In this document: positions 1 to 64,000 of the stretch, piece after piece | Numbering within the stretch: the first letter of the stretch is position 1 | Layout of the letters: each line of letters begins with the position of its first letter | Assembly: GCA_009886625.1 (NCBI GenBank) | Contig: QXZA01000023.1 | Span: 138,345-202,344 of the forward strand | Length of the DNA stretch: 64,000 nucleotides | From: Flavobacteriaceae bacterium | Lineage (GTDB): Bacteria > Bacteroidota > Bacteroidia > Flavobacteriales > Flavobacteriaceae | Direction of reading: 5' to 3' | Program-made: the position numbers and the translations under genes | The notes under the pieces: model-generated | Databases searched by the model: none | The model's input: only the letters and a program-made list of their open reading frames with translations | Told to the model about the DNA's origin: nothing

Positions 1-270
1 TGGGTTGGATCGGTTTGGAAATGCAGTTCTAATATAGAGCCTGAGGCAGCCTATTATAAACTTTTTTTCAGTACTGAAAACGAAGTGGAGGGTTGGGTAA
101 AATATAAGTCAGAGACTGAAGAAATAAATGTTTTTACAGCGGCTTATAAAAAGTCTAAAAACTTATTAGAATTTAAGAAAGGGAAGGAGTTTTTTGTAGG
201 AATTTGTCACAAAAACCAGATTACGACTTTGATCGATGGGCGTTCGCTTAAATTTGTTAAAACAATTTAA
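1..270 (+). CDS. C-terminal fragment of unknown protein (cut by window start)
   Basis: The reading frame is open from base 1 to the TAA at 268-270, giving the last 89 residues of a protein whose start lies outside the window. The sequence alternates short charged and aromatic stretches and looks beta-rich, without a membrane segment or a motif I recognise. A GTG at 85 could be read as a start, but the frame stays open upstream, so a truncated longer gene is more likely. It converges on the GHMP kinase gene and their stop codons overlap by 4 bases. No function can be assigned. Confidence 0.6.
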   Translation, partial: WVGSVWKCSSNIEPEAAYYKLFFSTENEVEGWVKYKSETEEINVFTAAYKKSKNLLEFKKGKEFFVGICHKNQITTLIDGRSLKFVKTI

Positions 271-1169
271 GACCCAAAAATCATTTCAGAATACGGAATT
301 ACAGTTGTAAATCCTTTTTCGAGAAAGTAATTTGGAGTTTTTTGATTCCCAGAGGCTAGTATAAAATCTCCACCCCATGCTCCAAGACTTTTTATTCCCC
401 CCATATAATCCGGAAACAATAACTCTTGAACAGGGGTTTGTTGTAAAAGTGCCCCAATAATTTTTTCATGGTCTGAAAGGAGGGTGTTGAAAACGGAATG
501 ATCTGTACATTTCACTATTTTTTCAGTGATATAATTGATTTCAGAAATCAACTTTTGATCGATGGTATCCCAATTTAAAGCATTGATAGCTTCCAAACTA
601 TTCTGTTTTTTGTTTAGATGTACAAAAAACAAATCCTTTTTAAAAGGAGGGTCGAAAGTAACAGACTCTACCAAAGGTTGTACACCCTTTCTAGTATATA
701 GAAGAGGAGTTTCTAATTGTGCACATGCAAGATCATAACCACTACCTCCAAAACTTTGTTCAAGAAGTTTATATGGGTTAACACCTGCCCATAGGGCAAT
801 ATTTGAAATCAATGTAGAGGAGCTGCCCAAGCCCCAGTTCCGATCAAACTCAAGATGAGTTTCTACTACAGCTCCTTGTGTTAAAAATTTTTCATTTTGT
901 TTTTTGGCAGCTTTTAAAATAGCACCCAATTTTTCTGCAATAGAAACCTCTGAACATTCTACTATAGAAAAAAAAGGAAGCAAGAAAGTGGCTGAAAACC
1001 ATAACGCTCTGTTTACATCAAAGCTTTTCCAACTTAAGTAATCAGAGGGTTGGGGTTTTACATCTAATATTTGCCCTCTTTCACATGGAATAGCAAGACC
1101 TTTAGCCCCTTTCAAAACAGCATACTCTGCCGTTAATAATAATTTTCCATGACTGTAATACGAGTGCAT
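267..1169 (-). CDS. GYDIA-family GHMP kinase (mevalonate pathway)
   Basis: A 300-residue GHMP-superfamily small-molecule kinase. The ATP-binding loop GLGSSS lies at residues 113-118, and the family signature region reads GGSGYDLACA at 141-150, a Leu variant of the GYDIA motif that names this Bacteroidota family. It is adjacent to HMG-CoA reductase (zero-base gap, same strand), so the two form an operon and the kinase probably phosphorylates mevalonate or phosphomevalonate on the way to isopentenyl diphosphate. The exact substrate cannot be read from the sequence. The protein is cytoplasmic, with no signal peptide. Confidence 0.85.
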   Translation of the reverse strand: MHSYYSHGKLLLTAEYAVLKGAKGLAIPCERGQILDVKPQPSDYLSWKSFDVNRALWFSATFLLPFFSIVECSEVSIAEKLGAILKAAKKQNEKFLTQGAVVETHLEFDRNWGLGSSSTLISNIALWAGVNPYKLLEQSFGGSGYDLACAQLETPLLYTRKGVQPLVESVTFDPPFKKDLFFVHLNKKQNSLEAINALNWDTIDQKLISEINYITEKIVKCTDHSVFNTLLSDHEKIIGALLQQTPVQELLFPDYMGGIKSLGAWGGDFILASGNQKTPNYFLEKGFTTVIPYSEMIFGS

Positions 1170-2486
1170 TTAACTTTGATTAGTGGTTAAAAAATCTCCA
1201 ACAGCTTTCACACTTATGGTATGGGTTTTAAAATGGGTGAGTGCAGCTTCTTTTTGTATGTCAGTTGCCTCTAGTTGGTTTAAAATATTAAATAGGTGCA
1301 TTTTCATATGACCCTTTTGAATTCCAGAAGTAACTAATGAACGTAAGGCAGCAAAATTTTGGGCCAAGCCTGCTACAGCAATGATTTCCATTAATTTTTT
1401 TGAACTAGGATATCCCAAAAGTTCCATACACCAGTTTACCATGGGATGCAATTTAGTCAACCCCCCTACAGTTCCAATAGCAAGCGGTAAACTGAGCTCC
1501 ATTGTAAATTGTCCCTCCTTGATTGAGGCATGGCTAAGAGAGGTGTATTTTCCTGAGCGAGAGGCGTAAGCATGTACTCCAGCTTCAATAGCTCTAAAGT
1601 CATTCCCCGTCGCTAAAATCAGAGCATCAACACCATTCATGATTCCTTTGTTATGGGTTACGGCACGGTAGGATTCACAATTAGCTATATCGATGGCTTG
1701 TACAATTTTTTTAGCAAAAGCAGCTCCGCTCATCCCTTCATGAGTTGGGATAGTATCCAAAGGGCAAGAGACTTTTGCTTGAACCAAACACTCAGGAACA
1801 TAATTAGATAGAATGCTCATTATGATTTCTATTTTTGAGTCTTGTGCTTTAAAAGAAACGTCTTGTTGACTCAAATTCTGTAAGGCATCAGCCAAACATT
1901 CTAAGCAGGAATTTATAAAATTAGCCCCCATCGCGTCTGCAGTTCTAAAACGAACATACAATTGATAATAGTGTTCTAAATCGTCAGTTTTATCTATTAA
2001 ATCCAGACTTACAATACCTCCACCTCGTTTTTCCATATTGAGGGTCAAGGATTTTGTTGCCTCTAGCATTGCGATTTTATTTTTCTCAAAAAAGGTTTTT
2101 AATATGGAAGGATCTCCTTTATAATGAAAATGAACTTGTCCAACCTTTAGCGTGTCGATTACTTTTGCTTCAAACCCACCTTTGTCAAGCCAAAATTTCG
2201 CAGCATTTCCAGCAGCAGCAACTACAGAGCTTTCCTCTATGACCATGGGGAGGGTAAACAACGAGTTATTTATTAAAAAATTAGGAGCAACTCCCAGTGG
2301 TAGATAAAAATTACTTAAGGTATTCTCTATGAATTCGTCATGTTGGGTTTGGACTTTAGGAGATGAATTCCAGTACGAGCGAAGCTGTTGAGCGGCTTGT
2401 GGAGCATCTTTAAAATGGGTTGCTGTGATCCAATTAATTTTTTCTTCTTTAGTAAGTTTAGAAAACCCATCAATCCGCGCACTCAT
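1170..2486 (-). CDS. Hydroxymethylglutaryl-CoA reductase, class II type
   Basis: A 438-residue HMG-CoA reductase, which interconverts HMG-CoA and mevalonate. Visible family blocks include FYLPLGVAPNFLIN near residues 60-73, the glutamate motif EESSVVAAA, the cosubstrate-binding DAMGANFIN, the lysine motif THNKGIMNG, LILATGNDFRAIEAG, and a C-terminal region with the catalytic-flap histidine (IQKGHMKMH). The length and lack of a membrane domain match the bacterial class II enzymes. It is the first gene of a two-gene operon with the GHMP kinase downstream. In Bacteroidota this gene normally serves biosynthetic isoprenoid supply although annotated as degradative; that role is inferred from the kinase partner. 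Confidence 0.92.
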   Translation of the reverse strand: MSARIDGFSKLTKEEKINWITATHFKDAPQAAQQLRSYWNSSPKVQTQHDEFIENTLSNFYLPLGVAPNFLINNSLFTLPMVIEESSVVAAAGNAAKFWLDKGGFEAKVIDTLKVGQVHFHYKGDPSILKTFFEKNKIAMLEATKSLTLNMEKRGGGIVSLDLIDKTDDLEHYYQLYVRFRTADAMGANFINSCLECLADALQNLSQQDVSFKAQDSKIEIIMSILSNYVPECLVQAKVSCPLDTIPTHEGMSGAAFAKKIVQAIDIANCESYRAVTHNKGIMNGVDALILATGNDFRAIEAGVHAYASRSGKYTSLSHASIKEGQFTMELSLPLAIGTVGGLTKLHPMVNWCMELLGYPSSKKLMEIIAVAGLAQNFAALRSLVTSGIQKGHMKMHLFNILNQLEATDIQKEAALTHFKTHTISVKAVGDFLTTNQS

Positions 2487-2509
2487 ATTTTTTTTCAGTA
2501 AATATACAG

Positions 2510-2529
2510 TTTTTGAACCCCTTCAAAAA
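2510..2529. promoter_or_regulatory. 20-bp palindrome between divergent HMGR and peptidase genes
   Basis: A perfect inverted repeat, TTTTTGAA and TTCAAAAA around a CCCC loop, sits 24 bases upstream of the HMG-CoA reductase start and 49 bases upstream of the peptidase start. It has no U-tract on either strand that would make a good terminator, so an operator or an AT-rich hairpin in the shared promoter region is possible. Function is inference only. Confidence 0.3.
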
Positions 2530-2577
2530 GTAGGATTGACGAGATTTTACTAAATTGCTTCACTAACCATTTTTACC

Positions 2578-4731
2578 ATGAAAAAAATAGCATTTCTATT
2601 CTTTTTTACAGCATTTTGTTTTGCACAACAGCCCTTGCTTTCTCTTGACAAGCTTTGGGCTGATGAGTATACTCCAGAACGACTAAAGTCGATTCGCTCA
2701 ATGAAGAATGGAACGCATTACACTGTACTTGAAGAAAGAGAAAATAACGAAACAGCTCTAGTCCAGTATGAGTTTAAGTCACCTGATCAAGGGGTTGTTT
2801 TATTTAGCACAAAAGAAGATTCTAAAATCAATAGTTTTTCAGGTTATTCTTTTTCTAATAATGAACAGAAACTACTTTTAGAAACCGATCCAAATCAAAT
2901 TTATAGGAGATCAAAGCAAGCACTATATTGGATTTATAACCTTGAAACAAAAGACCTTCAAAAAGTTGCCAATGGAAAAATTCAAGAACCACTTTTTTCC
3001 CCAGACGGCACTAAGGTTGCTTATGTTTATCGAAGAAATTTATTTGTCAAAGAACTCGAGAGTCAAAATATAATTCAGTTAACTTTTGATGGGGATTACA
3101 AAACAATCAATGGGATTACGGATTGGGTGTATGAGGAGGAGTTTGGTTTTGTTCGAGCATTTGATTGGAGTCCAGATTCTTCAGAACTTGTTTATATGCG
3201 TTTTGATGAATCAAATGTCCCTATTTTTTCAATGGATATTTATGGCAATGATACGTATCAATTTCCCTATCAATTTCGTTATCCTAAGGCAGGAAAGGAA
3301 AACGCTGAGGTTTCCTTATTTCGGTTTACAATTGAAACAAGAAAGAAAGACAAAATCCGCTTTGAAGGAGCAAGCCCTTATTATATTCCCAGAATTGATT
3401 ATGCAAAAGGAGCCAATGGTCTGATCATACAAACGCTTAACCGTCACCAGAATAATTTAAAGGTATTGCGATGGAATTCCCAAGAAAATACAATGAAACT
3501 TCTTTTAGAAGAAACGGATGATGCTTACGTTAGTATTCATGACAATTTGAAATTTTTAGATGATGGAAGTTTTTTATGGACCAGTGAAAAAGACGGCTAC
3601 AATCATATCTATCATCATGATGAAAAGGGTAAGCTAATTAAGCAAATTACGAGAGGACAATGGGAAGTAACCTCACTTTATGATTACAATCCTAAAAGCA
3701 AAGAAATTTATTATCAATCTGTGGAGGGGAGCAGTACAGAAAGAGGCTTATATGCCATAAAATTGTCACGAAAAGCAAAACGAATTTTGCAACCTACAAA
3801 GGGAACTAACGGAGCAACATTCAGTGCTGGAGGGATGTATTATATACACTCCTATTCTGACGAAAAAACACCTCCTGTTTATACCCTCTATGAAACTAAA
3901 AAGAATAAGCCTTTATACCGTATTTTGGAAAATGAAAGCTTGCCTAAAACATTAGAGACGTTCAATTTTTCAGAGAGAGAATTTTCGAAAATTAATATTA
4001 ATGGTGAATCGTTAAACATGTGGATGATTAAACCCGCAGATTTTGATCCCACGAAACAATATCCTGTTTTAATGTTTCAATATTCTGGTCCAGGCTCCCA
4101 GCAAGTTGCTAATCGATGGGGGGACCAGCGTACACTTTGGCATAAGTCCTTAGCCAATAAGGGGTATATCATTGCTTGCGTAGATGGAAGAGGAACAGGT
4201 TTTAAAGGATCAGCATTTAAAAAAGTAACCTATCTCAACCTTGTCAAGTATGAGGCTTTAGATCAAATTGCTGCAGCTAAAAAGTTAGGCTCGTTATCAT
4301 TTGTAGATGAAAATCGAATTGGAATTTGGGGATGGAGTTTTGGGGGGCATATGGCAGCACACTGTTTACTAACTGGGAATGACATTTTTTCTTTTGGAAT
4401 TGCAGTAGCACCAGTAACCAATTGGCGTTTCTATGACACCATATATACCGAACGGTTTATGCGTACTCCTCAAGAAAATCCTGAGGGATATGATTTGAAT
4501 TCCCCTTTAAATTACGCAGACCAACTTAAAGGAAAGTTTTTAATCATCCATGGTTCTGGGGATGATAATGTTCATGTGCAAAATACAATGCGTATGGTTG
4601 AAGCCTTGATTCAAGCCGATAAACAATTTGAATGGATGATTTATCCCGATAAAAATCATGGAATTTATGGAGGGAATACACGAAAACATCTCTATTCAAA
4701 AATGACTAACTTTATCCTTGAAAACTTATAG
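2578..4731 (+). CDS. Exported S9 family peptidase, dipeptidyl peptidase IV type
   Basis: A 717-residue serine peptidase that removes N-terminal dipeptides, typically X-Pro, in the periplasm. Residues 1-17 form a signal peptide. A beta-propeller domain carries the DPP IV glutamate motif DWVYEEEFG at 182-190 (E187/E188 recognise the free N-terminus). The C-terminal alpha/beta-hydrolase domain has the nucleophile elbow GWSFGG with Ser587, Asp662 in the GDDNVH motif and His694 in DKNHG. All catalytic residues are present. A POT peptide transporter follows 11 bases downstream, so released dipeptides are probably imported directly. Confidence 0.94.
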   Translation: MKKIAFLFFFTAFCFAQQPLLSLDKLWADEYTPERLKSIRSMKNGTHYTVLEERENNETALVQYEFKSPDQGVVLFSTKEDSKINSFSGYSFSNNEQKLLLETDPNQIYRRSKQALYWIYNLETKDLQKVANGKIQEPLFSPDGTKVAYVYRRNLFVKELESQNIIQLTFDGDYKTINGITDWVYEEEFGFVRAFDWSPDSSELVYMRFDESNVPIFSMDIYGNDTYQFPYQFRYPKAGKENAEVSLFRFTIETRKKDKIRFEGASPYYIPRIDYAKGANGLIIQTLNRHQNNLKVLRWNSQENTMKLLLEETDDAYVSIHDNLKFLDDGSFLWTSEKDGYNHIYHHDEKGKLIKQITRGQWEVTSLYDYNPKSKEIYYQSVEGSSTERGLYAIKLSRKAKRILQPTKGTNGATFSAGGMYYIHSYSDEKTPPVYTLYETKKNKPLYRILENESLPKTLETFNFSEREFSKININGESLNMWMIKPADFDPTKQYPVLMFQYSGPGSQQVANRWGDQRTLWHKSLANKGYIIACVDGRGTGFKGSAFKKVTYLNLVKYEALDQIAAAKKLGSLSFVDENRIGIWGWSFGGHMAAHCLLTGNDIFSFGIAVAPVTNWRFYDTIYTERFMRTPQENPEGYDLNSPLNYADQLKGKFLIIHGSGDDNVHVQNTMRMVEALIQADKQFEWMIYPDKNHGIYGGNTRKHLYSKMTNFILENL

Positions 4732-4742
4732 CGTTACCCTTT

Positions 4743-6281
4743 ATGACAACAAATGATTCAGAAATTCAGCTAGATACCAATACCATACTTGGACATCCCA
4801 AAGGACTATTTTATCTATTCTTCGCTGAACTTTGGGAGCGCTTTAGTTTTTATGGAATGAGAGCGTTATTGACCCTTTACATGGTCAATGTTATTTTTTT
4901 AGAACTTGTTGAACGTGATTTTGCTGCGGCTGCTGTTTACGCTTCTTATGGTTCATTAGTTTACGCCTCTACGGTAGTTGGAGGACGTATTTCAGACTCG
5001 ATTCTAGGCTTTCGAAAATCAATTTTTTTAGGTGGAATTTTAATGGCACTCGGTCATTTTGTTTTGGCTATTGAAAATGACTACACTTTCTTTCTAGCAT
5101 TAGGTTTTATTGTTGTTGGGAATGGATTTTTTAAGCCAAACATTTCCACCTTCGTTGGCTCTTTATATAAAGACGAGGACCCCAGGAAAGATTCAGGTTT
5201 TACAATCTTTTATATGGGAATTAATATTGGAGGCTGGGTTGCCCCACTTTTGTGTGGATGGCTAGGTAGTGCTTATGGATGGCATTACGGTTTTGGTCTT
5301 GCTGGATTTGGAATGCTTACAGGACTTTTGTTTTTCTGGAGTGGAATTAAATCGGGCGTATTTGGAAGCCAGGGGATGGCACCGTCGGAAGAAAAATTGG
5401 AAGAGAAATTAATTGGTATTAAAAGAGGTCATTTGATTTCTTTATTAGCGTTCCTCTCGGCGCCTGTAATAGCAATTCTTTTGGCTAGTTATAAAGCCAT
5501 TGGGAGTGGAGAAGGTTTCTTGGAGGGACAAAATATTGTCAATATCATTTTTAAAGTAGTTGGACTCTTCATTTTATGTTATCTCGCTTATATTCTTAGT
5601 AAAGTCAGTTTCGAAGAAAGAAAAAAATTAATTGTGGCAATTGCCATAACCTTATTTATGACCCTTTTTTGGGGTTTTCATGAATTATCAGGAAGCGTAA
5701 TTACCTTATTTGCTTCTCGAAACGTGAGCCTTACTTTTTTGGATGCCGCTCAGACTAATTCGTTAAATTCAATGTTTATCATTATTTTGGCACTTCCTAT
5801 TTCTTGGATGTGGACCAAACTAAACAAACATAAAATCAACCCTCGAACCCCATATAAATTCGGATTTGGCTTACTTATTGCAGGATTGAGCTTTTATATT
5901 TTGGCGTTAAGTGGAAATGCAGCTGATCAAAATGGGATGGTTCCTTTTAGCTATTTATTATTAATGTATTTTTTACTTTCAGTAGGAGAATTATTTATGT
6001 CCCCTGTAGGACTCTCAAAAATCACAGACTTATCACCCAAAAGAATAGTGGCTTTTATGATGGGAGTTTGGTTTTTGTCCTCGGCCTATGCTTTTCAGCT
6101 TGTAGGGTTTATTGGAAAACAATTAGCCATTGAAAGTGATGATATCAATGTAGGTGGAATGGAAACATTAAGCACCTACATTGGTGGTTTTGATCTCATT
6201 TCTAAATATTCCATTGGGGCAGGAATTATTGTATTAATTTCAGCTCCATTGCTAAAAAAATTAATGGGTAATATTCATTAA
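4743..6281 (+). CDS. Proton-dependent di/tripeptide transporter (POT/PTR2 family)
   Basis: A 512-residue inner-membrane MFS transporter with about 12-14 membrane segments. The first POT signature, ELWERFSFYG at residues 29-38, contains the ExxERFxYYG motif used for proton coupling, and the second signature appears as FYMGINIGGW. Substrates are expected to be di- and tripeptides. It lies between an exported dipeptidyl peptidase and an exported thioredoxin-like protein in a tight three-gene operon, which supports a role in uptake of peptide-digestion products. Confidence 0.93.
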   Translation: MTTNDSEIQLDTNTILGHPKGLFYLFFAELWERFSFYGMRALLTLYMVNVIFLELVERDFAAAAVYASYGSLVYASTVVGGRISDSILGFRKSIFLGGILMALGHFVLAIENDYTFFLALGFIVVGNGFFKPNISTFVGSLYKDEDPRKDSGFTIFYMGINIGGWVAPLLCGWLGSAYGWHYGFGLAGFGMLTGLLFFWSGIKSGVFGSQGMAPSEEKLEEKLIGIKRGHLISLLAFLSAPVIAILLASYKAIGSGEGFLEGQNIVNIIFKVVGLFILCYLAYILSKVSFEERKKLIVAIAITLFMTLFWGFHELSGSVITLFASRNVSLTFLDAAQTNSLNSMFIIILALPISWMWTKLNKHKINPRTPYKFGFGLLIAGLSFYILALSGNAADQNGMVPFSYLLLMYFLLSVGELFMSPVGLSKITDLSPKRIVAFMMGVWFLSSAYAFQLVGFIGKQLAIESDDINVGGMETLSTYIGGFDLISKYSIGAGIIVLISAPLLKKLMGNIH

Positions 6282-6294
6282 AATTAATTTAATT

Positions 6295-6837
6295 ATGAAA
6301 AAACAAATCTTACTTGTGGTAGCGGTTCTGGCTTCCACTCTTTCTTCATCCCAACAAATCCAATGGATGTCATTGGAAGAAGCTATAGCAGCACAAAAAA
6401 TCACTCCTAAAAAGATCTTTATGGATGTCTATACAGATTGGTGTGGCCCCTGTAAATTATTGGATAAAAGAACCTTTCAAAACCCAGATGTTTCAAAGTA
6501 TATCAGCGAACATTATTATGCTGTAAAGTTTAATGCTGAGGGTCAAGAAGAGATTAATTTTTTTAATCAGACCTATACTAATCCCAGCTACGATCCTAAC
6601 AGAAAGGGTAGAAATGGGACTCATCAGTTTACTCAATATTTAGGAGTAAAAGGGTATCCTACCATGGTGTTTTTCAGTGAAAATGGTGCCCCTATCATGC
6701 CAGTAGTGGGATACCTCAAACCACAACAGCTCGAGTTATATCTTAAAATGATCAAGCAGGGAGACTATCAGGTTTTTTCAAAACCTGAGGACTTTGAAAA
6801 ATATCAAAAGAGCTTTATCTCTCGTTTTCGAGGTTGA
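6295..6837 (+). CDS. Exported thioredoxin-family protein
   Basis: A 180-residue protein with an N-terminal signal peptide (about residues 1-20) and one thioredoxin domain. The redox motif WCGPC has cysteines at 50 and 53, and the cis-proline loop appears as KGYPTMVFF. It should act on periplasmic disulfides, either as a reductant or in maturation of exported proteins. It is the third gene of the peptidase-transporter operon, 13 bases after the transporter. Its last 23 bases overlap the ancestral 3' end of the decayed comEC on the other strand. Confidence 0.88.
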   Translation: MKKQILLVVAVLASTLSSSQQIQWMSLEEAIAAQKITPKKIFMDVYTDWCGPCKLLDKRTFQNPDVSKYISEHYYAVKFNAEGQEEINFFNQTYTNPSYDPNRKGRNGTHQFTQYLGVKGYPTMVFFSENGAPIMPVVGYLKPQQLELYLKMIKQGDYQVFSKPEDFEKYQKSFISRFRG

Positions 6838-7327
6838 TTTTTAATGCTCCGTTTTTTCTAATATCATAAAAACACACATTATATTTTTTACAGGTTTTTT
6901 TCCCATCGTGCTGAAAACCATGGATCATTTGACCCATCCGCAATAAGCAGTTTGGACTTATATTCGTCCAATAATAATTCTAAATTTACTTTGACATTAT
7001 TTTGTAGCAAGATATGGATTGGGGTAAGTTGTTTGATTTCTATTCTTTTTAAAGCATCTGCATCATGAAGTGTATAATGTTGATAATGTGTTTTGGGTAA
7101 CCGATAATATTCTTGGAAATGAATGTATCCTAAGAGCAAAAAACTGAAATAGAGGACACTACTTTTTAATAGTTTGGTACGTTTCTCTTTCAGAAGAAAA
7201 CAGAAAATTAAAGTAAAGCCTAATGAAGAGAATAAAGGAATAGAAGTGATTTCAAAATAAAAAAAAACACACCTCCTAGGGTAAAAAGAATAACTAATGG
7301 ATAAATAATAGATTTGGGCAAATACAT
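6815..7327 (-). pseudogene. comEC: Remnant of comEC (DNA uptake channel) with large internal deletion
   Basis: Reading the minus strand from an ATG at 7327 gives a membrane N-terminus like that of ComEC, then a frame change in a 9-base A/T run at 7259-7267, then the DUF4131-like start (LLLGYIHFQEYYRLPKTHY). Around 7000-7030 this runs straight into a ComEC C-terminal tail (KSKLLIADGSN, then ARW). A second frame change in the A run near 6897-6903 restores a longer tail ending at 6815-6817. The central competence and metallo-beta-lactamase parts, over 400 residues in intact homologues, are missing. The position next to lpxB and surE matches the usual flavobacterial location of comEC. Recognition is from memory of the family. 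Confidence 0.75.
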
Positions 7328-7370
7328 ACCCTAACTTAAGGGTAATTTATAAAAACCAAAAATATATACT

Positions 7371-8492
7371 TTAAATTTTGTCTTTTGCGATAGCATTAAA
7401 AATTAACTGAGCAGTTTTGTTACTCGCCCCTCCATTACCGAGGATAGATTTTAATTCTTTGTAGTCTTGTTTTAGTTTCTTTTGTTGAGTAGGGTTCAAA
7501 AGTAAATGAAGATGAGTGCGCAAATTGGACAAATTAAGAGCATCTTGGATAAGCTCTTTTACAACAAGACGATCTAAGATTAAATTAACTAAAGAGATAT
7601 AATTTAGTTTCACAATTTTCTTGGCAATCCAATAGCTAAATGCGCTACTGCGATAACACACCAATTGTGGTACATCAAACAAAGCTGTTTCTAAAGTAGC
7701 TGTTCCGCTTGTGACCAATGCTGCACTAGAGTGTTGCAAGAGGCTATAAGTCGCATTGTGAATTATTTTGAGAGAGGAATTTTTGATATAAGGCGCATAA
7801 CTTTCTATGGACAATCCGGGAGCCGCTGCAATCACAAATTGGTAATCAGAAAAGTGCCTTGCAACTTCAATAAAAAGAGGCAGCATTTTTTTTATTTCTT
7901 GTAAGCGACTTCCTGGGAGAAGTGCTATGATAGGTTTTTTAGATTCTAATTTATGCTCAATATGGAATGAAGCTTTTTTTGGATAATTAGGGATATGGTC
8001 CAGCAAAGGATGCCCTACAAAATGAACATCGAAATTGTGTTTCTTTTCAAAAAAACCTTTCTCAAAGGGAAGAATCACATATAATACATCTAAGTATTGC
8101 TTCATTTTATTCACCCGATTTTCTTTCCAAGCCCATACTTGAGGACTGATATAGTAATGGTTTTTAAACCCCGCTTCTTTAGCCCATTTTGCTATTCTTA
8201 GGTTAAATCCTGGATAGTCTATATAGATGATCACATCAGGGTTGAAAGTAAGAATATCTTTTTTGCAGCGACTAATGTTCTTTAGAATAGTGGGCAAATG
8301 AGAAATGACTTCCCAAAACCCCATGAAAGCTAATTCACTGTAATGTTTTACAATAGTTGCACCTTCTTTTTCCATCAAGTCTCCTCCCCAAGCACGAAAA
8401 TGAGCATTTGAATCAATTTTTTTTAGAGCTTTGATTAAATGAGCACCATGTAAATCTCCTGAGGCTTCACCAGAAATAAGATAATAATTCAC
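7371..8492 (-). CDS. lpxB: Lipid-A-disaccharide synthase
   Basis: A 373-residue GT19 glycosyltransferase that joins UDP-2,3-diacylglucosamine and lipid X to form the lipid A disaccharide at the inner face of the inner membrane. The N-terminus shows the LpxB signature GEASGDLHGA (residues 7-16). Further family blocks are YYISPQVWAWKENR, the LLPGSRLQEI loop and the donor-binding segment SGTATLETAL near the C-terminus. The length is normal. It is co-transcribed with a small membrane protein and surE, and shows that the organism makes lipid A. Confidence 0.95.
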   Translation of the reverse strand: MNYYLISGEASGDLHGAHLIKALKKIDSNAHFRAWGGDLMEKEGATIVKHYSELAFMGFWEVISHLPTILKNISRCKKDILTFNPDVIIYIDYPGFNLRIAKWAKEAGFKNHYYISPQVWAWKENRVNKMKQYLDVLYVILPFEKGFFEKKHNFDVHFVGHPLLDHIPNYPKKASFHIEHKLESKKPIIALLPGSRLQEIKKMLPLFIEVARHFSDYQFVIAAAPGLSIESYAPYIKNSSLKIIHNATYSLLQHSSAALVTSGTATLETALFDVPQLVCYRSSAFSYWIAKKIVKLNYISLVNLILDRLVVKELIQDALNLSNLRTHLHLLLNPTQQKKLKQDYKELKSILGNGGASNKTAQLIFNAIAKDKI

Positions 8493-8504
8493 TGGAACGA
8501 GAGT

Positions 8505-8798
8505 TTATGCGTTTAATTTTAAAAAGATGATAAGCAGTACAACGGCTAATGAAATTGCAACGATTCCAGCAGCAAAAGGAAATTTATTCTTTCTTATTGC
8601 AAGAAAAAATATAGGGAGATTTACCAGTGCTGCTAAAGAGATAACACCTCCCAATCTGTTTTGATCATAAAGAAACTGGAGGCTGTTTTCAAGAGAATCA
8701 TTTGAAAGAAAATACACCAATAGAAAAACCCCAAATCCTGTCCAAAATAAGCCTGCTAAAATTCCCCAAAGGAAAAATTTGTCTTTTAAAAATTCCAT
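8505..8798 (-). CDS. Small membrane protein of unknown function
   Basis: A 97-residue protein with three likely membrane helices (about residues 8-30, 49-67 and 73-94) and short charged loops. I do not recognise a named family. Its start overlaps the end of surE by 13 bases and it ends 12 bases before lpxB, so the three genes are translationally linked. Location between surE and lpxB recurs in flavobacteria, which argues that it is a real gene, but no function should be inferred beyond inner-membrane placement. Confidence 0.75.
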   Translation of the reverse strand: MEFLKDKFFLWGILAGLFWTGFGVFLLVYFLSNDSLENSLQFLYDQNRLGGVISLAALVNLPIFFLAIRKNKFPFAAGIVAISLAVVLLIIFLKLNA

Positions 8799-9556
8799 GT
8801 GTTAAGGTTTTGAATGCTATGGTGAGCGGTTAAATCAAATTGAGTTGGAACTACTGAAATATACCCTTTAGAAAGTGCCCATTCGTCAGTGTCTTCTCCT
8901 TTGTCTTCATTTATAAAAGTTCCTGTTAGCCAATAATATTCTTGACCCATGGGATTGGTTCGTTTATCAAACTCTTCAACCCAATTTGCCTTGGCTTGTC
9001 TACAAATTTTAACCCCTTTAATTTCATTTTCTTTTAATTTTGGGAAATTTACATTTAAAACCACTCCCTTTGGGATACCTTGTGCAATTGCTTCTAGAGT
9101 GATTTGTTTAATGTATTTTTTCAGCGGAGTAAAATCTGCATTCCAATTGAAGTCCAATAACGAAAACCCAATTGCAGGAATACCTTCAATCCCTGCTTCC
9201 ATTGCAGCGCTCATAGTTCCTGAATAGATAACATTGATGGAAGAGTTGGATCCATGATTAATTCCAGATACACATAAATCAGGTTTTCTGTCCAAGAGCT
9301 CATTTACGGCAAGTTTTACACAATCGGCTGGAGTTCCAGAACAACTGTATTCCGTTTGTGGCCCATCAGCAACTTTGATTTTATGACAATGTAAAGTAGA
9401 ATTTATGGTAATTGCATGACCCATAGCCGACTGTGGGCTGTCAGGAGCAACAACTACAACCTCACCTATTTCATTCATGATTTCAATAAGCATCCTAATT
9501 CCCGGCGCTGTTATTCCATCATCGTTAGTAACTAAAATAAGTGGTTTTGAATTCAT
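8786..9556 (-). CDS. surE: 5'/3'-nucleotidase SurE
   Basis: A 256-residue metal-dependent nucleoside monophosphate phosphatase. The N-terminal metal site LVTNDDGITAPG is at residues 8-19 (D12, D13), followed by APDSPQSAMGHAIT, the TPADCVKLA block and SGINHGSN, all characteristic of SurE. It dephosphorylates nucleotides in the cytoplasm and is linked to stationary-phase survival in other bacteria. It is the first gene of the surE-membrane protein-lpxB group and is transcribed divergently from the Prc protease gene. Confidence 0.95.
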   Translation of the reverse strand: MNSKPLILVTNDDGITAPGIRMLIEIMNEIGEVVVVAPDSPQSAMGHAITINSTLHCHKIKVADGPQTEYSCSGTPADCVKLAVNELLDRKPDLCVSGINHGSNSSINVIYSGTMSAAMEAGIEGIPAIGFSLLDFNWNADFTPLKKYIKQITLEAIAQGIPKGVVLNVNFPKLKENEIKGVKICRQAKANWVEEFDKRTNPMGQEYYWLTGTFINEDKGEDTDEWALSKGYISVVPTQFDLTAHHSIQNLNTWNF

Positions 9557-9680
9557 AGAGTAAGTTTCTTGGCTAAGGTAAGAAATCTTTAAAGGCTTTC
9601 TTTTAAAACAATATTAACAAAACGATTATTAGATTATATGTATATTTAGGAGCTATAAAAAGAGATTAACACATACCCCT

Positions 9681-11804
9681 ATGAGACCTTTTATCTGGAT
9701 ATTATCGTTTATACTTGTAAGTGGATTGGTTTTTGGGATTACACTCAAAAATGAAGCCCCTAACAAAGACAAGCTTTTATTAGAAATCATTTCATACGTT
9801 TTGGATCGTGGCCATTATGATCCAAAAGAAATAAATGATACTTTTTCCGAAAATGTTTACATGAACTATTTGGAAAATATAGATGGTCAACATCGGTTTT
9901 TTCTAAAAACGGACATTACTACTTTTGATTCCTATCGGTATAGAATTGACGATGAAATAAAAAGCACAGAACTTAATTTCTTTAATCTTTCGTTTACTAA
10001 GTTGATGGAAAGAATGGACCAAGTAGAGGGATTTTATGAAAGCATACTTAATATCCCTTTTGATTTTACGATCAAAGAAGAAATTAATTTGGATTATGAA
10101 AATTTACCCTATGCAATTTCAATTGCAGAGTTAAAGAAACAATGGCGTAAGCAATTCAAGTTAAACGCTTTGGAACGCTTTACCTCTAAAAAAGAAGAGG
10201 AATTAAGTAAAGTAGAAAAAGACTCAACCTATGTTCCCTTGTCAGATAGTGAGATTGAAAAAGATGTAAGACAAAAGATCAAAGAAAACATGAAATTCTT
10301 TTTTGAAGGATATAATGATCTGGAACGCAAGGATTGGTTTTCTGTTTACATAAACTCTATTGTTGTTCAGTTTGATCCGCATACATTTTATTTAGCTCCA
10401 AGTGATAAAGATCGTTTTGACGCAAGCATGTCTGGGAAATTTGAAGGAATAGGCGCGCGATTACAAAAACGAAATCAAGAAGTGAAAATTGTTGAAATTA
10501 TTTCTGGAGGTCCAGTTTGGAGAGATGAACTTATCGAGGTAGGAGATATTATTTTAAAAGTAGGACAACCAAATGAAGAGCCTGTTGATATTTCTGGGAT
10601 GCGATTGGATGATTCGATCTTGTTGATTAAAGGCCCAAAAGGAACTCAAGTGATTTTGACAATCAAAAGAGTGGATGGAACAGTTGAAGACGTCGTAGTG
10701 ACTCGGGATGTAGTTGAATTGGAGGAAACCTATGCTCGCTCTTCATTGATAAAAGATGATACAGGAACGTTTGGTTTAATAGAACTCCCTAAGTTTTACA
10801 TCAATTTTGAGGATTATAACGCACGAAATGCTGCAACCGATGTCAAAAAAGAATTGGAGCAGCTCAAAAAAAATAACGTCAAAGGAATAATTTTAGACCT
10901 TAGAAATAATGGAGGAGGATCATTGAAGACTGTAGTTGACATGACCGGATATTTTATTGATCAAGGACCTGTCGTTCAAGTAAAAAGTACTGGCGGGAGA
11001 AAAGAGGTATTAAAAGATACAGATCCAAGTATTGTTTGGGATGGTCCTTTAGTTGTGTTAGTAAACGAATTTTCAGCCTCGGCTTCAGAAATTATTGCTG
11101 CAGCACTCCAAGATTACAAACGCGCTATCGTTTTAGGAAGCAAGCAAACTTTTGGAAAAGGAACTGTTCAAAATGTATTTGATCTCAACAGAATGATCAC
11201 AGGAGGAACCTATGGAAATCTAGGTGCATTAAAAGTCACTACGGATAAATTTTATAGAATTAATGGACGCTCTACTCAATTAGAAGGTGTTAAAAGTGAT
11301 ATAGTATTCCCTGATCAATATGCATATGTTGATATGGGCGAAAAGGATCAAGACAATCCTTTGGCTTGGGATCGAATTACCCCTGCCAATTATGTTCCCT
11401 ATGGAAAGATGGATAATTACGAATATTCATTGGAAAGAAGTAACCAACGTTTAAAAGAAAATTCATTCACAAAACTTATTGATGAACAAGCCCTGTGGGT
11501 TAAAGAGCGTCAAGAAGACAACACCTATGCTCTAGATTATGAATCTTATAAGTCTGAACGGGAGAAGAACAAATCCTATTCAGAACGTTTTAAAAAACTT
11601 GGAAAGTTTGAATCTAGCTATGATTTTGAATGGCTTCCTGAAGCTGGAACTCAAGAAGAAGTAAATGAAGATTTAATCGAAAAGAGAAGTAGATGGCAGA
11701 AGTCTTTGAAAAAGGATATTTATATTTCAGAGGCAGTAGAAATTTTAAAAGATCTCTCTACTCAAATCAAATTGGAAAAAACAGTTGCTGAGGTTAAAAA
11801 TTAA
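9681..11804 (+). CDS. Carboxy-terminal processing protease Prc/Tsp (S41)
   Basis: A 707-residue periplasmic tail-specific protease. After an N-terminal membrane anchor or signal (residues 1-21) come a helical N-domain, a PDZ domain (roughly 240-345, starting MSGKFEGIGA), the S41 protease core and a C-terminal Tsp-type domain. The catalytic serine is Ser467 in NEFSASASE and the lysine Lys493 in TFGKGTVQ, with spacing like that of E. coli Tsp. It trims or degrades periplasmic proteins from their C-termini. A permease gene begins within 10 bases of its stop. Confidence 0.93.
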   Translation: MRPFIWILSFILVSGLVFGITLKNEAPNKDKLLLEIISYVLDRGHYDPKEINDTFSENVYMNYLENIDGQHRFFLKTDITTFDSYRYRIDDEIKSTELNFFNLSFTKLMERMDQVEGFYESILNIPFDFTIKEEINLDYENLPYAISIAELKKQWRKQFKLNALERFTSKKEEELSKVEKDSTYVPLSDSEIEKDVRQKIKENMKFFFEGYNDLERKDWFSVYINSIVVQFDPHTFYLAPSDKDRFDASMSGKFEGIGARLQKRNQEVKIVEIISGGPVWRDELIEVGDIILKVGQPNEEPVDISGMRLDDSILLIKGPKGTQVILTIKRVDGTVEDVVVTRDVVELEETYARSSLIKDDTGTFGLIELPKFYINFEDYNARNAATDVKKELEQLKKNNVKGIILDLRNNGGGSLKTVVDMTGYFIDQGPVVQVKSTGGRKEVLKDTDPSIVWDGPLVVLVNEFSASASEIIAAALQDYKRAIVLGSKQTFGKGTVQNVFDLNRMITGGTYGNLGALKVTTDKFYRINGRSTQLEGVKSDIVFPDQYAYVDMGEKDQDNPLAWDRITPANYVPYGKMDNYEYSLERSNQRLKENSFTKLIDEQALWVKERQEDNTYALDYESYKSEREKNKSYSERFKKLGKFESSYDFEWLPEAGTQEEVNEDLIEKRSRWQKSLKKDIYISEAVEILKDLSTQIKLEKTVAEVKN

Positions 11805-11812
11805 AATGCATT

Positions 11813-12889
11813 TTGGAGTTTAAAAATGCTTTCAATCGGTTTTTGTCAGACAAATGGGCAGTAGGTAGTTTTTCTTTTATTTTAGGAGTTACTTTGGTGG
11901 CAATATTTGCTTATCCTTTGTCTCCAGACAAGACTACTTATGGAAATCAAATGCACCTCTCCATTCACTCTCAGCCACCTGGTTTTTCTTGCCAAGTATT
12001 GATACTTCCTCAACAAGAATCCCAGCAGAAAAGCTCTTTTTTTTCTGGTAACATTAATCCCGTAGAAGAAATTCCTATAGAAGATATCCGTTGGTTTGAT
12101 AACGCTTTAGAATACAAACGTTACGGAAAAGCTACCGATTATTATGAAAAGATTTCTTTTGATATTTTTCCAGAGGGTGCTAAGCGAAGTCAAATCGAAA
12201 AAATTTTTATTCAGAAGAAATACTTTCTTTTAGGTACAGATAAATACGGACGAGATTTATTAAGTCGTTTAATTATTGGATCAAGAGTTTCTATTTCAAT
12301 TGGATTTGTTGCAGTTTTTATATCCCTGTTGTTAGGTGTTTTTTTAGGTGCTATTTCTGGTTATTTTGGAGGATGGGTTGATCGACTAATTATGTGGGTT
12401 ATCAATATTATATGGTCTATCCCCACCTTGCTTATGGTTATTGCGATTACCTTGGCTTTAGGGCGTGGATTTTGGCAAGTTTTTGTAGCAGTTGGCCTTA
12501 CCATGTGGGTTGAAGTCGCCCGACTAGTAAGAGGCCAAGTAAAGACAATTAAAGAACAACTATATATTCAAGCGGGGACGGCACTTGGATTTTCTCATAC
12601 ACGTATTTTGACTCGACATATAGTACCAATGTTAGTAGCCCCCTTGATTGTGATATCTGCGGCAAATTTTGCTAGTGCAATATTGATGGAGAGTGGATTG
12701 AGTTTTTTGGGTATTGGCGCACAACCTCCAATGCCCAGTTGGGGTGGGATGGTTAAAGATCATTTTAGATACCTCCTTCTAGGAAAGCCCTATCTAGCTT
12801 TATTACCAGGCCTGGCTATCATGAGTTTGGTACTTGCCTTTATGATGTTAGGAAATAGTCTTAGGGATATTTTGGATGTAAGACATTAA
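11813..12889 (+). CDS. Lone ABC transporter permease, OppC/DppC type
   Basis: A 358-residue inner-membrane permease. A first membrane helix (about 16-35) is followed by a periplasmic stretch of over 100 residues and a five-helix core with the EAA loop (EQLYIQAGTALGFS) that docks an ATPase, ending in the OppC-like GIGAQPPMPSWG segment. The only in-frame start near the 5' end is the TTG at 11813; the ATG at 11806 is out of frame and stops after five codons. No partner permease, ATPase or binding protein lies nearby, so it probably works with genes elsewhere. It is probably co-transcribed with the protease gene upstream. Confidence 0.85.
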   Translation: MEFKNAFNRFLSDKWAVGSFSFILGVTLVAIFAYPLSPDKTTYGNQMHLSIHSQPPGFSCQVLILPQQESQQKSSFFSGNINPVEEIPIEDIRWFDNALEYKRYGKATDYYEKISFDIFPEGAKRSQIEKIFIQKKYFLLGTDKYGRDLLSRLIIGSRVSISIGFVAVFISLLLGVFLGAISGYFGGWVDRLIMWVINIIWSIPTLLMVIAITLALGRGFWQVFVAVGLTMWVEVARLVRGQVKTIKEQLYIQAGTALGFSHTRILTRHIVPMLVAPLIVISAANFASAILMESGLSFLGIGAQPPMPSWGGMVKDHFRYLLLGKPYLALLPGLAIMSLVLAFMMLGNSLRDILDVRH

Positions 12890-12896
12890 TTTAATT

Positions 12897-14153
12897 CTAG
12901 GTATTTAGGCGGTTTGCGTCAAAATTTAAGTAAATAAATAGCATAAAACTAAATGCTAATAAACTTGAGCCCCCATTACTTACAAAAGGAAGAGGAATTC
13001 CTACGGTGGGGACCAAGCCCAAAGTCATCCCTACATTTACAAAAAAGTGAATGAAGATATAACTCGCAAAAGCATAAGAGAAAACTCTTGAGTAAGTAGC
13101 TGTATGTTTTTCAGCTCTGTATAGAATTCGTAGAATAAAAAGTGTAAATAAAATCACTAAGAGGGTACTTCCGATAAAACCCCATTCTTCCCCAATGGTA
13201 CTAAAAATATAATCAGTGTCTTGCTCTGGAACAAAGTCTCCTTTGGTTTGAGTTCCGTTCAAAAATCCTTTCCCATAAAACCCTCCAGATCCAATTGCGA
13301 TCTTTGATTGGTTGATATTATAGCCAATTCCACGCGTATCTGTTTCAAGGCCTAAGATGATATTAAATCGGTCTCTGTGGCGCTGTTCAAAAACAGAAGT
13401 AAAGATAAAATTCACTGAAAAAGAAAAAAGAATACAAATTCCAAATGAGATAAGAAAAGATAGCTTTTTAGTTTTCGGAGCGATTCGCTTTACAAATAAA
13501 TAGAAGAAAAAAATCAAGAATAATCCACTAATTGAAATGAGAAAGGGATCAAACACTAATGTTAAAATAAAGATCAATAGCAGTCCCATAAAAAGGTATA
13601 AATACCGCAAGTCAAGTCCTTCTCTAATCAACACAAAAAATATTCCTAAAAAGACTAATGCAGATCCAGCATCTGGTTGAAGAATTGTGAGTGCCATTGG
13701 AAGGGAAATGAGAAAAAGAACCTTAGCTAAATGTAGCTTCTTTTTAATATCAGTTTGAAGAGAACTCAAATTCGAGGCAACAACCAATGCTGTTGTTATT
13801 TTAGCAAACTCAGAGGGTTGAAGACTAAATCCACCAATTAAATACCACGATGTTGCTCCCGAAATTGTTTGCCCAAAAATAAAAAGGCCTATCAAACTCA
13901 ATAAAGAAAGTCCGTAAAATACATAGCTCAGATGTTCGAAGAAATTAGATTTGATATAAAGAATGGCCGGCAAAATGATTAAGCAAAAAACAAATATCCA
14001 TAATTGTTTTCCTACTGGACTTCCAAGATCCCAGACAGCAATATCAGACTCAGATAAACGAGTAGAATAAATATTGATCATCCCAAAAATCACGAGAGCA
14101 ATGTATAAGAAGATACTCAACCAGTCTAGTCTGAAAATAAGCTTTTTATTCAT
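12897..14153 (-). CDS. rodA: Rod-shape SEDS glycosyltransferase RodA
   Basis: A 418-residue SEDS-family peptidoglycan polymerase with about ten membrane helices. Family blocks include the LQPDAGSALVFLGIFFVL segment, the loop before GSGGFYGKGFLNGTQTKGDF, FVPEQDTDYIFSTIGEE and the C-terminal VGIPLPFVSNGGSSL. I chose the ATG at 14153 because it overlaps the mrdA stop by 8 bases; an in-frame start at 14195 would add 14 unlike residues. RodA works with PBP2 in side-wall synthesis, and the two are adjacent here at the end of the mre operon. Confidence 0.94.
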   Translation of the reverse strand: MNKKLIFRLDWLSIFLYIALVIFGMINIYSTRLSESDIAVWDLGSPVGKQLWIFVFCLIILPAILYIKSNFFEHLSYVFYGLSLLSLIGLFIFGQTISGATSWYLIGGFSLQPSEFAKITTALVVASNLSSLQTDIKKKLHLAKVLFLISLPMALTILQPDAGSALVFLGIFFVLIREGLDLRYLYLFMGLLLIFILTLVFDPFLISISGLFLIFFFYLFVKRIAPKTKKLSFLISFGICILFSFSVNFIFTSVFEQRHRDRFNIILGLETDTRGIGYNINQSKIAIGSGGFYGKGFLNGTQTKGDFVPEQDTDYIFSTIGEEWGFIGSTLLVILFTLFILRILYRAEKHTATYSRVFSYAFASYIFIHFFVNVGMTLGLVPTVGIPLPFVSNGGSSLLAFSFMLFIYLNFDANRLNT

Positions 14154-16008
14154 TGATCGTAAACGGTTTTCCAGAAAGAGGTTTGTCGTATTCATCCATT
14201 AAACTTCCCTCAAGCATTTTATTTTCAAGCCATTTTCTTTTCACAGTTCCAGTGAGGTATTTTTCAATCATCAGACTAGCAATAGGTGCTGCCCAGCGAC
14301 CTCCCCAATAGCCATTCTCAACAAAAACGGTGATGGCTATTTTAGGGTCATCTTTTGGAGCAAAAGCTATGAAAATAGAGTGATCTGAAAGTTGTGTCTT
14401 CTCATTGTTTAAACGAACAAAATTTTCAACGGTTCCTGTTTTTCCACTGACTTCTATTCCTTTTATTCTTGCGATTTTTGCGGTTCCTCTTTCTACAACC
14501 TGATACATTCCTTCAATAACAGTTTCAAAATGTTGTGGTTCAATCAAGGTATAGTTTTTAGTAAAAAGTGAATCTTTCTCTTTTTGAGAAAAAGACTTTT
14601 TAAAATGGGGTTTTATAAAGTAACCTCTATTGGCTATAGCGGCAGTAAAATTTGCCATTTGAATAGGGGTCGTTAAAACTTCTCCTTGGCCAATTGCATT
14701 TGAGATTATGGTAGTACCACCCCAACGACCTTTTTGGTACCATCGGTCATAATAATTACTATTGGGAATGAATCCTTTTTTACCAATAGGGAGATCATAG
14801 CCTAAGTAATTTCCTAAACCAAATTTTTCTAAATGTTCTCTCCAGCGATTTACCCCTTCTGCTGGAGTTACCGCGTTATTAATCAACCCTAGATAAGTTT
14901 TTGCAAAGTAGGTGTTACAGGAATTGTAAATTCCTTTAATCAAGTCATTTTTTGATCCGTAGGAGCAGTGACATTTCATGAAGGCATTTTTAGTATAATA
15001 ATGTCCTTCATTACATCTAAAACGGGTCTCTGGAGTGATTACTTTTTCTTGCAATCCAATTAGTGCATTGAGGGTTTTGAAGGGAGAACCTGGAGAATAT
15101 TCAGCCTGTAGTCCACGATCAAACAAGGGTTTTGCTATGGTGTCATTTACCAACACGCTAAAGTTTTTAGAACGCTTTCTTCCAATTAATGAGTTGGGAT
15201 CATAACTTGGAGCTGTGACAAGGGCAAGAACTTCCCCCGTGCTGGGTTCAATTGCTACAATACCACCTCTTTTGTTTTTTAGTAAAGATTCTCCGTACTG
15301 CTGAAGTAAGGCATCAATGGTGAGGGTTAAATTTTCTGAAGATTTGGGTTTTGTATCAAAAGCGCCTTCTTTATAGGGACCGATTATTCTGTTAAATCGA
15401 TCTTTTTGATAGAGTGTAGTTCCTTTCTTTCCTCTCAAGCTGTTTTCGTAGGTCTTTTCGATTCCCTGTCGACCTATCATTTCTCCTAAGGCATAATCAT
15501 TTTCTTTATTGATTTCTCTGGGAAGTACTTCGCTTGTATATCCCAATAAGTTGGATGCTATTGGAAGAACATAATCACGTGCTAATTTTTTTTGAAAATA
15601 AAATCCTGGGTACTTCCATATCTTCTCTTGAAATGAAGCTCGATTCTCACCAGAAATTTGTCTAATTATCAAAGAGGGAAGTTTGTAGGAAAAACGCTTG
15701 GCTTTTTTTAATTTCAAAAGAAATTCTTCTTTTGAAATGGAGAGTTCCTCAATCATTTCAATGGTATCAAAGGGTTGTATATTTTCTGGAACCACCATGA
15801 GATCGTACACGGGTTGGTTTGCAACGATTAAAACACCATTTCTGTCATAGATCAATCCACGGTTAGGGTAAATAGGGCGTTTCTCTACGGCATTATTTTG
15901 AGAAAGTGCTGAATATTCAGAATTGAATAATTGTAGCGACATCAACTGAAAAATAAACAGGAAACAGCTTCCAATAACGAACGCCGATAAGATGCCTTTT
16001 CGAATCAT
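14146..16008 (-). CDS. mrdA: Penicillin-binding protein 2 (rod-shape transpeptidase)
   Basis: A 620-residue class B penicillin-binding protein. It has one N-terminal membrane helix (about 9-28), a dimerisation domain, and a transpeptidase domain with the active-site SxxK motif as SPFK in YSPGSPFKTLNA, the SxN motif as SCN and the KTG motif as SGKTGTVEN. It crosslinks side-wall peptidoglycan together with RodA. Its start overlaps the mreD stop by 4 bases and its stop overlaps rodA, which fits a single operon with mreBCD. Confidence 0.95.
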   Translation of the reverse strand: MIRKGILSAFVIGSCFLFIFQLMSLQLFNSEYSALSQNNAVEKRPIYPNRGLIYDRNGVLIVANQPVYDLMVVPENIQPFDTIEMIEELSISKEEFLLKLKKAKRFSYKLPSLIIRQISGENRASFQEKIWKYPGFYFQKKLARDYVLPIASNLLGYTSEVLPREINKENDYALGEMIGRQGIEKTYENSLRGKKGTTLYQKDRFNRIIGPYKEGAFDTKPKSSENLTLTIDALLQQYGESLLKNKRGGIVAIEPSTGEVLALVTAPSYDPNSLIGRKRSKNFSVLVNDTIAKPLFDRGLQAEYSPGSPFKTLNALIGLQEKVITPETRFRCNEGHYYTKNAFMKCHCSYGSKNDLIKGIYNSCNTYFAKTYLGLINNAVTPAEGVNRWREHLEKFGLGNYLGYDLPIGKKGFIPNSNYYDRWYQKGRWGGTTIISNAIGQGEVLTTPIQMANFTAAIANRGYFIKPHFKKSFSQKEKDSLFTKNYTLIEPQHFETVIEGMYQVVERGTAKIARIKGIEVSGKTGTVENFVRLNNEKTQLSDHSIFIAFAPKDDPKIAITVFVENGYWGGRWAAPIASLMIEKYLTGTVKRKWLENKMLEGSLMDEYDKPLSGKPFTINE

Positions 16009-16508
16009 TTTGTAGGTCTTGAGAATGAAGTGAGTATCAAGATTAAAATTAAGGAAAATAATGTCGTGAGGAAAGTGCCTTTCAAAATGAGAAGAATAGC
16101 ATCCCAGCTAAAGTATAGCACGAAAAAATAAATTAGGTGGTGTACAAAGACAAATGATACTAGAAAAATACTTTTGTTTAGGGTTCTTAAATCACTATTA
16201 AAGCTTTTTGGTAGCTCAGCGGTAATGCCAAAGGTGTTTCGGATGATAAAAGGGCGAAGATAACTTACTGAAAGACTTGCTATAGCATGAGCACCTCCTG
16301 TTTGAGACATAATATCAATCATATATCCCGTCAGAAAGCCCATAAAAATAAAAAGTGTTTGATTTTGATCAAATCGATAGAGAATTAGGAATAATAAATA
16401 AATCATGGGGTTAATGAAACCAAACAAATTCATTTGATTGAAAATAAGGACTTGTGCTAATACTATTAATACAAATAAAGCAAGAGATTTTAGATTGATA
16501 GGATTCAT
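16005..16508 (-). CDS. mreD: Rod-shape determining protein MreD
   Basis: A 167-residue membrane protein with five or six hydrophobic segments. MreD proteins are poorly conserved; the identification rests on size, topology, the FLTGYMIDIMSQTGGAHAIA block typical of MreD and its position between mreC and mrdA, with 4-base overlaps on both sides. It is part of the elongasome that connects MreB filaments with cell-wall enzymes. Confidence 0.9.
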   Translation of the reverse strand: MNPINLKSLALFVLIVLAQVLIFNQMNLFGFINPMIYLLFLILYRFDQNQTLFIFMGFLTGYMIDIMSQTGGAHAIASLSVSYLRPFIIRNTFGITAELPKSFNSDLRTLNKSIFLVSFVFVHHLIYFFVLYFSWDAILLILKGTFLTTLFSLILILILTSFSRPTK

Positions 16509-17326
16509 TTTCTTTCTTCTTTATTTAACAATTCTATTTCCTCCTTAAAATTATTATCAATTACATAGGCGTTGTATGTCTGAGCAGGATTTTGGAATAA
16601 TTTTGCCGTAACAATGAAGTAACCGCTATCAGAATCTTTATCTAATTCAGTAATGGTTCCAAATGGAATACCAAAAGGAAAAAAAGACGACATTCCACCA
16701 GTAACGATAGTGTCGCCTAATTCAATATTTGAGCTGGAAACAATATCATCAATGCGAAACTCCACAGGATCTAACCCTTTCCATACCATAGAGCCAAAGG
16801 CAGTGCGGTTTTTGAAACGGACATTGATTTTTAAATCTTGATGTAAAATTGAAATGATACTTGCATGATTTTTAGTAACAGATTTTACGATTCCAAGAAT
16901 TCCATTTGAAGTGATTACTCCTGTTTCAGGTTGGATTCCATCTTCACTTCCTTGGTCAATTAAAATATAATTTCTTTGGTTCAGGAAGCTGTTTTTAATA
17001 ATGTTAACGTTGATTATTTTAAAAGGAAAACGCTTAGATTTTCCCATGAAGGAATCATATAAAAATGGAGCATTTGCTTTTAGTGCAATAGACTTTAAGC
17101 GGCTATTTTCCTCTATCAGGAGTTGATTTTTTTCTTTGAGATTGAAGTACTGATCAATTGAATTAGAAAAGTCATACAAACTACTAGAAAAATAAAGGCT
17201 GAATTTTTCCAATTTATTTTGATGAAAACTGCTTCTACTACTCAAAAAGAAAAGGGAAATGCCCATTAAAAATAGATAGATAATGGGATTTCTGAATTGT
17301 ACGAGCGCATTAATGATTCGCTGCAT
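16505..17326 (-). CDS. mreC: Rod-shape determining protein MreC
   Basis: A 273-residue bitopic membrane protein. One N-terminal helix (about 12-28) is followed by a coiled-coil region (roughly 60-85, NLKEKNQLLIEENSRLKS) and two small beta-barrel domains facing the periplasm, with blocks such as QGSEDGIQPETGVI and GLDPVEFRIDD. It scaffolds the elongasome. The gap to mreB is 7 bases and it overlaps mreD by 4 bases. Confidence 0.94.
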   Translation of the reverse strand: MQRIINALVQFRNPIIYLFLMGISLFFLSSRSSFHQNKLEKFSLYFSSSLYDFSNSIDQYFNLKEKNQLLIEENSRLKSIALKANAPFLYDSFMGKSKRFPFKIINVNIIKNSFLNQRNYILIDQGSEDGIQPETGVITSNGILGIVKSVTKNHASIISILHQDLKINVRFKNRTAFGSMVWKGLDPVEFRIDDIVSSSNIELGDTIVTGGMSSFFPFGIPFGTITELDKDSDSGYFIVTAKLFQNPAQTYNAYVIDNNFKEEIELLNKEERK

Positions 17327-17333
17327 ACCTTTT

Positions 17334-18353
17334 TTATTTTATCAAAACTGTTTTGAAACGCTCAATATTTTTCAAAGCAATTCCTGTTCCCCTTACCACT
17401 GCTTGAAGGGGTTCTTCAGCGACATAGATGGGAAGGTCAGTTTTTTGAGAAAGTCGTTTGTCCAGCCCCCTTAATAAGGCTCCTCCACCAGCAAGATAAA
17501 TTCCTGTATTGTAAATATCTGCAGCAAGTTCTGGAGGGGTTTGAGAAAGTGCTTCCATAATAGCGTCTTCAATTCGAATTACCGATTTGTCAAGTGCTTT
17601 AGCTATTTCTCCATGATTAATGTTTACTTGTTTGGGTTTTCCAGACAATAAATCTCTTCCTTGAACAGACATTGTATCGGGTGGATTATCAAGTTCTTCT
17701 GTAACACTTCCAACTATAATTTTAATTTTTTCTGCAGTACGCTCACCAATGTAAAGGTTGTGTTTATTCCGCATATAATTGATGATATCACTTGTGAAAA
17801 CATCACCAGCGATTTTGATGGATTTGTCACACACTATTCCTGAAAGCGCGATAATTGCAATTTCAGTGGTACCTCCCCCTATGTCAACAATCATGTTTCC
17901 TTTGGGTTGCATTATATCAATTCCAATTCCAATTGCTGCGGCCATTGGTTCATGTATCAAATAAACTTCTTTTCCATTCACTCGTTCAGCAGATTCTTTT
18001 ACTGCTCGCATTTCAACTTCAGTTATCCCTGACGGGATACAGATTACCATTCGTAAGGAGGGAGAGAAAAAACGACGATTCAATGTGGGGATGCTTTTTA
18101 TAAGTCGATTTATCATTTGTTCAGAAGCATTAAAGTCGGCAATCACACCATCTTTCAACGGGCGCACTGTTTTAATGTTTTCATGAGTTTTTCCTTGCAT
18201 CATATTGGCCTCATGTCCAATTGCGATAACTTTGTTTGTTGTTCGATCAATTGCAACAATGGAAGGACTGTTTACAACTACCTTGTCATTATGAATTATT
18301 AAGGTATTTGCCGTCCCTAAATCAATTGCAATTTCTTCTGTAAAAAACCCCAT
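17334..18353 (-). CDS. mreB: Rod-shape determining protein MreB
   Basis: A 339-residue bacterial actin. The first phosphate-binding motif is IDLGTANTLI (residues 11-20), the second is MIVDIGGGTTEIAI and the adenosine motif is YLAGGGALLRGL. It polymerises on the inner membrane and directs side-wall synthesis. The presence of mreBCD with mrdA and rodA indicates a rod-shaped cell. Only 31 bases separate it from purH upstream, so the operon may start further up at the GAF gene. Confidence 0.97.
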   Translation of the reverse strand: MGFFTEEIAIDLGTANTLIIHNDKVVVNSPSIVAIDRTTNKVIAIGHEANMMQGKTHENIKTVRPLKDGVIADFNASEQMINRLIKSIPTLNRRFFSPSLRMVICIPSGITEVEMRAVKESAERVNGKEVYLIHEPMAAAIGIGIDIMQPKGNMIVDIGGGTTEIAIIALSGIVCDKSIKIAGDVFTSDIINYMRNKHNLYIGERTAEKIKIIVGSVTEELDNPPDTMSVQGRDLLSGKPKQVNINHGEIAKALDKSVIRIEDAIMEALSQTPPELAADIYNTGIYLAGGGALLRGLDKRLSQKTDLPIYVAEEPLQAVVRGTGIALKNIERFKTVLIK

Positions 18354-18384
18354 TTTTCTTGAATTAATTAATTAAAAATATGAA

Positions 18385-19908
18385 TTAATGTTTAAAGTGT
18401 CGGATTCCTGTAAAAACCATTGAAATCTCATGGGAATCGCAATACTCAATTGATAATTTATCTTTGATAGAACCACCTGGTTGAATGACTGTTTTAATCC
18501 CTGCTTTATCTGCAATTTCAACACAATCAGGAAAAGGGAAAAACGCATCGCTAGCCATTGCCGATTCTTTTAAATCAAAACCAAAACTAGTTGCCTTGTT
18601 TATTGCTTGATTGAGTGCATCAACTCGAGAAGTTTGACCTGTACCCGAGGCAAGTAATTGTTCGTTTTTTGCTAAAACAATGGTGTTGGATTTGGTGTGC
18701 TTACAAATTTTGGAAGCAAATAATAAATCTTTTATTTCACTTGCAGAGGGCTGTAATTTTGTTGCAGTAGTTAAATCTTCTTGTCCATCTGTTTTAGCAT
18801 CTTTATCCTGAACCAAAACTCCGTTTAAACATGTTCTGAGTGTTTGACTGGGTAGTGATGATTCCTTTTGTATTAAGATGATACGGTTTTTCTTTTCTTT
18901 CAATAAAGAAAGGGCTGCTGCATTGTAATTGGGTGCGATGACTACTTCACAGAATAACGAGTGTATGGTTGTAGCTGTTTCGAGGTCAATTGTTTTATTA
19001 CTAATCAAAACTCCTCCAAATGCTGAGACAGGATCCCCTGCAAGAGCATCTTTATACGCTGCGGATAAAGTATCGCGCACTGCAAAACCACAAGCATTAT
19101 TGTGCTTTAAGATTCCAAAGGCGGGTTTACCATCATAAAACTCAAGCATTAAATTTACAGCAGCATCAATGTCTAAAAGGTTGTTGTACGAAATTTCTTT
19201 TCCGTGAACGTGCTCTAGTAAATCCTCTAAAGGACCAAAAAAGCGTCCTTGTTGATGTGGGTTTTCTCCATATCGCAATACTTTTGAGTTGCTTATGCTC
19301 ACTTTCAGTCGATCTTCTGTTTCGTTAAAATGATTAAAGATAGCTGTGTCATAATGAGAAGATGTATGGAACGCTTTTACTGCAAATGCTTTTCTTTCTT
19401 CTTCAGACGGAGCACCGTTTGCATTGTTGTAAATCTCAATAAATGAAGCGTAATCTTCCTTATTCGAAATACAAAAAACATCAGAAAAGTTTTTAGCAGC
19501 AGCACGAATTAAGGCAATTCCTCCTATGTCTATCTTTTCAATGATTTCATTTTCTGTTGCATTACCAGCCACTGTTTTTTCAAAGGGATACAGATCCACA
19601 ATCACCAAATCAAATGATGGGATCTCATATTGATCAAGTTCTTTTTGGTCAGATTCCAAAGCCGAACGATTTAAAATTCCTCCAAAAACTTTTGGATGTA
19701 AAGTTTTTACACGCCCTCCCAAAATAGAGGGATATCCTGTTAAATCTTCAACGGCATGAACTTCATGTCCCAAATCACGAATAAAGGTTTCTGTGCCTCC
19801 TGTAGAATATAAGCTTACATCATCGGCAACTAAGGCTTTGATTAAGGGTTCTAAACCTGTTTTATCAAAAACAGAAATAAGTGCCGAACTAATTTTTTTG
19901 GAATTCAT
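18385..19908 (-). CDS. purH: Bifunctional AICAR formyltransferase/IMP cyclohydrolase
   Basis: A 507-residue enzyme for the last two steps of IMP synthesis. The N-terminal MGS-like cyclohydrolase domain begins ALISVFDKTGL and contains STGGTETFIRDLG and LGGRVKTLHPKV; the formyltransferase domain contains LRYGENPHQQG, the active-site KHNNACG and the C-terminal DAFFPFPD and IQPGGSIKD motifs. I chose the ATG at 19908, 7 bases after the previous gene; a longer in-frame version from 19974 would add 22 residues not found in the family. Confidence 0.96.
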   Translation of the reverse strand: MNSKKISSALISVFDKTGLEPLIKALVADDVSLYSTGGTETFIRDLGHEVHAVEDLTGYPSILGGRVKTLHPKVFGGILNRSALESDQKELDQYEIPSFDLVIVDLYPFEKTVAGNATENEIIEKIDIGGIALIRAAAKNFSDVFCISNKEDYASFIEIYNNANGAPSEEERKAFAVKAFHTSSHYDTAIFNHFNETEDRLKVSISNSKVLRYGENPHQQGRFFGPLEDLLEHVHGKEISYNNLLDIDAAVNLMLEFYDGKPAFGILKHNNACGFAVRDTLSAAYKDALAGDPVSAFGGVLISNKTIDLETATTIHSLFCEVVIAPNYNAAALSLLKEKKNRIILIQKESSLPSQTLRTCLNGVLVQDKDAKTDGQEDLTTATKLQPSASEIKDLLFASKICKHTKSNTIVLAKNEQLLASGTGQTSRVDALNQAINKATSFGFDLKESAMASDAFFPFPDCVEIADKAGIKTVIQPGGSIKDKLSIEYCDSHEISMVFTGIRHFKH

Positions 19909-19915
19909 TGTAATT

Positions 19916-20401
19916 TTAAAATTGTAATAGTGATGAAGAATAGGTTTTTGAAATAAGAGCACAAACTGCTTCAAGAAATTGTTCGTCTTTTAAAGAAAAG
20001 GGGTTTATTTTATCAGAATCAATATCAATTTGTCCAATATTTTTACCTTCTAAAAAGAGAGGAATTACAATTTCTGATTTCACATCAATACTACAAGCCA
20101 AATAATTGTCTTGTGCGTTGACATCTGGAACAACAAAGTTTTTGTTGGACACTGCCACTTGTCCACAGATACCCTTTCCAAAAGGAATTTCTTGATGTTC
20201 TACAGGATTCCCTGAATAGGCTTTTAAGCGAAGTATTTTTTTATCAAAATCGGCAAAATAAAAACCAACCCAGTCGTAATGATCGAAAGTTTTTCTCAAA
20301 ACAGTACAAGCATACGTTAAGCCCTCAACTAGAGGTATATCTGCTGATTTCAAATGATTTGAAATCTTTGAGATTGCTTCAGAAAACGGTTTTTGATTCA
20401 T
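19916..20401 (-). CDS. GAF-domain protein, probable free methionine-R-sulfoxide reductase
   Basis: A 161-residue single GAF domain. The pattern FGKGICG with Cys79, then VPDVNAQDNYLACS with Cys103, then SEIVIP matches free methionine-R-sulfoxide reductases (YebR/fRMsr), where two key cysteines are 24 residues apart as here. The third cysteine seen in the E. coli enzyme has no counterpart at the equivalent place. It would reduce free methionine-R-sulfoxide in the cytoplasm. The ATG at 20401 is preferred over a TTG at 20410. It precedes purH by 7 bases. Confidence 0.75.
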   Translation of the reverse strand: MNQKPFSEAISKISNHLKSADIPLVEGLTYACTVLRKTFDHYDWVGFYFADFDKKILRLKAYSGNPVEHQEIPFGKGICGQVAVSNKNFVVPDVNAQDNYLACSIDVKSEIVIPLFLEGKNIGQIDIDSDKINPFSLKDEQFLEAVCALISKTYSSSLLQF

Positions 20402-20523
20402 TATCCACAAAAGTAGTTATTATGTATCGTATATCATTGATTTATAGCTACGTTTTGGCATTAAAAATCAAAATTATGATTTAAATAACATTTACCTTAT
20501 CTCAAGGGTAATCAGTAAATTAG

Positions 20524-20531
20524 TATCTTTG
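20524..20531 (+). promoter_or_regulatory. Bacteroidota -7 box TATCTTTG before the metal operon
   Basis: TATCTTTG fits the Bacteroidota -7 consensus TAnnTTTG exactly and ends 4 bases before the ATG at 20536. No TTG -33 element is visible at 17-23 bases upstream. If used, transcription would start at about the ATG, giving a nearly leaderless message. Inferred from consensus only. Confidence 0.45.
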
Positions 20532-20535
20532 TTTT

Positions 20536-20955
20536 ATGAAAATGAAACAGATCATAAGCTTTTTTCTGGCAGCCCTTATTTTAGGGACTAGGGTAGGATT
20601 TGCTTTAAATGTTCATTATTGTGGAGCTGAGATTGCCTCAGTTTCCTTTGCGCATAATCCATCTGATTGCGGAATGGAAATGAGTAAAAAGGAAGAGACT
20701 CCCTCTAAGAGAAATATCACTAAGAAATCATGCTGTAAGGATACTACCTTACTTATTCAAAACGATGAACCTCAAAAGCTTACAGCCGAGAGCGTAACTA
20801 TTGACATTTCATTTATCCAAACAGCTTTTTTTACAGATTGTTTAAACCACACAATTCCTGTTTTACCTATAATCGAAAATAAAAACTGGAACCCACCTCC
20901 CCCCAATGATAACAAGATAATTTTAATGCAACATCGTTTGGTTTTATATAGTTAG
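20536..20955 (+). CDS. HYC_CC_PP family exported cysteine-rich protein
   Basis: A 139-residue protein with an N-terminal hydrophobic signal (about residues 3-24). The three hallmarks of the family are visible: HYC at 27-29, CC at 66-67 and PPPP at 120-123, with an extra cysteine in DCGMEM at 45. Such proteins occur in Bacteroidota just upstream of TonB receptors with an HMA partner, as here. A role in binding or handling a soft metal such as copper in the periplasm is inferred from the Cys/His/Met content and neighbours, not demonstrated. Confidence 0.82.
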   Translation: MKMKQIISFFLAALILGTRVGFALNVHYCGAEIASVSFAHNPSDCGMEMSKKEETPSKRNITKKSCCKDTTLLIQNDEPQKLTAESVTIDISFIQTAFFTDCLNHTIPVLPIIENKNWNPPPPNDNKIILMQHRLVLYS

Positions 20956-21004
20956 TTTTTCTGTTTTCTCATTTCAAAACAGTTCTAACCTATAAAACAA
21001 AACA

Positions 21005-23236
21005 ATGAAAAAATACATCATACTACTATTAAGCATTTACAGCTTTTCTGTAAACGCACAAGAAACCTTTTCGGGCACGATATTCTCCAAAGAATCCAAT
21101 AAAAACAAACCTTTAGAGGGTGCAAATGTGTTTTGGTTGGGGACCCAAGTTGGTTCAATTACCGATCAAAATGGTAACTTCTCTCTACCTTTTACAACCG
21201 AAATCAAACAACTAGTTATTAGTTTTCTTGGGTTTAAAACGGATACCTTAACAATAGAGAAGAATAGCGCTCTATTGGAGCACATACTTTATGAGGATGC
21301 TTCAGAGAATTTGGATGAGGTTACCCTCACCCAAAGAAGAAAGGCCATTCAAAAATCGTATTTGGCTGCGCAAAATATTATTAACGTAAACAGTGCTGAA
21401 CTATTAAAAGCTGCCTGTTGTAATCTTTCTGAAAGTTTTGAAACCAACCCCTCAATTGATGTGAGTTTTTCAGATGCCTTGACCGGAACGAAACAAATTA
21501 AGATGTTGGGCCTTACTAGCCCTTATTTATTAATTACAGAGGAGAATATCCCTATGGTTCGAGGGGCATCTCAAGCCTATGGATTAACATTTACGCCAGG
21601 AACCTGGATTGAAAGTATCCAGATTACAAAAGGGATGGGAACGGTAGTTAATGGATATGAAAGTATTGCGGGACAAATAAATACAGAGATTAAAAAACCT
21701 TTTTCTGACGTTCCGCTTTTCTTTAATTTTTTCACCTCTGCAAATGGTCGTCAGGAGGTGAATGCTCATGGAAATTTTAAAGTGAATAATAAATGGAGCT
21801 CCGGACTTTTTTTACATGCTAATCAGCGAACAAAAGAAAAAGATCAAAATAGAGATTCTTTTTTAGATGTCCCCCTAGCAAAACAAGTAAATATCTTAAA
21901 CCGTTGGCAATATACTGATGCTGAAAAAGGCTGGGTCAGTTTTGTCAGCGTTCGTTGGATGGAGGATAACAAACAAATTGGAGAAGTTGGTTTTAACCCT
22001 GAATTGGACAGGGAAAATAATTCATTATGGGGAAGTGAGATTCAAACCAATCGTTTTGATAGTTCCTTAAAAGTGGGTTATGTTTTCCCCGAAATTCCTT
22101 TTCAAAGTTTTGGTTTTCAATCGGCTTATAGTAATCATAAACAGAAAGCTTACTTTGGCTATAGACGTTATGAAATTGATCAAGAAAGTTTTTATGCAAA
22201 CCTATTATTCAATTCAATTATTGGGAATACCAAAAATAAATTTAAAGCAGGATTAAACTTTTCCTTTGACCAATATCTAGAAAAGGTAGATACTTTTTTC
22301 TTTGATCGAAATGATCAATCCTTGGGTGGGTTTTTTGAATACAGCTATGATAATTTAGAAAACTTTAGTTTGATAGGAGGGATTCGGTTGGATATTCACA
22401 ATCGATTGGGAACTTTTATTACTCCTAGATTTCATTTACGTTATTTACCTAAAGAAAAAATAATCATTAGAGCCTCTGTTGGAAGTGGCAGAAAAGCCGC
22501 TAATATTTTCGCAGAAAATCAAACTTTATTTGGAACAAACCGTCTTATTTCAATTCAGCAGAATGGAGGATTAATTTATGGTTTAAATCCAGAAACTGCT
22601 TGGAATTATGGAGTTAGTGTTCGTAAAATTTTCTCGCTTTGGGGAGGAGAGGGTGATATTACTGCCGATTATTATATTACTGATTTTACAGATCAAGTTG
22701 TGGTAGATTGGGAAGAACAAGGTAAGATTTCTTTTTATAATTTGGAAGGAAGGAGTAGGGCAAACAGTTTTCAATTAGCTGTAGACTACAGTCCTGTAAA
22801 GGCATTGAGTTTCCGTTTTGCCTACAAAAATTATGATGTAAAAACGGCCTATAAATCTGGTTTTTTACAACGCCCTTTGCAAGCACAAAATCGCTTTTTT
22901 GGAAATATGGGTTGGGAAACCGAAAGAAAATCTAATGGAGCCCAATGGAGATGGGATTTGACGTATCACGCCCTTGGGAAACAACGTTTAGTTAGCAGTA
23001 TCCGAGATGGAAATGGATCCTATGCTTCAGCTTATGGGTTATGGAACAGTCAACTGACTCGTGCCTTTAATACTAAACTTGAGGTGTATGCCGGAGTGGA
23101 AAATTTAGGAGATTATACTCAAAAAAATCCTATTATTGCTGCGGATGACCCTTTTGGTATTAATTTTGATTCAGCTCAAGTTTATGCTCCTATTTTTGGG
23201 AGAATGCTCTATTCTGGTCTACGATGGAATTTATAA
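21005..23236 (+). CDS. TonB-dependent outer-membrane receptor, probable metal substrate
   Basis: A 743-residue receptor. A signal peptide (1-18) is followed by a carboxypeptidase-like regulatory domain (about 20-100, with NKPLEGANVFWLGTQVGS), a plug domain (about 115-225) and a 22-strand beta-barrel ending in an aromatic-rich strand. Just before the plug is an unusual AACC pair with Cys138-Cys139. It lies between the HYC_CC_PP protein and an HMA protein, so a transition metal or metal complex is the likely cargo. Gaps of 49 and 27 bases suggest one operon. Confidence 0.88.
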   Translation: MKKYIILLLSIYSFSVNAQETFSGTIFSKESNKNKPLEGANVFWLGTQVGSITDQNGNFSLPFTTEIKQLVISFLGFKTDTLTIEKNSALLEHILYEDASENLDEVTLTQRRKAIQKSYLAAQNIINVNSAELLKAACCNLSESFETNPSIDVSFSDALTGTKQIKMLGLTSPYLLITEENIPMVRGASQAYGLTFTPGTWIESIQITKGMGTVVNGYESIAGQINTEIKKPFSDVPLFFNFFTSANGRQEVNAHGNFKVNNKWSSGLFLHANQRTKEKDQNRDSFLDVPLAKQVNILNRWQYTDAEKGWVSFVSVRWMEDNKQIGEVGFNPELDRENNSLWGSEIQTNRFDSSLKVGYVFPEIPFQSFGFQSAYSNHKQKAYFGYRRYEIDQESFYANLLFNSIIGNTKNKFKAGLNFSFDQYLEKVDTFFFDRNDQSLGGFFEYSYDNLENFSLIGGIRLDIHNRLGTFITPRFHLRYLPKEKIIIRASVGSGRKAANIFAENQTLFGTNRLISIQQNGGLIYGLNPETAWNYGVSVRKIFSLWGGEGDITADYYITDFTDQVVVDWEEQGKISFYNLEGRSRANSFQLAVDYSPVKALSFRFAYKNYDVKTAYKSGFLQRPLQAQNRFFGNMGWETERKSNGAQWRWDLTYHALGKQRLVSSIRDGNGSYASAYGLWNSQLTRAFNTKLEVYAGVENLGDYTQKNPIIAADDPFGINFDSAQVYAPIFGRMLYSGLRWNL

Positions 23237-23263
23237 ATTATATTAAATCTAAAATTTAACACT

Positions 23264-23617
23264 ATGAAAAAACTAATCTTATTATTTACACTAGTGCTTC
23301 CAGTTGCTCTTGGTGCTCAGGAAAAAAAGAATAAAAATGCAAAAGCTAATTTTGAAGTCAGTGGAAATTGTGAAATGTGCAAAATGAGGATTGAAAAAGC
23401 TGCTTTGGCTGTGAAAGGAGTTAAAATGGCTACTTGGAACATTCCAAGTAATGTGATCTCTCTTATTTATGATCAAAACAAAGTCCCTTTGAAAACAGTA
23501 CAGACTGAAATCGCAAAAGTGGGTCACGATACTCCTTTAGTAAAAGCAGAGAATATGGTTTATGATAAATTACCGATGTGTTGTTTATATGAACGGATGC
23601 CCGAACAAAAAAACTAA
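23264..23617 (+). CDS. Exported heavy-metal-associated (HMA) domain protein
   Basis: A 117-residue protein with a signal peptide (about 1-18) and one ferredoxin-like HMA domain. The metal loop reads GNCEMCKMR, with the CxxC cysteines at 36 and 39, and a second CC pair is near the C-terminus (106-107, in LPMCCLYER). Such domains bind Cu(I) or similar ions and pass them to partners. As the last gene before a terminator, it completes a three-gene metal operon. Export to the periplasm is inferred from the signal sequence. Confidence 0.85.
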   Translation: MKKLILLFTLVLPVALGAQEKKNKNAKANFEVSGNCEMCKMRIEKAALAVKGVKMATWNIPSNVISLIYDQNKVPLKTVQTEIAKVGHDTPLVKAENMVYDKLPMCCLYERMPEQKN

Positions 23618-23625
23618 AAACAAAA

Positions 23626-23650
23626 AACCCACCAATTGGCGGGTTTTTTT
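23626..23650. terminator. Hairpin terminator between converging HMA gene and groEL
   Basis: AACCCACC and GGCGGGTT flank an AATT loop with one mismatch, followed by a T run (23644-23650) on the plus strand. An A run precedes the stem, so it could also work for groEL on the minus strand. It lies 8 bases after the HMA stop and 18 bases before the groEL stop. Confidence 0.85.
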
Positions 23651-23667
23651 ATTTGTAATGAATGCAA

Positions 23668-25302
<1,635 letters not shown>

Positions 25303-25317
25303 TTAAATTTTAATGAA

Positions 25318-25596
25318 TTAAACGATAGCGAGGATATCGCTTTCTTTCATGATTAGATAATCTTTTCCATCGTGACTCAGTTCAGTCCCTCCATACTTAC
25401 CATATAAAACATGGTCACCTGTACTGACAGTCATTGGGTTATCTTTAGTTCCCGATCCAACGGCAACAACAATCCCTTTTTGAGGTTTCTCTTTTGCAGT
25501 ATCTGGAATATAAAGACCAGATGACGTTTTAGTTTCAGCAGCAGCCGGTTCTATAAGCACTCTGTCTGCTAATGGTTTAATATTCATTTTACTCAT
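25318..25596 (-). CDS. groES: Co-chaperonin GroES (10 kDa)
   Basis: A 92-residue co-chaperonin, the lid of the GroEL cage. Typical blocks are [11 protein letters not shown] near the start, the mobile-loop region with [18 protein letters not shown], and YGKYGGTEL near the end. Either the ATG at 25596 or that at 25587 could be used. It is the first gene of the groESL operon, with a candidate operator palindrome about 50 bases upstream. Confidence 0.97.
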
Positions 25597-25648
25597 GATT
25601 AAAAATTTATTTTTGTTATGTTTTCAGAAATCATGCCAATGCACTAGC

Positions 25649-25687
25649 TACTGACAAATCAAAGTATAAAATGTCAGCTTGTCAGTA
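25649..25687. promoter_or_regulatory. Candidate operator palindrome upstream of groESL
   Basis: Perfect 9-base inverted repeats TACTGACAA (25649-25657) and TTGTCAGTA (25679-25687) are separated by 21 bases; the spacer holds another TGTCAG at 25672-25677. On the minus strand the spacer contains TATACTTTG, close to the Bacteroidota -7 box. It starts 53 bases upstream of groES. It does not match CIRCE. An operator for a heat-shock regulator is a reasonable but untested reading. Confidence 0.5.
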
Positions 25688-25709
25688 TTTTGAGGTGAAT
25701 TGAGAAAAA

Positions 25710-26069
25710 CTAGTTGTTTTCTGGATCTTGAACTGGAATCTCAGGAATTTCGTTTGTAGTTTCAGGGAGTGATTCCGGAATTACTTGTTCAGTAGCTTCG
25801 TCTTGTAACAGTTTTGAATCTGAGATTGTTTCTCCTGAAGACAAAGTTACGTTTGAAATTAAGATCAAGATCAATAATAAGGAAGCGAGTACCCATGTGC
25901 TTCGATCTAAGAAGTCTGATGTTTTCTGCACCCCACCTACTTGTTGTGATCCACCTCCACCAATAGAAGAAGAAAGTCCTCCACCCTTAGGATTTTGAAC
26001 CATAACTACCAACACAAGGAGGAAGCATACTATAATGATAAGGGCGATAAATATTGAAAATGTACTCAT
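25710..26069 (-). CDS. secG: Preprotein translocase subunit SecG
   Basis: A 119-residue membrane protein with two helices (about 3-24 and 57-77) joined by a glycine/serine-rich loop starting VMVQNPKGGGLSSSIGGG, the SecG signature. It has an acidic, proline-rich C-terminal tail common in Bacteroidota. It assists the SecYE channel. The gap to the upstream gene is 4 bases, so it belongs to the operon running from miaB. Confidence 0.93.
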   Translation of the reverse strand: MSTFSIFIALIIIVCFLLVLVVMVQNPKGGGLSSSIGGGGSQQVGGVQKTSDFLDRSTWVLASLLLILILISNVTLSSGETISDSKLLQDEATEQVIPESLPETTNEIPEIPVQDPENN

Positions 26070-26073
26070 TAGG

Positions 26074-26829
26074 TTAGTCTTTCAGTTTTTGTAATCTTTT
26101 GATCTCTTTAATTTGGTCTGCAAAGAAACTATTTTTTTCTGGATATTTCAAACCTAAAATCTGAAAGGCTTGTAGTGCTTGGTCATATTTTTTTTGCTTG
26201 ATAAAAACTTTGGCTAAAGTTTCAGTCATTAGTTCGTCTGTTGAGGTCCAACTTTCTTCACTTAAATCAACTGTATTTTTAGTATTTTTTTCAGGGACAA
26301 TTCGTTTGGTGTTTTCTAGAAAAGAATCAATAAGTTGGAATTTGTCTTCCAGCGATGGAGTCTCTTTAGTAACGGCCTTCTTTGTTTTTAAATATTTTGC
26401 CCAATCAGAAAAACTGAGCTTTTCTGGAAGCTGCTCTTGAGTTTGTTTTTGTGGTGTTTTTTCTGAGGTAGTTTTTTTATTTATTTTAGTTGGAGTAGCT
26501 TTCTTCTTTTTTGTTATTGGATTTTCTTTCTCAGAAACTTTCTTGGACTCAACTACTTTCTCTGTCTTTTTAAGTGCTTTAGGTTCTTTTTGGTTTTTGA
26601 TGAACTCATAAAGTAATTCTCGGTCATAGGTCGCTATGGCAGTGTGAGAAAGTTGTTTGTCGAAAGCATCAGGATTTAATTGCTGTTGTGCTTTTAGCAA
26701 ATAGATTCTAGCTAAGTGAAAATCAGGATAGCTGTTTAAAATTTCTTTGAGCTGCTCAAGTTGAGTTGCGTTAGAGTGCTCGAAATGATCCAATAATGAA
26801 AAAAATGAAGTGGAGTCTTGAATTACCAT
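26074..26829 (-). CDS. Helical repeat protein of unknown function (TPR-like)
   Basis: A 251-residue protein without signal peptide or membrane segment. A helical N-terminal part (about 1-85) and a C-terminal TPR-like hairpin (about 205-250, VFIKQKKYDQALQAFQILG) flank a lysine- and threonine-rich linker (about 90-150). I cannot assign a function. Its start overlaps the lptE stop by 7 bases and secG follows 4 bases later; the same neighbourhood is common in flavobacteria, where this protein is usually called a hypothetical or tetratricopeptide protein. Confidence 0.75.
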   Translation of the reverse strand: MVIQDSTSFFSLLDHFEHSNATQLEQLKEILNSYPDFHLARIYLLKAQQQLNPDAFDKQLSHTAIATYDRELLYEFIKNQKEPKALKKTEKVVESKKVSEKENPITKKKKATPTKINKKTTSEKTPQKQTQEQLPEKLSFSDWAKYLKTKKAVTKETPSLEDKFQLIDSFLENTKRIVPEKNTKNTVDLSEESWTSTDELMTETLAKVFIKQKKYDQALQAFQILGLKYPEKNSFFADQIKEIKRLQKLKD

Positions 26830-27362
26830 TTTGCTAAAGTATCATTAAAAATATCTTGAGTAATTCGATCAAAAATTTCTTTGTGTGCGGCATCTTTTAC
26901 GTCATAAACTTGAAGTGCAGCCGGGAAGTCGTAAAAGAAGGAATAGCTTTTTTTATAATCATCTTCCTCTCTTTTAGTATTGATGAATCGAAAAGCCACT
27001 GTCATTTTTAAACGATTTTGAGCGGCTGTAATTTTTGCAGTCGCAGACATAGGAGTAACGCTATATTCTGTAATCTCACCTTCATAAATAAGTTGACCGT
27101 CTTGAGGGACTAAGTCAAGATTGGTTTGGTTCATTATTAGATCTTGTAACGCGATAGTGAATTCATTATCCAATCCCGGCTCAACAGTAGATCCAGGTCT
27201 ATTTCCTGCTTGATTTTCAAAGAAATTCACTTGATAAGTGGTTACTCCTGGAGGAATTGAAGCCCCAGTAAAAGAGTAAATCCCACAAGATTGTAAAATC
27301 AAAAGAAAAAGCAATCCCAGTATAATTTGAATTTTATTCCGTATCAATTTCATTGAGATCAT
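26823..27362 (-). CDS. LptE-family LPS assembly lipoprotein
   Basis: A 179-residue outer-membrane lipoprotein. The signal peptide ends in the lipobox LILQSCG with the acylated Cys at residue 26. The segments SFTGASIPPGVTTYQVNFF, then the conserved region about membrane-facing beta strands (LIYEGEITEYSVTPMS), are typical of the Bacteroidota LptE family that plugs LptD for LPS export. The ATG at 27362 overlaps the sigma-54 regulator stop; the ATG at 27353 is an alternative. It is encoded between a sigma-54 activator and a TPR-like gene. Confidence 0.85.
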   Translation of the reverse strand: MISMKLIRNKIQIILGLLFLLILQSCGIYSFTGASIPPGVTTYQVNFFENQAGNRPGSTVEPGLDNEFTIALQDLIMNQTNLDLVPQDGQLIYEGEITEYSVTPMSATAKITAAQNRLKMTVAFRFINTKREEDDYKKSYSFFYDFPAALQVYDVKDAAHKEIFDRITQDIFNDTLAKW

Positions 27363-28611
27363 ATTGTTTAATTTTTCTGTAAAGTGTTCGTTCTGAGATA
27401 CCCAATTCTTTTGAAGCTAATTTACGTTTTCCATTGCTTCTTATCAAAGCTTGTTTAATCATTTCAATTTCTTTTTCTTGAAGTGAAAGCGGTTCTTCCT
27501 CCTCTATTGTTTCAGCGTATGAATATTTGTCGGAAGTATCGATTTTTGAAATTTCAGGAGTCTCTGTGGGAAAAGGTAATGCATTGATAGGTGTGGACTC
27601 CTCTTCACTATTTTCATCAGATTCTTTCCCGTAAATTTTTTCAATTAGCCCTTGATTTTTTTCTTGCGTTCCCTTAGAGACTCCGTTATTCATTAAGTCT
27701 AAAGTTAATTTTTTCAAGTCATTTAAATCACTTTTCATATCAAACAAGACTTTGTATAGAATTTCTCGTTCAGATGAAAAATCACTTTCTTGTTTTTTTT
27801 GACCCACCAAAGCGGGTAACTGACTTGTCCTATCTGGGAGATAGGTTCCTAACATAGCGGCATTAATATTTCTCTCTTTTTCCAATACGGATAATTGTTC
27901 AGCTACATTTCTGAGCTGTCTTATATTTCCATTCCACCTATATTCTTGAAGTAGGGCTTGGGCATGATCATCCAATTTTAAGGGAGGCATTTGGTATTTT
28001 AATGCGAAGTCGGAAGCAAATTTTCTAAACAATAATACGATGTCTTCTTTACGTTCTCTTAAAGGAGGAAGTGTAATTTCAACGGTGCTTAAACGATAGT
28101 ACAAATCCTCTCTAAATTTTCCTTTTTGAATTGCTTCCATCATATTTACATTAGTAGCAGCAACAATCCGAGCATTGGTTTTTTGAACTTTAGAAGAACC
28201 TACTTTTATAAATTCCCCTGTTTCTAAAACACGTAAAAGACGTACTTGCGTTGTCAACGGCAGTTCTCCTACTTCATCTAGGAAAATGGTTCCCCCATCG
28301 GCTACTTCAAAATAACCTGAACGGGTTTGAGTGGCTCCTGTAAAGGCACCTTTCTCATGACCAAAAAGTTCACTGTCGATTGTTCCCTCTGGAATTGCAC
28401 CACAGTTTACCGCAATATATTTGGAGTGCTTTCGATGAGAATATTGGTGAATAATCTTAGGGATATTTTCTTTACCCACGCCACTTTCTCCAATCACTAA
28501 TACTGAAATATCAGTACTAGATACGCGAATTGCTTTTTCTAATGAACGATTAAGGCCAATATTGTTTCCAATAATTCCAAATCGTTGTTTTATGCTTTGT
28601 AATGAATCCAT
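27334..28611 (-). CDS. Sigma-54 dependent transcriptional activator (AAA+/Fis)
   Basis: A 425-residue activator of RNA polymerase bound to sigma-54. The AAA+ domain has Walker A GESGVGKE (41-48), the sigma-54 contact loop GAFTGA (88-93), and Walker B IFLDE (109-113). A linker follows, and the C-terminal Fis-type helix-turn-helix reads ASKELGISERTLYRK. There is no receiver or sensor domain at the N-terminus, so it may be controlled by level or by partner proteins. The ATG at 28611 is 2 bases after the miaB stop; a longer in-frame version would overlap miaB. Confidence 0.92.
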   Translation of the reverse strand: MDSLQSIKQRFGIIGNNIGLNRSLEKAIRVSSTDISVLVIGESGVGKENIPKIIHQYSHRKHSKYIAVNCGAIPEGTIDSELFGHEKGAFTGATQTRSGYFEVADGGTIFLDEVGELPLTTQVRLLRVLETGEFIKVGSSKVQKTNARIVAATNVNMMEAIQKGKFREDLYYRLSTVEITLPPLRERKEDIVLLFRKFASDFALKYQMPPLKLDDHAQALLQEYRWNGNIRQLRNVAEQLSVLEKERNINAAMLGTYLPDRTSQLPALVGQKKQESDFSSEREILYKVLFDMKSDLNDLKKLTLDLMNNGVSKGTQEKNQGLIEKIYGKESDENSEEESTPINALPFPTETPEISKIDTSDKYSYAETIEEEEPLSLQEKEIEMIKQALIRSNGKRKLASKELGISERTLYRKIKQYDLNEIDTE

Positions 28612-28613
28612 GA

Positions 28614-30086
28614 TTAAACGCCTTTTGAATATCTTACAGCTTCCCCTATCAAAGTTGCTGAGGTACATTCTTTTATTTTTACATCAACAAAATCCCCTAT
28701 TTTATATTTCCCTTTAGGAAAAACCACTACCGTATTTTGAGTAGATCGTCCGCTCCATTGGGTGTCCAGTTTTTTTGAAGTTTTTTCAACTAAAACACAT
28801 ACTGTTTTTCCAATATATTCAGCAGTACGAAATTGACTGTGCTCTCTTTGTTTCCCAATGATTTCACTTAATCTTCTTTGTTTAACACGCTGTGGAATAT
28901 CATCTTCAGTTTTTTTTGCAGCTAATGTCCCAGGACGTTCAGAATAGGTATACATATACCCAAAATGATATTTTACATAGTCCATAAGGGTTAAGGTATC
29001 TTGATGATCACTTTCACTCTCTGTAGGAAACCCAGCTATCATGTCTTGAGAAATTGCACAATCAGGGATTATTTTACGAATTGAATCTATAAGCTTGAAG
29101 TATTCCTCGCGCGTGTGTTGACGATTCATCTTTTTTAAGATCGTATTACTTCCAGACTGAACGGGCAAGTGTATGTGTTTGCAAATGTTATCGTATTTTT
29201 TCATCACTTTTAAAACTTCCACAGACATATCCTGCGGATTAGAAGTTGAAAATCGAACCCTTATGTTGGGATAGGACTGGGCAACAAGTCCAAGCAACGT
29301 CTCGAAATTAACAGCTGTTTTTTGTTGAAGTGCACTAGCTTTTTCGAAGTCTTTTTTTAGTCCTCCTCCGTACCACAAGTAGCTATCAACATTTTGTCCT
29401 AAAAGGGTAATTTCTTTATATCCTTTAGAAACAAGATCTGTTATTTCTTCTAATATACTTTTGGGATCTCGACTCCGTTCTCTTCCTCGAGTAAAAGGGA
29501 CAACACAAAAAGTACACATATTGTCACAGCCTCTTGTGATGGAAACAAAAGCAGAGACACCATTTGAATTTAATCGCACAGGAGCAATGTCTCCATAGGT
29601 TTCTTCTTTTGATAAAATCACATTAACAGCTTCTCTATGATTAGCTGCTTCTTTAAGTAAGTTAGGAATGTCTTTGTAAGCATCTGGACCCACAACTAAG
29701 TCCACTATCTTTTCTTCCTCAAGAAATTTATGTTTTAGTCGTTCGGCCATGCATCCCAAAACACCAACGGTCATATCAGATTTATTTCTTTTTAAAGAAT
29801 TAAAATATTCCAAACGTTTACGTACTGTAAGCTCGGCTTTTTCTCTGATGGAACAGGTATTGACTAAAACTAACGATGCTTGATCTAAAGTATCTGTTAT
29901 AGAATACCCTTCTTTATGTAAAATGGAGGCAACAACTTCACTATCAGCAAAATTCATCTGACAGCCGTAACTCTCTATATAAGCTTTCTTATTTGAATTT
30001 TTTCCTTCAGTAACATTTGAAACAATAGTAGTTCCCTCATGTTCTAGAGGGTTTTTTTTCAGCGAATTTATTTCTTTTACCGACAT
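28614..30086 (-). CDS. miaB: tRNA-2-methylthio-N6-dimethylallyladenosine synthase
   Basis: A 490-residue radical-SAM methylthiotransferase that modifies A37 of tRNAs reading UNN codons. The N-terminal UPF0004 domain has cysteines in SYGCQMNFAD, VNTCSIREKA and GCMAER; the radical-SAM cluster is RGCDNMCTFC; a TRAM domain ends the protein. It heads the miaB-sigma54-lptE-secG operon. A Bacteroidota -7 box lies 35 bases upstream of its start. Confidence 0.96.
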   Translation of the reverse strand: MSVKEINSLKKNPLEHEGTTIVSNVTEGKNSNKKAYIESYGCQMNFADSEVVASILHKEGYSITDTLDQASLVLVNTCSIREKAELTVRKRLEYFNSLKRNKSDMTVGVLGCMAERLKHKFLEEEKIVDLVVGPDAYKDIPNLLKEAANHREAVNVILSKEETYGDIAPVRLNSNGVSAFVSITRGCDNMCTFCVVPFTRGRERSRDPKSILEEITDLVSKGYKEITLLGQNVDSYLWYGGGLKKDFEKASALQQKTAVNFETLLGLVAQSYPNIRVRFSTSNPQDMSVEVLKVMKKYDNICKHIHLPVQSGSNTILKKMNRQHTREEYFKLIDSIRKIIPDCAISQDMIAGFPTESESDHQDTLTLMDYVKYHFGYMYTYSERPGTLAAKKTEDDIPQRVKQRRLSEIIGKQREHSQFRTAEYIGKTVCVLVEKTSKKLDTQWSGRSTQNTVVVFPKGKYKIGDFVDVKIKECTSATLIGEAVRYSKGV

Positions 30087-30120
30087 TATGCGTACAGGTT
30101 CTTTTTTAAAAATTTCTTCA

Positions 30121-30128
30121 CAAAATTA
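30121..30128 (-). promoter_or_regulatory. -7 box TAATTTTG upstream of miaB
   Basis: Read on the minus strand, this is TAATTTTG, an exact match to TAnnTTTG, 34 bases before the miaB ATG. A clear TTG -33 element is not visible, so this is a moderate call. Just upstream (30147-30161 area) is a short inverted repeat, TGACA/TGTCA, that could bind a regulator. Confidence 0.45.
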
Positions 30129-30213
30129 CAAAAAAACCAAAGGACATTGACATTTTGTCATGTCTATTACACAGAGAATCTGATATAGTGATTAAAAGGA
30201 GGTTTTTATATTA

Positions 30214-30627
30214 TTAATGAGGGAGTTTTTTCACGAAGAGTCCATATACCCAAGTGCCTATTAAAGCAAAAAAGATCACAACCAAAATCGGAATAAATCC
30301 AGCACCAATTAAAGTAAACATGGGACCAGGACAAGCTCCTGCTAATCCCCAGCCTAAACCAAATAAAGTTCCTCCTAAAATATAACGGGAAACACTTTTT
30401 TCTTTATTGGGAATTTGGATCGTTTCTCCAAATGCTGATTTGAGTTTTAATCTCTTGATCACTTGTATGATTATAACTCCAAAGAATAATGCAGAACCTA
30501 TAATTCCATACATATGAAATGATTTGAATTGAAACATTTCATAAATCCTAAACCAAGAAGCAGCTTCAGATTTGAACATAATAATTCCGAAAAAAATACC
30601 GATAAATAAAAAATAAAGTTGTCTCAT
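30214..30627 (-). CDS. YeeE/YedE family membrane protein, short half
   Basis: A 137-residue protein with four membrane helices and the motif GWGLAGACPGPMFTLIG in the second half, whose cysteine is typical of YeeE/YedE thiosulfate-uptake proteins. It starts 3 bases after the longer YeeE/YedE gene; the pair resembles one full-length transporter split in two. A role in uptake of thiosulfate or a related sulfur species is inferred from the family and from the persulfide-processing enzyme upstream. Confidence 0.85.
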   Translation of the reverse strand: MRQLYFLFIGIFFGIIMFKSEAASWFRIYEMFQFKSFHMYGIIGSALFFGVIIIQVIKRLKLKSAFGETIQIPNKEKSVSRYILGGTLFGLGWGLAGACPGPMFTLIGAGFIPILVVIFFALIGTWVYGLFVKKLPH

Positions 30628-30630
30628 GAT

Positions 30631-31188
30631 TTAAAAGAAATAAGGAAGTAAAAAATGGTTCATTGCTAAGCCGCCTATAAAGAATCCAATTACAGCGTAT
30701 AAGGAAACTAATTGAAGATTACTTAAGCCAGATATAGCATGACCCGAAGTACATCCACCTGCATAACGAGCTCCAAAACCAACTAAAAAGCCGCCCAGCG
30801 AAAGTGTGATAAGGACTTTAGGATTTGAGAGGGCTTGCAAACTGAATAACTCTTCTGGCATATATGCCTCTCCAGCACTTTTTATATTAAACTGATGGAG
30901 TTGATTAATGGTGTCTGGGTGCAGTTGGACTGCAATACTATCTGACAACCAATTAACACCAATCCAACCTCCGATTATGGCGCCAAAAGCAACTAATAAA
31001 TTCCATTGTTGTGTTTTCCAATCAAAATCAAAAAAGCGTGTGCTTTTACCCGCACCGCATATTGTACAAAGCGTTCTTAGGTTTGAGGACATGCCAAAAT
31101 TCTTACCTAAAAAAAGTAATAAAAACATGACAAAAGCGATCAATGGCCCACCAATGTACCAGGGCCAGGGTTTAAAAATCCATTCCAT
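30631..31188 (-). CDS. YeeE/YedE family membrane protein, long half
   Basis: A 185-residue inner-membrane protein with about five hydrophobic segments. The C-terminal motif GARYAGGCTSGHAISGLSN carries the family cysteine that relays thiosulfate sulfur in YeeE. A second cysteine pair occurs near residues 41-44 (LCTICGAG). It is the partner of the short half encoded just downstream and follows the persulfide dioxygenase gene by 21 bases, so all three are likely one operon for reduced-sulfur handling. Confidence 0.87.
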   Translation of the reverse strand: MEWIFKPWPWYIGGPLIAFVMFLLLFLGKNFGMSSNLRTLCTICGAGKSTRFFDFDWKTQQWNLLVAFGAIIGGWIGVNWLSDSIAVQLHPDTINQLHQFNIKSAGEAYMPEELFSLQALSNPKVLITLSLGGFLVGFGARYAGGCTSGHAISGLSNLQLVSLYAVIGFFIGGLAMNHFLLPYFF

Positions 31189-31209
31189 ATAAATTATGAT
31201 TCTAAGTAG

Positions 31210-32619
31210 TTAAATTGTTGATGGACATACATAGTCCGATACTTTCATTTTTCCTTTTTTGATCGCAGTAAATCCACCACGAACATCAATCAAATTATGA
31301 ATCCCACGACTTTTTAAAATAGAAGCAGCAATCATACTTCTGTATCCTCCAGCACAATGAAGATAGAAATGACCCTCAGTCGGGAATTCACTCATATGAT
31401 TATTTAAAAAATCAAGAGGTGTGTTATTTGCGTCGATAAGGTGTTCTGATAAGTATTCCCCAGGTTTTCGGACATCAAAAATGTTCAATTGCTCTTTTTC
31501 AGCTAAAGGTTTGAAGTTTGCGACCTCAATTCCTTCAACAGTATCTAATGTTTTAGCTGCTTTTTTCCAGCTGTTCATCCCACCTTTCAAATAACCCAAT
31601 GTATTGTCAAAACCAACACGAGCTAAACGTGTAACCGTTTCTTCTTCTCTGCCATCAGGGGTTACTAATAGTATCGCTTGATCTACATTTCCGATCATGG
31701 CTCCTACCCATGGGGCAAATCCCCCATCAATGCCTATGAAAATTGATTGAGGAATATGTCCTTTTGTAAAATCATCTTGATGCCTCACATCTAGAACAAT
31801 CGCACCTGTTTCATTAGCAGCAATTTCAAATGCTTCCGGAGATAAGGGTCTTGTTCCTGATTCGATCACTGATTCAATGTCTTCATACCCCTCTTTATTC
31901 ATTTTTACATTCAAAGGAAAATATTGTGGTGGGGGAAGTAAACCGTCAGTTACTTCTTTTGTGAATTCTGCTTTAGTCATGTCTGCTCTTAAGGCATAAT
32001 TTGTTCTTTTTTGGTCTCCTAGAGTTCCAACAGTTTCTTTGCTCAAGTTTTTCCCACAAGCAGAGCCAGCACCATGTGCGGGATAAACTAGAAGGTCATC
32101 AGCCAAAGGCATGATTTTTTTACGAAGACTGTCATAAAGGATCCCTGCAAGATCTTCTTGAGTCATATCGGCTGCTTTTTGTGCTAAATCTGGTCGTCCC
32201 ACATCACCCAAAAACAAAGTATCACCACTAAAAATAGCAATGTCTTTTTTAGAAACATCACTCAATAAATAAGTGGTGCTCTCCATCGTATGACCCGGAG
32301 TATGTAAAACCGTAAGCGTGAGTTCACCTATCTTAAACTCTTGTTGGTCTTTAGCGATCAAAGAATCGAAACCTGTTTTTGCCAAAGGGCCGTAGACTAT
32401 AGTTGCTCCTGTTTCTTTGGCAAGAGTTACATGACCACTTACAAAGTCAGCATGAAAATGAGTTTCAAATATATACTTAATAGTGGCTTTATTTGTTTTT
32501 GCTTTCTCGATGTATGAAGCTACTTCACGAAGAGGATCAATAATTGCAGCTTCTCCATTACTTTCTATATAGTAAGCGCCTTGAGAAAGACAGCCCGTAT
32601 AAATTTGTTCTATGATCAT
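31210..32619 (-). CDS. MBL-fold persulfide dioxygenase-like protein with two rhodanese domains
   Basis: A 469-residue cytoplasmic protein. The N-terminal metallo-beta-lactamase domain (about 1-240) has the iron site THFHADFVSGH, HTPGHTMEST and SGDTLFLGDVGRPDL, as in ETHE1-type persulfide dioxygenases, which oxidise glutathione persulfide to sulfite. Two rhodanese domains follow. The first (about 260-355) lacks a cysteine at the active loop (LLVTPDG). The second (about 370-469) keeps it as Cys422 in LHCAGGYRS. Placed with YeeE/YedE proteins, a SulP transporter and a Crp/Fnr regulator, it is probably the core enzyme of sulfide or thiosulfate detoxification. Confidence 0.88.
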   Translation of the reverse strand: MIIEQIYTGCLSQGAYYIESNGEAAIIDPLREVASYIEKAKTNKATIKYIFETHFHADFVSGHVTLAKETGATIVYGPLAKTGFDSLIAKDQQEFKIGELTLTVLHTPGHTMESTTYLLSDVSKKDIAIFSGDTLFLGDVGRPDLAQKAADMTQEDLAGILYDSLRKKIMPLADDLLVYPAHGAGSACGKNLSKETVGTLGDQKRTNYALRADMTKAEFTKEVTDGLLPPPQYFPLNVKMNKEGYEDIESVIESGTRPLSPEAFEIAANETGAIVLDVRHQDDFTKGHIPQSIFIGIDGGFAPWVGAMIGNVDQAILLVTPDGREEETVTRLARVGFDNTLGYLKGGMNSWKKAAKTLDTVEGIEVANFKPLAEKEQLNIFDVRKPGEYLSEHLIDANNTPLDFLNNHMSEFPTEGHFYLHCAGGYRSMIAASILKSRGIHNLIDVRGGFTAIKKGKMKVSDYVCPSTI

Positions 32620-32663
32620 TTCTTTTTGTTTTTTGTAAAATTAAAGTTTTAAATAGTATCCTA

Positions 32664-32679
32664 TGTCATATTTGTTACA
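32664..32679. promoter_or_regulatory. Crp/Fnr-like half-matched palindrome upstream of the persulfide operon
   Basis: TGTCAT-N4-GTTACA, with a right arm identical to that of the perfect palindrome 1.8 kb away, lies 45-60 bases upstream of the MBL-rhodanese start and ends 8 bases before the sulP stop. The position suits an activator site. Assignment to the Crp/Fnr gene of the same cluster is inference. Confidence 0.45.
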
Positions 32680-32686
32680 CTTGAAT

Positions 32687-34426
32687 TTAAGAATTCGTTT
32701 GACGGCTCAATTTTTTTTGTAGCGCTGTTTTCTTACAGATACCATCAAAACTATCTGTTGCATCACCCGATGTGATAAACAAGTTTTGCTTTTTTAATAC
32801 TTTAATAATATCACTTTTTAATATCACATCTCTAGCCGGACCAATGGCACCAACAAACATAACACGAATCCCCTTCTTTTGAAGTGCTAAGATTAATTCA
32901 GTAAGTTGTTCTGCGGCAGAACTATCTATGTAATTAATTGAACGGCCATTAATTATAAAGCCTTTGATTTTTTCTGGATTTTTGTCAATGGCGTTATGGA
33001 CTAGTTTCTTGAAATATTGAAAATTCCCAAAGAAAAGTTGTGCATCAAAGCGAAGAATTACTAGATCTTCTCTTGGGACTACTTCATCTGGAAAACGGTA
33101 AATATTTTTAAAGTAGTTGGTCTTACCTATTCTTCCTAAAAAAGCGTAATGGGGTTTTGAATTTCGATAAACCAATAAGAGGAGAGAAAGTAAAATTCCT
33201 AATAAAATTCCTTCGGTGATTCCTATAAATAGGGTAAGTAAAAATGTAATTAATAAAACTAAAAATTCGTCTTTGGCACTTTTGTATAAGCGAATGGCAT
33301 AGTTAACATTAATTAAATTAACAACAGCTACTAGAATGATTGCTGCTAAAATTGACTTAGGTAAATAATAAAACCAATCAGTAAAAAAATTTAATACTAC
33401 CGCAATTATTGCAGCTGTAATCAAAGGTGCAACTCCGGTCTTTGCTCCTGCTTGATCGTTCACAGCTGTTCTTGAGAATCCACCTGTAGTTGGGTAGGAT
33501 TGAAATAAGGAACCTACAATGTTTGAGGATCCTAATGCAATTAATTCTTGATTGGAGTCTACTTCGTAATCTTTGTGTTTTTCTTCAATTGCTTTGGCAA
33601 CAGAAATGGCCTCCATGAAAGCTACCAGTGCCAATGTAACTGCAGTAGAAAAAAGAAGTTGAATGTTTTCCCAAGTTACATTAGGTAGGCTAAAAAAAGG
33701 AAGCCCTTCTGGAATCAATCCTACAACCTGTACTCCATTTTCGTTCTGTTTTGTAAAATAAATCCAAGCAATTCCTAAAGTCACAATAAATAGGGATGCT
33801 GGAATTTTTGGATTCCATTTTTTTAGGATTACCAATAAAAGAATACTAACCAGGCCTATGATTAGTGAAGGAAAATGTAAAGGCGTAGCGCTATTAAAAA
33901 ACGACCCAATGACGAGATGAAGTTTATTGCTTTGTGAAATATTAATTCCTAACAAATGTTTTAATTGACTAAATCCTATAATGATTGCTGCTGCTGAGGT
34001 AAAACCACTAATTACAGGTTTTGATAAAAATTTGACAATGAAGCCCATTCTAAAAAGACCTAAAAGAAATTGAATGACTCCCATAAGTAAGGCTAAAAGA
34101 ATAGCCATTTGAATATATTGGTCTGGTGAAACAATAGATAAGGCTCCTAGTCCAGCCGCTACAAGTAAAGAATCCATTGCTACTGGACCAACAGCTAATT
34201 GTCTAGATGTACCTAGAATGGCATAAATGATTTGTGGAGTTAGTGCAGCATAAAGCCCATAAATAGGAGGTAGGCCTGCGATTAGCGCATAAGCCATTCC
34301 TTGAGGGATTAATAAAATCGCTACCGTAACACCCGCTATGAGGTCATCTTTTAAATAGGATCTCTTATAGGAAGGCAACCAATTAAGTATGGGAAAAAAT
34401 TGTTTCAGAATACTTATTTTCAACAA
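32687..34426 (-). CDS. SulP family inorganic anion transporter with STAS domain
   Basis: A 579-residue transporter with about 12-14 membrane segments and a C-terminal STAS domain (about 440-560, with INYIDSSAAEQLTEL). The SulP start region LIPQGMAYALIAGLPPIYGLYAA is intact. Substrate is probably sulfate, bicarbonate or another inorganic anion. It lies between the Crp/Fnr gene and the persulfide enzyme, so export or import of sulfate/sulfite is plausible. A perfect palindrome lies 26 bases upstream of its start. Confidence 0.92.
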   Translation of the reverse strand: MLKISILKQFFPILNWLPSYKRSYLKDDLIAGVTVAILLIPQGMAYALIAGLPPIYGLYAALTPQIIYAILGTSRQLAVGPVAMDSLLVAAGLGALSIVSPDQYIQMAILLALLMGVIQFLLGLFRMGFIVKFLSKPVISGFTSAAAIIIGFSQLKHLLGINISQSNKLHLVIGSFFNSATPLHFPSLIIGLVSILLLVILKKWNPKIPASLFIVTLGIAWIYFTKQNENGVQVVGLIPEGLPFFSLPNVTWENIQLLFSTAVTLALVAFMEAISVAKAIEEKHKDYEVDSNQELIALGSSNIVGSLFQSYPTTGGFSRTAVNDQAGAKTGVAPLITAAIIAVVLNFFTDWFYYLPKSILAAIILVAVVNLINVNYAIRLYKSAKDEFLVLLITFLLTLFIGITEGILLGILLSLLLLVYRNSKPHYAFLGRIGKTNYFKNIYRFPDEVVPREDLVILRFDAQLFFGNFQYFKKLVHNAIDKNPEKIKGFIINGRSINYIDSSAAEQLTELILALQKKGIRVMFVGAIGPARDVILKSDIIKVLKKQNLFITSGDATDSFDGICKKTALQKKLSRQTNS

Positions 34427-34451
34427 AAATACTACAGTTTAACTCAATAAC

Positions 34452-34467
34452 TGTAACATAAGTTACA
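34452..34467. promoter_or_regulatory. Perfect Crp/Fnr-type palindrome upstream of sulP
   Basis: TGTAAC-ATAA-GTTACA is a perfect 6-4-6 inverted repeat, 26-41 bases upstream of the SulP start and overlapping the Crp/Fnr stop codon. Its architecture is that of Crp/Fnr-family binding sites. The regulator encoded immediately upstream is the obvious candidate to bind it; this is inference. Confidence 0.6.
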
Positions 34468-35098
34468 CCGTCTCTTTTTGGGAGGGAATTTGAATGGTAT
34501 TTCTGCCCAGTTTGAGTTTTCCATTTCGCTCCATTTTTTTTAACAGTCTGGAGATAACCACTCTTGACGAATTTAAATCAGTAGCTACTTCTAAATGCGT
34601 AATCTTAAGCGTATTTTTTTTGAGGTAGGTAACTTTATCTAGAAGATATCGCTCCAAGCGTTCATCCAAGTTCAAGAAAGTAAGAGAATCCACAGCTTTC
34701 AGTAATTCAGCCATACGGTTGTGATAATTTTCAAAAATGAAGACACGCCATGTTTTATATTGAGCCAACCAAGGATCCATATAATCTGCTGGAATCATAA
34801 TGAGTGTAGTATCGGCCTCACAGATGGCTCGAATTTCACTTTGTGTGGATTCCATACAGCAATTTAAAGTCATCGCACAAGTATTTCCAAAGTCCACGTG
34901 GTAAAGAAGTAATTCATCTCCGTTATCATCTTCTCTTACGACCTTGATTGCTCCTTCAAGTATAAGGGGTATAAATTTGATCTGTTCTCCAAAATCAATC
35001 AGAATATCTCCAGTTTCTACTTTTCTTGTTGTTCCCACCTTATCGATTTCATTGAGCAAGTTGGCTTCAAAAAAATGTTTTATTGAGTCAAGGTTCAT
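34463..35098 (-). CDS. Crp/Fnr family transcriptional regulator
   Basis: A 211-residue regulator with an N-terminal cyclic-nucleotide-binding-like beta-barrel (about 20-110), a long dimer helix and a C-terminal winged helix-turn-helix (about 165-205, THLEVATDLNSSRVVISRLL). Four cysteines sit in or near the barrel (74, 80, 81 and 93), which could sense redox or reactive sulfur, although no Fnr-type iron-sulfur pattern is present. It lies at the head of the sulfur cluster. Control of that cluster through the two palindromes is a reasoned guess. Confidence 0.9.
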   Translation of the reverse strand: MNLDSIKHFFEANLLNEIDKVGTTRKVETGDILIDFGEQIKFIPLILEGAIKVVREDDNGDELLLYHVDFGNTCAMTLNCCMESTQSEIRAICEADTTLIMIPADYMDPWLAQYKTWRVFIFENYHNRMAELLKAVDSLTFLNLDERLERYLLDKVTYLKKNTLKITHLEVATDLNSSRVVISRLLKKMERNGKLKLGRNTIQIPSQKETV

Positions 35099-35204
35099 AT
35101 TAGGTAAGTTTGAAATGAGTTCATTAACATGCTTTTTTTGATAAAAATAAAATCTCCTTCGAAAGGAAATGAAAGACCAAATTTAAAGAACTGTAATTTA
35201 AAAT

Positions 35205-35236
35205 TTGACAGTTACAAAAAAACTTAACTACTTTTG
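35205..35236 (+). promoter_or_regulatory. topA promoter: TTG-N21-TACTTTTG
   Basis: A TTG at 35205-35207 (inside TTTGACA) and a TACTTTTG at 35229-35236 match the Bacteroidota -33 and -7 elements with a 21-base spacer, within the known 17-23 range. The topA ATG at 35256 follows by 19 bases. This also argues against an upstream translation start inside the promoter. Confidence 0.7.
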
Positions 35237-35255
35237 TTTCCAAACAAAATTAAGC

Positions 35256-37727
35256 ATGGCCAAGAATTTAGTAATAGTAGAGTCACCTGCAAAAGCGAAA
35301 ACCATAGAGAAATTTTTGGGAAAAGACTTTAAAGTAGCTTCAAGTTTTGGCCATATTGCAGACCTTCCATCCAAAGAGCTTGGGGTGAGTCTTGATGGAG
35401 ATTTTACGCCGAAGTACACGGTTAGTAGTGATAAAAAGAAGCTGGTTAATGAATTAAAAAGTTTAGCAAAAAAATCGGAGACAGTTTGGTTAGCAAGTGA
35501 TGAAGATCGAGAGGGAGAGGCGATTGCGTGGCATTTGGCGAATACCTTAGACCTTAACAAGGACAATTCGAAACGTATCGTTTTTTCAGAAATCACGAAA
35601 AAGGCTATTCTAAAAGCAATAGAAACGCCACGTACAATAAATTATGATTTGGTAAACGCCCAACAAGCAAGAAGAATTTTAGATCGCTTGGTGGGATACG
35701 AGCTTTCCCCTGTTTTATGGCGTAAGGTAAAAGGTGGACTTTCTGCAGGAAGAGTTCAATCGGTGGCGGTTCGATTAATTGTGGAACAAGAGCGTGCTAT
35801 CAGAAATTACACACCTGAACAGAGTTATAAAACGCAAGCCTTATTTATTACACAATCTCAAAAACAAATTCCAACTCAATTAATTAAAGCATTCAATGAT
35901 AGTGAAGGAGCAAATGCTTTTCTTCAACAAAATATTAATGCAGAATTTAAAGTAAGTGACATAAAAAAGAAGCCTGCTAAAAAAAGCCCAGCAGCTCCTT
36001 TTACAACCTCAACATTACAGCAGGAAGCGTCTAGAAAATTATATTTTTCAGTAAGTAAAACTATGACAATGGCCCAACGTCTATATGAGGCAGGTCATAT
36101 TACTTATATGAGAACGGACAGTGTAAACCTGTCACAAGAAGCGCAAAAAAATATTGCATCTCAGATTAATTCAGCCTACGGAAAGGAATACCTGAAACCA
36201 AGAAATTACAAAACAAAAAATAAAGGAGCTCAAGAGGCACATGAAGCCATTCGCCCTACTGATTTTTCTAAATCTAAATTAAATATAGATCATGATCAGG
36301 CGCGCTTGTATGAACTCATATGGAGAAGAACAGTAGCCTCTCAAATGAGCGATGCTCTATTGGAACGAACTCAAGTAATTGTTGAGTCCAACACTCACAA
36401 GGAATTTTTTACTGGTAAAGGAGAGGTAATTACTTTTGATGGTTTTTTAAAACTATACCTTGAAGGAGTGGATGACGATGATGATGAGGTAAACGGAATG
36501 CTTCCAAAAGTTACTGTAGGCGAGACGCTTAATCTGAAAAGGATGACTGCCACTCAGCGTTTTACACGCCCTCCATATCGTTATTCTGAAGCTTCTTTAG
36601 TAAAGAAAATGGAAGAGTTAGGGATAGGGAGGCCTTCTACCTATGCGCCAACAATTTCTACAGTACAAAACAGAAAATATGTTGAAAAGGGATCTTCCGA
36701 GGGAGAATCGCGTGTATATCAACAGTTTATTTTAGAGCAAAATACAATCAAAGAAGAGCAACTTACTGAAATGGTGGGTGCAGATAAAGGGAAGTTGATT
36801 CCTACCGATATTGGTATGATTGTAAATGATTTTTTGGTGGACAACTTCAAGAGTGTATTGGATTTTAATTTTACTGCACAAGTAGAACAGAGTTTCGATG
36901 ATATTGCAAGTGGAAACAAAAATTGGACTGAAATGTTGAAGTCTTTTTACGATCAGTTTCATCCAACGGTAGAAGACGTAAAAGAAAATGCTCAACGTGA
37001 ATCTGGAGAACGAGTTCTGGGAGTAGACCCAGGTACAGGCAGATCAGTAAAAGTTCGTCTAGGAAAATTTGGCCCTATGGCACAAATAGGCGATCCGGAT
37101 GATGATGAAAAACCAATTTATGCAAGTTTAGGTCCTAATCAGCAGCTGGAAAGTATTACTTATGAAGAGGTAATGCAGCTTTTTGAAATGCCAAAAACCT
37201 TGGGAGAATTTGAAAACCTTGAGATTGTAGTAAACAACGGACGTTTTGGTCCTTATGTAAAACACAATGATGTTTTTATTTCTCTTCCCAAAGGCATGTT
37301 AGCTACAGAAGTTGATTTAGAAACTGCCGTTACGATAATAAAAGAAAAGCAAATTGCAGATGCACCAATATACACATTCAATGAATTACCTGTGACCAAA
37401 GGGGTAGGACGCTTTGGACCCTTCTTAAAGTGGAGCGGGATGTTTATAAATGTGAATAAAAAGTATGACTTTGATAATTTAACAGATCAAGATATCGTCA
37501 CACTTATTGAAGAAAAAATTCAAAAAGAAAAGGATAAATTAATCCACGACTGGACTGAGGCTGGAATTAGAGTAGAAAAAGCACGCTGGGGAAGACATCA
37601 TATCATTAGAGGAAAACAAAAAGTTGAAATTGGAAAAGATATTGATGCAACAAAACTGACCATAGAAGCTGCTGAAAAGTATCTAGGGAAACCCAAAGCA
37701 AAGAAAAAAAAGGCTAAGAAAGGATGA
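35256..37727 (+). CDS. topA: DNA topoisomerase I
   Basis: An 823-residue type IA topoisomerase that relaxes negative supercoils. The N-terminal Toprim domain begins LVIVESPAKAKTIEKFLG and has the acidic ASDEDREGEAIAWH motif; the active-site tyrosine is Tyr284 in ITYMRTDSVNLS. Several topoisomerase C-terminal repeats follow (GRFGPYVKH, GRFGPFLKW) without zinc-finger cysteines, and a lysine-rich tail ends the protein. The ATG at 35256 is chosen because the Toprim motif starts right after it and the promoter lies just upstream. Confidence 0.97.
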   Translation: MAKNLVIVESPAKAKTIEKFLGKDFKVASSFGHIADLPSKELGVSLDGDFTPKYTVSSDKKKLVNELKSLAKKSETVWLASDEDREGEAIAWHLANTLDLNKDNSKRIVFSEITKKAILKAIETPRTINYDLVNAQQARRILDRLVGYELSPVLWRKVKGGLSAGRVQSVAVRLIVEQERAIRNYTPEQSYKTQALFITQSQKQIPTQLIKAFNDSEGANAFLQQNINAEFKVSDIKKKPAKKSPAAPFTTSTLQQEASRKLYFSVSKTMTMAQRLYEAGHITYMRTDSVNLSQEAQKNIASQINSAYGKEYLKPRNYKTKNKGAQEAHEAIRPTDFSKSKLNIDHDQARLYELIWRRTVASQMSDALLERTQVIVESNTHKEFFTGKGEVITFDGFLKLYLEGVDDDDDEVNGMLPKVTVGETLNLKRMTATQRFTRPPYRYSEASLVKKMEELGIGRPSTYAPTISTVQNRKYVEKGSSEGESRVYQQFILEQNTIKEEQLTEMVGADKGKLIPTDIGMIVNDFLVDNFKSVLDFNFTAQVEQSFDDIASGNKNWTEMLKSFYDQFHPTVEDVKENAQRESGERVLGVDPGTGRSVKVRLGKFGPMAQIGDPDDDEKPIYASLGPNQQLESITYEEVMQLFEMPKTLGEFENLEIVVNNGRFGPYVKHNDVFISLPKGMLATEVDLETAVTIIKEKQIADAPIYTFNELPVTKGVGRFGPFLKWSGMFINVNKKYDFDNLTDQDIVTLIEEKIQKEKDKLIHDWTEAGIRVEKARWGRHHIIRGKQKVEIGKDIDATKLTIEAAEKYLGKPKAKKKKAKKG

Positions 37728-38875
37728 GTTTAGAACTGCTTATTCCCATTGAGAATGAAACACTCGTTGGTTTATCTTTATTACCAAAACAAATCATTGG
37801 TAAAAACATTAGTATTCATTCTGAAGCCAACGGACTTCCTGAGCTTCAGGGATTAAGAATTGCTATTATAGGATTAAGTGAATACCGGAATAGTTTTTTC
37901 GCAAACTCAACTTACAACGTTAATCAATTCAGAAAAGTATTTTATGAGCTGTATCCTGGGAATTGGAATTTGAAAATTGCAGATCTGGGAGATTTACCTA
38001 ATGGAGAAAAAGTTGAAGACACCTATTTTGCAATAAAGGAAATTGGAATTCATTTAAAACAGATGAATATAATTCCCGTTTTTATTGGTGGAAGTCATGA
38101 TTTATTGTTTCCATTATATGAAGTTTTTCAAAAGTTTAATCAATTAGTTAATGTTGTTTCAATTGATCGATCATATGATTTTTCACAGGAAGATGAATTG
38201 ATTTCTGGACGTTCTTACATGAGCAAAATTATTATGGACAAGCCTAATGTTTTGAATAATTACACCAACATTGGTTTTCAGACGTACTATTGCGCAGTTG
38301 AAGAAAAGGACCTCATGGAAAAGCTCTATTTTGATGGGATTCGACTAGGACAAGTTTTGGATGATTTCACCATTACAGAGCCTGTTTTTAGGGATGCTGA
38401 TATTGTTGGTTTTGACATGAAATGCTTGTCTTGGCAGGCTATAGCAGATCCATTGAAGGGTCAGCCAAACGGAATAGATTCTAGAACAATTTGTGGATTG
38501 ACTCGATATGCAGGGATTAGTGATCGAATTAGTTTTATGGGTATTTATGAGATTCCCTCAACGCCAATGACTCATCAACTTTTGGCACAAATGATATGGT
38601 ATTTTATTGAAGGAGTCCATTACAGGTTTGGGGAATATCCTGTTTACACCCAAGATTTTTCAAAATATTCAGTCACTCTTTCAGATCAAATTATGGTGTT
38701 TTACAAAAGCGAAAGTAGTCAACGATGGTGGATGGAATTAACAAATAATTCACATCTAAATAATAAATCAAAAAGTACAACGTTATTAGCATGCACAGAA
38801 AAAGATTATCGAGATGCAACAAATGACAATATACCCGATCGATGGTATAATGCTGTTAAACGTTTTGATTTTTGA
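37724..38875 (+). CDS. Arginase/formimidoylglutamase-fold protein, probably not catalytic
   Basis: A 383-residue ureohydrolase-fold protein. The first metal motif is kept as GGSHD (His125, Asp126). The DAHxD motif reads DRSYD at 148-152, replacing the histidine by Ser150. The DxD of the third motif reads DMK, replacing the second aspartate by Lys233. Two of six manganese ligands are therefore missing, and hydrolase activity is unlikely. Its start overlaps topA by 4 bases and it precedes gldK. The same gene at the same place is annotated as formimidoylglutamase in related genomes, so conservation suggests a useful non-enzymatic role. Confidence 0.8.
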   Translation: MSLELLIPIENETLVGLSLLPKQIIGKNISIHSEANGLPELQGLRIAIIGLSEYRNSFFANSTYNVNQFRKVFYELYPGNWNLKIADLGDLPNGEKVEDTYFAIKEIGIHLKQMNIIPVFIGGSHDLLFPLYEVFQKFNQLVNVVSIDRSYDFSQEDELISGRSYMSKIIMDKPNVLNNYTNIGFQTYYCAVEEKDLMEKLYFDGIRLGQVLDDFTITEPVFRDADIVGFDMKCLSWQAIADPLKGQPNGIDSRTICGLTRYAGISDRISFMGIYEIPSTPMTHQLLAQMIWYFIEGVHYRFGEYPVYTQDFSKYSVTLSDQIMVFYKSESSQRWWMELTNNSHLNNKSKSTTLLACTEKDYRDATNDNIPDRWYNAVKRFDF

Positions 38876-38982
38876 AATATAATTAATTATATCATAATAC
38901 TGCACAGTGACATTATTTATAAAAAAAAATACCTAGATTTATGCTGAACAAAAGCGTAGACTAGATTTTAACAAAAATATTA

Positions 38983-40359
38983 ATGAAAAGACTTTTAGTT
39001 CTCCTGAGCGTATCTCTTCTACTTATTTCATGTGGAAATAAGAATAGAGGAGAACTTATCGGTGTCAAACAAAAAAAATGGTTTGGTGAAAAGCCCTATG
39101 GGATGCATTTGATTGAAGGCGGTGCCTATATCATGGGTAAGTCAGATGAGGATATTGCCCAACTTCAAAATGCACCTGCTAAAACAGTAACAGTTCCTTC
39201 TTTTTATATGGATGAGACTGAAATAACCAACAGTGAATACCGTCAATTTGTTTATTGGGTTAAAGATTCTATAGCTTTAGCCATGCTTGCAAGAAAAGCA
39301 GATGAGCTAGAACTTGGTGAGGATAACAAAAACGGGATTGGGGAATTTGCTTTTCAAGATGCTGATACGTCAAAACTCAACGAGTTTCAAAAATACATGC
39401 GAGCCAATTATTACGAAGTAAGTGATGATTTGTATGCAGGGAGAGCGTTAAATTGGGATGCTGATTTGAGTTGGAACACCAATGACTATTATGATCAAGC
39501 ATATGCTGAGGTAATGGATTCACTTTACTTGCCTCCAGAATTGTGGTATAATGGAGAGATGAAACTTGATGTTGAAAAAATAGTATACAAATATACATGG
39601 TTTGATGCAGAAGGTGCAGCTGCAGAATCTAAAAGAACACGCAAACAATTTATTGATAGAAAGCCTTTCATAAAAGAAGAAAATGTTCGAATTTATCCGG
39701 ATACCACTGTTTGGATTAAAGATTTTGTTTATTCCTACAATGAACCCATGCACAATGATTACTTTTCCCACCCAGCCTACCAAGATTACCCTGTTGTAGG
39801 AGTTTCTTGGAAGCAAGCTGTAGCTTTTTGTAATTGGAGAACAAACTTTAAAAATGGATATCAACGCGAAAAAGGAAAACCTAGTGTTAGTAGATTTAGA
39901 TTGCCTAACGAAGGAGAATGGGAGTATGCTGCTCGTGGAGGAATCCCTTCAGGAACATACCCTTGGGGTTCACCCTATCTATTAAATGATAGAGCATGTT
40001 TTTTAGCAAACTTTAAACCATTAAGGGGAGATTATGCATCCGACCAAGCAGTTTACACTGTTGAGGCAAAGTCATATTTACCTAACGATTATAATCTCTA
40101 TAACATGGCTGGTAATGTGGCCGAGTGGACAAATTCATCGTATAATGCAGGTGCATCCGAGTATGTGGCTTCGCTTAACCCAAACATGTCTTTTAAAGAT
40201 GAGGCTCGTAAAGTTGTCAGAGGAGGATCTTGGAAAGATGTCGCTTACTTTTTGAGAGTTAGCTCTAGAGACTATGAATATTCAGACACATCAAGAAGTT
40301 TTATAGGATTCAGAACAGTACAAGATTATTTAGGTGTTCAAAATGTAAAAATTAAATAA
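38983..40359 (+). CDS. gldK: Gliding motility/T9SS lipoprotein GldK
   Basis: A 458-residue outer-membrane-linked lipoprotein with lipobox LLLISCG and acylated Cys17. It has a formylglycine-generating-enzyme-like (SUMF1) fold with GGAYIMGKSDED near the N-terminus and RLPNEGEWEYAARGG and NMAGNVAEWTNSSY later. It forms the periplasmic ring of the type IX secretion system with GldN. Length and gene order gldK-L-M-N match other flavobacteria. There are 107 bases of AT-rich upstream DNA. Confidence 0.96.
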   Translation: MKRLLVLLSVSLLLISCGNKNRGELIGVKQKKWFGEKPYGMHLIEGGAYIMGKSDEDIAQLQNAPAKTVTVPSFYMDETEITNSEYRQFVYWVKDSIALAMLARKADELELGEDNKNGIGEFAFQDADTSKLNEFQKYMRANYYEVSDDLYAGRALNWDADLSWNTNDYYDQAYAEVMDSLYLPPELWYNGEMKLDVEKIVYKYTWFDAEGAAAESKRTRKQFIDRKPFIKEENVRIYPDTTVWIKDFVYSYNEPMHNDYFSHPAYQDYPVVGVSWKQAVAFCNWRTNFKNGYQREKGKPSVSRFRLPNEGEWEYAARGGIPSGTYPWGSPYLLNDRACFLANFKPLRGDYASDQAVYTVEAKSYLPNDYNLYNMAGNVAEWTNSSYNAGASEYVASLNPNMSFKDEARKVVRGGSWKDVAYFLRVSSRDYEYSDTSRSFIGFRTVQDYLGVQNVKIK

Positions 40360-40424
40360 TTAATGAATTCTTATTATCTTTACATTACATCAGGAATTTA
40401 AAAAAATTATTAAAAACAAAAAAA

Positions 40425-41072
40425 ATGGATGACAAAATATTAAACAAACGTCTAAGAAGTAAAGTAGCTATGCACATGTTATTTGGTTTAGGGGGTGCTG
40501 TTGTTATTATAGGAGCACTTTTTAAGATTTTACACCTAGAAATAGGGCCAATAACAGGAGGATTAGTTTTAGGTCTTGGTTTAGGAACAGAAGCATTGAT
40601 TTTCACAGTTGCTGCTTTAAATACAGGAGAGATTAAAGAAGAGCACAACGATTATGTGAAAAAAGTTAAAGGTTCTGGAGCTCAAAAAACAGCCTCAAGC
40701 TCAGATGAAGGTTTATCTTCTAAAATCGATGCTATTATGGCAGAAGCAAAGTTGGACGTTAGCCTTATGAATTCTCTTGCAAGCAGTATTAAAGGGTTAG
40801 AGGCTTCTGCAAAAGCACTTTCTCCTGCTACTGAAGCAATTTCTTCATCTAAAACATATTCTGCTGAATTGGCAAATGCAGCATCTAGTTTAGAGCAATT
40901 AAATTTAAATTATCAAAACCAACTTAAGCAATCCAAAGAAGGTGTTGACTTTAATGATAAAGTATCTGAAAATGCAGATCAACTCAAGATTCAAATGGAA
41001 AATTTATCAGCTAATCTAGCCGCATTGAATAATGTTTATGGCGGTATGTTGAATGCAATGAATAAAAAGTAA
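40425..41072 (+). CDS. gldL: Gliding motility/T9SS motor protein GldL
   Basis: A 215-residue inner-membrane protein with two N-terminal helices (about 15-35 and 42-63) that carry the conserved acidic residue in LHLEIGPITGG, which is important for proton-driven rotation, and a long cytoplasmic helical region. GldL and GldM form the motor that powers the type IX secretion system and gliding. It is followed 3 bases later by gldM. Confidence 0.95.
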   Translation: MDDKILNKRLRSKVAMHMLFGLGGAVVIIGALFKILHLEIGPITGGLVLGLGLGTEALIFTVAALNTGEIKEEHNDYVKKVKGSGAQKTASSSDEGLSSKIDAIMAEAKLDVSLMNSLASSIKGLEASAKALSPATEAISSSKTYSAELANAASSLEQLNLNYQNQLKQSKEGVDFNDKVSENADQLKIQMENLSANLAALNNVYGGMLNAMNKK

Positions 41073-41075
41073 GAC

Positions 41076-42653
41076 ATGGCTGGAGCAAAAGAAACCCCCA
41101 GGCAGAAACTAATCAGTCTGATGTACCTTGTATTCATTACCATGCTTGCATTAAATGTGAGTAAAGAGGTATTAGATGGATTTGGTCAAATGTTTGTTAA
41201 AATTGCTGATGCAAACGAACGTGTTTCCGAGAGCAATAATTTGTTGTATGCCAATATTGAAGTAAATGCTTCAGAAAAAGGTGGTAAATGGATTGGTCAT
41301 GACCGAACTGCAAAACAAATTAAAGAGGAATCAGATGCCTTTTTCAATAAAATTGAAGACATCAAAACAAAAATTACTGAAAAGCAAAAGCTCAAAGATC
41401 CTAATCTTGAAAAATTTGCTGAAATGGATAAAGGAGAAGCACTTGATGTTATCTGGTTCAAAGAAGGTTCAGCTGGAAGTTCGGATGAATTCCTAAGCAT
41501 GATCGAAGAATATCGAGGACATGTAATAAAAGTTTTTGGAAGTCAGTATCCAGCATCAATTGATATGGTAGAAGCTAGATTCTTCATTGGAGACATGAAC
41601 AGGAATGTCAAAAATAAAGACAACATTGATGAACCATGGTTAGACGCAAATTTTAAAGGCTTTCCTTTAATTTCCTCTTTAGCAAAGCTAACGATGATGC
41701 AAAATGATATTCGTCAAACAGAACATGATGTTTTAACTACTCTTATGGGTAAAGAACTCAAAATGTCTTCTACTGTAAACGAATCCAACTACACAAGTCT
41801 TTTAATCACAGAAAAAGGTGCATATTATCAAGGTGAAACCTTTGATGGTAGTGTAATATTGGGACGTAAAGGAGGAGCACAAAATCCAAATTCGGTAGAC
41901 TTGAAAATAGATGGAAGAAAGTTATCATCCTCTGATTATGATTTGATTCCTGGTGGGATAAAGCTGAAGGTTAATGCTGGTTCGCCTGGAGATCACACCA
42001 TTGAAGGAGACCTCGTTTTTCTTAACGAAGGAGCTGAATCTAAAATTTCAGTAAAACAAATGTATTCTGTTATTTCTAAGCCTAATTCAGCAGTTATTTC
42101 TGCAGATAAAATGAATGTGGTATATCGTGGAGTACAAAATCCAATAACGATTTCAATACCTGGCATACAAGACAGCAGAATCAAAGCTTCTGCGCCTGGA
42201 TTAAAACGTTTAAGAGGGAGTAAATACAATTTATTCCCAGGAAAAGGAAGAGAAGTTAAAATCAATGTTTCCGGGACTTTACCTGATGGAAATAGAGTTT
42301 CTTCAGTTTCATCATTTCGAATTAAGGATATTCCAAAACCTGCAGGATATTTTCGAGGACAATCAGGTTCTTTTACATTGCCAAAATCTAGTTTAGAAAG
42401 AGGTTCGGTAGAAGCTAAGTTGGAAGATTTTGATTTTGATTTACCTTTAAAAGTTAAATCATTCCGATTCAGAGCTCCTGGGCAACCAAGTGCTGTGATT
42501 CAAGGTGATAAGTTGGATAGTAAGTCCATTAGGGCTTTGAGTAGAATTAAAAATGGACAGACAGTAATTATTTCTGACATTGAAGTAATAATTCCTTCAA
42601 ATCCAAGTTACAAATTAAAACAAACCTCACCGATATCCATCACGATCAACTAA
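41076..42653 (+). CDS. gldM: Gliding motility/T9SS motor protein GldM
   Basis: A 525-residue protein with one N-terminal membrane helix (about 14-33, LMYLVFITMLALNVSKEV) that lies inside the GldL ring, and a large periplasmic part folded as four domains (D1-D4) reaching the GldKN ring. No motif is missing in an obvious way. It is located 3 bases after gldL and 11 bases before gldN. Confidence 0.96.
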   Translation: MAGAKETPRQKLISLMYLVFITMLALNVSKEVLDGFGQMFVKIADANERVSESNNLLYANIEVNASEKGGKWIGHDRTAKQIKEESDAFFNKIEDIKTKITEKQKLKDPNLEKFAEMDKGEALDVIWFKEGSAGSSDEFLSMIEEYRGHVIKVFGSQYPASIDMVEARFFIGDMNRNVKNKDNIDEPWLDANFKGFPLISSLAKLTMMQNDIRQTEHDVLTTLMGKELKMSSTVNESNYTSLLITEKGAYYQGETFDGSVILGRKGGAQNPNSVDLKIDGRKLSSSDYDLIPGGIKLKVNAGSPGDHTIEGDLVFLNEGAESKISVKQMYSVISKPNSAVISADKMNVVYRGVQNPITISIPGIQDSRIKASAPGLKRLRGSKYNLFPGKGREVKINVSGTLPDGNRVSSVSSFRIKDIPKPAGYFRGQSGSFTLPKSSLERGSVEAKLEDFDFDLPLKVKSFRFRAPGQPSAVIQGDKLDSKSIRALSRIKNGQTVIISDIEVIIPSNPSYKLKQTSPISITIN

Positions 42654-42664
42654 TTGTTATCAAA

Positions 42665-43570
42665 ATGAAAAAACATGCTTTTATTGTTTTATTTACTTTT
42701 CTAATTTGTGTAAAACAAAGCTGGGCTCAAGCCAATCTTTTGAATGCTAAAGTTCCTCAAGAAATCGGGATCCAAAACGAACAGCAAATTAAGGCAGATA
42801 ATAGTTCACCTATAGCTTACGGATATGTAGACGATAGAGATATTTTATGGTCAAAGACAGTTTGGGAGACAATTGATTTAGATGAGCGAATTAACTTTCC
42901 TTATTATTATCCAACAATCAATAACGGATATCTTTCCAACACGAGACAATCGCTATATAGAATTTTAATAGATAATATTAATTCTGGAAACATTACAGAA
43001 ATTTATTCCACTTCCTATTTTAATGAAAAATTGACACCTGAAGATTTAGAGGACAGATTGTTGTCTAAAAAACTTTCAGCAATTGGTATTGAGAAGTCAA
43101 ATTCAGGAGAGGTGGTAACGGATAACGATTATGACATCTATAAAATTGAGACAGATAAGGTGATTCAATACAGAATTAAGGGGACTTGGTATGTTAACAA
43201 GCGTCTGGGTGAATTAAAGTATAGACTTTTGGGAATAGCACCTGTTGCTCCAGATGTTTCTACTCTAAGTGAGGGTCCAGCAGCGATGGCAGATGCATTA
43301 GTTCCACTCTTTTGGGTATGGTTTCCTGATGCACGTGAGACTTTGAGTAAGAGTAAAGTCTTTAACTCAAGGAATTCTTCGCAGCCTATTACCTTTGATA
43401 ATATGCTTAATTCAAGACGATTTAATTCTGTTATCTATCAAGAGGAAAATGTATATGAAGACCGTGCTGTAGATCAGTATATTTATGAAGATGCATTACG
43501 TCAGTTACTTGAATCTGAACGTATAAAATCTGTTATAAGAGACTTTGAACAAGATCTTTGGAATAACTAA
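42665..43570 (+). CDS. gldN: Gliding motility/T9SS ring protein GldN
   Basis: A 301-residue periplasmic protein with a signal peptide (about 1-21) and the GldN/PorN core, including the DDRDILWSKTVWETIDLDER block and a C-terminal PLFWVWFPDARETLSK segment. It binds GldK to form the ring under the outer membrane. It is the last gene of the gld operon; a strong hairpin terminator follows within 22 bases. Confidence 0.96.
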   Translation: MKKHAFIVLFTFLICVKQSWAQANLLNAKVPQEIGIQNEQQIKADNSSPIAYGYVDDRDILWSKTVWETIDLDERINFPYYYPTINNGYLSNTRQSLYRILIDNINSGNITEIYSTSYFNEKLTPEDLEDRLLSKKLSAIGIEKSNSGEVVTDNDYDIYKIETDKVIQYRIKGTWYVNKRLGELKYRLLGIAPVAPDVSTLSEGPAAMADALVPLFWVWFPDARETLSKSKVFNSRNSSQPITFDNMLNSRRFNSVIYQEENVYEDRAVDQYIYEDALRQLLESERIKSVIRDFEQDLWNN

Positions 43571-43591
43571 AATCACCCTATCAACGAATAG

Positions 43592-43621
43592 AGCGCTTTA
43601 GGAAACTAAAGCGCTTTTTTT
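43592..43621 (+). terminator. Intrinsic terminator of the gldKLMN operon
   Basis: A perfect 9-base stem, AGCGCTTTA and TAAAGCGCT, with a GGAAAC loop, followed by seven T bases. It lies 21 bases after the gldN stop and 18 bases before the next ATG. Confidence 0.93.
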
Positions 43622-43639
43622 ATGGTATTTTTGTAGACT

Positions 43640-44707
43640 ATGAAACATTCGATTATTGTTGGTTTTGGTTTAGCTGGATTTCATTATGCACAACAATTAA
43701 AGTCACATAATAAAGATTTTCTCATTATTGATACTTCTCAAAATAGTGCTAGTAGAAATGCTGCTGGAATTTGTAATCCAACGGTTTTGAAACGCTATAC
43801 TATTGCTTGGAAAGGAGCTGAATTCTTGAAGTATGCTATGCCAAAATACCAAAGTTTTGAAGCAGATTTCAAAACACAGGTATTCCACTCTTTACCGATA
43901 CAACGTTGTTTTTTTTCAGCAGGAGAACAAAATAGTTGGTCTGTTGCCTCTCAAGAGGACGGATTAAAAGAGTTTTTAGATCCTATTTTTCAGACTAATT
44001 CTTTAGAAGGAATCAAAAGAAACTTTGGGTATGGTTCGGTCCACAATGTAGGACGTTTGGCAATTAATGAACTATTAGAAACCTTTTTAACACATTTGAA
44101 TACCGATCAAAAACTAGAATCAACTTTTGATTATACCGCATTAAAAATTCATGATGATAAAGTGAGTTACAAAGGTGTAGAGGCAAAGAATATTGTCTTT
44201 TGTGAGGGCTATGGTTTAAAAGAGAATCCTTGGTTTAATTACCTTCCATTAATTGGTTCTAAGGGAGAGTATTTGAAAATAAAAGCTACTGAATTATCCC
44301 AAGAGCAAATTATAAAAGGGGGTGTCTTTATCAGTCCAATAGAAAAAGATAACTTTTGGGTTGGCGCCACCTTCAATCGTGATGATAAATCAAACTCAAC
44401 ATCCGAAAAAGGATTACAATGGATTCTTTCAAAACTTGAAACTTTAATTGATTGTCCTTTTGAGATCGTTCATCATGGCGCTCAAATTCGACCTACCGTT
44501 TCGGACAGACGGCCTTTATTGGGGAATCATCCTTTACATAACAATTTGTATGTTTTCAATGGTTTAGGTACTCGCGGTGTTCTAATGGCTCCATTGCTTT
44601 CTAGTTGGCTTTATGAATTTATTGATTTTAAAAAAGAATTACCAGATGCAGTAGCGATTAATCGTTTTGAAACCTATTTTTGCAATCCAAAAAAGACCTA
44701 TGTTTAA
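43640..44707 (+). CDS. FAD-dependent oxidoreductase (DAO family)
   Basis: A 355-residue cytoplasmic flavoprotein. The N-terminal dinucleotide fold is SIIVGFGLAGFHYAQQL (residues 4-20), and the C-terminal FAD-binding block is RPTVSDRRPLLGNH followed by NGLGTRGVLMAPLLS. The domain is shared with D-amino-acid oxidases and the C-terminal part of MnmC, but the substrate is unknown. The gene regularly follows gldN in flavobacteria. It overlaps the ABC-F gene by 8 bases. Confidence 0.83.
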   Translation: MKHSIIVGFGLAGFHYAQQLKSHNKDFLIIDTSQNSASRNAAGICNPTVLKRYTIAWKGAEFLKYAMPKYQSFEADFKTQVFHSLPIQRCFFSAGEQNSWSVASQEDGLKEFLDPIFQTNSLEGIKRNFGYGSVHNVGRLAINELLETFLTHLNTDQKLESTFDYTALKIHDDKVSYKGVEAKNIVFCEGYGLKENPWFNYLPLIGSKGEYLKIKATELSQEQIIKGGVFISPIEKDNFWVGATFNRDDKSNSTSEKGLQWILSKLETLIDCPFEIVHHGAQIRPTVSDRRPLLGNHPLHNNLYVFNGLGTRGVLMAPLLSSWLYEFIDFKKELPDAVAINRFETYFCNPKKTYV

Positions 44708-46601
44708 TGCACATAACATCACCGTAAGTTTTGGAGGCGAAACCCTCTTTGACTCTATTTCTTTTCGATTAGGAAAAGGCGATAGGATTGGTCTTATTGG
44801 TAAAAACGGTGCAGGGAAATCCACCTTATTAAAACTGTTGGCAAAGGAGAATAATCCAACCTCTGGAACCTTTGCCCTTGAGAAAAATTGTCAAATAGGA
44901 TACCTCCCTCAAGATTTAGATTTTGAAAATGGACGTACAGTTTTAGAGGAAGCTTATTTAGCTTTTGAAGAGATCATTAAAGTAGAGAGACGTCAGGAGG
45001 AAATACATGAGTTTATGGGTAAGACTAAGGACTACGAAAGTCAGGCCTATATGGACGTCTTAGATGAGCTTACCGAGCTCAATACACGATATGAAATGAT
45101 AGGAGGCTATCATTATCAAGCCCAAACGGAAAAAATACTCTTAGGATTGGGTTTTACTATGGAAGATTTAAACGCTCCAACGGATACTTTTTCTGGAGGT
45201 TGGCGTATGCGAATTGAGTTAGCCAAACTGCTTTTAAAAGAAAATGACATTCTATTATTAGATGAGCCAACCAACCACCTGGATATAGAATCTATTATTT
45301 GGTTGGAACAGTTTCTCAAAAAATATAAAGGGGCTTTGGTCATGGTTTCTCATGACCGTATGTTTCTGGATCAGGTGACTAATCGCACCATTGAAATTGT
45401 ACAACAAAGGATCTTTGATTTTAAAAAATCCTATTCTGAATATATGTTGCTCCGTCATGAGTTACGAGCACAACAACAGGCTGCTCAAAAAAACCAGGAG
45501 AAACAGATTCAACAAACAGAAAAGTTAATCGAACGTTTTAGAGCCAAAGCATCTAAAGCAAGTATGGCACAGTCTCTTATTAAAAAACTGGATAAGATTG
45601 ACCGTATCGAAATAGATCCTGAGGAGAATAGAAAAATAAAATTTGAATTCGGAATATCACATCAACCAGGAAAAATAATTTTAGAGACACAGAATATTTC
45701 TAAAGCTTATGACGATAAGCAGGTGTTGAATGGAGTTGATATAGAAGTAGTCAGGGGAGAGAAAATAGCTTTTATTGGACAAAACGGACAAGGAAAATCC
45801 ACTTTAGCAAAAATCATTGTAGATGAGATTTCCTATGAGGGGGAGGTGAAATTGGGACATAACGTAGAGTTGGGCTATTTTGCTCAAAATCAATCTACTT
45901 ATTTGGATGGCTCAAAGACAGTTTTAGAATCTGCTGAAGATTCAGCAACTCCAGAAAACAGAACCAAAGTGAGAGATTTGTTGGGATCCTTTTTGTTTCA
46001 AGGAGACGCTGTTGAGAAGAAAGTATCTGTACTTTCTGGAGGAGAGCGAAATCGATTGGCACTCTGTAAATTATTATTACAGCCATTTAATGTGTTGATC
46101 ATGGATGAGCCAACTAACCATTTGGACATTGCTTCAAAAAACGTGTTAAAAGAGGCTTTGCGAAATTTCAAAGGAACCTTAATTTTAGTTTCTCACGACA
46201 GAGATTTTGTTCAAGGCTTGTGCGAAAAGGTCGTTTCCTTTAAAGATCGTGAAGTGAAACCTTTTTTAGGAGATATAAATGCATATTTGGAATTTCAAAA
46301 ACTCTCTTCATTGAAAGAGTTAGAAAAGAAAACTCCCGTTGTGCGTCAAGAAAAAAAAGAGAGTGATCCTGCAAGTTTTGAAAAGCAAAAAGAGCAACGC
46401 GCTGCTCAACAAAAAATTGAAAAAACAGAAAAGAAGATCGCTCGATTAGAAAAGGTGATTAAAGAGATTGACTTTGAGCTTGAAATAGAATACGACAAAA
46501 CAATTGCTCAGCCGAATTTTTTTGATAATTACCAAGCCAAAAAGAATGAACTTGAGCAATTGATGCAAACCTGGGAAGAGCTTCAAGCTACATTAGAATA
46601 A
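44700..46601 (+). CDS. ABC-F family ATPase (ribosome-associated)
   Basis: A 633-residue soluble protein with two ABC domains and no membrane part. Walker A motifs are GKNGAGKS and GQNGQGKS; signature motifs are FSGGWRMR and LSGGERNR; both Walker B segments end in DEPTNHLD. A P-site tRNA interaction motif-like helical linker lies between the domains and a coiled coil is at the C-terminus. ABC-F proteins act on stalled ribosomes; an antibiotic-resistance role is not indicated. The ATG at 44700 is chosen, since MFNAHNITVSFGG is the usual start. Confidence 0.92.
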   Translation: MFNAHNITVSFGGETLFDSISFRLGKGDRIGLIGKNGAGKSTLLKLLAKENNPTSGTFALEKNCQIGYLPQDLDFENGRTVLEEAYLAFEEIIKVERRQEEIHEFMGKTKDYESQAYMDVLDELTELNTRYEMIGGYHYQAQTEKILLGLGFTMEDLNAPTDTFSGGWRMRIELAKLLLKENDILLLDEPTNHLDIESIIWLEQFLKKYKGALVMVSHDRMFLDQVTNRTIEIVQQRIFDFKKSYSEYMLLRHELRAQQQAAQKNQEKQIQQTEKLIERFRAKASKASMAQSLIKKLDKIDRIEIDPEENRKIKFEFGISHQPGKIILETQNISKAYDDKQVLNGVDIEVVRGEKIAFIGQNGQGKSTLAKIIVDEISYEGEVKLGHNVELGYFAQNQSTYLDGSKTVLESAEDSATPENRTKVRDLLGSFLFQGDAVEKKVSVLSGGERNRLALCKLLLQPFNVLIMDEPTNHLDIASKNVLKEALRNFKGTLILVSHDRDFVQGLCEKVVSFKDREVKPFLGDINAYLEFQKLSSLKELEKKTPVVRQEKKESDPASFEKQKEQRAAQQKIEKTEKKIARLEKVIKEIDFELEIEYDKTIAQPNFFDNYQAKKNELEQLMQTWEELQATLE

Positions 46602-46611
46602 CACACAAACG

Positions 46612-46782
46612 ATGGAAGAACATTTTTTTCAATGTCCTTATTGTTGGGAAACTATTTCCATGCTTTTTGACACTAGTCTCAATCAAAGTCAATATGTAGA
46701 AGACTGTGAAGTTTGCTGTCATCCCATAGAAGTACACTATCAAAAAGATGAAGACGGGACAGTATTAATAGAACCCTTATAA
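46612..46782 (+). CDS. Small CPXCG-motif cysteine-rich protein
   Basis: A 56-residue protein starting MEEHFFQCPYCWE. The cysteines at 8 and 11 form a CPxC knuckle, and those at 32, 35 and 36 (DCEVCCHP) form a second one, so a zinc or iron site is likely. The sequence matches the CPXCG motif-containing family of small proteins with no known function. It lies 10 bases after the ABC-F stop and converges with trxB, 13 bases apart. Confidence 0.85.
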   Translation: MEEHFFQCPYCWETISMLFDTSLNQSQYVEDCEVCCHPIEVHYQKDEDGTVLIEPL

Positions 46783-46795
46783 TTCGTTTTCTACC

Positions 46796-47728
46796 TTAAA
46801 TTCCCTGTAAATAACGTTCTGCGTCAAGAGCAGCCATACAACCTGTTCCAGCAGCCGTTACAGCTTGACGATAATCTTTATCTTGAACATCACCGGAAGC
46901 AAAGACTCCTGATAAATTTGTTTCAGTAGTTTTTCCTTTAGTAATCAAATATCCAGCTTCATCCATATCCAATTGCCCTTTAAAGATTTCCGTATTTGGT
47001 TTGTGCCCAATTGCAATAAACAATCCGGTAATTGGGATTTCTTCCAATGCTCCAGTTTGGTTATTTTTCATACGTAAGCCTTCAACTACTTGTTCTCCCA
47101 GCACTTCATCAATTTCAGTGTTATAACGCAGATCAATATTAGGAGTACTTGTCACTCGATGTTGCATGGCTTTAGATGCGCGCATTTCATCTTTTCGAAC
47201 CAACATGGTAACCTTAGAACAGATTTTTGCTAAGTAAGTCGCTTCCTCAGCAGCAGTATCTCCTCCTCCTACTATAGCAACGTCTTGTCCTTTATAAAAG
47301 AAGCCATCACATACAGCACAAGCAGAGACACCTCCACCTCTCAATCGTTGTTCGCTTGGAAGGCCCAAATATTTTGCAGTTGCTCCAGTGCTGATAATTA
47401 TAGTTTGTGCATAAATTTCTGTTCCATCTTCAGCAAAGGCTTTGTGCATTTCACCTTTCTGAGTTGCAAATTCTACTTTGTTGATAAAACCAATGCGAAC
47501 TTCTGTACCGAAACGCTCTGCTTGTTGCTGTAATTGTACCATCATAGTAGGACCATCAATACCATCTGGATATCCTGGGAAGTTATCTACTTCAGTAGTT
47601 GTAGTAAGTTGTCCTCCGGGTTCCATCCCGGTATAAAGGATTGGTTTCAGATCAGCGCGAGCTGCATAAATAGCTGCTGTATAGCCCGCAGGGCCACTTC
47701 CGATAATTAAAGTTTTAAGCGTTTCCAT
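46796..47728 (-). CDS. trxB: Thioredoxin-disulfide reductase
   Basis: A 310-residue flavoprotein that reduces thioredoxin with NADPH. It has the FAD fold LIIGSGPAGYTAAIYAARA at residues 6-24, the redox pair CAVC in SACAVCDGFFY, and the NADPH fold VAIVGGGDTAAEEA. The ATG at 47728 is used; an upstream in-frame extension to 47842 would add 38 residues without homologous features and would cross the divergent promoter region. It probably serves the thioredoxins of this cell. Confidence 0.95.
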   Translation of the reverse strand: METLKTLIIGSGPAGYTAAIYAARADLKPILYTGMEPGGQLTTTTEVDNFPGYPDGIDGPTMMVQLQQQAERFGTEVRIGFINKVEFATQKGEMHKAFAEDGTEIYAQTIIISTGATAKYLGLPSEQRLRGGGVSACAVCDGFFYKGQDVAIVGGGDTAAEEATYLAKICSKVTMLVRKDEMRASKAMQHRVTSTPNIDLRYNTEIDEVLGEQVVEGLRMKNNQTGALEEIPITGLFIAIGHKPNTEIFKGQLDMDEAGYLITKGKTTETNLSGVFASGDVQDKDYRQAVTAAGTGCMAALDAERYLQGI

Positions 47729-47811
47729 TCGTTTCAATATTTTGATCAAATGTAAAGGATATAATTTAGTCGTATCTTCGTTTTTAATTAGATTTATTAA
47801 TAAACTTATCA

Positions 47812-48552
47812 ATGTTTTCTTTTCAAAAGATTGTTTTTCCAATGCTCCTCTTTTTTCTATCCTGTCAAAGCCCTAAATCAGAGAATGCCGAAGAAATTAT
47901 TCAAAAAGCGTTACATCAGTCTGGGTTTGATAAGCTTTCATTTTCTGTTGATTTTGATTTTAGAGACTATCACTACACATTGACACGCAAACCTTCTTTT
48001 TATTCTTTTTCAAGAAGTACAATTCAAAAGGATGTTGAAGTGAAAGATGTCATGACCTCTTCAAAACCTTTACAACGTTTTATAGATGGGAAAGTGATTC
48101 AACTTTCAGATAGTCTTCAGAGGGTCTATTCCAATTCTTTAAATTCTGTAATGTATTTTTTTCAACTTCCTAAACCTCTTCAAGATACTGCTGCAATAAA
48201 CGAATTAGTGGGAGCTGTTGTAATTCATGGAGACACATATTGGACCCTTAAGGTGACTTTTAAAGAAGAAGGAGGAGGAGAAGATTTTCAGGATGAATAC
48301 CGTTACTGGATTAATCAAAAAAATCACGAAATAGATTATTTAGCATATAATTATCTAACTGATGGAGGAGGTACTCGGTTTCGTCGTGCGATAAACAAAA
48401 GAAAAATTGTAGGAATTTTCTTTCAAGATTATGTGAATTATAAACCTTTTCAAAAATTTGAACAATTAGACAGTTTGCCAAGCCTGTTTGAACAGGAAGA
48501 GTTAGAGCAAGTTTCATTAATTGAAAATAAAAATATTAGAGTAGTAAAATAA
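47812..48552 (+). CDS. DUF6503-like lipoprotein, copy 1
   Basis: A 246-residue protein with a lipoprotein signal peptide ending LLFFLSCQ. It has the features of the flavobacterial DUF6503 family, including a helix near residues 25-40 (EEIIQKALHQSG), a DGK-L motif and a C-terminal beta-rich domain. A second protein of similar layout is encoded at 51399-52148. Function is unknown; an outer-membrane-anchored periplasmic sensor or lipid-binding role cannot be read from the sequence. The ATG is 83 bases from trxB, in the opposite direction. Confidence 0.8.
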   Translation: MFSFQKIVFPMLLFFLSCQSPKSENAEEIIQKALHQSGFDKLSFSVDFDFRDYHYTLTRKPSFYSFSRSTIQKDVEVKDVMTSSKPLQRFIDGKVIQLSDSLQRVYSNSLNSVMYFFQLPKPLQDTAAINELVGAVVIHGDTYWTLKVTFKEEGGGEDFQDEYRYWINQKNHEIDYLAYNYLTDGGGTRFRRAINKRKIVGIFFQDYVNYKPFQKFEQLDSLPSLFEQEELEQVSLIENKNIRVVK

Positions 48553-48571
48553 GCCCACAATACGCGGGCTT
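48551..48571 (+). terminator. Possible terminator after the DUF6503-like gene
   Basis: AAGCCC and GGGCTT arms, separated by 9 bases, followed by TACTTTTATTTATTTTTT. It overlaps the stop codon of the lipoprotein gene by two bases. The U-tract is interrupted, so the strength is uncertain. Confidence 0.55.
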
Positions 48572-48579
48572 ACTTTTAT

Positions 48580-49388
48580 TTATTTTTTAGTCTTTCTTTG
48601 TTGGATAATGATCCAATTTTTGCACTCTTTAAAAGAGTCAAAAAGATGTTCTTCTTGAATTAATTTTCCCGTAAGAAGAATACTTTTCATTAAGTATTTA
48701 GGTTGTGCTTGTAACCCAACCATATAGCATTCGATTTCTCTTTGGCTTAATTCCATTAAAACGTCTTCCAGCGCAAATAAACCAGATTGATCAATTTAAG
48801 GGACGCGATCCATCCGAATAATCACGATTTTAGCTGTACTTGGAAGATGCTTATAAATTCTGAGGTAAAACCAAAGAATAGAGGTCCGTTGAGGTGCTTA
48901 ATAAAGACTTTTTCTAAAAAACTTTGACTCAACTCCTTTTCATTTATCCACGCTTTCTCTTTTGAAACCGGGGAAATTCTTGCATCTTCTTAGGAAATAT
49001 CTCCCATCTTTTTCATAAAGAATAAAGCGGCTAATATCAGTCCAATTCCTAAGGCATAAACTAAATTCCAAAAAACCGATAGTAGTAAAACAATAATCAT
49101 CACGACAACTTCTGTTCTCGGGATTTTATTTATTGCTTTGAGTCCTTTGTAACCCATTACACCAATTCCAACAGTAACTAGTATTCGTGCCAACACTGCA
49201 GCGGGAATTATAGAGGCTAAAGGGCTAAGAAATAAAGGAATAATCAAAAGGGTAATGGATGCAACCATTCCAGAAATTTTCGTTTTTCCTCCCGAGTGAA
49301 TATTTACCACTGTTCTTATGGTTGCTCCTGCTCCAGGGATTCCTCCAAAAAGCGATCCTATGGAGTTGCCATTTCCTTGACCAATCTA
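48580..49388 (-). pseudogene. Decayed SulP-family transporter gene (5' truncated, three disruptions)
   Basis: The minus strand carries the C-terminal part of a second SulP transporter, of a different subfamily from the intact one at 32.7-34.4 kb. It starts abruptly at an in-frame stop (49386-49388) with QGNGNSIGSLFGGIPGAG and continues through VNIHSGGKTKISGM. A stop at 48990 interrupts the chain, a frame change occurs near 48860 after GPLFFGFTSEF, and another stop lies at 48796. The STAS domain then continues to the final TAA at 48580. The N-terminal half is missing. It fills the 890-base gap between two genes. Confidence 0.85.
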
Positions 49389-49470
49389 CATAGGATTAAA
49401 TAAATAAACATAATTCCAATGCTGAGTTTGAAAAGAAATCCTAAATTTGATATTCGCAACAATTTATAGG

Positions 49471-51402
49471 ATGATTAATATATCAGAAATTGCTTTACTT
49501 GAATATAAGGCGCCGGGTAGTTTTGAGGAGACACGGTACGAAAAACTACATAATGTAATTGTTGATTCCTCCTCACAGGGGTCATTAAAAATTGCTCATA
49601 CCATAGCAAGACTTATTATTGAAAAACATGATCAAGATCAAATGTGTGTCTTGGGACTTGCGACTGGATCTAGCCCTCTAAGTGTGTATAGAGAACTCGT
49701 AAGATTACACAAAGAAGAAGGATTAAGCTTTGAAAATGTAATCACGTTCAATTTGGACGAATATTTTCCGCTCTCCAAAGAGGATGTCCAAAGCTATCAT
49801 TACTTCATGCATTCTAATTTATTTGATCATGTAGATATTAAAGCTGAAAATATTAACATCCCCGATGGTGAAGTTTCAATTCAAGAAGTCAGAAACACTT
49901 GCATAGCTTATGAAAAGAAAATAGATCAATTAGGAGGAATTGATTTACAAATTTTAGGGATAGGGAGAACAGGTCATATTGGATTCAATGAACCGGGTTC
50001 TCATTTAAACTCTCAGACACGCACCATTACTTTAGATCATCTTACTCGCTTTGATGCAGCTCCTGCCTTTCAAGGAATTGAAAATGTCCCAAGGAAAGCC
50101 GTTACTATGGGTATTCAAACCATACTAAACGCAAAGCGAATTTTGCTAATGGCTTGGGGTTCTTATAAAGCTGAAATCATTCAAAAAGCCATTGAAGGAG
50201 GAGTTTCAGCCATGATTCCCACCACTTATTTACAACATCACAAAAACACTACTCTCATCTTAGATTCTGAGGCAGCCTCAGAGTTAACACGAATTAAAAC
50301 ACCCTGGCTTGTAAGTACTTGTGATTGGAATGAAGTCAATCGTTCAAAAGCAATCGCTTGGTTATGCGAAACCACAGGAAAGTCAATTTTAAAGCTTACC
50401 GATGAAGATTATAATCAGCATGGAATGTCAGATTTGTTGGCCTTACACGGGAGTGCTTATGATCTAAATATTGAAATGTTTAATCGGTTACAGCGCTCCA
50501 TCACAGGTTGGCCAGGTGGAAAGCCTAATGCAGATGATCAATACAGACCAGAGCGAGCTAACCCTCACCCTAAACGGGTAATTATTTTTAGTCCACACCC
50601 AGACGATGATGTAATCTCAATGGGTGGGACGTTTGACCGTTTAGTGTCTCAAGGTCACGAAGTACATGTGGTTTATCAAACCTCTGGTAATATTGCCGTA
50701 TCTGATCAAGACGCACTTAAATATCTAGAAGTAACTTCAGACTTAATTGAAGAGAAATCAAACCCTCAATTAGAGATGTTGAAAAAAGCATTTTTGGAAA
50801 CAAACCCAAATCATCCTGCTCATCGTTCAATTTGTGATTTGAAAGGGAGTATAAGAAAAAGAGAATCTTTAGGTGCAACACGTTATTTTGCTATTCCAGA
50901 TAAGCAAGTTCATTTTATGAATCTCCCTTTTTATGAAACAGGAATGATTGCTAAAAATCCAATTTCCCAAAAAGATATTGATCTTACGGTTGCTATGATT
51001 GAAAAGATCAAACCCCATCAAATCTATGCGGCAGGAGACCTAGCAGATCCTCATGGAACACATCGTGTTTGTTTGGACATTATTTTTGCTGCTTTAAAAA
51101 CTCTCAAGCCTAAACCCTACATGAAAGATTGTTGGGTTTGGTTGTATAGAGGAGCATGGCATGAATGGGATATTCATGAAATTGAAATGGCGGTTCCTAT
51201 GAGTCCTGATCAAGTTTTAAGAAAAAGAAAAGCGATTTTTTACCATCAATCACAAAAAGATGGGGTCATGTTTCAGGGAAATGACCACAGAGAATTTTGG
51301 GTGAGGGCAGAGGAAAGAAATGCTGCTTCAGCTAAAAAATATCAAGCGATGGGATTAGCAGAATATGCTGCAATTGAGGCATTTAAACGCTATTTCTTTT
51401 AA
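49471..51402 (+). CDS. Glucosamine-6-phosphate deaminase fused to a PIG-L/LmbE deacetylase domain
   Basis: A 643-residue two-domain enzyme. The NagB domain (about 1-270) has the LDEYFPLSKEDVQSYHYFM and GIGRTGHIGFNEPGSH motifs for converting glucosamine-6-phosphate to fructose-6-phosphate and ammonia. The C-terminal domain (about 375-640) starts IIFSPHPDDDVISMGGTF, the zinc-binding motif of PIG-L/LmbE deacetylases, which could deacetylate an N-acetylated amino sugar first. This fusion is common in Bacteroidota. The ATG at 49471 fits the family start; a TTG at 49447 is the alternative. The stop overlaps the next gene by 4 bases. Confidence 0.92.
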   Translation: MINISEIALLEYKAPGSFEETRYEKLHNVIVDSSSQGSLKIAHTIARLIIEKHDQDQMCVLGLATGSSPLSVYRELVRLHKEEGLSFENVITFNLDEYFPLSKEDVQSYHYFMHSNLFDHVDIKAENINIPDGEVSIQEVRNTCIAYEKKIDQLGGIDLQILGIGRTGHIGFNEPGSHLNSQTRTITLDHLTRFDAAPAFQGIENVPRKAVTMGIQTILNAKRILLMAWGSYKAEIIQKAIEGGVSAMIPTTYLQHHKNTTLILDSEAASELTRIKTPWLVSTCDWNEVNRSKAIAWLCETTGKSILKLTDEDYNQHGMSDLLALHGSAYDLNIEMFNRLQRSITGWPGGKPNADDQYRPERANPHPKRVIIFSPHPDDDVISMGGTFDRLVSQGHEVHVVYQTSGNIAVSDQDALKYLEVTSDLIEEKSNPQLEMLKKAFLETNPNHPAHRSICDLKGSIRKRESLGATRYFAIPDKQVHFMNLPFYETGMIAKNPISQKDIDLTVAMIEKIKPHQIYAAGDLADPHGTHRVCLDIIFAALKTLKPKPYMKDCWVWLYRGAWHEWDIHEIEMAVPMSPDQVLRKRKAIFYHQSQKDGVMFQGNDHREFWVRAEERNAASAKKYQAMGLAEYAAIEAFKRYFF

Positions 51403-52148
51403 TGTTTTACAACTGCTTCGATATGGTAATCATAAGCAGCTCTCAAATAATCTATCTTTCCTAATGAATCCAGAAAGAAACTTTTGCGCGTTTTATTCAA
51501 AGATAGGTCTGTTTGAGTTTCAGTAGTTTCATTTGTAATTAAGCTTATTTTCCCATTGTGATTTACTTGGGAGGCCTGTAATTTGAATGTATTGGTATTG
51601 AAGAAGTAGTGCCAGATATCATTCTGTTTTCCTTCTGGATAGCTTACTTTGAGTGCATGTACAGGTAAACTGTCCAATAATTTTTTCACTCCTTGATACT
51701 CTAACTTGGTATCTGAATCAAGGAGTTTATAGGGTTGCCAAAACACATATAGCGCACCCTTAGCAGATTGAAGCGCCTGATTCAATTTAAGAGAATCAAA
51801 AACCTCTTCATTGTTTTCAAATAACTGAATTTTTCCACCCTGATATATTGATTTGGAAATGGATCCCAATTTTTCAGATTCTATTAGTGTGCTAAAGGGT
51901 TCAAAAGAATGGGATATTTTTTGCACTATTTTTCGCTCAAAATCCCCATTTGGAAAGAACAATACGGTTTCTTTTTTGTAATCAATTTTTGCGATACTTT
52001 CCCATTTTTCAGAACCACCATGAGCAGCTATACTTTTCTGAACCAAAAGCTTAGCATCCATTTTTTTATCACAACTGACCAATAGTGTCAATAAACTCAC
52101 CAAAAAGGTTAAAAAGTAGAGTTTCTTATTTAACAAATAGAGATTCAA
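51399..52148 (-). CDS. DUF6503-like lipoprotein, copy 2
   Basis: A 249-residue lipoprotein; the signal peptide ends LLTLLVSCDKK with Cys at about 26. Its mature N-terminus (KLLVQKSIAAHGGSEKWESI) and overall layout resemble the protein at 47812-48552, so the two appear to be distant paralogues. It converges with nagB, with stop codons overlapping by 4 bases. Function is unknown. The copies lie on opposite strands, 2.8 kb apart. Confidence 0.78.
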   Translation of the reverse strand: MNLYLLNKKLYFLTFLVSLLTLLVSCDKKMDAKLLVQKSIAAHGGSEKWESIAKIDYKKETVLFFPNGDFERKIVQKISHSFEPFSTLIESEKLGSISKSIYQGGKIQLFENNEEVFDSLKLNQALQSAKGALYVFWQPYKLLDSDTKLEYQGVKKLLDSLPVHALKVSYPEGKQNDIWHYFFNTNTFKLQASQVNHNGKISLITNETTETQTDLSLNKTRKSFFLDSLGKIDYLRAAYDYHIEAVVKH

Positions 52149-52175
52149 TTAATTTGTATTTTAGTTAAAAATAAA

Positions 52176-53777
52176 ATGATCATGCAAAAACTTAAATCAG
52201 CAACCGTAAAATTAGTCTTTTTACTTTTCTTACCCGCTTTGACTCTTCACGCACAAAAAAAAATCTCTAAACGTCAAATAAAAGAGATTAAGAAGGAGAT
52301 AATACAAGAGGTTGAGGATAGACACAAGAATACACAAGTGATGATTGATAAGGTTTTTAGTTTTGCTGAATTAGGATTTCAGGAGTATGAATCTTCTGCT
52401 TATTTAACAAGCATTCTAGAAACTGCTGGTTTTTCAATAGAAAGAGGTATTTCTGGAATTCCAACTGCTTGGATGGCACGATGGGATCATGGAGAAGGCC
52501 CTGTGATAGCATTGGGAAGTGATGTTGATTGTATTCCCAAAGCATCACAATATCCTGGGGTTGCCTATCATAAACCTATGGTTGAGGGAGCACCTGGTCA
52601 TGGGGAAGGTCATAATTCAGGAATACCCGTAATTGTTACTGCAGCACTTGCTTTACAAGAACAAATGAAAAAAAACGACTTAGGGGGTTCTCTGGTCGTA
52701 TGGCCAGGTATTGCAGAAGAATTAGTTGCTTCAAAAGCGTGGTATGTCAGAGATGGTTATTTTGAAAAAATAGACATTTGTATTTTTACTCATGTAAGTA
52801 GTAATTTATCTGTTTCTTATGGTCAAGCAAGAGGAACAGGCTTAATCTCGGTAGAATATACCTTTGATGGTGAAGCGGCACATTCTGCAGGTTCTCCATG
52901 GAGAGGAAGAAGTGCATTGGATGCAGCAGAATTAATGAATGTGGGTTGGAATTATAAACGAGAGCATTTACATCCATTGAAAAGATCTCATTCTATTTTT
53001 ACGGATGCAGGTGATCAGCCCAATGTCGTTCCTTCCAAAGCATCGATTTGGTATTATTTTAGAGACATTACCTACGATGGAATCATGAAAATGTATAATG
53101 ATGGAAATAATATCGCCAGAGGAGCTGCGTTAATGACCGATACTAAAGTGACTTCTAAAGTTTTAGGAACAGCTTGGCCTAGGCATTTCAATAAGGTAAT
53201 TGCTGAAACAATGGATTTAAACATTCAAAAAGTGGGACTCCCTAGCTGGTCTGAAGCTGATCAACAATTAGCAAAAGCCGTTCAAAAAGAGGTAAATTCA
53301 AAAAATGAAAAAGGTTTAGCTACAGCGCTTTCAGGGATTGGAAAACCTCAAAAGAACCCAGTAAGTGGAGGGTCAGACGATATAGGCGATATTTCATGGA
53401 CTATCCCTACCGTTACTTTGCGTTTCCCTTCAAATATTCCCGGTTTGCAAGGACATCACTGGTCTAATGCTATTGCTATGGCTACTCCCATTGCACACAA
53501 AGGAGCAACAGCAGGAGCAAAAGTAGTGGCAACAACAGTGATAGATTTTCTTACAAAGCCTGAGCTTCTAAAAAGTGCAAAGGATTATTTTAAAAATGTG
53601 CAAAGTAAAGATAAAGAATACAAGCCCATGATTACAGAAAAAGATCCACCACCAATCTATTTGAACGAAGGGATCATGAAACAATATAGACCACAGCTTG
53701 AAAAATTTTACTTTGATGAAACTAAATATGACACATATTTAGAGCAACTAAACATTCAATATCCAACCTTAAAGTAG
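52176..53777 (+). CDS. Exported M20 family amidohydrolase (AbgB-like)
   Basis: A 533-residue metallopeptidase-type amidohydrolase with a signal peptide (about 1-26). Metal-site motifs of the M20D group are visible: ALGSDVDCIP, GHGEGHNSG, the general-base IAEELVASKAWYV and the late GGSDDIGDISW. The closest families hydrolyse aminobenzoyl-glutamate or N-acyl-amino acids. Export of such an enzyme suggests digestion of an external amide. It lies directly before a small SnoaL-like protein and an SLC13 transporter, so uptake of its acid product is plausible. Confidence 0.87.
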   Translation: MIMQKLKSATVKLVFLLFLPALTLHAQKKISKRQIKEIKKEIIQEVEDRHKNTQVMIDKVFSFAELGFQEYESSAYLTSILETAGFSIERGISGIPTAWMARWDHGEGPVIALGSDVDCIPKASQYPGVAYHKPMVEGAPGHGEGHNSGIPVIVTAALALQEQMKKNDLGGSLVVWPGIAEELVASKAWYVRDGYFEKIDICIFTHVSSNLSVSYGQARGTGLISVEYTFDGEAAHSAGSPWRGRSALDAAELMNVGWNYKREHLHPLKRSHSIFTDAGDQPNVVPSKASIWYYFRDITYDGIMKMYNDGNNIARGAALMTDTKVTSKVLGTAWPRHFNKVIAETMDLNIQKVGLPSWSEADQQLAKAVQKEVNSKNEKGLATALSGIGKPQKNPVSGGSDDIGDISWTIPTVTLRFPSNIPGLQGHHWSNAIAMATPIAHKGATAGAKVVATTVIDFLTKPELLKSAKDYFKNVQSKDKEYKPMITEKDPPPIYLNEGIMKQYRPQLEKFYFDETKYDTYLEQLNIQYPTLK

Positions 53778-54227
53778 ATGAAAAAAACTTCTATACTTTT
53801 CGTTTTTTACTGTTTGTTTTTCGTGCAACTTTCTGCTCAGCAAAAGATTTCAAAATCAGATTCTTTGGCTATTGTTTCAAAGCTTTTTAAGCAACAAGCA
53901 GATTGGAATAAAGGTGATATTGACGCGTTTATGGAAGGCTATTTAAAATCAGATAAATTAGTTTTTTCTGGATCTTTAGGGCCTATCTATGGTTGGGAAG
54001 CAACCAAAGAGCGGTATAAAAAAAATTACTCCAGTAGATTGTTAATGGGGACATTGTCCTTTGATGTTTTGAATTTAATAAAGTTAAGCCCCACAGTAGC
54101 TCAACTACAAGGGAAATTTCATCTTGCAAGAGAGATCTCTGACAGTAGTGGTTTTTTTACACTTATTTGGCTTAAATTAGACAATCAATGGTTGATCGTA
54201 TCGGATCATACTTCTTCTTCTCAATAA
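53778..54227 (+). CDS. Exported SnoaL-like (NTF2-fold) small protein
   Basis: A 149-residue protein with a signal peptide (about 1-20). The rest is a single cone-shaped NTF2/DUF4440-type domain, with the helix ISKSDSLAIVSKLFKQQADWN followed by strands ending FFTLIWLKLDNQWLIVSDHT. These domains bind small hydrophobic ligands or act as non-catalytic partners. It begins one base after the amidohydrolase stop and ends 6 bases before the SLC13 gene, so it is translated in the same operon. Confidence 0.8.
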   Translation: MKKTSILFVFYCLFFVQLSAQQKISKSDSLAIVSKLFKQQADWNKGDIDAFMEGYLKSDKLVFSGSLGPIYGWEATKERYKKNYSSRLLMGTLSFDVLNLIKLSPTVAQLQGKFHLAREISDSSGFFTLIWLKLDNQWLIVSDHTSSSQ

Positions 54228-54233
54228 AATAAT

Positions 54234-55697
54234 ATGCAAAAAAAAACAGGTCTCCTTCTAGGTCCAATTACATTCTTAATTGTCCTTGTTTTTGGTTCAT
54301 TTGAAGGTTTGTCGTCTCAAGGTTTAGCTGTTTTGGCAACAACCTTTTGGATTGCTATTTGGTGGATTACAGAGGCCGTCCCAATCGCAGTTACAGCTTT
54401 GCTTCCCATTATTTTGTTTCCCTTGACTGGAGGCATGGAACTGTCAACAACCACTGCGACTTTTGGGCATAAATATGTATTTCTTTATTTGGGAGGCTTC
54501 CTGATTGCTATTGCAATTGAAAAATGGAATTTACACAGAAGAATTGCCCTTAATATTATTATCTTTATTGGTTCAGATATTCGAAAAGTGATTTTAGGAT
54601 TTATGCTAGCAACCGCTTTTTTATCAATGTGGATTTCCAATACAGCCACTTCTGTAATGATGCTCCCCATTGGAATTGCCATCATAAAACAATTGAAAGA
54701 TAACCCTGCAACCGATGAAAATGAAAATCAAGTCTTTGGGAAGGCCTTAATGCTTGGAATTGCTTACAGTGCTTCCATTGGTGGAATTGCCACTTTAATA
54801 GGTACACCTCCCAATTTAGTTTTGGCGGGAGTTATATCGGAAACCTATGGAGTTGAGATTGATTTTTCTAAGTGGTTTATTTTTGGATTTCCAATTTCGA
54901 TTATTCTTTTAGTTTTTTGTTGGATTTATTTAACACGCCATGCGTTTAAATTTAAACAAACAGAATTTCCAGGAGGACTAAAAGAGATTAAACGTTTAAG
55001 AACAGAATTAGGGCCTATTTCATATGAAGAACGATGGGTAAGTTTAGTTTTTATTCTAGCTGCATTTTCATGGATTAGTCGTTCCTTTATTTTAAAGCCT
55101 CTTTTTCCTGCTTTAGACGATACTATAATTGCAATTTTTTTCGGGGTATTACTTTTTATATTACCCTCAAAGAAGAAAGGCGAAGCCATTATTTCATGGA
55201 AAGATACTTACAATCTGCCATGGGGAATCATCATTCTTTTTGGAGGAGGAATGGCTTTAGCAAAAGCATTTGAAGTTAGTGGATTAGCCATTTGGTTGGG
55301 TGGATTAATGATTGATTTTGATAGTCTACCGTTAATACTACTTATTCTTGTATTGGTTACAGCAATAAACTTTTTGACAGAGATAACTTCAAATCTTGCC
55401 ACCACAGCTATGTTGCTCCCTGTGCTGGCTCCTTTAGCCCTTGAGATTGGAGTTCATCCATTTGGTTTGATGGTAGGTGCTGCAGTTGCAGCTTCATGTG
55501 CTTTCATGCTCCCAGTAGCAACTCCCCCAAATGCGGTTGTTTTTGGATCTGGATACTTGACAATACCTGATATGGTTTCCAAAGGGATTATTCTCAATTT
55601 ATTTTCCATTACCTTAATAACAATCATGGTATATTTTCTTTTACCTGTAGTGTGGGATATCGATTTAGCTAAGTTTCCACTGATTTTTACTCCATAA
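54234..55697 (+). CDS. SLC13/DASS family sodium-dependent carboxylate or sulfate transporter
   Basis: A 487-residue inner-membrane symporter with about 11-13 membrane segments in two inverted halves. The two SNT-type signature motifs are MWISNTATSVMML in the first half and TEITSNLATTAMLLPVL in the second. The substrate may be a dicarboxylate, citrate or sulfate. It follows an exported amidohydrolase in a tight operon, which points to uptake of an acidic product. There is no fused TrkA_C domain. Confidence 0.92.
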   Translation: MQKKTGLLLGPITFLIVLVFGSFEGLSSQGLAVLATTFWIAIWWITEAVPIAVTALLPIILFPLTGGMELSTTTATFGHKYVFLYLGGFLIAIAIEKWNLHRRIALNIIIFIGSDIRKVILGFMLATAFLSMWISNTATSVMMLPIGIAIIKQLKDNPATDENENQVFGKALMLGIAYSASIGGIATLIGTPPNLVLAGVISETYGVEIDFSKWFIFGFPISIILLVFCWIYLTRHAFKFKQTEFPGGLKEIKRLRTELGPISYEERWVSLVFILAAFSWISRSFILKPLFPALDDTIIAIFFGVLLFILPSKKKGEAIISWKDTYNLPWGIIILFGGGMALAKAFEVSGLAIWLGGLMIDFDSLPLILLILVLVTAINFLTEITSNLATTAMLLPVLAPLALEIGVHPFGLMVGAAVAASCAFMLPVATPPNAVVFGSGYLTIPDMVSKGIILNLFSITLITIMVYFLLPVVWDIDLAKFPLIFTP

Positions 55698-55698
55698 T

Positions 55699-56376
55699 TT
55701 AAGGCAGGGGAAAGTCAAAATAAGTAGTAGGAAAGGGTTCGTTTTTAAGACTAAAATGCCACCATTCTTTTTCATAGGGATTAAATCCCCCTTGGATCAT
55801 TAGGTCTCTTAATAGTCTTCGGTTCTCCATTTGTTTTGGACTTATTTTTTGGTAATTGAAATGAGAGGCTTCACCAAAGTAATCCCATTTCCCTCCCATG
55901 TCGATTTCTTTCCCTTTACGTCTTCCCTTGAGATAAACTAAGGTGACATCAATAGTACTTCCCCTTGTATGTCCACTTTTTTCAGCAATATATCCTAATT
56001 CAAAGAGGTCTTCCTTTTTTAAATTTGGATAATATTCTCGTTTTTTCAATGTATCAGGCGCAGAAGCAGCCCACGAGACAAATGCATCCACAGCGCTTTG
56101 GGGACGGTAGGCATCAAATACTTTCAATCCTAATCCTTTTGGTCTCAGTTGTGCTTGCACTTTTCTTAATGCGATAGAAAGGGCTTTTGTACCAATGGCT
56201 TTTTCAGAGGTATAGCCTGTTACAATTTTCCCAGTAAAATTTTCTGAAGTTGCGTAACGCAAATCAAGTATCAATGTTGGATTTTCCTTTTTTAAATAAG
56301 TAAATCTCTCTGGAAGTTTTTGTGCTGAAAGCATAAAACTTATCAAGACAAGAAGGCAAGTAGCTTTAGTTTTCAA
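55699..56376 (-). CDS. Exported D-alanyl-D-alanine dipeptidase-like (VanX, M15D)
   Basis: A 225-residue exported zinc peptidase with a signal peptide (about 1-18). The zinc motif SGHTRGSTIDVTLV contains the SxHxxGxxxD pattern, and the catalytic Glu and third ligand are in EWWHFSL. VanX proteins cut free D-Ala-D-Ala; outside vancomycin clusters they recycle peptidoglycan. Its start overlaps the serine hydrolase gene by 11 bases, and its stop lies one base from the SLC13 stop. A resistance role is not implied: no vanH or vanA is present. Confidence 0.88.
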   Translation of the reverse strand: MKTKATCLLVLISFMLSAQKLPERFTYLKKENPTLILDLRYATSENFTGKIVTGYTSEKAIGTKALSIALRKVQAQLRPKGLGLKVFDAYRPQSAVDAFVSWAASAPDTLKKREYYPNLKKEDLFELGYIAEKSGHTRGSTIDVTLVYLKGRRKGKEIDMGGKWDYFGEASHFNYQKISPKQMENRRLLRDLMIQGGFNPYEKEWWHFSLKNEPFPTTYFDFPLP

Positions 56377-57601
56377 GGGTAAGTTCTAAAAGTTTATTTC
56401 TAATGTCTAATTCATACAATCCTCTTTGTTTTCTTGACGGATAAACACGATTGCTTAAAAAGATTACAAAACTTTTGTCAACTGGATCAACCCAGATAAA
56501 GGCACCTGTAAACCCAGTATGGCCAAAACTTTCATTACTTACTGATTTAGATGGATAAGGTGATTCCAAATCAAGCGAAGGTTTGTCAAAACCCAATCCT
56601 CTCCTGTTTTCACTTTCTGGATAAGCCCTTTTAGTAAAGGTCTCCAGTGTTTTTTCTTCCAAAAGTGGAGTTTCCTTAAAGTTTCCCTTGTTGAGAAATA
56701 ATTCAAGTATAGGGGCTATCGAACTTGCGTTGGCAAATAAACCTGCATTTCCAGATATGCCTCCCATTAATGCAGCAGCTTCATCATGTACCCAGCCTTG
56801 AACCAGTTGCTTTCTGAAAGTAGAATCTATTTCTGTAGGGACAATTTCATTCTTAGAAAATTGACCTGAAGGCAGAAAAGTAAGTCGATTTAATTTTAAT
56901 GGGATGTAAAAATACCTGTTTAAAAAATCAATAAAGGAAAGACCACTAAGTTGTTTTGTTAATTCGGGTAATAAGAAAAACCAAAGACCTGAATATTTGT
57001 ATTCACCGACTGTCCCCACTTTCGATTTTTTTATTCGGCGCATGATCTTAGAGGTGTAATTTTTATGAACAAAAAGAGAATCGCTAATTTGGATAAAATA
57101 GCGTTTACTTTGTTTTGGGCGAATTGTTCTTCTTTTGAACGCTCCATTTTTTTTAAGAACCAAATTTTGATGAGCGATATAAGGAAGCCATCCGGCGCTG
57201 TGACTTAAGACTTCCTTAAAACTAGTATTCTTTTTATTCGTTTTATTTAACGAGAGAATATAGTTTGACACCTTGTCATCCAGATTGATATCATAAAGTT
57301 CATATAACTTCATAAACGCAAGTGTACCTGCCAAAACTTTTGTGACAGATGCCAAGTCATACAAGTTATTGTTTTGGATGGGTTTAATAGAATCATAGGT
57401 TTGATACCCATAGGATTTATTTAGTTGAATACTATCGTTTTTAAATATCAAAACTTGTGCTCCAGGAAAAGCTTTGTTTTGGATCCCATATTGGATCAGG
57501 GAATCCACTTGCTGTTCAAGAGAAGTGGAATTTTCTTGTGCACCCATCCCAAAAGGGAGGATGTGAAAAGTCAGAAATAATATATTAAGTAGTTTTTTCA
57601 T
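56366..57601 (-). CDS. Exported serine hydrolase, class C beta-lactamase/DD-peptidase fold
   Basis: A 411-residue exported protein (signal about 1-20). The active-site motif is SVTK in LYDLASVTKVLAG; the tyrosine motif reads YSG in EYKYSGLWFFLL; and the third block resembles HTG in SFGHTGFTGAFIW. It is a member of the DD-peptidase/esterase group rather than a clear beta-lactamase. It is the first gene of a pair with the VanX-like dipeptidase, so a peptidoglycan-turnover role is likely. Confidence 0.88.
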   Translation of the reverse strand: MKKLLNILFLTFHILPFGMGAQENSTSLEQQVDSLIQYGIQNKAFPGAQVLIFKNDSIQLNKSYGYQTYDSIKPIQNNNLYDLASVTKVLAGTLAFMKLYELYDINLDDKVSNYILSLNKTNKKNTSFKEVLSHSAGWLPYIAHQNLVLKKNGAFKRRTIRPKQSKRYFIQISDSLFVHKNYTSKIMRRIKKSKVGTVGEYKYSGLWFFLLPELTKQLSGLSFIDFLNRYFYIPLKLNRLTFLPSGQFSKNEIVPTEIDSTFRKQLVQGWVHDEAAALMGGISGNAGLFANASSIAPILELFLNKGNFKETPLLEEKTLETFTKRAYPESENRRGLGFDKPSLDLESPYPSKSVSNESFGHTGFTGAFIWVDPVDKSFVIFLSNRVYPSRKQRGLYELDIRNKLLELTLEN

Positions 57602-57736
57602 TATTTAATCCTTTTCGCATTCCCATATCATATAAAGGTACTTTAATTTCATTTTTGTCTAACTTAAGTTAATGATTTTCATAAATTTATTTTTTTGAAA
57701 TAAAAACATAAATAAAATGAATTTAAAAATTGAGAA

Positions 57737-58681
57737 ATGAGAGAAAAAAGCAACCTACGTTTTAAGAAGTATTTCGTTTTGTTTAGCACGATTTTCTGTA
57801 GTTATCAATTTTCATATGCACAAGAAACAGAATATGAGGAGCTTCCATTTGATGCTGTTATTCAATCTACCTTAAAGGGAAAACGGTATAAGTTTTATGG
57901 TAACACTCGTTTTAATTTTAATCAAGCTTATTTTTCCAATTGGATTTCTGGGGGGGAGAGTGCATTAACTTTTCTGTACGGTTTGGATTATAATTTAAAT
58001 TATTCCTATAGAAATGGGCTCGTTTGGGATACTAATTTGTTACTGTCTATCGGGACAACCTATATCTCTGGAAATGAATTCTTCAAGAAAGCAGATGATC
58101 GTTTTGAAATTGGATCATTAATAGGGAAACAGATTAACCAATTTTGGAGTTATTCTGGTTTATTAAATTTAAAAACGCAGCTCCTTCCTGGGTATAGATT
58201 CTACACCGAAGATGGTGTTCAAAAGCGAGATCAAGTTTCTCAATTCTTGTCTCCAGCATTTATTCAATTAGGTATAGGATGGTATTATAAAAAGTCAGAT
58301 AACTTTTGGGTAAACCTTTCACCTATGTCTGGACGACTTTTATTGGTGTCCGAAAAGTATACTGATGCACTTTCTGCTGGGCAAAAATATTTTGGAGTAG
58401 ATGCTGGAAAAGGAACAAAGTTTTTCTTAGGATCTTCAATTAGTGGATTGTATAGAAAAGAGATAATGAAGAATATTATTTTGGAGAATAAATTCAGTAC
58501 CTATGTTAACTATCTAGAAAAAACAAAGAACATTGATTTTGAATTGGATATCAATATTCGGTTTAAAGTAAACAATAAAGTATCAGGAAATTTTGTTACT
58601 CATTTACTTTATGACGATGACTTAATAGGTGAACTTCAGGTCAGAGAATTGCTTGGCTTAGGAATTAATATTGATCTATAA
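57737..58681 (+). CDS. DUF3078 domain outer-membrane beta-barrel protein
   Basis: A 314-residue exported protein (signal about 1-28). The region with FSNWISGGESALTFLYG is typical of DUF3078, and alternating aromatic residues in the second half suggest a 10-12-strand outer-membrane barrel. The function is unknown in the family. Upstream is an AT-rich 135-base gap. It converges with a small secreted protein gene with stop codons one base apart. Confidence 0.82.
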   Translation: MREKSNLRFKKYFVLFSTIFCSYQFSYAQETEYEELPFDAVIQSTLKGKRYKFYGNTRFNFNQAYFSNWISGGESALTFLYGLDYNLNYSYRNGLVWDTNLLLSIGTTYISGNEFFKKADDRFEIGSLIGKQINQFWSYSGLLNLKTQLLPGYRFYTEDGVQKRDQVSQFLSPAFIQLGIGWYYKKSDNFWVNLSPMSGRLLLVSEKYTDALSAGQKYFGVDAGKGTKFFLGSSISGLYRKEIMKNIILENKFSTYVNYLEKTKNIDFELDINIRFKVNNKVSGNFVTHLLYDDDLIGELQVRELLGLGINIDL

Positions 58682-59191
58682 CTATTTTTCACCTCTAGCT
58701 TTTTTAAGAAACCATTCGTAATTGTAGTAAGTGACAAAGATATTGTAAACGCTTCCTTGACCTCTTGGGTCAACTTCTACAACAGTTTTTTTGTCAGGAT
58801 CTACAAAACGTATGCAGGGTAAGTTCTTTTTTACCAAAAGAGGTTTTGACCAGTTTTCTTGTGCATAAACAGTTTTATATTCTTTAGATTCAAAATAAGC
58901 TTTGGATCTTAAGAGATAAGTCTCTGCTTGTTGAAGGCTCAAGTTGTTTTTACTCCAAAGATTAATACTTATTAAAATCCCATCTTCATTGACTAATGAT
59001 TTTTTACGAACCGCATATGCTGTTTGTGCTCCAAAAGAAACATTGGTCAATTTCTTCTGATTTCTTTTTAATGTTTTTTTGGCCTCACTGATGGGCATTT
59101 TAAAATAGAATTCATCAAATAGTTCGGTTTGAGCTAGGTTTTTTGATGAATAAAATATGAAAAGGAATAAACAAAGGTGTTTTAGCTTCAT
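58682..59191 (-). CDS. Small secreted protein of unknown function
   Basis: A 169-residue protein with a signal peptide (about 1-20, ending NLAQTE). The mature part has a helical region (PISEAKKTLKRNQKKL) and a mixed strand pattern with VVEVDPRGQGSVYNIFVTYY near the end. No family recognised. The gene stands alone, converging with DUF3078. Confidence 0.7.
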   Translation of the reverse strand: MKLKHLCLFLFIFYSSKNLAQTELFDEFYFKMPISEAKKTLKRNQKKLTNVSFGAQTAYAVRKKSLVNEDGILISINLWSKNNLSLQQAETYLLRSKAYFESKEYKTVYAQENWSKPLLVKKNLPCIRFVDPDKKTVVEVDPRGQGSVYNIFVTYYNYEWFLKKARGEK

Positions 59192-59217
59192 GGTTTTTAT
59201 TAAAGTGTTAAAGATAA

Positions 59218-59238
59218 GTGAGTTTTTTTAAAACTCAC
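59218..59238. repeat. Perfect 9-bp hairpin in the noncoding gap before the SDR gene
   Basis: GTGAGTTTT and AAAACTCAC surround a TTT loop. It has no following T run on the plus strand. It is the first of two hairpins in the 248-base gap 59192-59439. No gene start is near it, so it may belong to a small transcript or to a regulatory leader. Confidence 0.55.
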
Positions 59239-59372
59239 GTTTAATGAATGTTACAATAAACCGTTTAATATATTCCGTATTTTAAAATTCTTTATTAAAT
59301 GTTTATTTTCTTTTCATTTTTTATTAAATTGATGTTTATTTCATTTTAAAAACTAATAACAAACTGAATTTA

Positions 59373-59399
59373 AACCGTCTTTGTGAGACGGTTTTTTTT
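59373..59399 (+). terminator. Strong intrinsic terminator in front of the SDR gene
   Basis: AACCGTCT and AGACGGTT form a perfect 8-base stem with a five-base loop, followed by eight T bases. No plus-strand gene ends nearby: DUF3078 ends 690 bases earlier with an opposing gene in between. The hairpin lies 41 bases before the SDR start, so it may end a short RNA or attenuate the SDR gene. Confidence 0.8.
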
Positions 59400-59439
59400 G
59401 TCTTTAATTGGCGTTTATTTTATTAATTCACATTTTCAT

Positions 59440-60240
59440 ATGAAAGATACATTCGCTTTAATTACTGGCGCTTCTTCAGGAATCGGTTTAGAGATTTCAA
59501 AATCACTTGCTAAAAGAAACCATAATTTAGTGCTTACTTCTCGAAGGGGGAGCGTTTTGGAAGAAGAAGCTAAAAAATTACGGAATACTTTTGGTGTTAA
59601 GGTAGATTTTTTCCCTTGTGATTTGACTGATGAGAAGGCTCCACAAGCCCTATATGATTTTTGTAACAAAAAGGGTTATGTGGTAAATCTTTTGGTCAAC
59701 AATGCGGGCTATGCTATCCCTACCTCTTTTGATCAAACCTCAATGATAGAGGAAGAAAAATTTATTCGCGTATTAGGTATTTCTGTTATTGCTTTATGTA
59801 AATTATTCATTATCGATATGTTGAAAAGAAATCAGGGTCGCATCATGATTGTTTCCTCTGTAGCCGCCTTTGCTCCCCCCTCATCAATTCAGGCGCTTTA
59901 TGGCCCTATTAAAACTTTTATGAATCGATTTAGTGAGGGCTTAAATAGAAATTATAACCATCTTGGCATTACTTCCACAGCGGTATGTCCTGGGTATACC
60001 ATTACTAATTTTCATACGGCTAGTGGAGTTCAAAAAGAAATGGATAGTGTGCCTAAGTTTATGAAAAAAGCAGCACCTCGAGTGGCAGAAGAAGCTGTTG
60101 AAGCTACCTTAAAAGGGAAAAAGGTGTGTGTACCAACAAAAACCTTTAAGATAATTGTTTTTCTTCTTAAGGTAATTCCACATTTTTTTTTTTCAATGGT
60201 GAGCGCTGTTCTGGCGCCTGGTCGATATGAGAAAAAATAA
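59440..60240 (+). CDS. Short-chain dehydrogenase/reductase
   Basis: A 266-residue classical SDR. The cofactor motif is TGASSGIG (residues 8-15), followed by NNAGYAIP, the catalytic serine region IVSSVAAFAPP, the tyrosine in the YxxxK pattern YGPIK and VCPGYTITNF. The C-terminus has a hydrophobic stretch (VFLLKVIPHFFFSMVSAVLA) that may attach it to the membrane. The substrate is unknown. The ATG at 59440 is chosen; an in-frame extension to 59383 would run through the terminator hairpin. Confidence 0.9.
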   Translation: MKDTFALITGASSGIGLEISKSLAKRNHNLVLTSRRGSVLEEEAKKLRNTFGVKVDFFPCDLTDEKAPQALYDFCNKKGYVVNLLVNNAGYAIPTSFDQTSMIEEEKFIRVLGISVIALCKLFIIDMLKRNQGRIMIVSSVAAFAPPSSIQALYGPIKTFMNRFSEGLNRNYNHLGITSTAVCPGYTITNFHTASGVQKEMDSVPKFMKKAAPRVAEEAVEATLKGKKVCVPTKTFKIIVFLLKVIPHFFFSMVSAVLAPGRYEKK

Positions 60241-60246
60241 AAAAGA

Positions 60247-60858
60247 TTACTTAATTCCTGTTACTACCAAGGTGCCGGTCCAATCTTTTTTTGCACCAAC
60301 CCTCCAGCTTTCAATATTTCTAAAACCACTTTCAATAAAAAATTTCTTCCAAGTCGATTCGGGAAATAATTGCATAATGGAAATGCCACAGTATTCTGGC
60401 CAACTATGAGATATAGTGTTTTCAAAGTAAAAATCAATTCCAATAATTAAACGTGCATTCTCTTTTAACCAATTCTTGTAGATGTGTTTTATCAGTTTTT
60501 GTGGATTTTGTAAATAATATAAAACCTCCATAGAGTGAACGATATCTACTTTTTCATTGGGAGTCCAATTCATTAAATTATCACAGAAATAATGGTTCAA
60601 TGGATCTTCACCTTTGGCCTTTAGAATCATGTTTTCTGCTCCATCAATTCCCACAGCAGTAACACAATTGGACATTTTAGAAACATTGCGCACCACCCAA
60701 CCATTTCCGCAACCAGCATCTATAAAACTAAATTTACCACACTTATCTGTAGCAAAAGAAATCATGTTTTCAACAGCTTCTGAATGATTTTTTTCCATTC
60801 CTGAGTCTTTTCCCAGTGATACCCATGTATCAAATACTTCAATAGGATCTTTTTTCAA
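60247..60858 (-). CDS. Class I SAM-dependent methyltransferase
   Basis: A 203-residue Rossmann-fold methyltransferase. Motif I is FIDAGCGNGWVVRNV with the glycine-rich SAM loop, followed by AVGIDGAENMILKAK (motif post I) and VDIVHSMEVLYYLQNP. The acceptor is not evident. It is on the opposite strand to the SDR, with ends 6 bases apart, and starts 41 bases before the esterase gene. Confidence 0.85.
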   Translation of the reverse strand: MKKDPIEVFDTWVSLGKDSGMEKNHSEAVENMISFATDKCGKFSFIDAGCGNGWVVRNVSKMSNCVTAVGIDGAENMILKAKGEDPLNHYFCDNLMNWTPNEKVDIVHSMEVLYYLQNPQKLIKHIYKNWLKENARLIIGIDFYFENTISHSWPEYCGISIMQLFPESTWKKFFIESGFRNIESWRVGAKKDWTGTLVVTGIK

Positions 60859-60898
60859 TTGTAACGTTTTTGAAGGGTTAAAAATAAGGGTTCTTATT

Positions 60899-61813
60899 TC
60901 AATTTAAGGCATTGATCCAATCATATAATCTTTCGGTCCAACCTTCCAGTTGTCCTTTTTTGAGGGCAAGTGAATAACCGTGACCTCCTTTGGGATAGAG
61001 GTGTAATTCAGATGGGATACTATATGTTTGAAGTGCTTCATAAAACAATATGCTGTTCTGATAAGGGACAGCGTCATCATCTGCTGAATGCACAAGAAAT
61101 GTTGGAGGGGTCTTTTTGGTTACTTGTAGGTTATTGGAAAAGTAATCAATGATTTCTTTAGAGGCATTTTCTCCAATAAGGGCATTTTTAGAACCACCAT
61201 GATAATATTTTTCATCAAATGTTATCACAGGATAGACTAATATCATAAAATCTGGTCTTGCGCTAATCTCATTTATTGGATTGCTGTAAGAGTCCTCAAG
61301 TGTATTTTCTTCAAAGTGGGTTCCCAGACTGGATGCTAAATGACCTCCTGCTGAAAAACCCATGATACCAATTTGAGTAGGATTTATATTCCACTTTTTT
61401 GCTCCTTTGCGCACGATTCGTATGGCTCGCTGAGCATCTTGTAGGGGAGCCCATTCGGGTTTAAGAAGAGATTGAGAATTAGGAAGTCTGTATTTTAAAA
61501 CAAATGCAGTGATTCCTTTGGAATTAAACCATTTTGCAATATCTGACCCTTCCCAGTCATAGGCCAATATTTTATATCCACCACCTGGACATATGATTAC
61601 AGCTTTTCCATTTTGATTTGCCTTTGAAGGGGAATATATTTCTAGGGTAGGGTTTTGGACATTATCAATTCGTAGGATATCTGTTTGTACCCAATGCTCT
61701 TTTTCTTTAGTAAACTTTTGATTGGGTACTCCTTCTGGCCATAGAGGAATAACCTCTTGCCCCAAAAGAGAAGAGGTGAAGAAGATAAATAATGAGAGTG
61801 AGTAAAATTTCAC
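60899..61813 (-). CDS. Exported alpha/beta-hydrolase, acetyl-esterase type
   Basis: A 304-residue exported hydrolase (signal about 1-19). The oxyanion loop is ICPGGGYKILAYDWEG, the nucleophile elbow GFSAGGHLASSLG, the acid HSADDDAVPY and the histidine PKGGHGYSL. It resembles bifunctional acetyl-xylan/feruloyl esterases that trim polysaccharide side chains, but no other carbohydrate-degradation gene is nearby, so the substrate is open. It is followed by the methyltransferase. Confidence 0.85.
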   Translation of the reverse strand: MKFYSLSLFIFFTSSLLGQEVIPLWPEGVPNQKFTKEKEHWVQTDILRIDNVQNPTLEIYSPSKANQNGKAVIICPGGGYKILAYDWEGSDIAKWFNSKGITAFVLKYRLPNSQSLLKPEWAPLQDAQRAIRIVRKGAKKWNINPTQIGIMGFSAGGHLASSLGTHFEENTLEDSYSNPINEISARPDFMILVYPVITFDEKYYHGGSKNALIGENASKEIIDYFSNNLQVTKKTPPTFLVHSADDDAVPYQNSILFYEALQTYSIPSELHLYPKGGHGYSLALKKGQLEGWTERLYDWINALN

Positions 61814-61823
61814 TTTAAGGATT

Positions 61824-61983
61824 TTAATTAAATATAGCTAATTCTTCGTTTAGCGCGTCAAATTCCTTTTGAGTGATGCTATTTAATTCAAGAAATTCTT
61901 TAGACTCAGTTTTTAAATTAAGAGGTGTTACTAAGCGTGTGATGGTTTACTTTTTCTTTGTGAACCCTTTTGAATTCTTTCAT
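61824..61983 (-). pseudogene. Remnant of a short SHOCT-domain-type protein
   Basis: From an ATG at 61983 a short frame begins MKEFKRVHKEKV; after one base shift the other frame ends with TESKEFLELNSITQKEFD and a TAA at 61824. The final pattern resembles the SHOCT motif (short C-terminal helical hairpin). The frame break and the short length suggest a dead gene, but a small intact gene with a sequencing error is possible. Confidence 0.4.
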
Positions 61984-62098
61984 ACAAAGTATTTTTTATG
62001 TCGTTACAGGTATGTTGGTTCAAAACAAATCACAGGTATTTTAAGTTTAATTAAATGCAAACCGTTAAATTTGATTTCCATATTTTAACAAAATCGCT

Positions 62099-62989
62099 TT
62101 GAATTCTATTTCAATATCAAAATTAGGTTTACTCAATGTAGCCCTTGTGTTATTTTTCTTGCTTCATTTTATTGAAACTAACGCTCAAGAAGGAGAATTT
62201 ATAAAAATTGAAAATTTCATTTATAATACCGATCGTTTAAAGAAAAATGACAAGGGTGTTATCATCCCACAAGTAGACAGAAGCCTGAATGATCGTATTG
62301 AGTTTTTTGTTGAAGAAACTTTTTTAGGGATAGTAGAGTCAAGTAAAAATATTATTTGGCAATCCTATCAAACTACAACAAATCCTATTTTAAAATCGCA
62401 TCACATGACTTTTACGGTTCGTGTGAGTCTTTTAAATAAAAATCAAAATAAGGAATTTCGATATTTGGAAATTGGATACCTCCCCAGAACGGACAAGTTA
62501 TACACAAATTATATTTGGGACAAACAAAAAAGAAAGTTCAGACTAGATGATAACGAAATGGAAAGGAGATCTTACTTGCCCAATCTCTCAGAGTTGAATA
62601 TTGAAAATCAAGATTCTAAACCTGTGATTGATGATTTATTATTGGAGTATCGAGCACTTTTGGGGGGAGTCAATGATAATTTTATCTATTTTAACCAAGC
62701 TAAAGAGGACGAACTAAATAGCATTAATGATAGAGTTTCAAACCTTATACTTCAGCAATATCCCAATGTGGATTTGATAATGAATATTGTTTTTGATTCC
62801 TATCATACTTTTGTTAGTGCATATGATGTGTACCATTATTATACCTTCATTGTTCAAGTTAAACTCAAAGGAAATTCTCTTCCTAATTTTATTGAAGTCT
62901 TTTTTAATCCCACTACAGGTATTGTCAGTTCTGACTTTTTATGGAGTAATGATCGTGAGACATTCTACAGGCCAAATCAAAATGAGTAA
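62099..62989 (+). CDS. Secreted protein of unknown function with internal duplication
   Basis: A 296-residue exported protein. The only usable start near the signal peptide (about 1-30, cleavage after TNAQ) is the TTG at 62099. Two segments of about 85 residues, 62-148 and 208-291, can be lined up: each begins with an L/I-N-D-R motif, has a V-x-V strand in the middle and ends with an IWD/LWS and FR/YR pattern. I do not recognise the family. No operon partner is obvious. Confidence 0.7.
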   Translation: MNSISISKLGLLNVALVLFFLLHFIETNAQEGEFIKIENFIYNTDRLKKNDKGVIIPQVDRSLNDRIEFFVEETFLGIVESSKNIIWQSYQTTTNPILKSHHMTFTVRVSLLNKNQNKEFRYLEIGYLPRTDKLYTNYIWDKQKRKFRLDDNEMERRSYLPNLSELNIENQDSKPVIDDLLLEYRALLGGVNDNFIYFNQAKEDELNSINDRVSNLILQQYPNVDLIMNIVFDSYHTFVSAYDVYHYYTFIVQVKLKGNSLPNFIEVFFNPTTGIVSSDFLWSNDRETFYRPNQNE

Positions 62990-63045
62990 TTGGAAGTAGC
63001 TTAGTTTTTACTTTTTGGTGTGGAGTAACCATAATAAAATAAAAA

Positions 63046-63062
63046 CCCTCCACTTGGGAGGG
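63046..63062 (+). terminator. Hairpin after the duplicated secreted protein gene
   Basis: CCCTCC and GGAGGG with a five-base loop, 57 bases after the stop. A weak T run (CACTTTT) follows. An almost identical stem (CCCTCC...GGAGGG) occurs 200 bases downstream. Confidence 0.6.
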
Positions 63063-63063
63063 C

Positions 63064-63243
63064 ACTTTTAAATTTGAAACAGACGCTAAAAGAAGTGGAT
63101 TAGAGAACACAAAAGAGACTTATGTTGGATCTTGGCTAATTAAGTTAATGCCTGACAATAAAGAAATACAATAAGAATACACTGTAATTAGTCCAAAAGG
63201 AACAGTGTTTAAAGCTACTGCTTTATTGAAAAGGATTGGATAA
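63064..63243 (+). pseudogene. Remnant of a small protein with an internal stop
   Basis: A plus-strand frame reads FETDAKRSGLENTKETYVGS and on to NKEIQ, then TAA at 63172, then resumes in the same frame with EYTVISPKGTVFKATALLKR before a final TAA at 63241-63243. The two parts read as a continuous domain tail. There is no start codon with a leader, so this is likely a C-terminal leftover. Family not recognised. Confidence 0.5.
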
Positions 63244-63254
63244 AATTAATACTT

Positions 63255-63280
63255 CCCTCCAAGCGGAGGGTTTTTCTTTT
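63255..63280 (+). terminator. Strong intrinsic terminator after the remnant
   Basis: CCCTCC and GGAGGG with an AAGC loop, followed by TTTTTCTTTT. It lies 12 bases after the stop of the remnant, as if still marking the end of the lost gene. Confidence 0.85.
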
Positions 63281-63452
63281 ACACCAATGCCTCCAACCCA
63301 AATCCTTTCTAATCGATTGATATCATTGCCCTATCCTGAAATACTCTGGTTGCTGTTTTAGGGGGGAGTTGTTTGGGAAAAAGTTTGTAATGTGTTTTGA
63401 AATAAATCAAATTCTTTCTAAATTAGTTTTATTAACCATAAATCGTTTAAAA

Positions 63453-64000
63453 ATGAAAAAAACTATAATACTTTTTTGCCTATTCCTATCATTTGGAATC
63501 TCTGCTCAAGAAATATTTGTGCTTCAACCCGTAAATATTGATCCTGCCGACTCTGAGAAATTTGAAATGATTGAAAAAAAATATGCAACAATCATGGCGC
63601 AAAAAGCCAAAGAAGATGGTGTCATAAAGAATTGGTATTTAATGAAAAAGTCTTTTGGCGGAAGAGCTGCTGACAAGGCACTTTACATCTGGGTTCATGT
63701 TTATGAAAATTTAAATCAAATGAGTAATGCTGGAAATTGGTGGGAAACTAAAGATAAATTTGGAGTTCCTGCTTCAGAAATATATGATGGAGTAACTCGA
63801 TATCCCGTTGGAAGTTTTATGTATAAGACCGAAAAATCAATTGATACTGGCAGAGCAGGAAAGTATGTTATTTTCAATTGGGCTGCACCTACTGATATGG
63901 TTGAAGCTATTAGTCTTGCTGATAAAATTTCAAATAGTTTTAAAGGTAATATGAAAAGATCAGGAATGACTTCTTGGGGGATGGCAACAAGAGTTTATCC
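63453..64000 (+). CDS. Start of an exported protein (cut by window end)
   Basis: An open frame from ATG 63453 to the last base encodes the first 182 residues of a larger protein. Residues 1-18 form a signal peptide (LFCLFLSFGISAQ). Two segments, about 20-70 and 125-182, each with a strand followed by a helix (DSEKFEMIEKKYATIMAQK; DMVEAISLADKISNSFKG), suggest a tandem dimeric alpha/beta-barrel fold. Function unknown. The stop is outside the window. The frame is clean, so it is probably an intact gene. Confidence 0.8.
   Translation, partial: MKKTIILFCLFLSFGISAQEIFVLQPVNIDPADSEKFEMIEKKYATIMAQKAKEDGVIKNWYLMKKSFGGRAADKALYIWVHVYENLNQMSNAGNWWETKDKFGVPASEIYDGVTRYPVGSFMYKTEKSIDTGRAGKYVIFNWAAPTDMVEAISLADKISNSFKGNMKRSGMTSWGMATRVY

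What the first reader, a model, noticed from the sequence alone, without database searches (positions are those of the whole stretch)
6815..7327. comEC reduced to a 0.5-kb scar: probable loss of natural competence
The minus strand holds the N-terminal and C-terminal ends of a ComEC-like protein fused across a large internal deletion, with two additional homopolymer frame shifts, in the usual comEC place beside lpxB and surE. The channel and nuclease-like parts are gone. The organism has probably lost DNA uptake by this route.
Basis: partly seen in the sequence, partly recalled or inferred. Interest (0 to 1): 0.7.

Follow-up and report, generated by a model that had tools for sequence, protein, structure and literature searches.

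The report
Decayed DNA-uptake gene, marine flavobacterium
A small ocean bacterium has lost the gene for its DNA-import channel, four other genes that serve DNA uptake are broken or not found, and the same loss appears to have happened many times among its close relatives.

Summary
Confirmed and widened. Window 6815-7327 (minus strand) is what is left of comEC: the start and end of the gene joined across a deletion of about 1.5 kb, with two frame changes at homopolymers. It lies between lpxB and a thioredoxin-like gene, where congeners carry a 2.0-kb comEC. No other ComEC was found in the 91.65%-complete genome. Four partners went the same way: dprA and comF are frameshifted at their own sites, a ComEA-like helix-hairpin-helix (HHH) gene is a remnant at a contig start, and comM is not found. 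The genus matches the marine NS5 group MS024-2A. Of 38 species genomes, 4 keep all assessed genes open, 15 are mixed, and 19 show no near-full copy of any of the five. If loss is irreversible, comEC was physically lost at least 11 times. No loss clade of the four partners contains a genome with near-full comEC. Control: 1 of 173 near-full neighbour-gene copies is broken, against 23 of 64 competence-gene copies. Loss of a Riemerella-like transformation pathway is the best reading; phenotype is untested. An outer-membrane gene pair known from Riemerella was detected in 3 of 38 genomes only and may go first.

The parts
6815..7327 (-). comEC pseudogene (scar), start codon to stop codon
7034..7327 (-). 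N-terminal part of comEC (about the first 98 codons)
6815..7038 (-). C-terminal part of comEC (from about residue 600 of the 673-aa G007 protein)
7034..7038 (-). deletion junction; 5 bp (AATCA) match both sides; about 1.5 kb of the G007 gene missing
7259..7267 (-). T9 run where the N-terminal frame changes
6895..6904 (-). GGGAAAAAAA run where the frame changes back (one extra base in the alignment to G007 and G024)
6295..6837 (+). thioredoxin-like gene, convergent neighbour, open frame, overlaps the 3' end of the scar
   Evidence: open frame

Best explanation
The scar is the remains of a comEC gene lost by an internal deletion of about 1.5 kb, probably between short direct repeats, plus small indels. 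It is one visible part of the decay of a Riemerella-like natural-transformation pathway in this lineage: dprA, comF and a ComEA-like HHH gene are broken at their own sites and comM is not found. In the genus MS024-2A this has happened repeatedly. comEC (or an outer-membrane receptor pair before it) tends to go first, after which the partners lose their use and decay by frameshift, stop and deletion. Shown: the sequence states, the synteny, repeated losses (given irreversible loss) and the nesting of partner deletions inside comEC losses. Inferred: that the ancestor was transformable, that this cell is not, the order of loss, and that selection relaxed on the pathway as a unit.
For: Scar anatomy and site. 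No other PF03772 in G000. The same lpxB-thioredoxin gap holds near-full comEC in 11 of 36 located sites and none in 25, of which 23 have both flanks on one contig. G000 partners: dprA in two frames plus a stop; comF in three frames, between the same two neighbour genes as in G024 and G012; HHH remnant in two frames at the start of contig C19; comM without a full match. Genus pattern for dprA, comF, HHH and comM. Control for error: 1 of 173 near-full flanking-gene copies broken against 23 of 64 competence copies, Fisher p 5e-14. Irreversible-loss count: 11 comEC, 5-6 dprA, 6-7 comF, 6-7 HHH, 9-10 comM. All 6, 7, 7 and 9 partner loss clades on the careful tree hold no genome with near-full comEC; random placement by branch length gives P 0.066, 0.039, 0.054, 0.053. 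In R. anatipestifer, ComEC, DprA, ComF and an HHH protein are essential for transformation and mutants of the ComM-like YifB are strongly reduced (PMC8459023: abstract, sections 19 and 20, and passages).
Against: Single-gene nesting P values straddle 0.05. Independent-pairs tests are weak: with near-full coding the partners never go the other way, but median p is 0.25 dprA, 0.0625 comF, 0.125 HHH, 0.016 comM; with strict intact coding of the partner dprA is 3.5 pairs for and 1.3 against (p 0.63), HHH 5.2 and 2.0 (p 0.45), comF p 0.031, comM p 0.0625. G012 and G013 carry a disrupted dprA beside an open comEC, so comEC is not always hit first. States were coded by hand. MAG gaps could hide comM or comF in single genomes (19 genomes without any gene are 54-89% complete). 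Flavobacterium johnsoniae has DprA, ComEC and ComM homologues yet was not transformable as tested (PMC7965970 passages), so genes alone do not prove that the ancestor was competent. Orthology of the HHH gene to RA0C_RS02645 was not tested.
Confidence: 0.88

Rival explanations
1. Assembly or consensus errors of a metagenome-derived genome imitate broken genes.
For: Several genomes show one frame change in one gene (for example G012 dprA, G027 comEC), which an error could give. The lpxB copies of G006 and G034 show a stop each.
Against: Flanking genes in the same stretches are broken in 1 of 173 near-full copies (G006 lpxB; the G034 stop lies so near an end that 90% stays open) against 23 of 64. 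The G000 scar lacks about 1.5 kb inside a contig of at least 202 kb, and 23 species lack near-full comEC with both flanks on one contig.
Confidence: 0.03
2. The scar still makes a useful short membrane protein from its 152-codon open stretch.
For: The stretch has no stop; a TTG start gives 83 aa.
Against: The pieces on both sides of the deletion share the old coding frame, so an open stretch is expected. No Pfam model reaches its cut-off and no NCBIfam model matches. Other species keep different ends or nothing at this site.
Confidence: 0.04
3. comEC was lost but DNA uptake continues by another channel.
For: The assembly is 91.65% complete, so a gene could be missed.
Against: dprA, comF and the HHH gene, which act around any such channel, are broken too and comM is not found.
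Confidence: 0.04
4. Genome streamlining in general removed these genes, with no specific change in selection on DNA uptake.
For: Genomes are small, about 2.1-2.2 Mb corrected for completeness.
Against: Corrected size does not differ between species with near-full comEC (median 2.18 Mb, n=11) and without (2.15 Mb, n=25; p 0.62, from rounded sizes). Five genes at separate places go together.
Confidence: 0.1

Closest known systems
Natural transformation pathway of Riemerella anatipestifer (transposon screen, PMC8459023)
   Same: The same kinds of gene occur in congeners: ComEC, DprA, ComF, an HHH protein, YifB/ComM. G013 also has a CarboxypepD_reg-like protein followed by a DUF5689 protein with weak DUF5017 similarity, the RS04915-RS04920 kind of arrangement; G019 and G012 have homologues of both.
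   Different: In the window's species the five genes are broken or not found. The outer-membrane pair is detected in 3 of 38 species only. Homology to the Riemerella proteins themselves was not tested by sequence.
Repeated loss of transformability within species (Legionella pneumophila, Acinetobacter baumannii; PMC11472951, passages)
   Same: Frequent non-transformability; competence genes searched there as missing or pseudogenes.
   Different: There across strains and tied to conflicts with mobile elements. Here across species of one uncultured genus; at the one locus read base by base in scars (comEC) the damage is deletion and frameshift, with foreign-looking sequence only in G034.

Membership tests
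ComEC/Rec2 family (scar as a member) | Competence (PF03772) channel domain | tested here: not met
   deleted in the window; present in G007 and G033
ComEC/Rec2 family (scar as a member) | N-terminal DUF4131 region | tested here: inconclusive
   partial, 14.8 bits against a cut-off of 31.6
ComEC/Rec2 family (scar as a member) | alignment to both ends of congener ComEC at the syntenic site | tested here: met
ComEC/Rec2 family (scar as a member) | single open reading frame | tested here: not met
   two frame changes
Riemerella-like transformation pathway (genus) | ComEC, DprA, ComF, HHH protein and ComM together | tested here: met
   all five open in G007, G019 and G033; G036 likewise with HHH cut by a contig end
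Riemerella-like transformation pathway (genus) | outer-membrane CarboxypepD_reg protein next to DUF5689 protein | tested here: inconclusive
   3 of 38 genomes; undamaged in G013, a stop in the larger gene of G019, both genes in two frames in G012
Riemerella-like transformation pathway (genus) | DUF1343 protein (RS09020) and RecA | not tested
   no search made
Riemerella-like transformation pathway (genus) | measured natural transformation | not testable with these tools
   no phenotype available
Riemerella-like transformation pathway (genus) | HHH gene orthologous to RA0C_RS02645 | not tested
   Riemerella sequence not fetched; the G024 gene matches TIGR01259 comE (3e-17, below cut-off) and TIGR00426 (above cut-off; G012's is below), and ComEA chain 8dfk (3e-4)

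The most novel reading that the evidence does not exclude
The genus records the order in which a transformation machine falls apart. The outer-membrane DNA-receptor pair goes first (detected in 3 of 38, only in genomes with an open comEC, and damaged in 2 of those 3), then comEC and comM, then dprA, comF and the ComEA-like gene. Species such as G007 and G033, which keep the five inner genes open with no outer pair detected, either use an unknown outer-membrane route or have lost uptake very recently. Co-loss across the 38 genomes could then name the missing parts of flavobacterial DNA uptake.
Probability: 0.3. Interest if true: 0.75.

Novelty: new member of a known kind. Interest (0 to 1): 0.55.

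Why it matters
Why bacteria keep or drop natural transformation is an old open question, and how DNA crosses the outer membrane in Flavobacteriaceae is not settled. A genus with at least 11 inferred comEC losses at all stages, in uncultured marine bacteria, gives replicated natural experiments: recombination rates, gene content and co-lost genes can be compared between sister species with and without the pathway. That deletions of dprA, comF, the HHH gene and comM fall inside comEC losses suggests that in this group these genes serve DNA uptake and little else.

Tried and rejected
DUF5689 as part of the five-gene pattern: found in 3 of 38 only, so treated as a separate lead. Genome-size streamlining: no size difference. 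Phage collection search with the scar: no match.

dN/dS by YN00 failed or was saturated for most of 11 pairs. Where it ran: G007-G026 comEC 0.24, dprA 0.20, HHH 0.22 against 0.03-0.10 for five flanking genes; G021-G022 comF 0.16 against 0.07-0.11 (two flanking genes); G005-G017 comEC 0.24 (65 codons), comF 0.14 against 0.02-0.07; G003-G034 HHH 0.14, dprA 0.07 against 0.01-0.11, that is, no relaxation seen in that dprA; G000-G024 comF 0.22, HHH 0.40 (65 codons) with no flanking gene estimable. Mostly in favour of relaxation, not conclusive.

Papers: searches; no listed title or abstract start describes competence-gene loss in MS024-2A, and the words competence and comEC do not occur in the main text of PMC9122927, PMC2668756 or PMC4164334. 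Subscription papers are not in that library.

Absence there is by search alone.

Rows dropped: one search left out copies cut by a contig edge (1 lpxB, 1 comEC). Searches left out as unknown G014, G025 (comEC), G002, G011, G028 (dprA), G002, G015, G029, G036 (HHH), G013, G022, G023 (comM). comM full-length includes G012 and G024, which hold a TGA inside.

Full report
WHAT IS THERE. The window lies at G000:C16:138345-202344 of a 1.91-Mb, 91.65%-complete genome in 30 contigs. On the minus strand an ATG at 7327 starts a ComEC-like reading that ends in a stop at 6815, exactly the coordinates given. It sits between lpxB (7371-8492) and a convergent thioredoxin-like gene (6295-6837) whose 3' end it overlaps. 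Against congener G007's 673-aa ComEC the scar keeps about residues 1-98 and 600-673; about 1.5 kb are missing and both sides match the same 5 bp, AATCA. The frame changes at T9 and changes back at GGGAAAAAAA. The two middle pieces share a frame, hence a 152-codon stretch without stops.

NO SPARE COPY. PF03772 gives 0 matches in G000. In 60 relatives it gives 31 (30 over cut-off): 12 of 36 congeners, one of them weak (G001), and 19 of 23 members of other families of the order.

THE SAME SITE IN THE GENUS. lpxB was found in 36 of 38 genus genomes and the thioredoxin-like gene in 37 of 38 (the G014 hit is weak and not the neighbour), so the site was examined in 36. Near-full comEC lies there in 11: six open (G007, G012, G013, G019, G033, G036) and five disrupted (G003, G022, G024, G026, G027). 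It is absent or a scar in 25, with both flanks on one contig in 23 (all but G023 and G034). Gap lengths run from about 2.0 kb through 501 (G000), 458 (G005), 325 (G021) and 199 bp (G017) to a few bases or an overlap of the two flanking frames. Remnants differ: G021 keeps both ends with a 9-bp overlap at the junction against G022; G005 and G017 keep N-terminal pieces of different length.

WHICH ORGANISM. PMC9122927 (passages) places the GTDB genus MS024-2A, with Fram Strait MAGs, in the NS5 marine group.

PARTNERS. dprA (PF02481) matches in 20 of 38 genomes, one of them (G060) only a weak hit. Its site between a SPOR-type gene (name recalled) and trpS (name recalled) was seen in 35: near-full in 19 (8 disrupted), and in 16 only about 61-167 bp are left. 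comF (TIGR00201, all below its curated cut-off) has near-full copies in 18, 6 of them disrupted; in G000 it lies in three frames. The HHH gene (about 275 aa; PF12836; comEA models) is near-full in 17 of 35 sites seen, 5 disrupted. G036 shows only its end at a contig start. In G000, and in 6 of the 16 sites without a gene (G004, G011, G016, G020, G031, G035), short C-terminal remnants persist, the latter with E-values from 1e-5 to 0.03. comM (TIGR00368) is matched over its full length in 10: open in G003, G007, G017, G019, G027, G033, G036 and, in two pieces at contig ends, G026; with a TGA inside in G012 and G024. It is cut by contig ends in 3 (G013, G022, G023; G022 also has a TGA), broken in G005, and without such a match in 24 including G000.

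In all, 4 genomes keep every assessed gene open (G007, G019, G033, G036). Fifteen are mixed (G000, G003, G005, G012, G013, G014, G017, G021, G022, G023, G024, G026, G027, G032, G034). Nineteen have no near-full copy of any of the five; among these the comEC site was seen in 18, dprA in 16 and HHH in 16.

IS IT ERROR? In the same stretches, five flanking genes were broken in 1 of 173 near-full copies against 23 of 64 for four competence genes (two copies cut by contig edges left out; reference copies count as unbroken, among them G024 dprA, whose N-terminal frame changes).

HOW OFTEN. On a 5-gene tree of 38 genomes (careful: 25 of 35 inner branches starred; an outgroup-rooted quick tree), irreversible loss gives 11 physical comEC losses on both trees, 5-6 for dprA, 6-7 for comF, 6-7 for HHH and 9-10 for comM. 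Unordered parsimony gives 9 changes for near-full comEC. Every loss clade of the four partners (6, 7, 7, 9) holds no genome with near-full comEC (comEC of G014 and G025 is unknown). Random placement by branch length gives P 0.066, 0.039, 0.054 and 0.053; their product, about 7e-6 by hand, is the chance if all four were lost independently of comEC and of each other. Independent pairs of sister lineages (near-full coding) never go against the association, but are few: p 0.25, 0.0625, 0.125 and 0.016.

ORDER. Seven genomes lack near-full comEC but keep dprA near-full (G000, G005, G017, G021, G023, G032, G034); none shows the reverse. That is 6 lineages if G005 and G017 count once, and comEC is also the longest gene; G012 and G013 have a disrupted dprA beside an open comEC. 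comEC-first is favoured, not proven.

OUTER MEMBRANE. In R. anatipestifer two further essential genes, RS04915 (CarboxypepD_reg, predicted outer membrane) and RS04920 (DUF5689 + DUF5017), are predicted to form an operon (PMC8459023, section 19). DUF5689 is found in G012, G013 and G019 only. In G013 it follows a 913-aa protein with a CarboxypepD_reg-like domain (30.3 bits, below the cut-off of 32.2; DUF5017 likewise below cut-off). G019's larger gene holds a stop and its two pieces gave no Pfam hit, but it aligns to G013's at 48%; G012's pair is in two frames each and reaches the contig end. G007, G033, G036 and G024 gave no DUF5689 match though 89-98% complete. This is a lead, not a result.

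READING. Riemerella genetics (ComEC, DprA, ComF and an HHH protein essential, YifB mutants strongly reduced) makes loss of transformation the natural reading. Against easy inference, Flavobacterium johnsoniae has ComEC, DprA and ComM homologues yet did not transform as tested (PMC7965970 passages). Loss of competence is known elsewhere (PMC11472951 passages). New here, as far as the searches named show, is its replication within one uncultured marine genus and the five-gene snapshot. Caveats: MAGs, hand-coded states, no phenotype.

Noticed in passing
L241:1951-6017 (G013), L242:1980-6191 (G019), L240:4430-7432 (G012): Pair of an outer-membrane-like CarboxypepD_reg protein (913 aa in G013) and a DUF5689 protein, as in Riemerella's transformation operon; detected in 3 of 38 genomes, all with open comEC, undamaged only in G013.
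   Followed up: partly
L053 (G034:C69), after lpxB: The comEC N-terminal remnant (about 190 bp) is followed by unrelated sequence that reads like a repeat-containing tail-fibre or surface protein on the other strand (judged by eye, not searched); insertion or chimeric contig.
   Followed up: partly
L126 (G013:C78:800-4600): A second, diverged acyl-CoA dehydrogenase (75% to the query) with a broken HHH gene beside it; paralogue, strain mixture or contamination (3% estimated).
   Followed up: no
L065 (G001:C2:507531-507947): A weak Competence-domain match (22 bits, below cut-off) with four stops, on another contig than the lpxB site; possible old remnant or chance.
   Followed up: no
G041 and G054 (family f6 of the order): No Competence domain in either of two 1.5-Mb genomes at 86-88% completeness: perhaps another small-genome family without comEC.
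   Followed up: no
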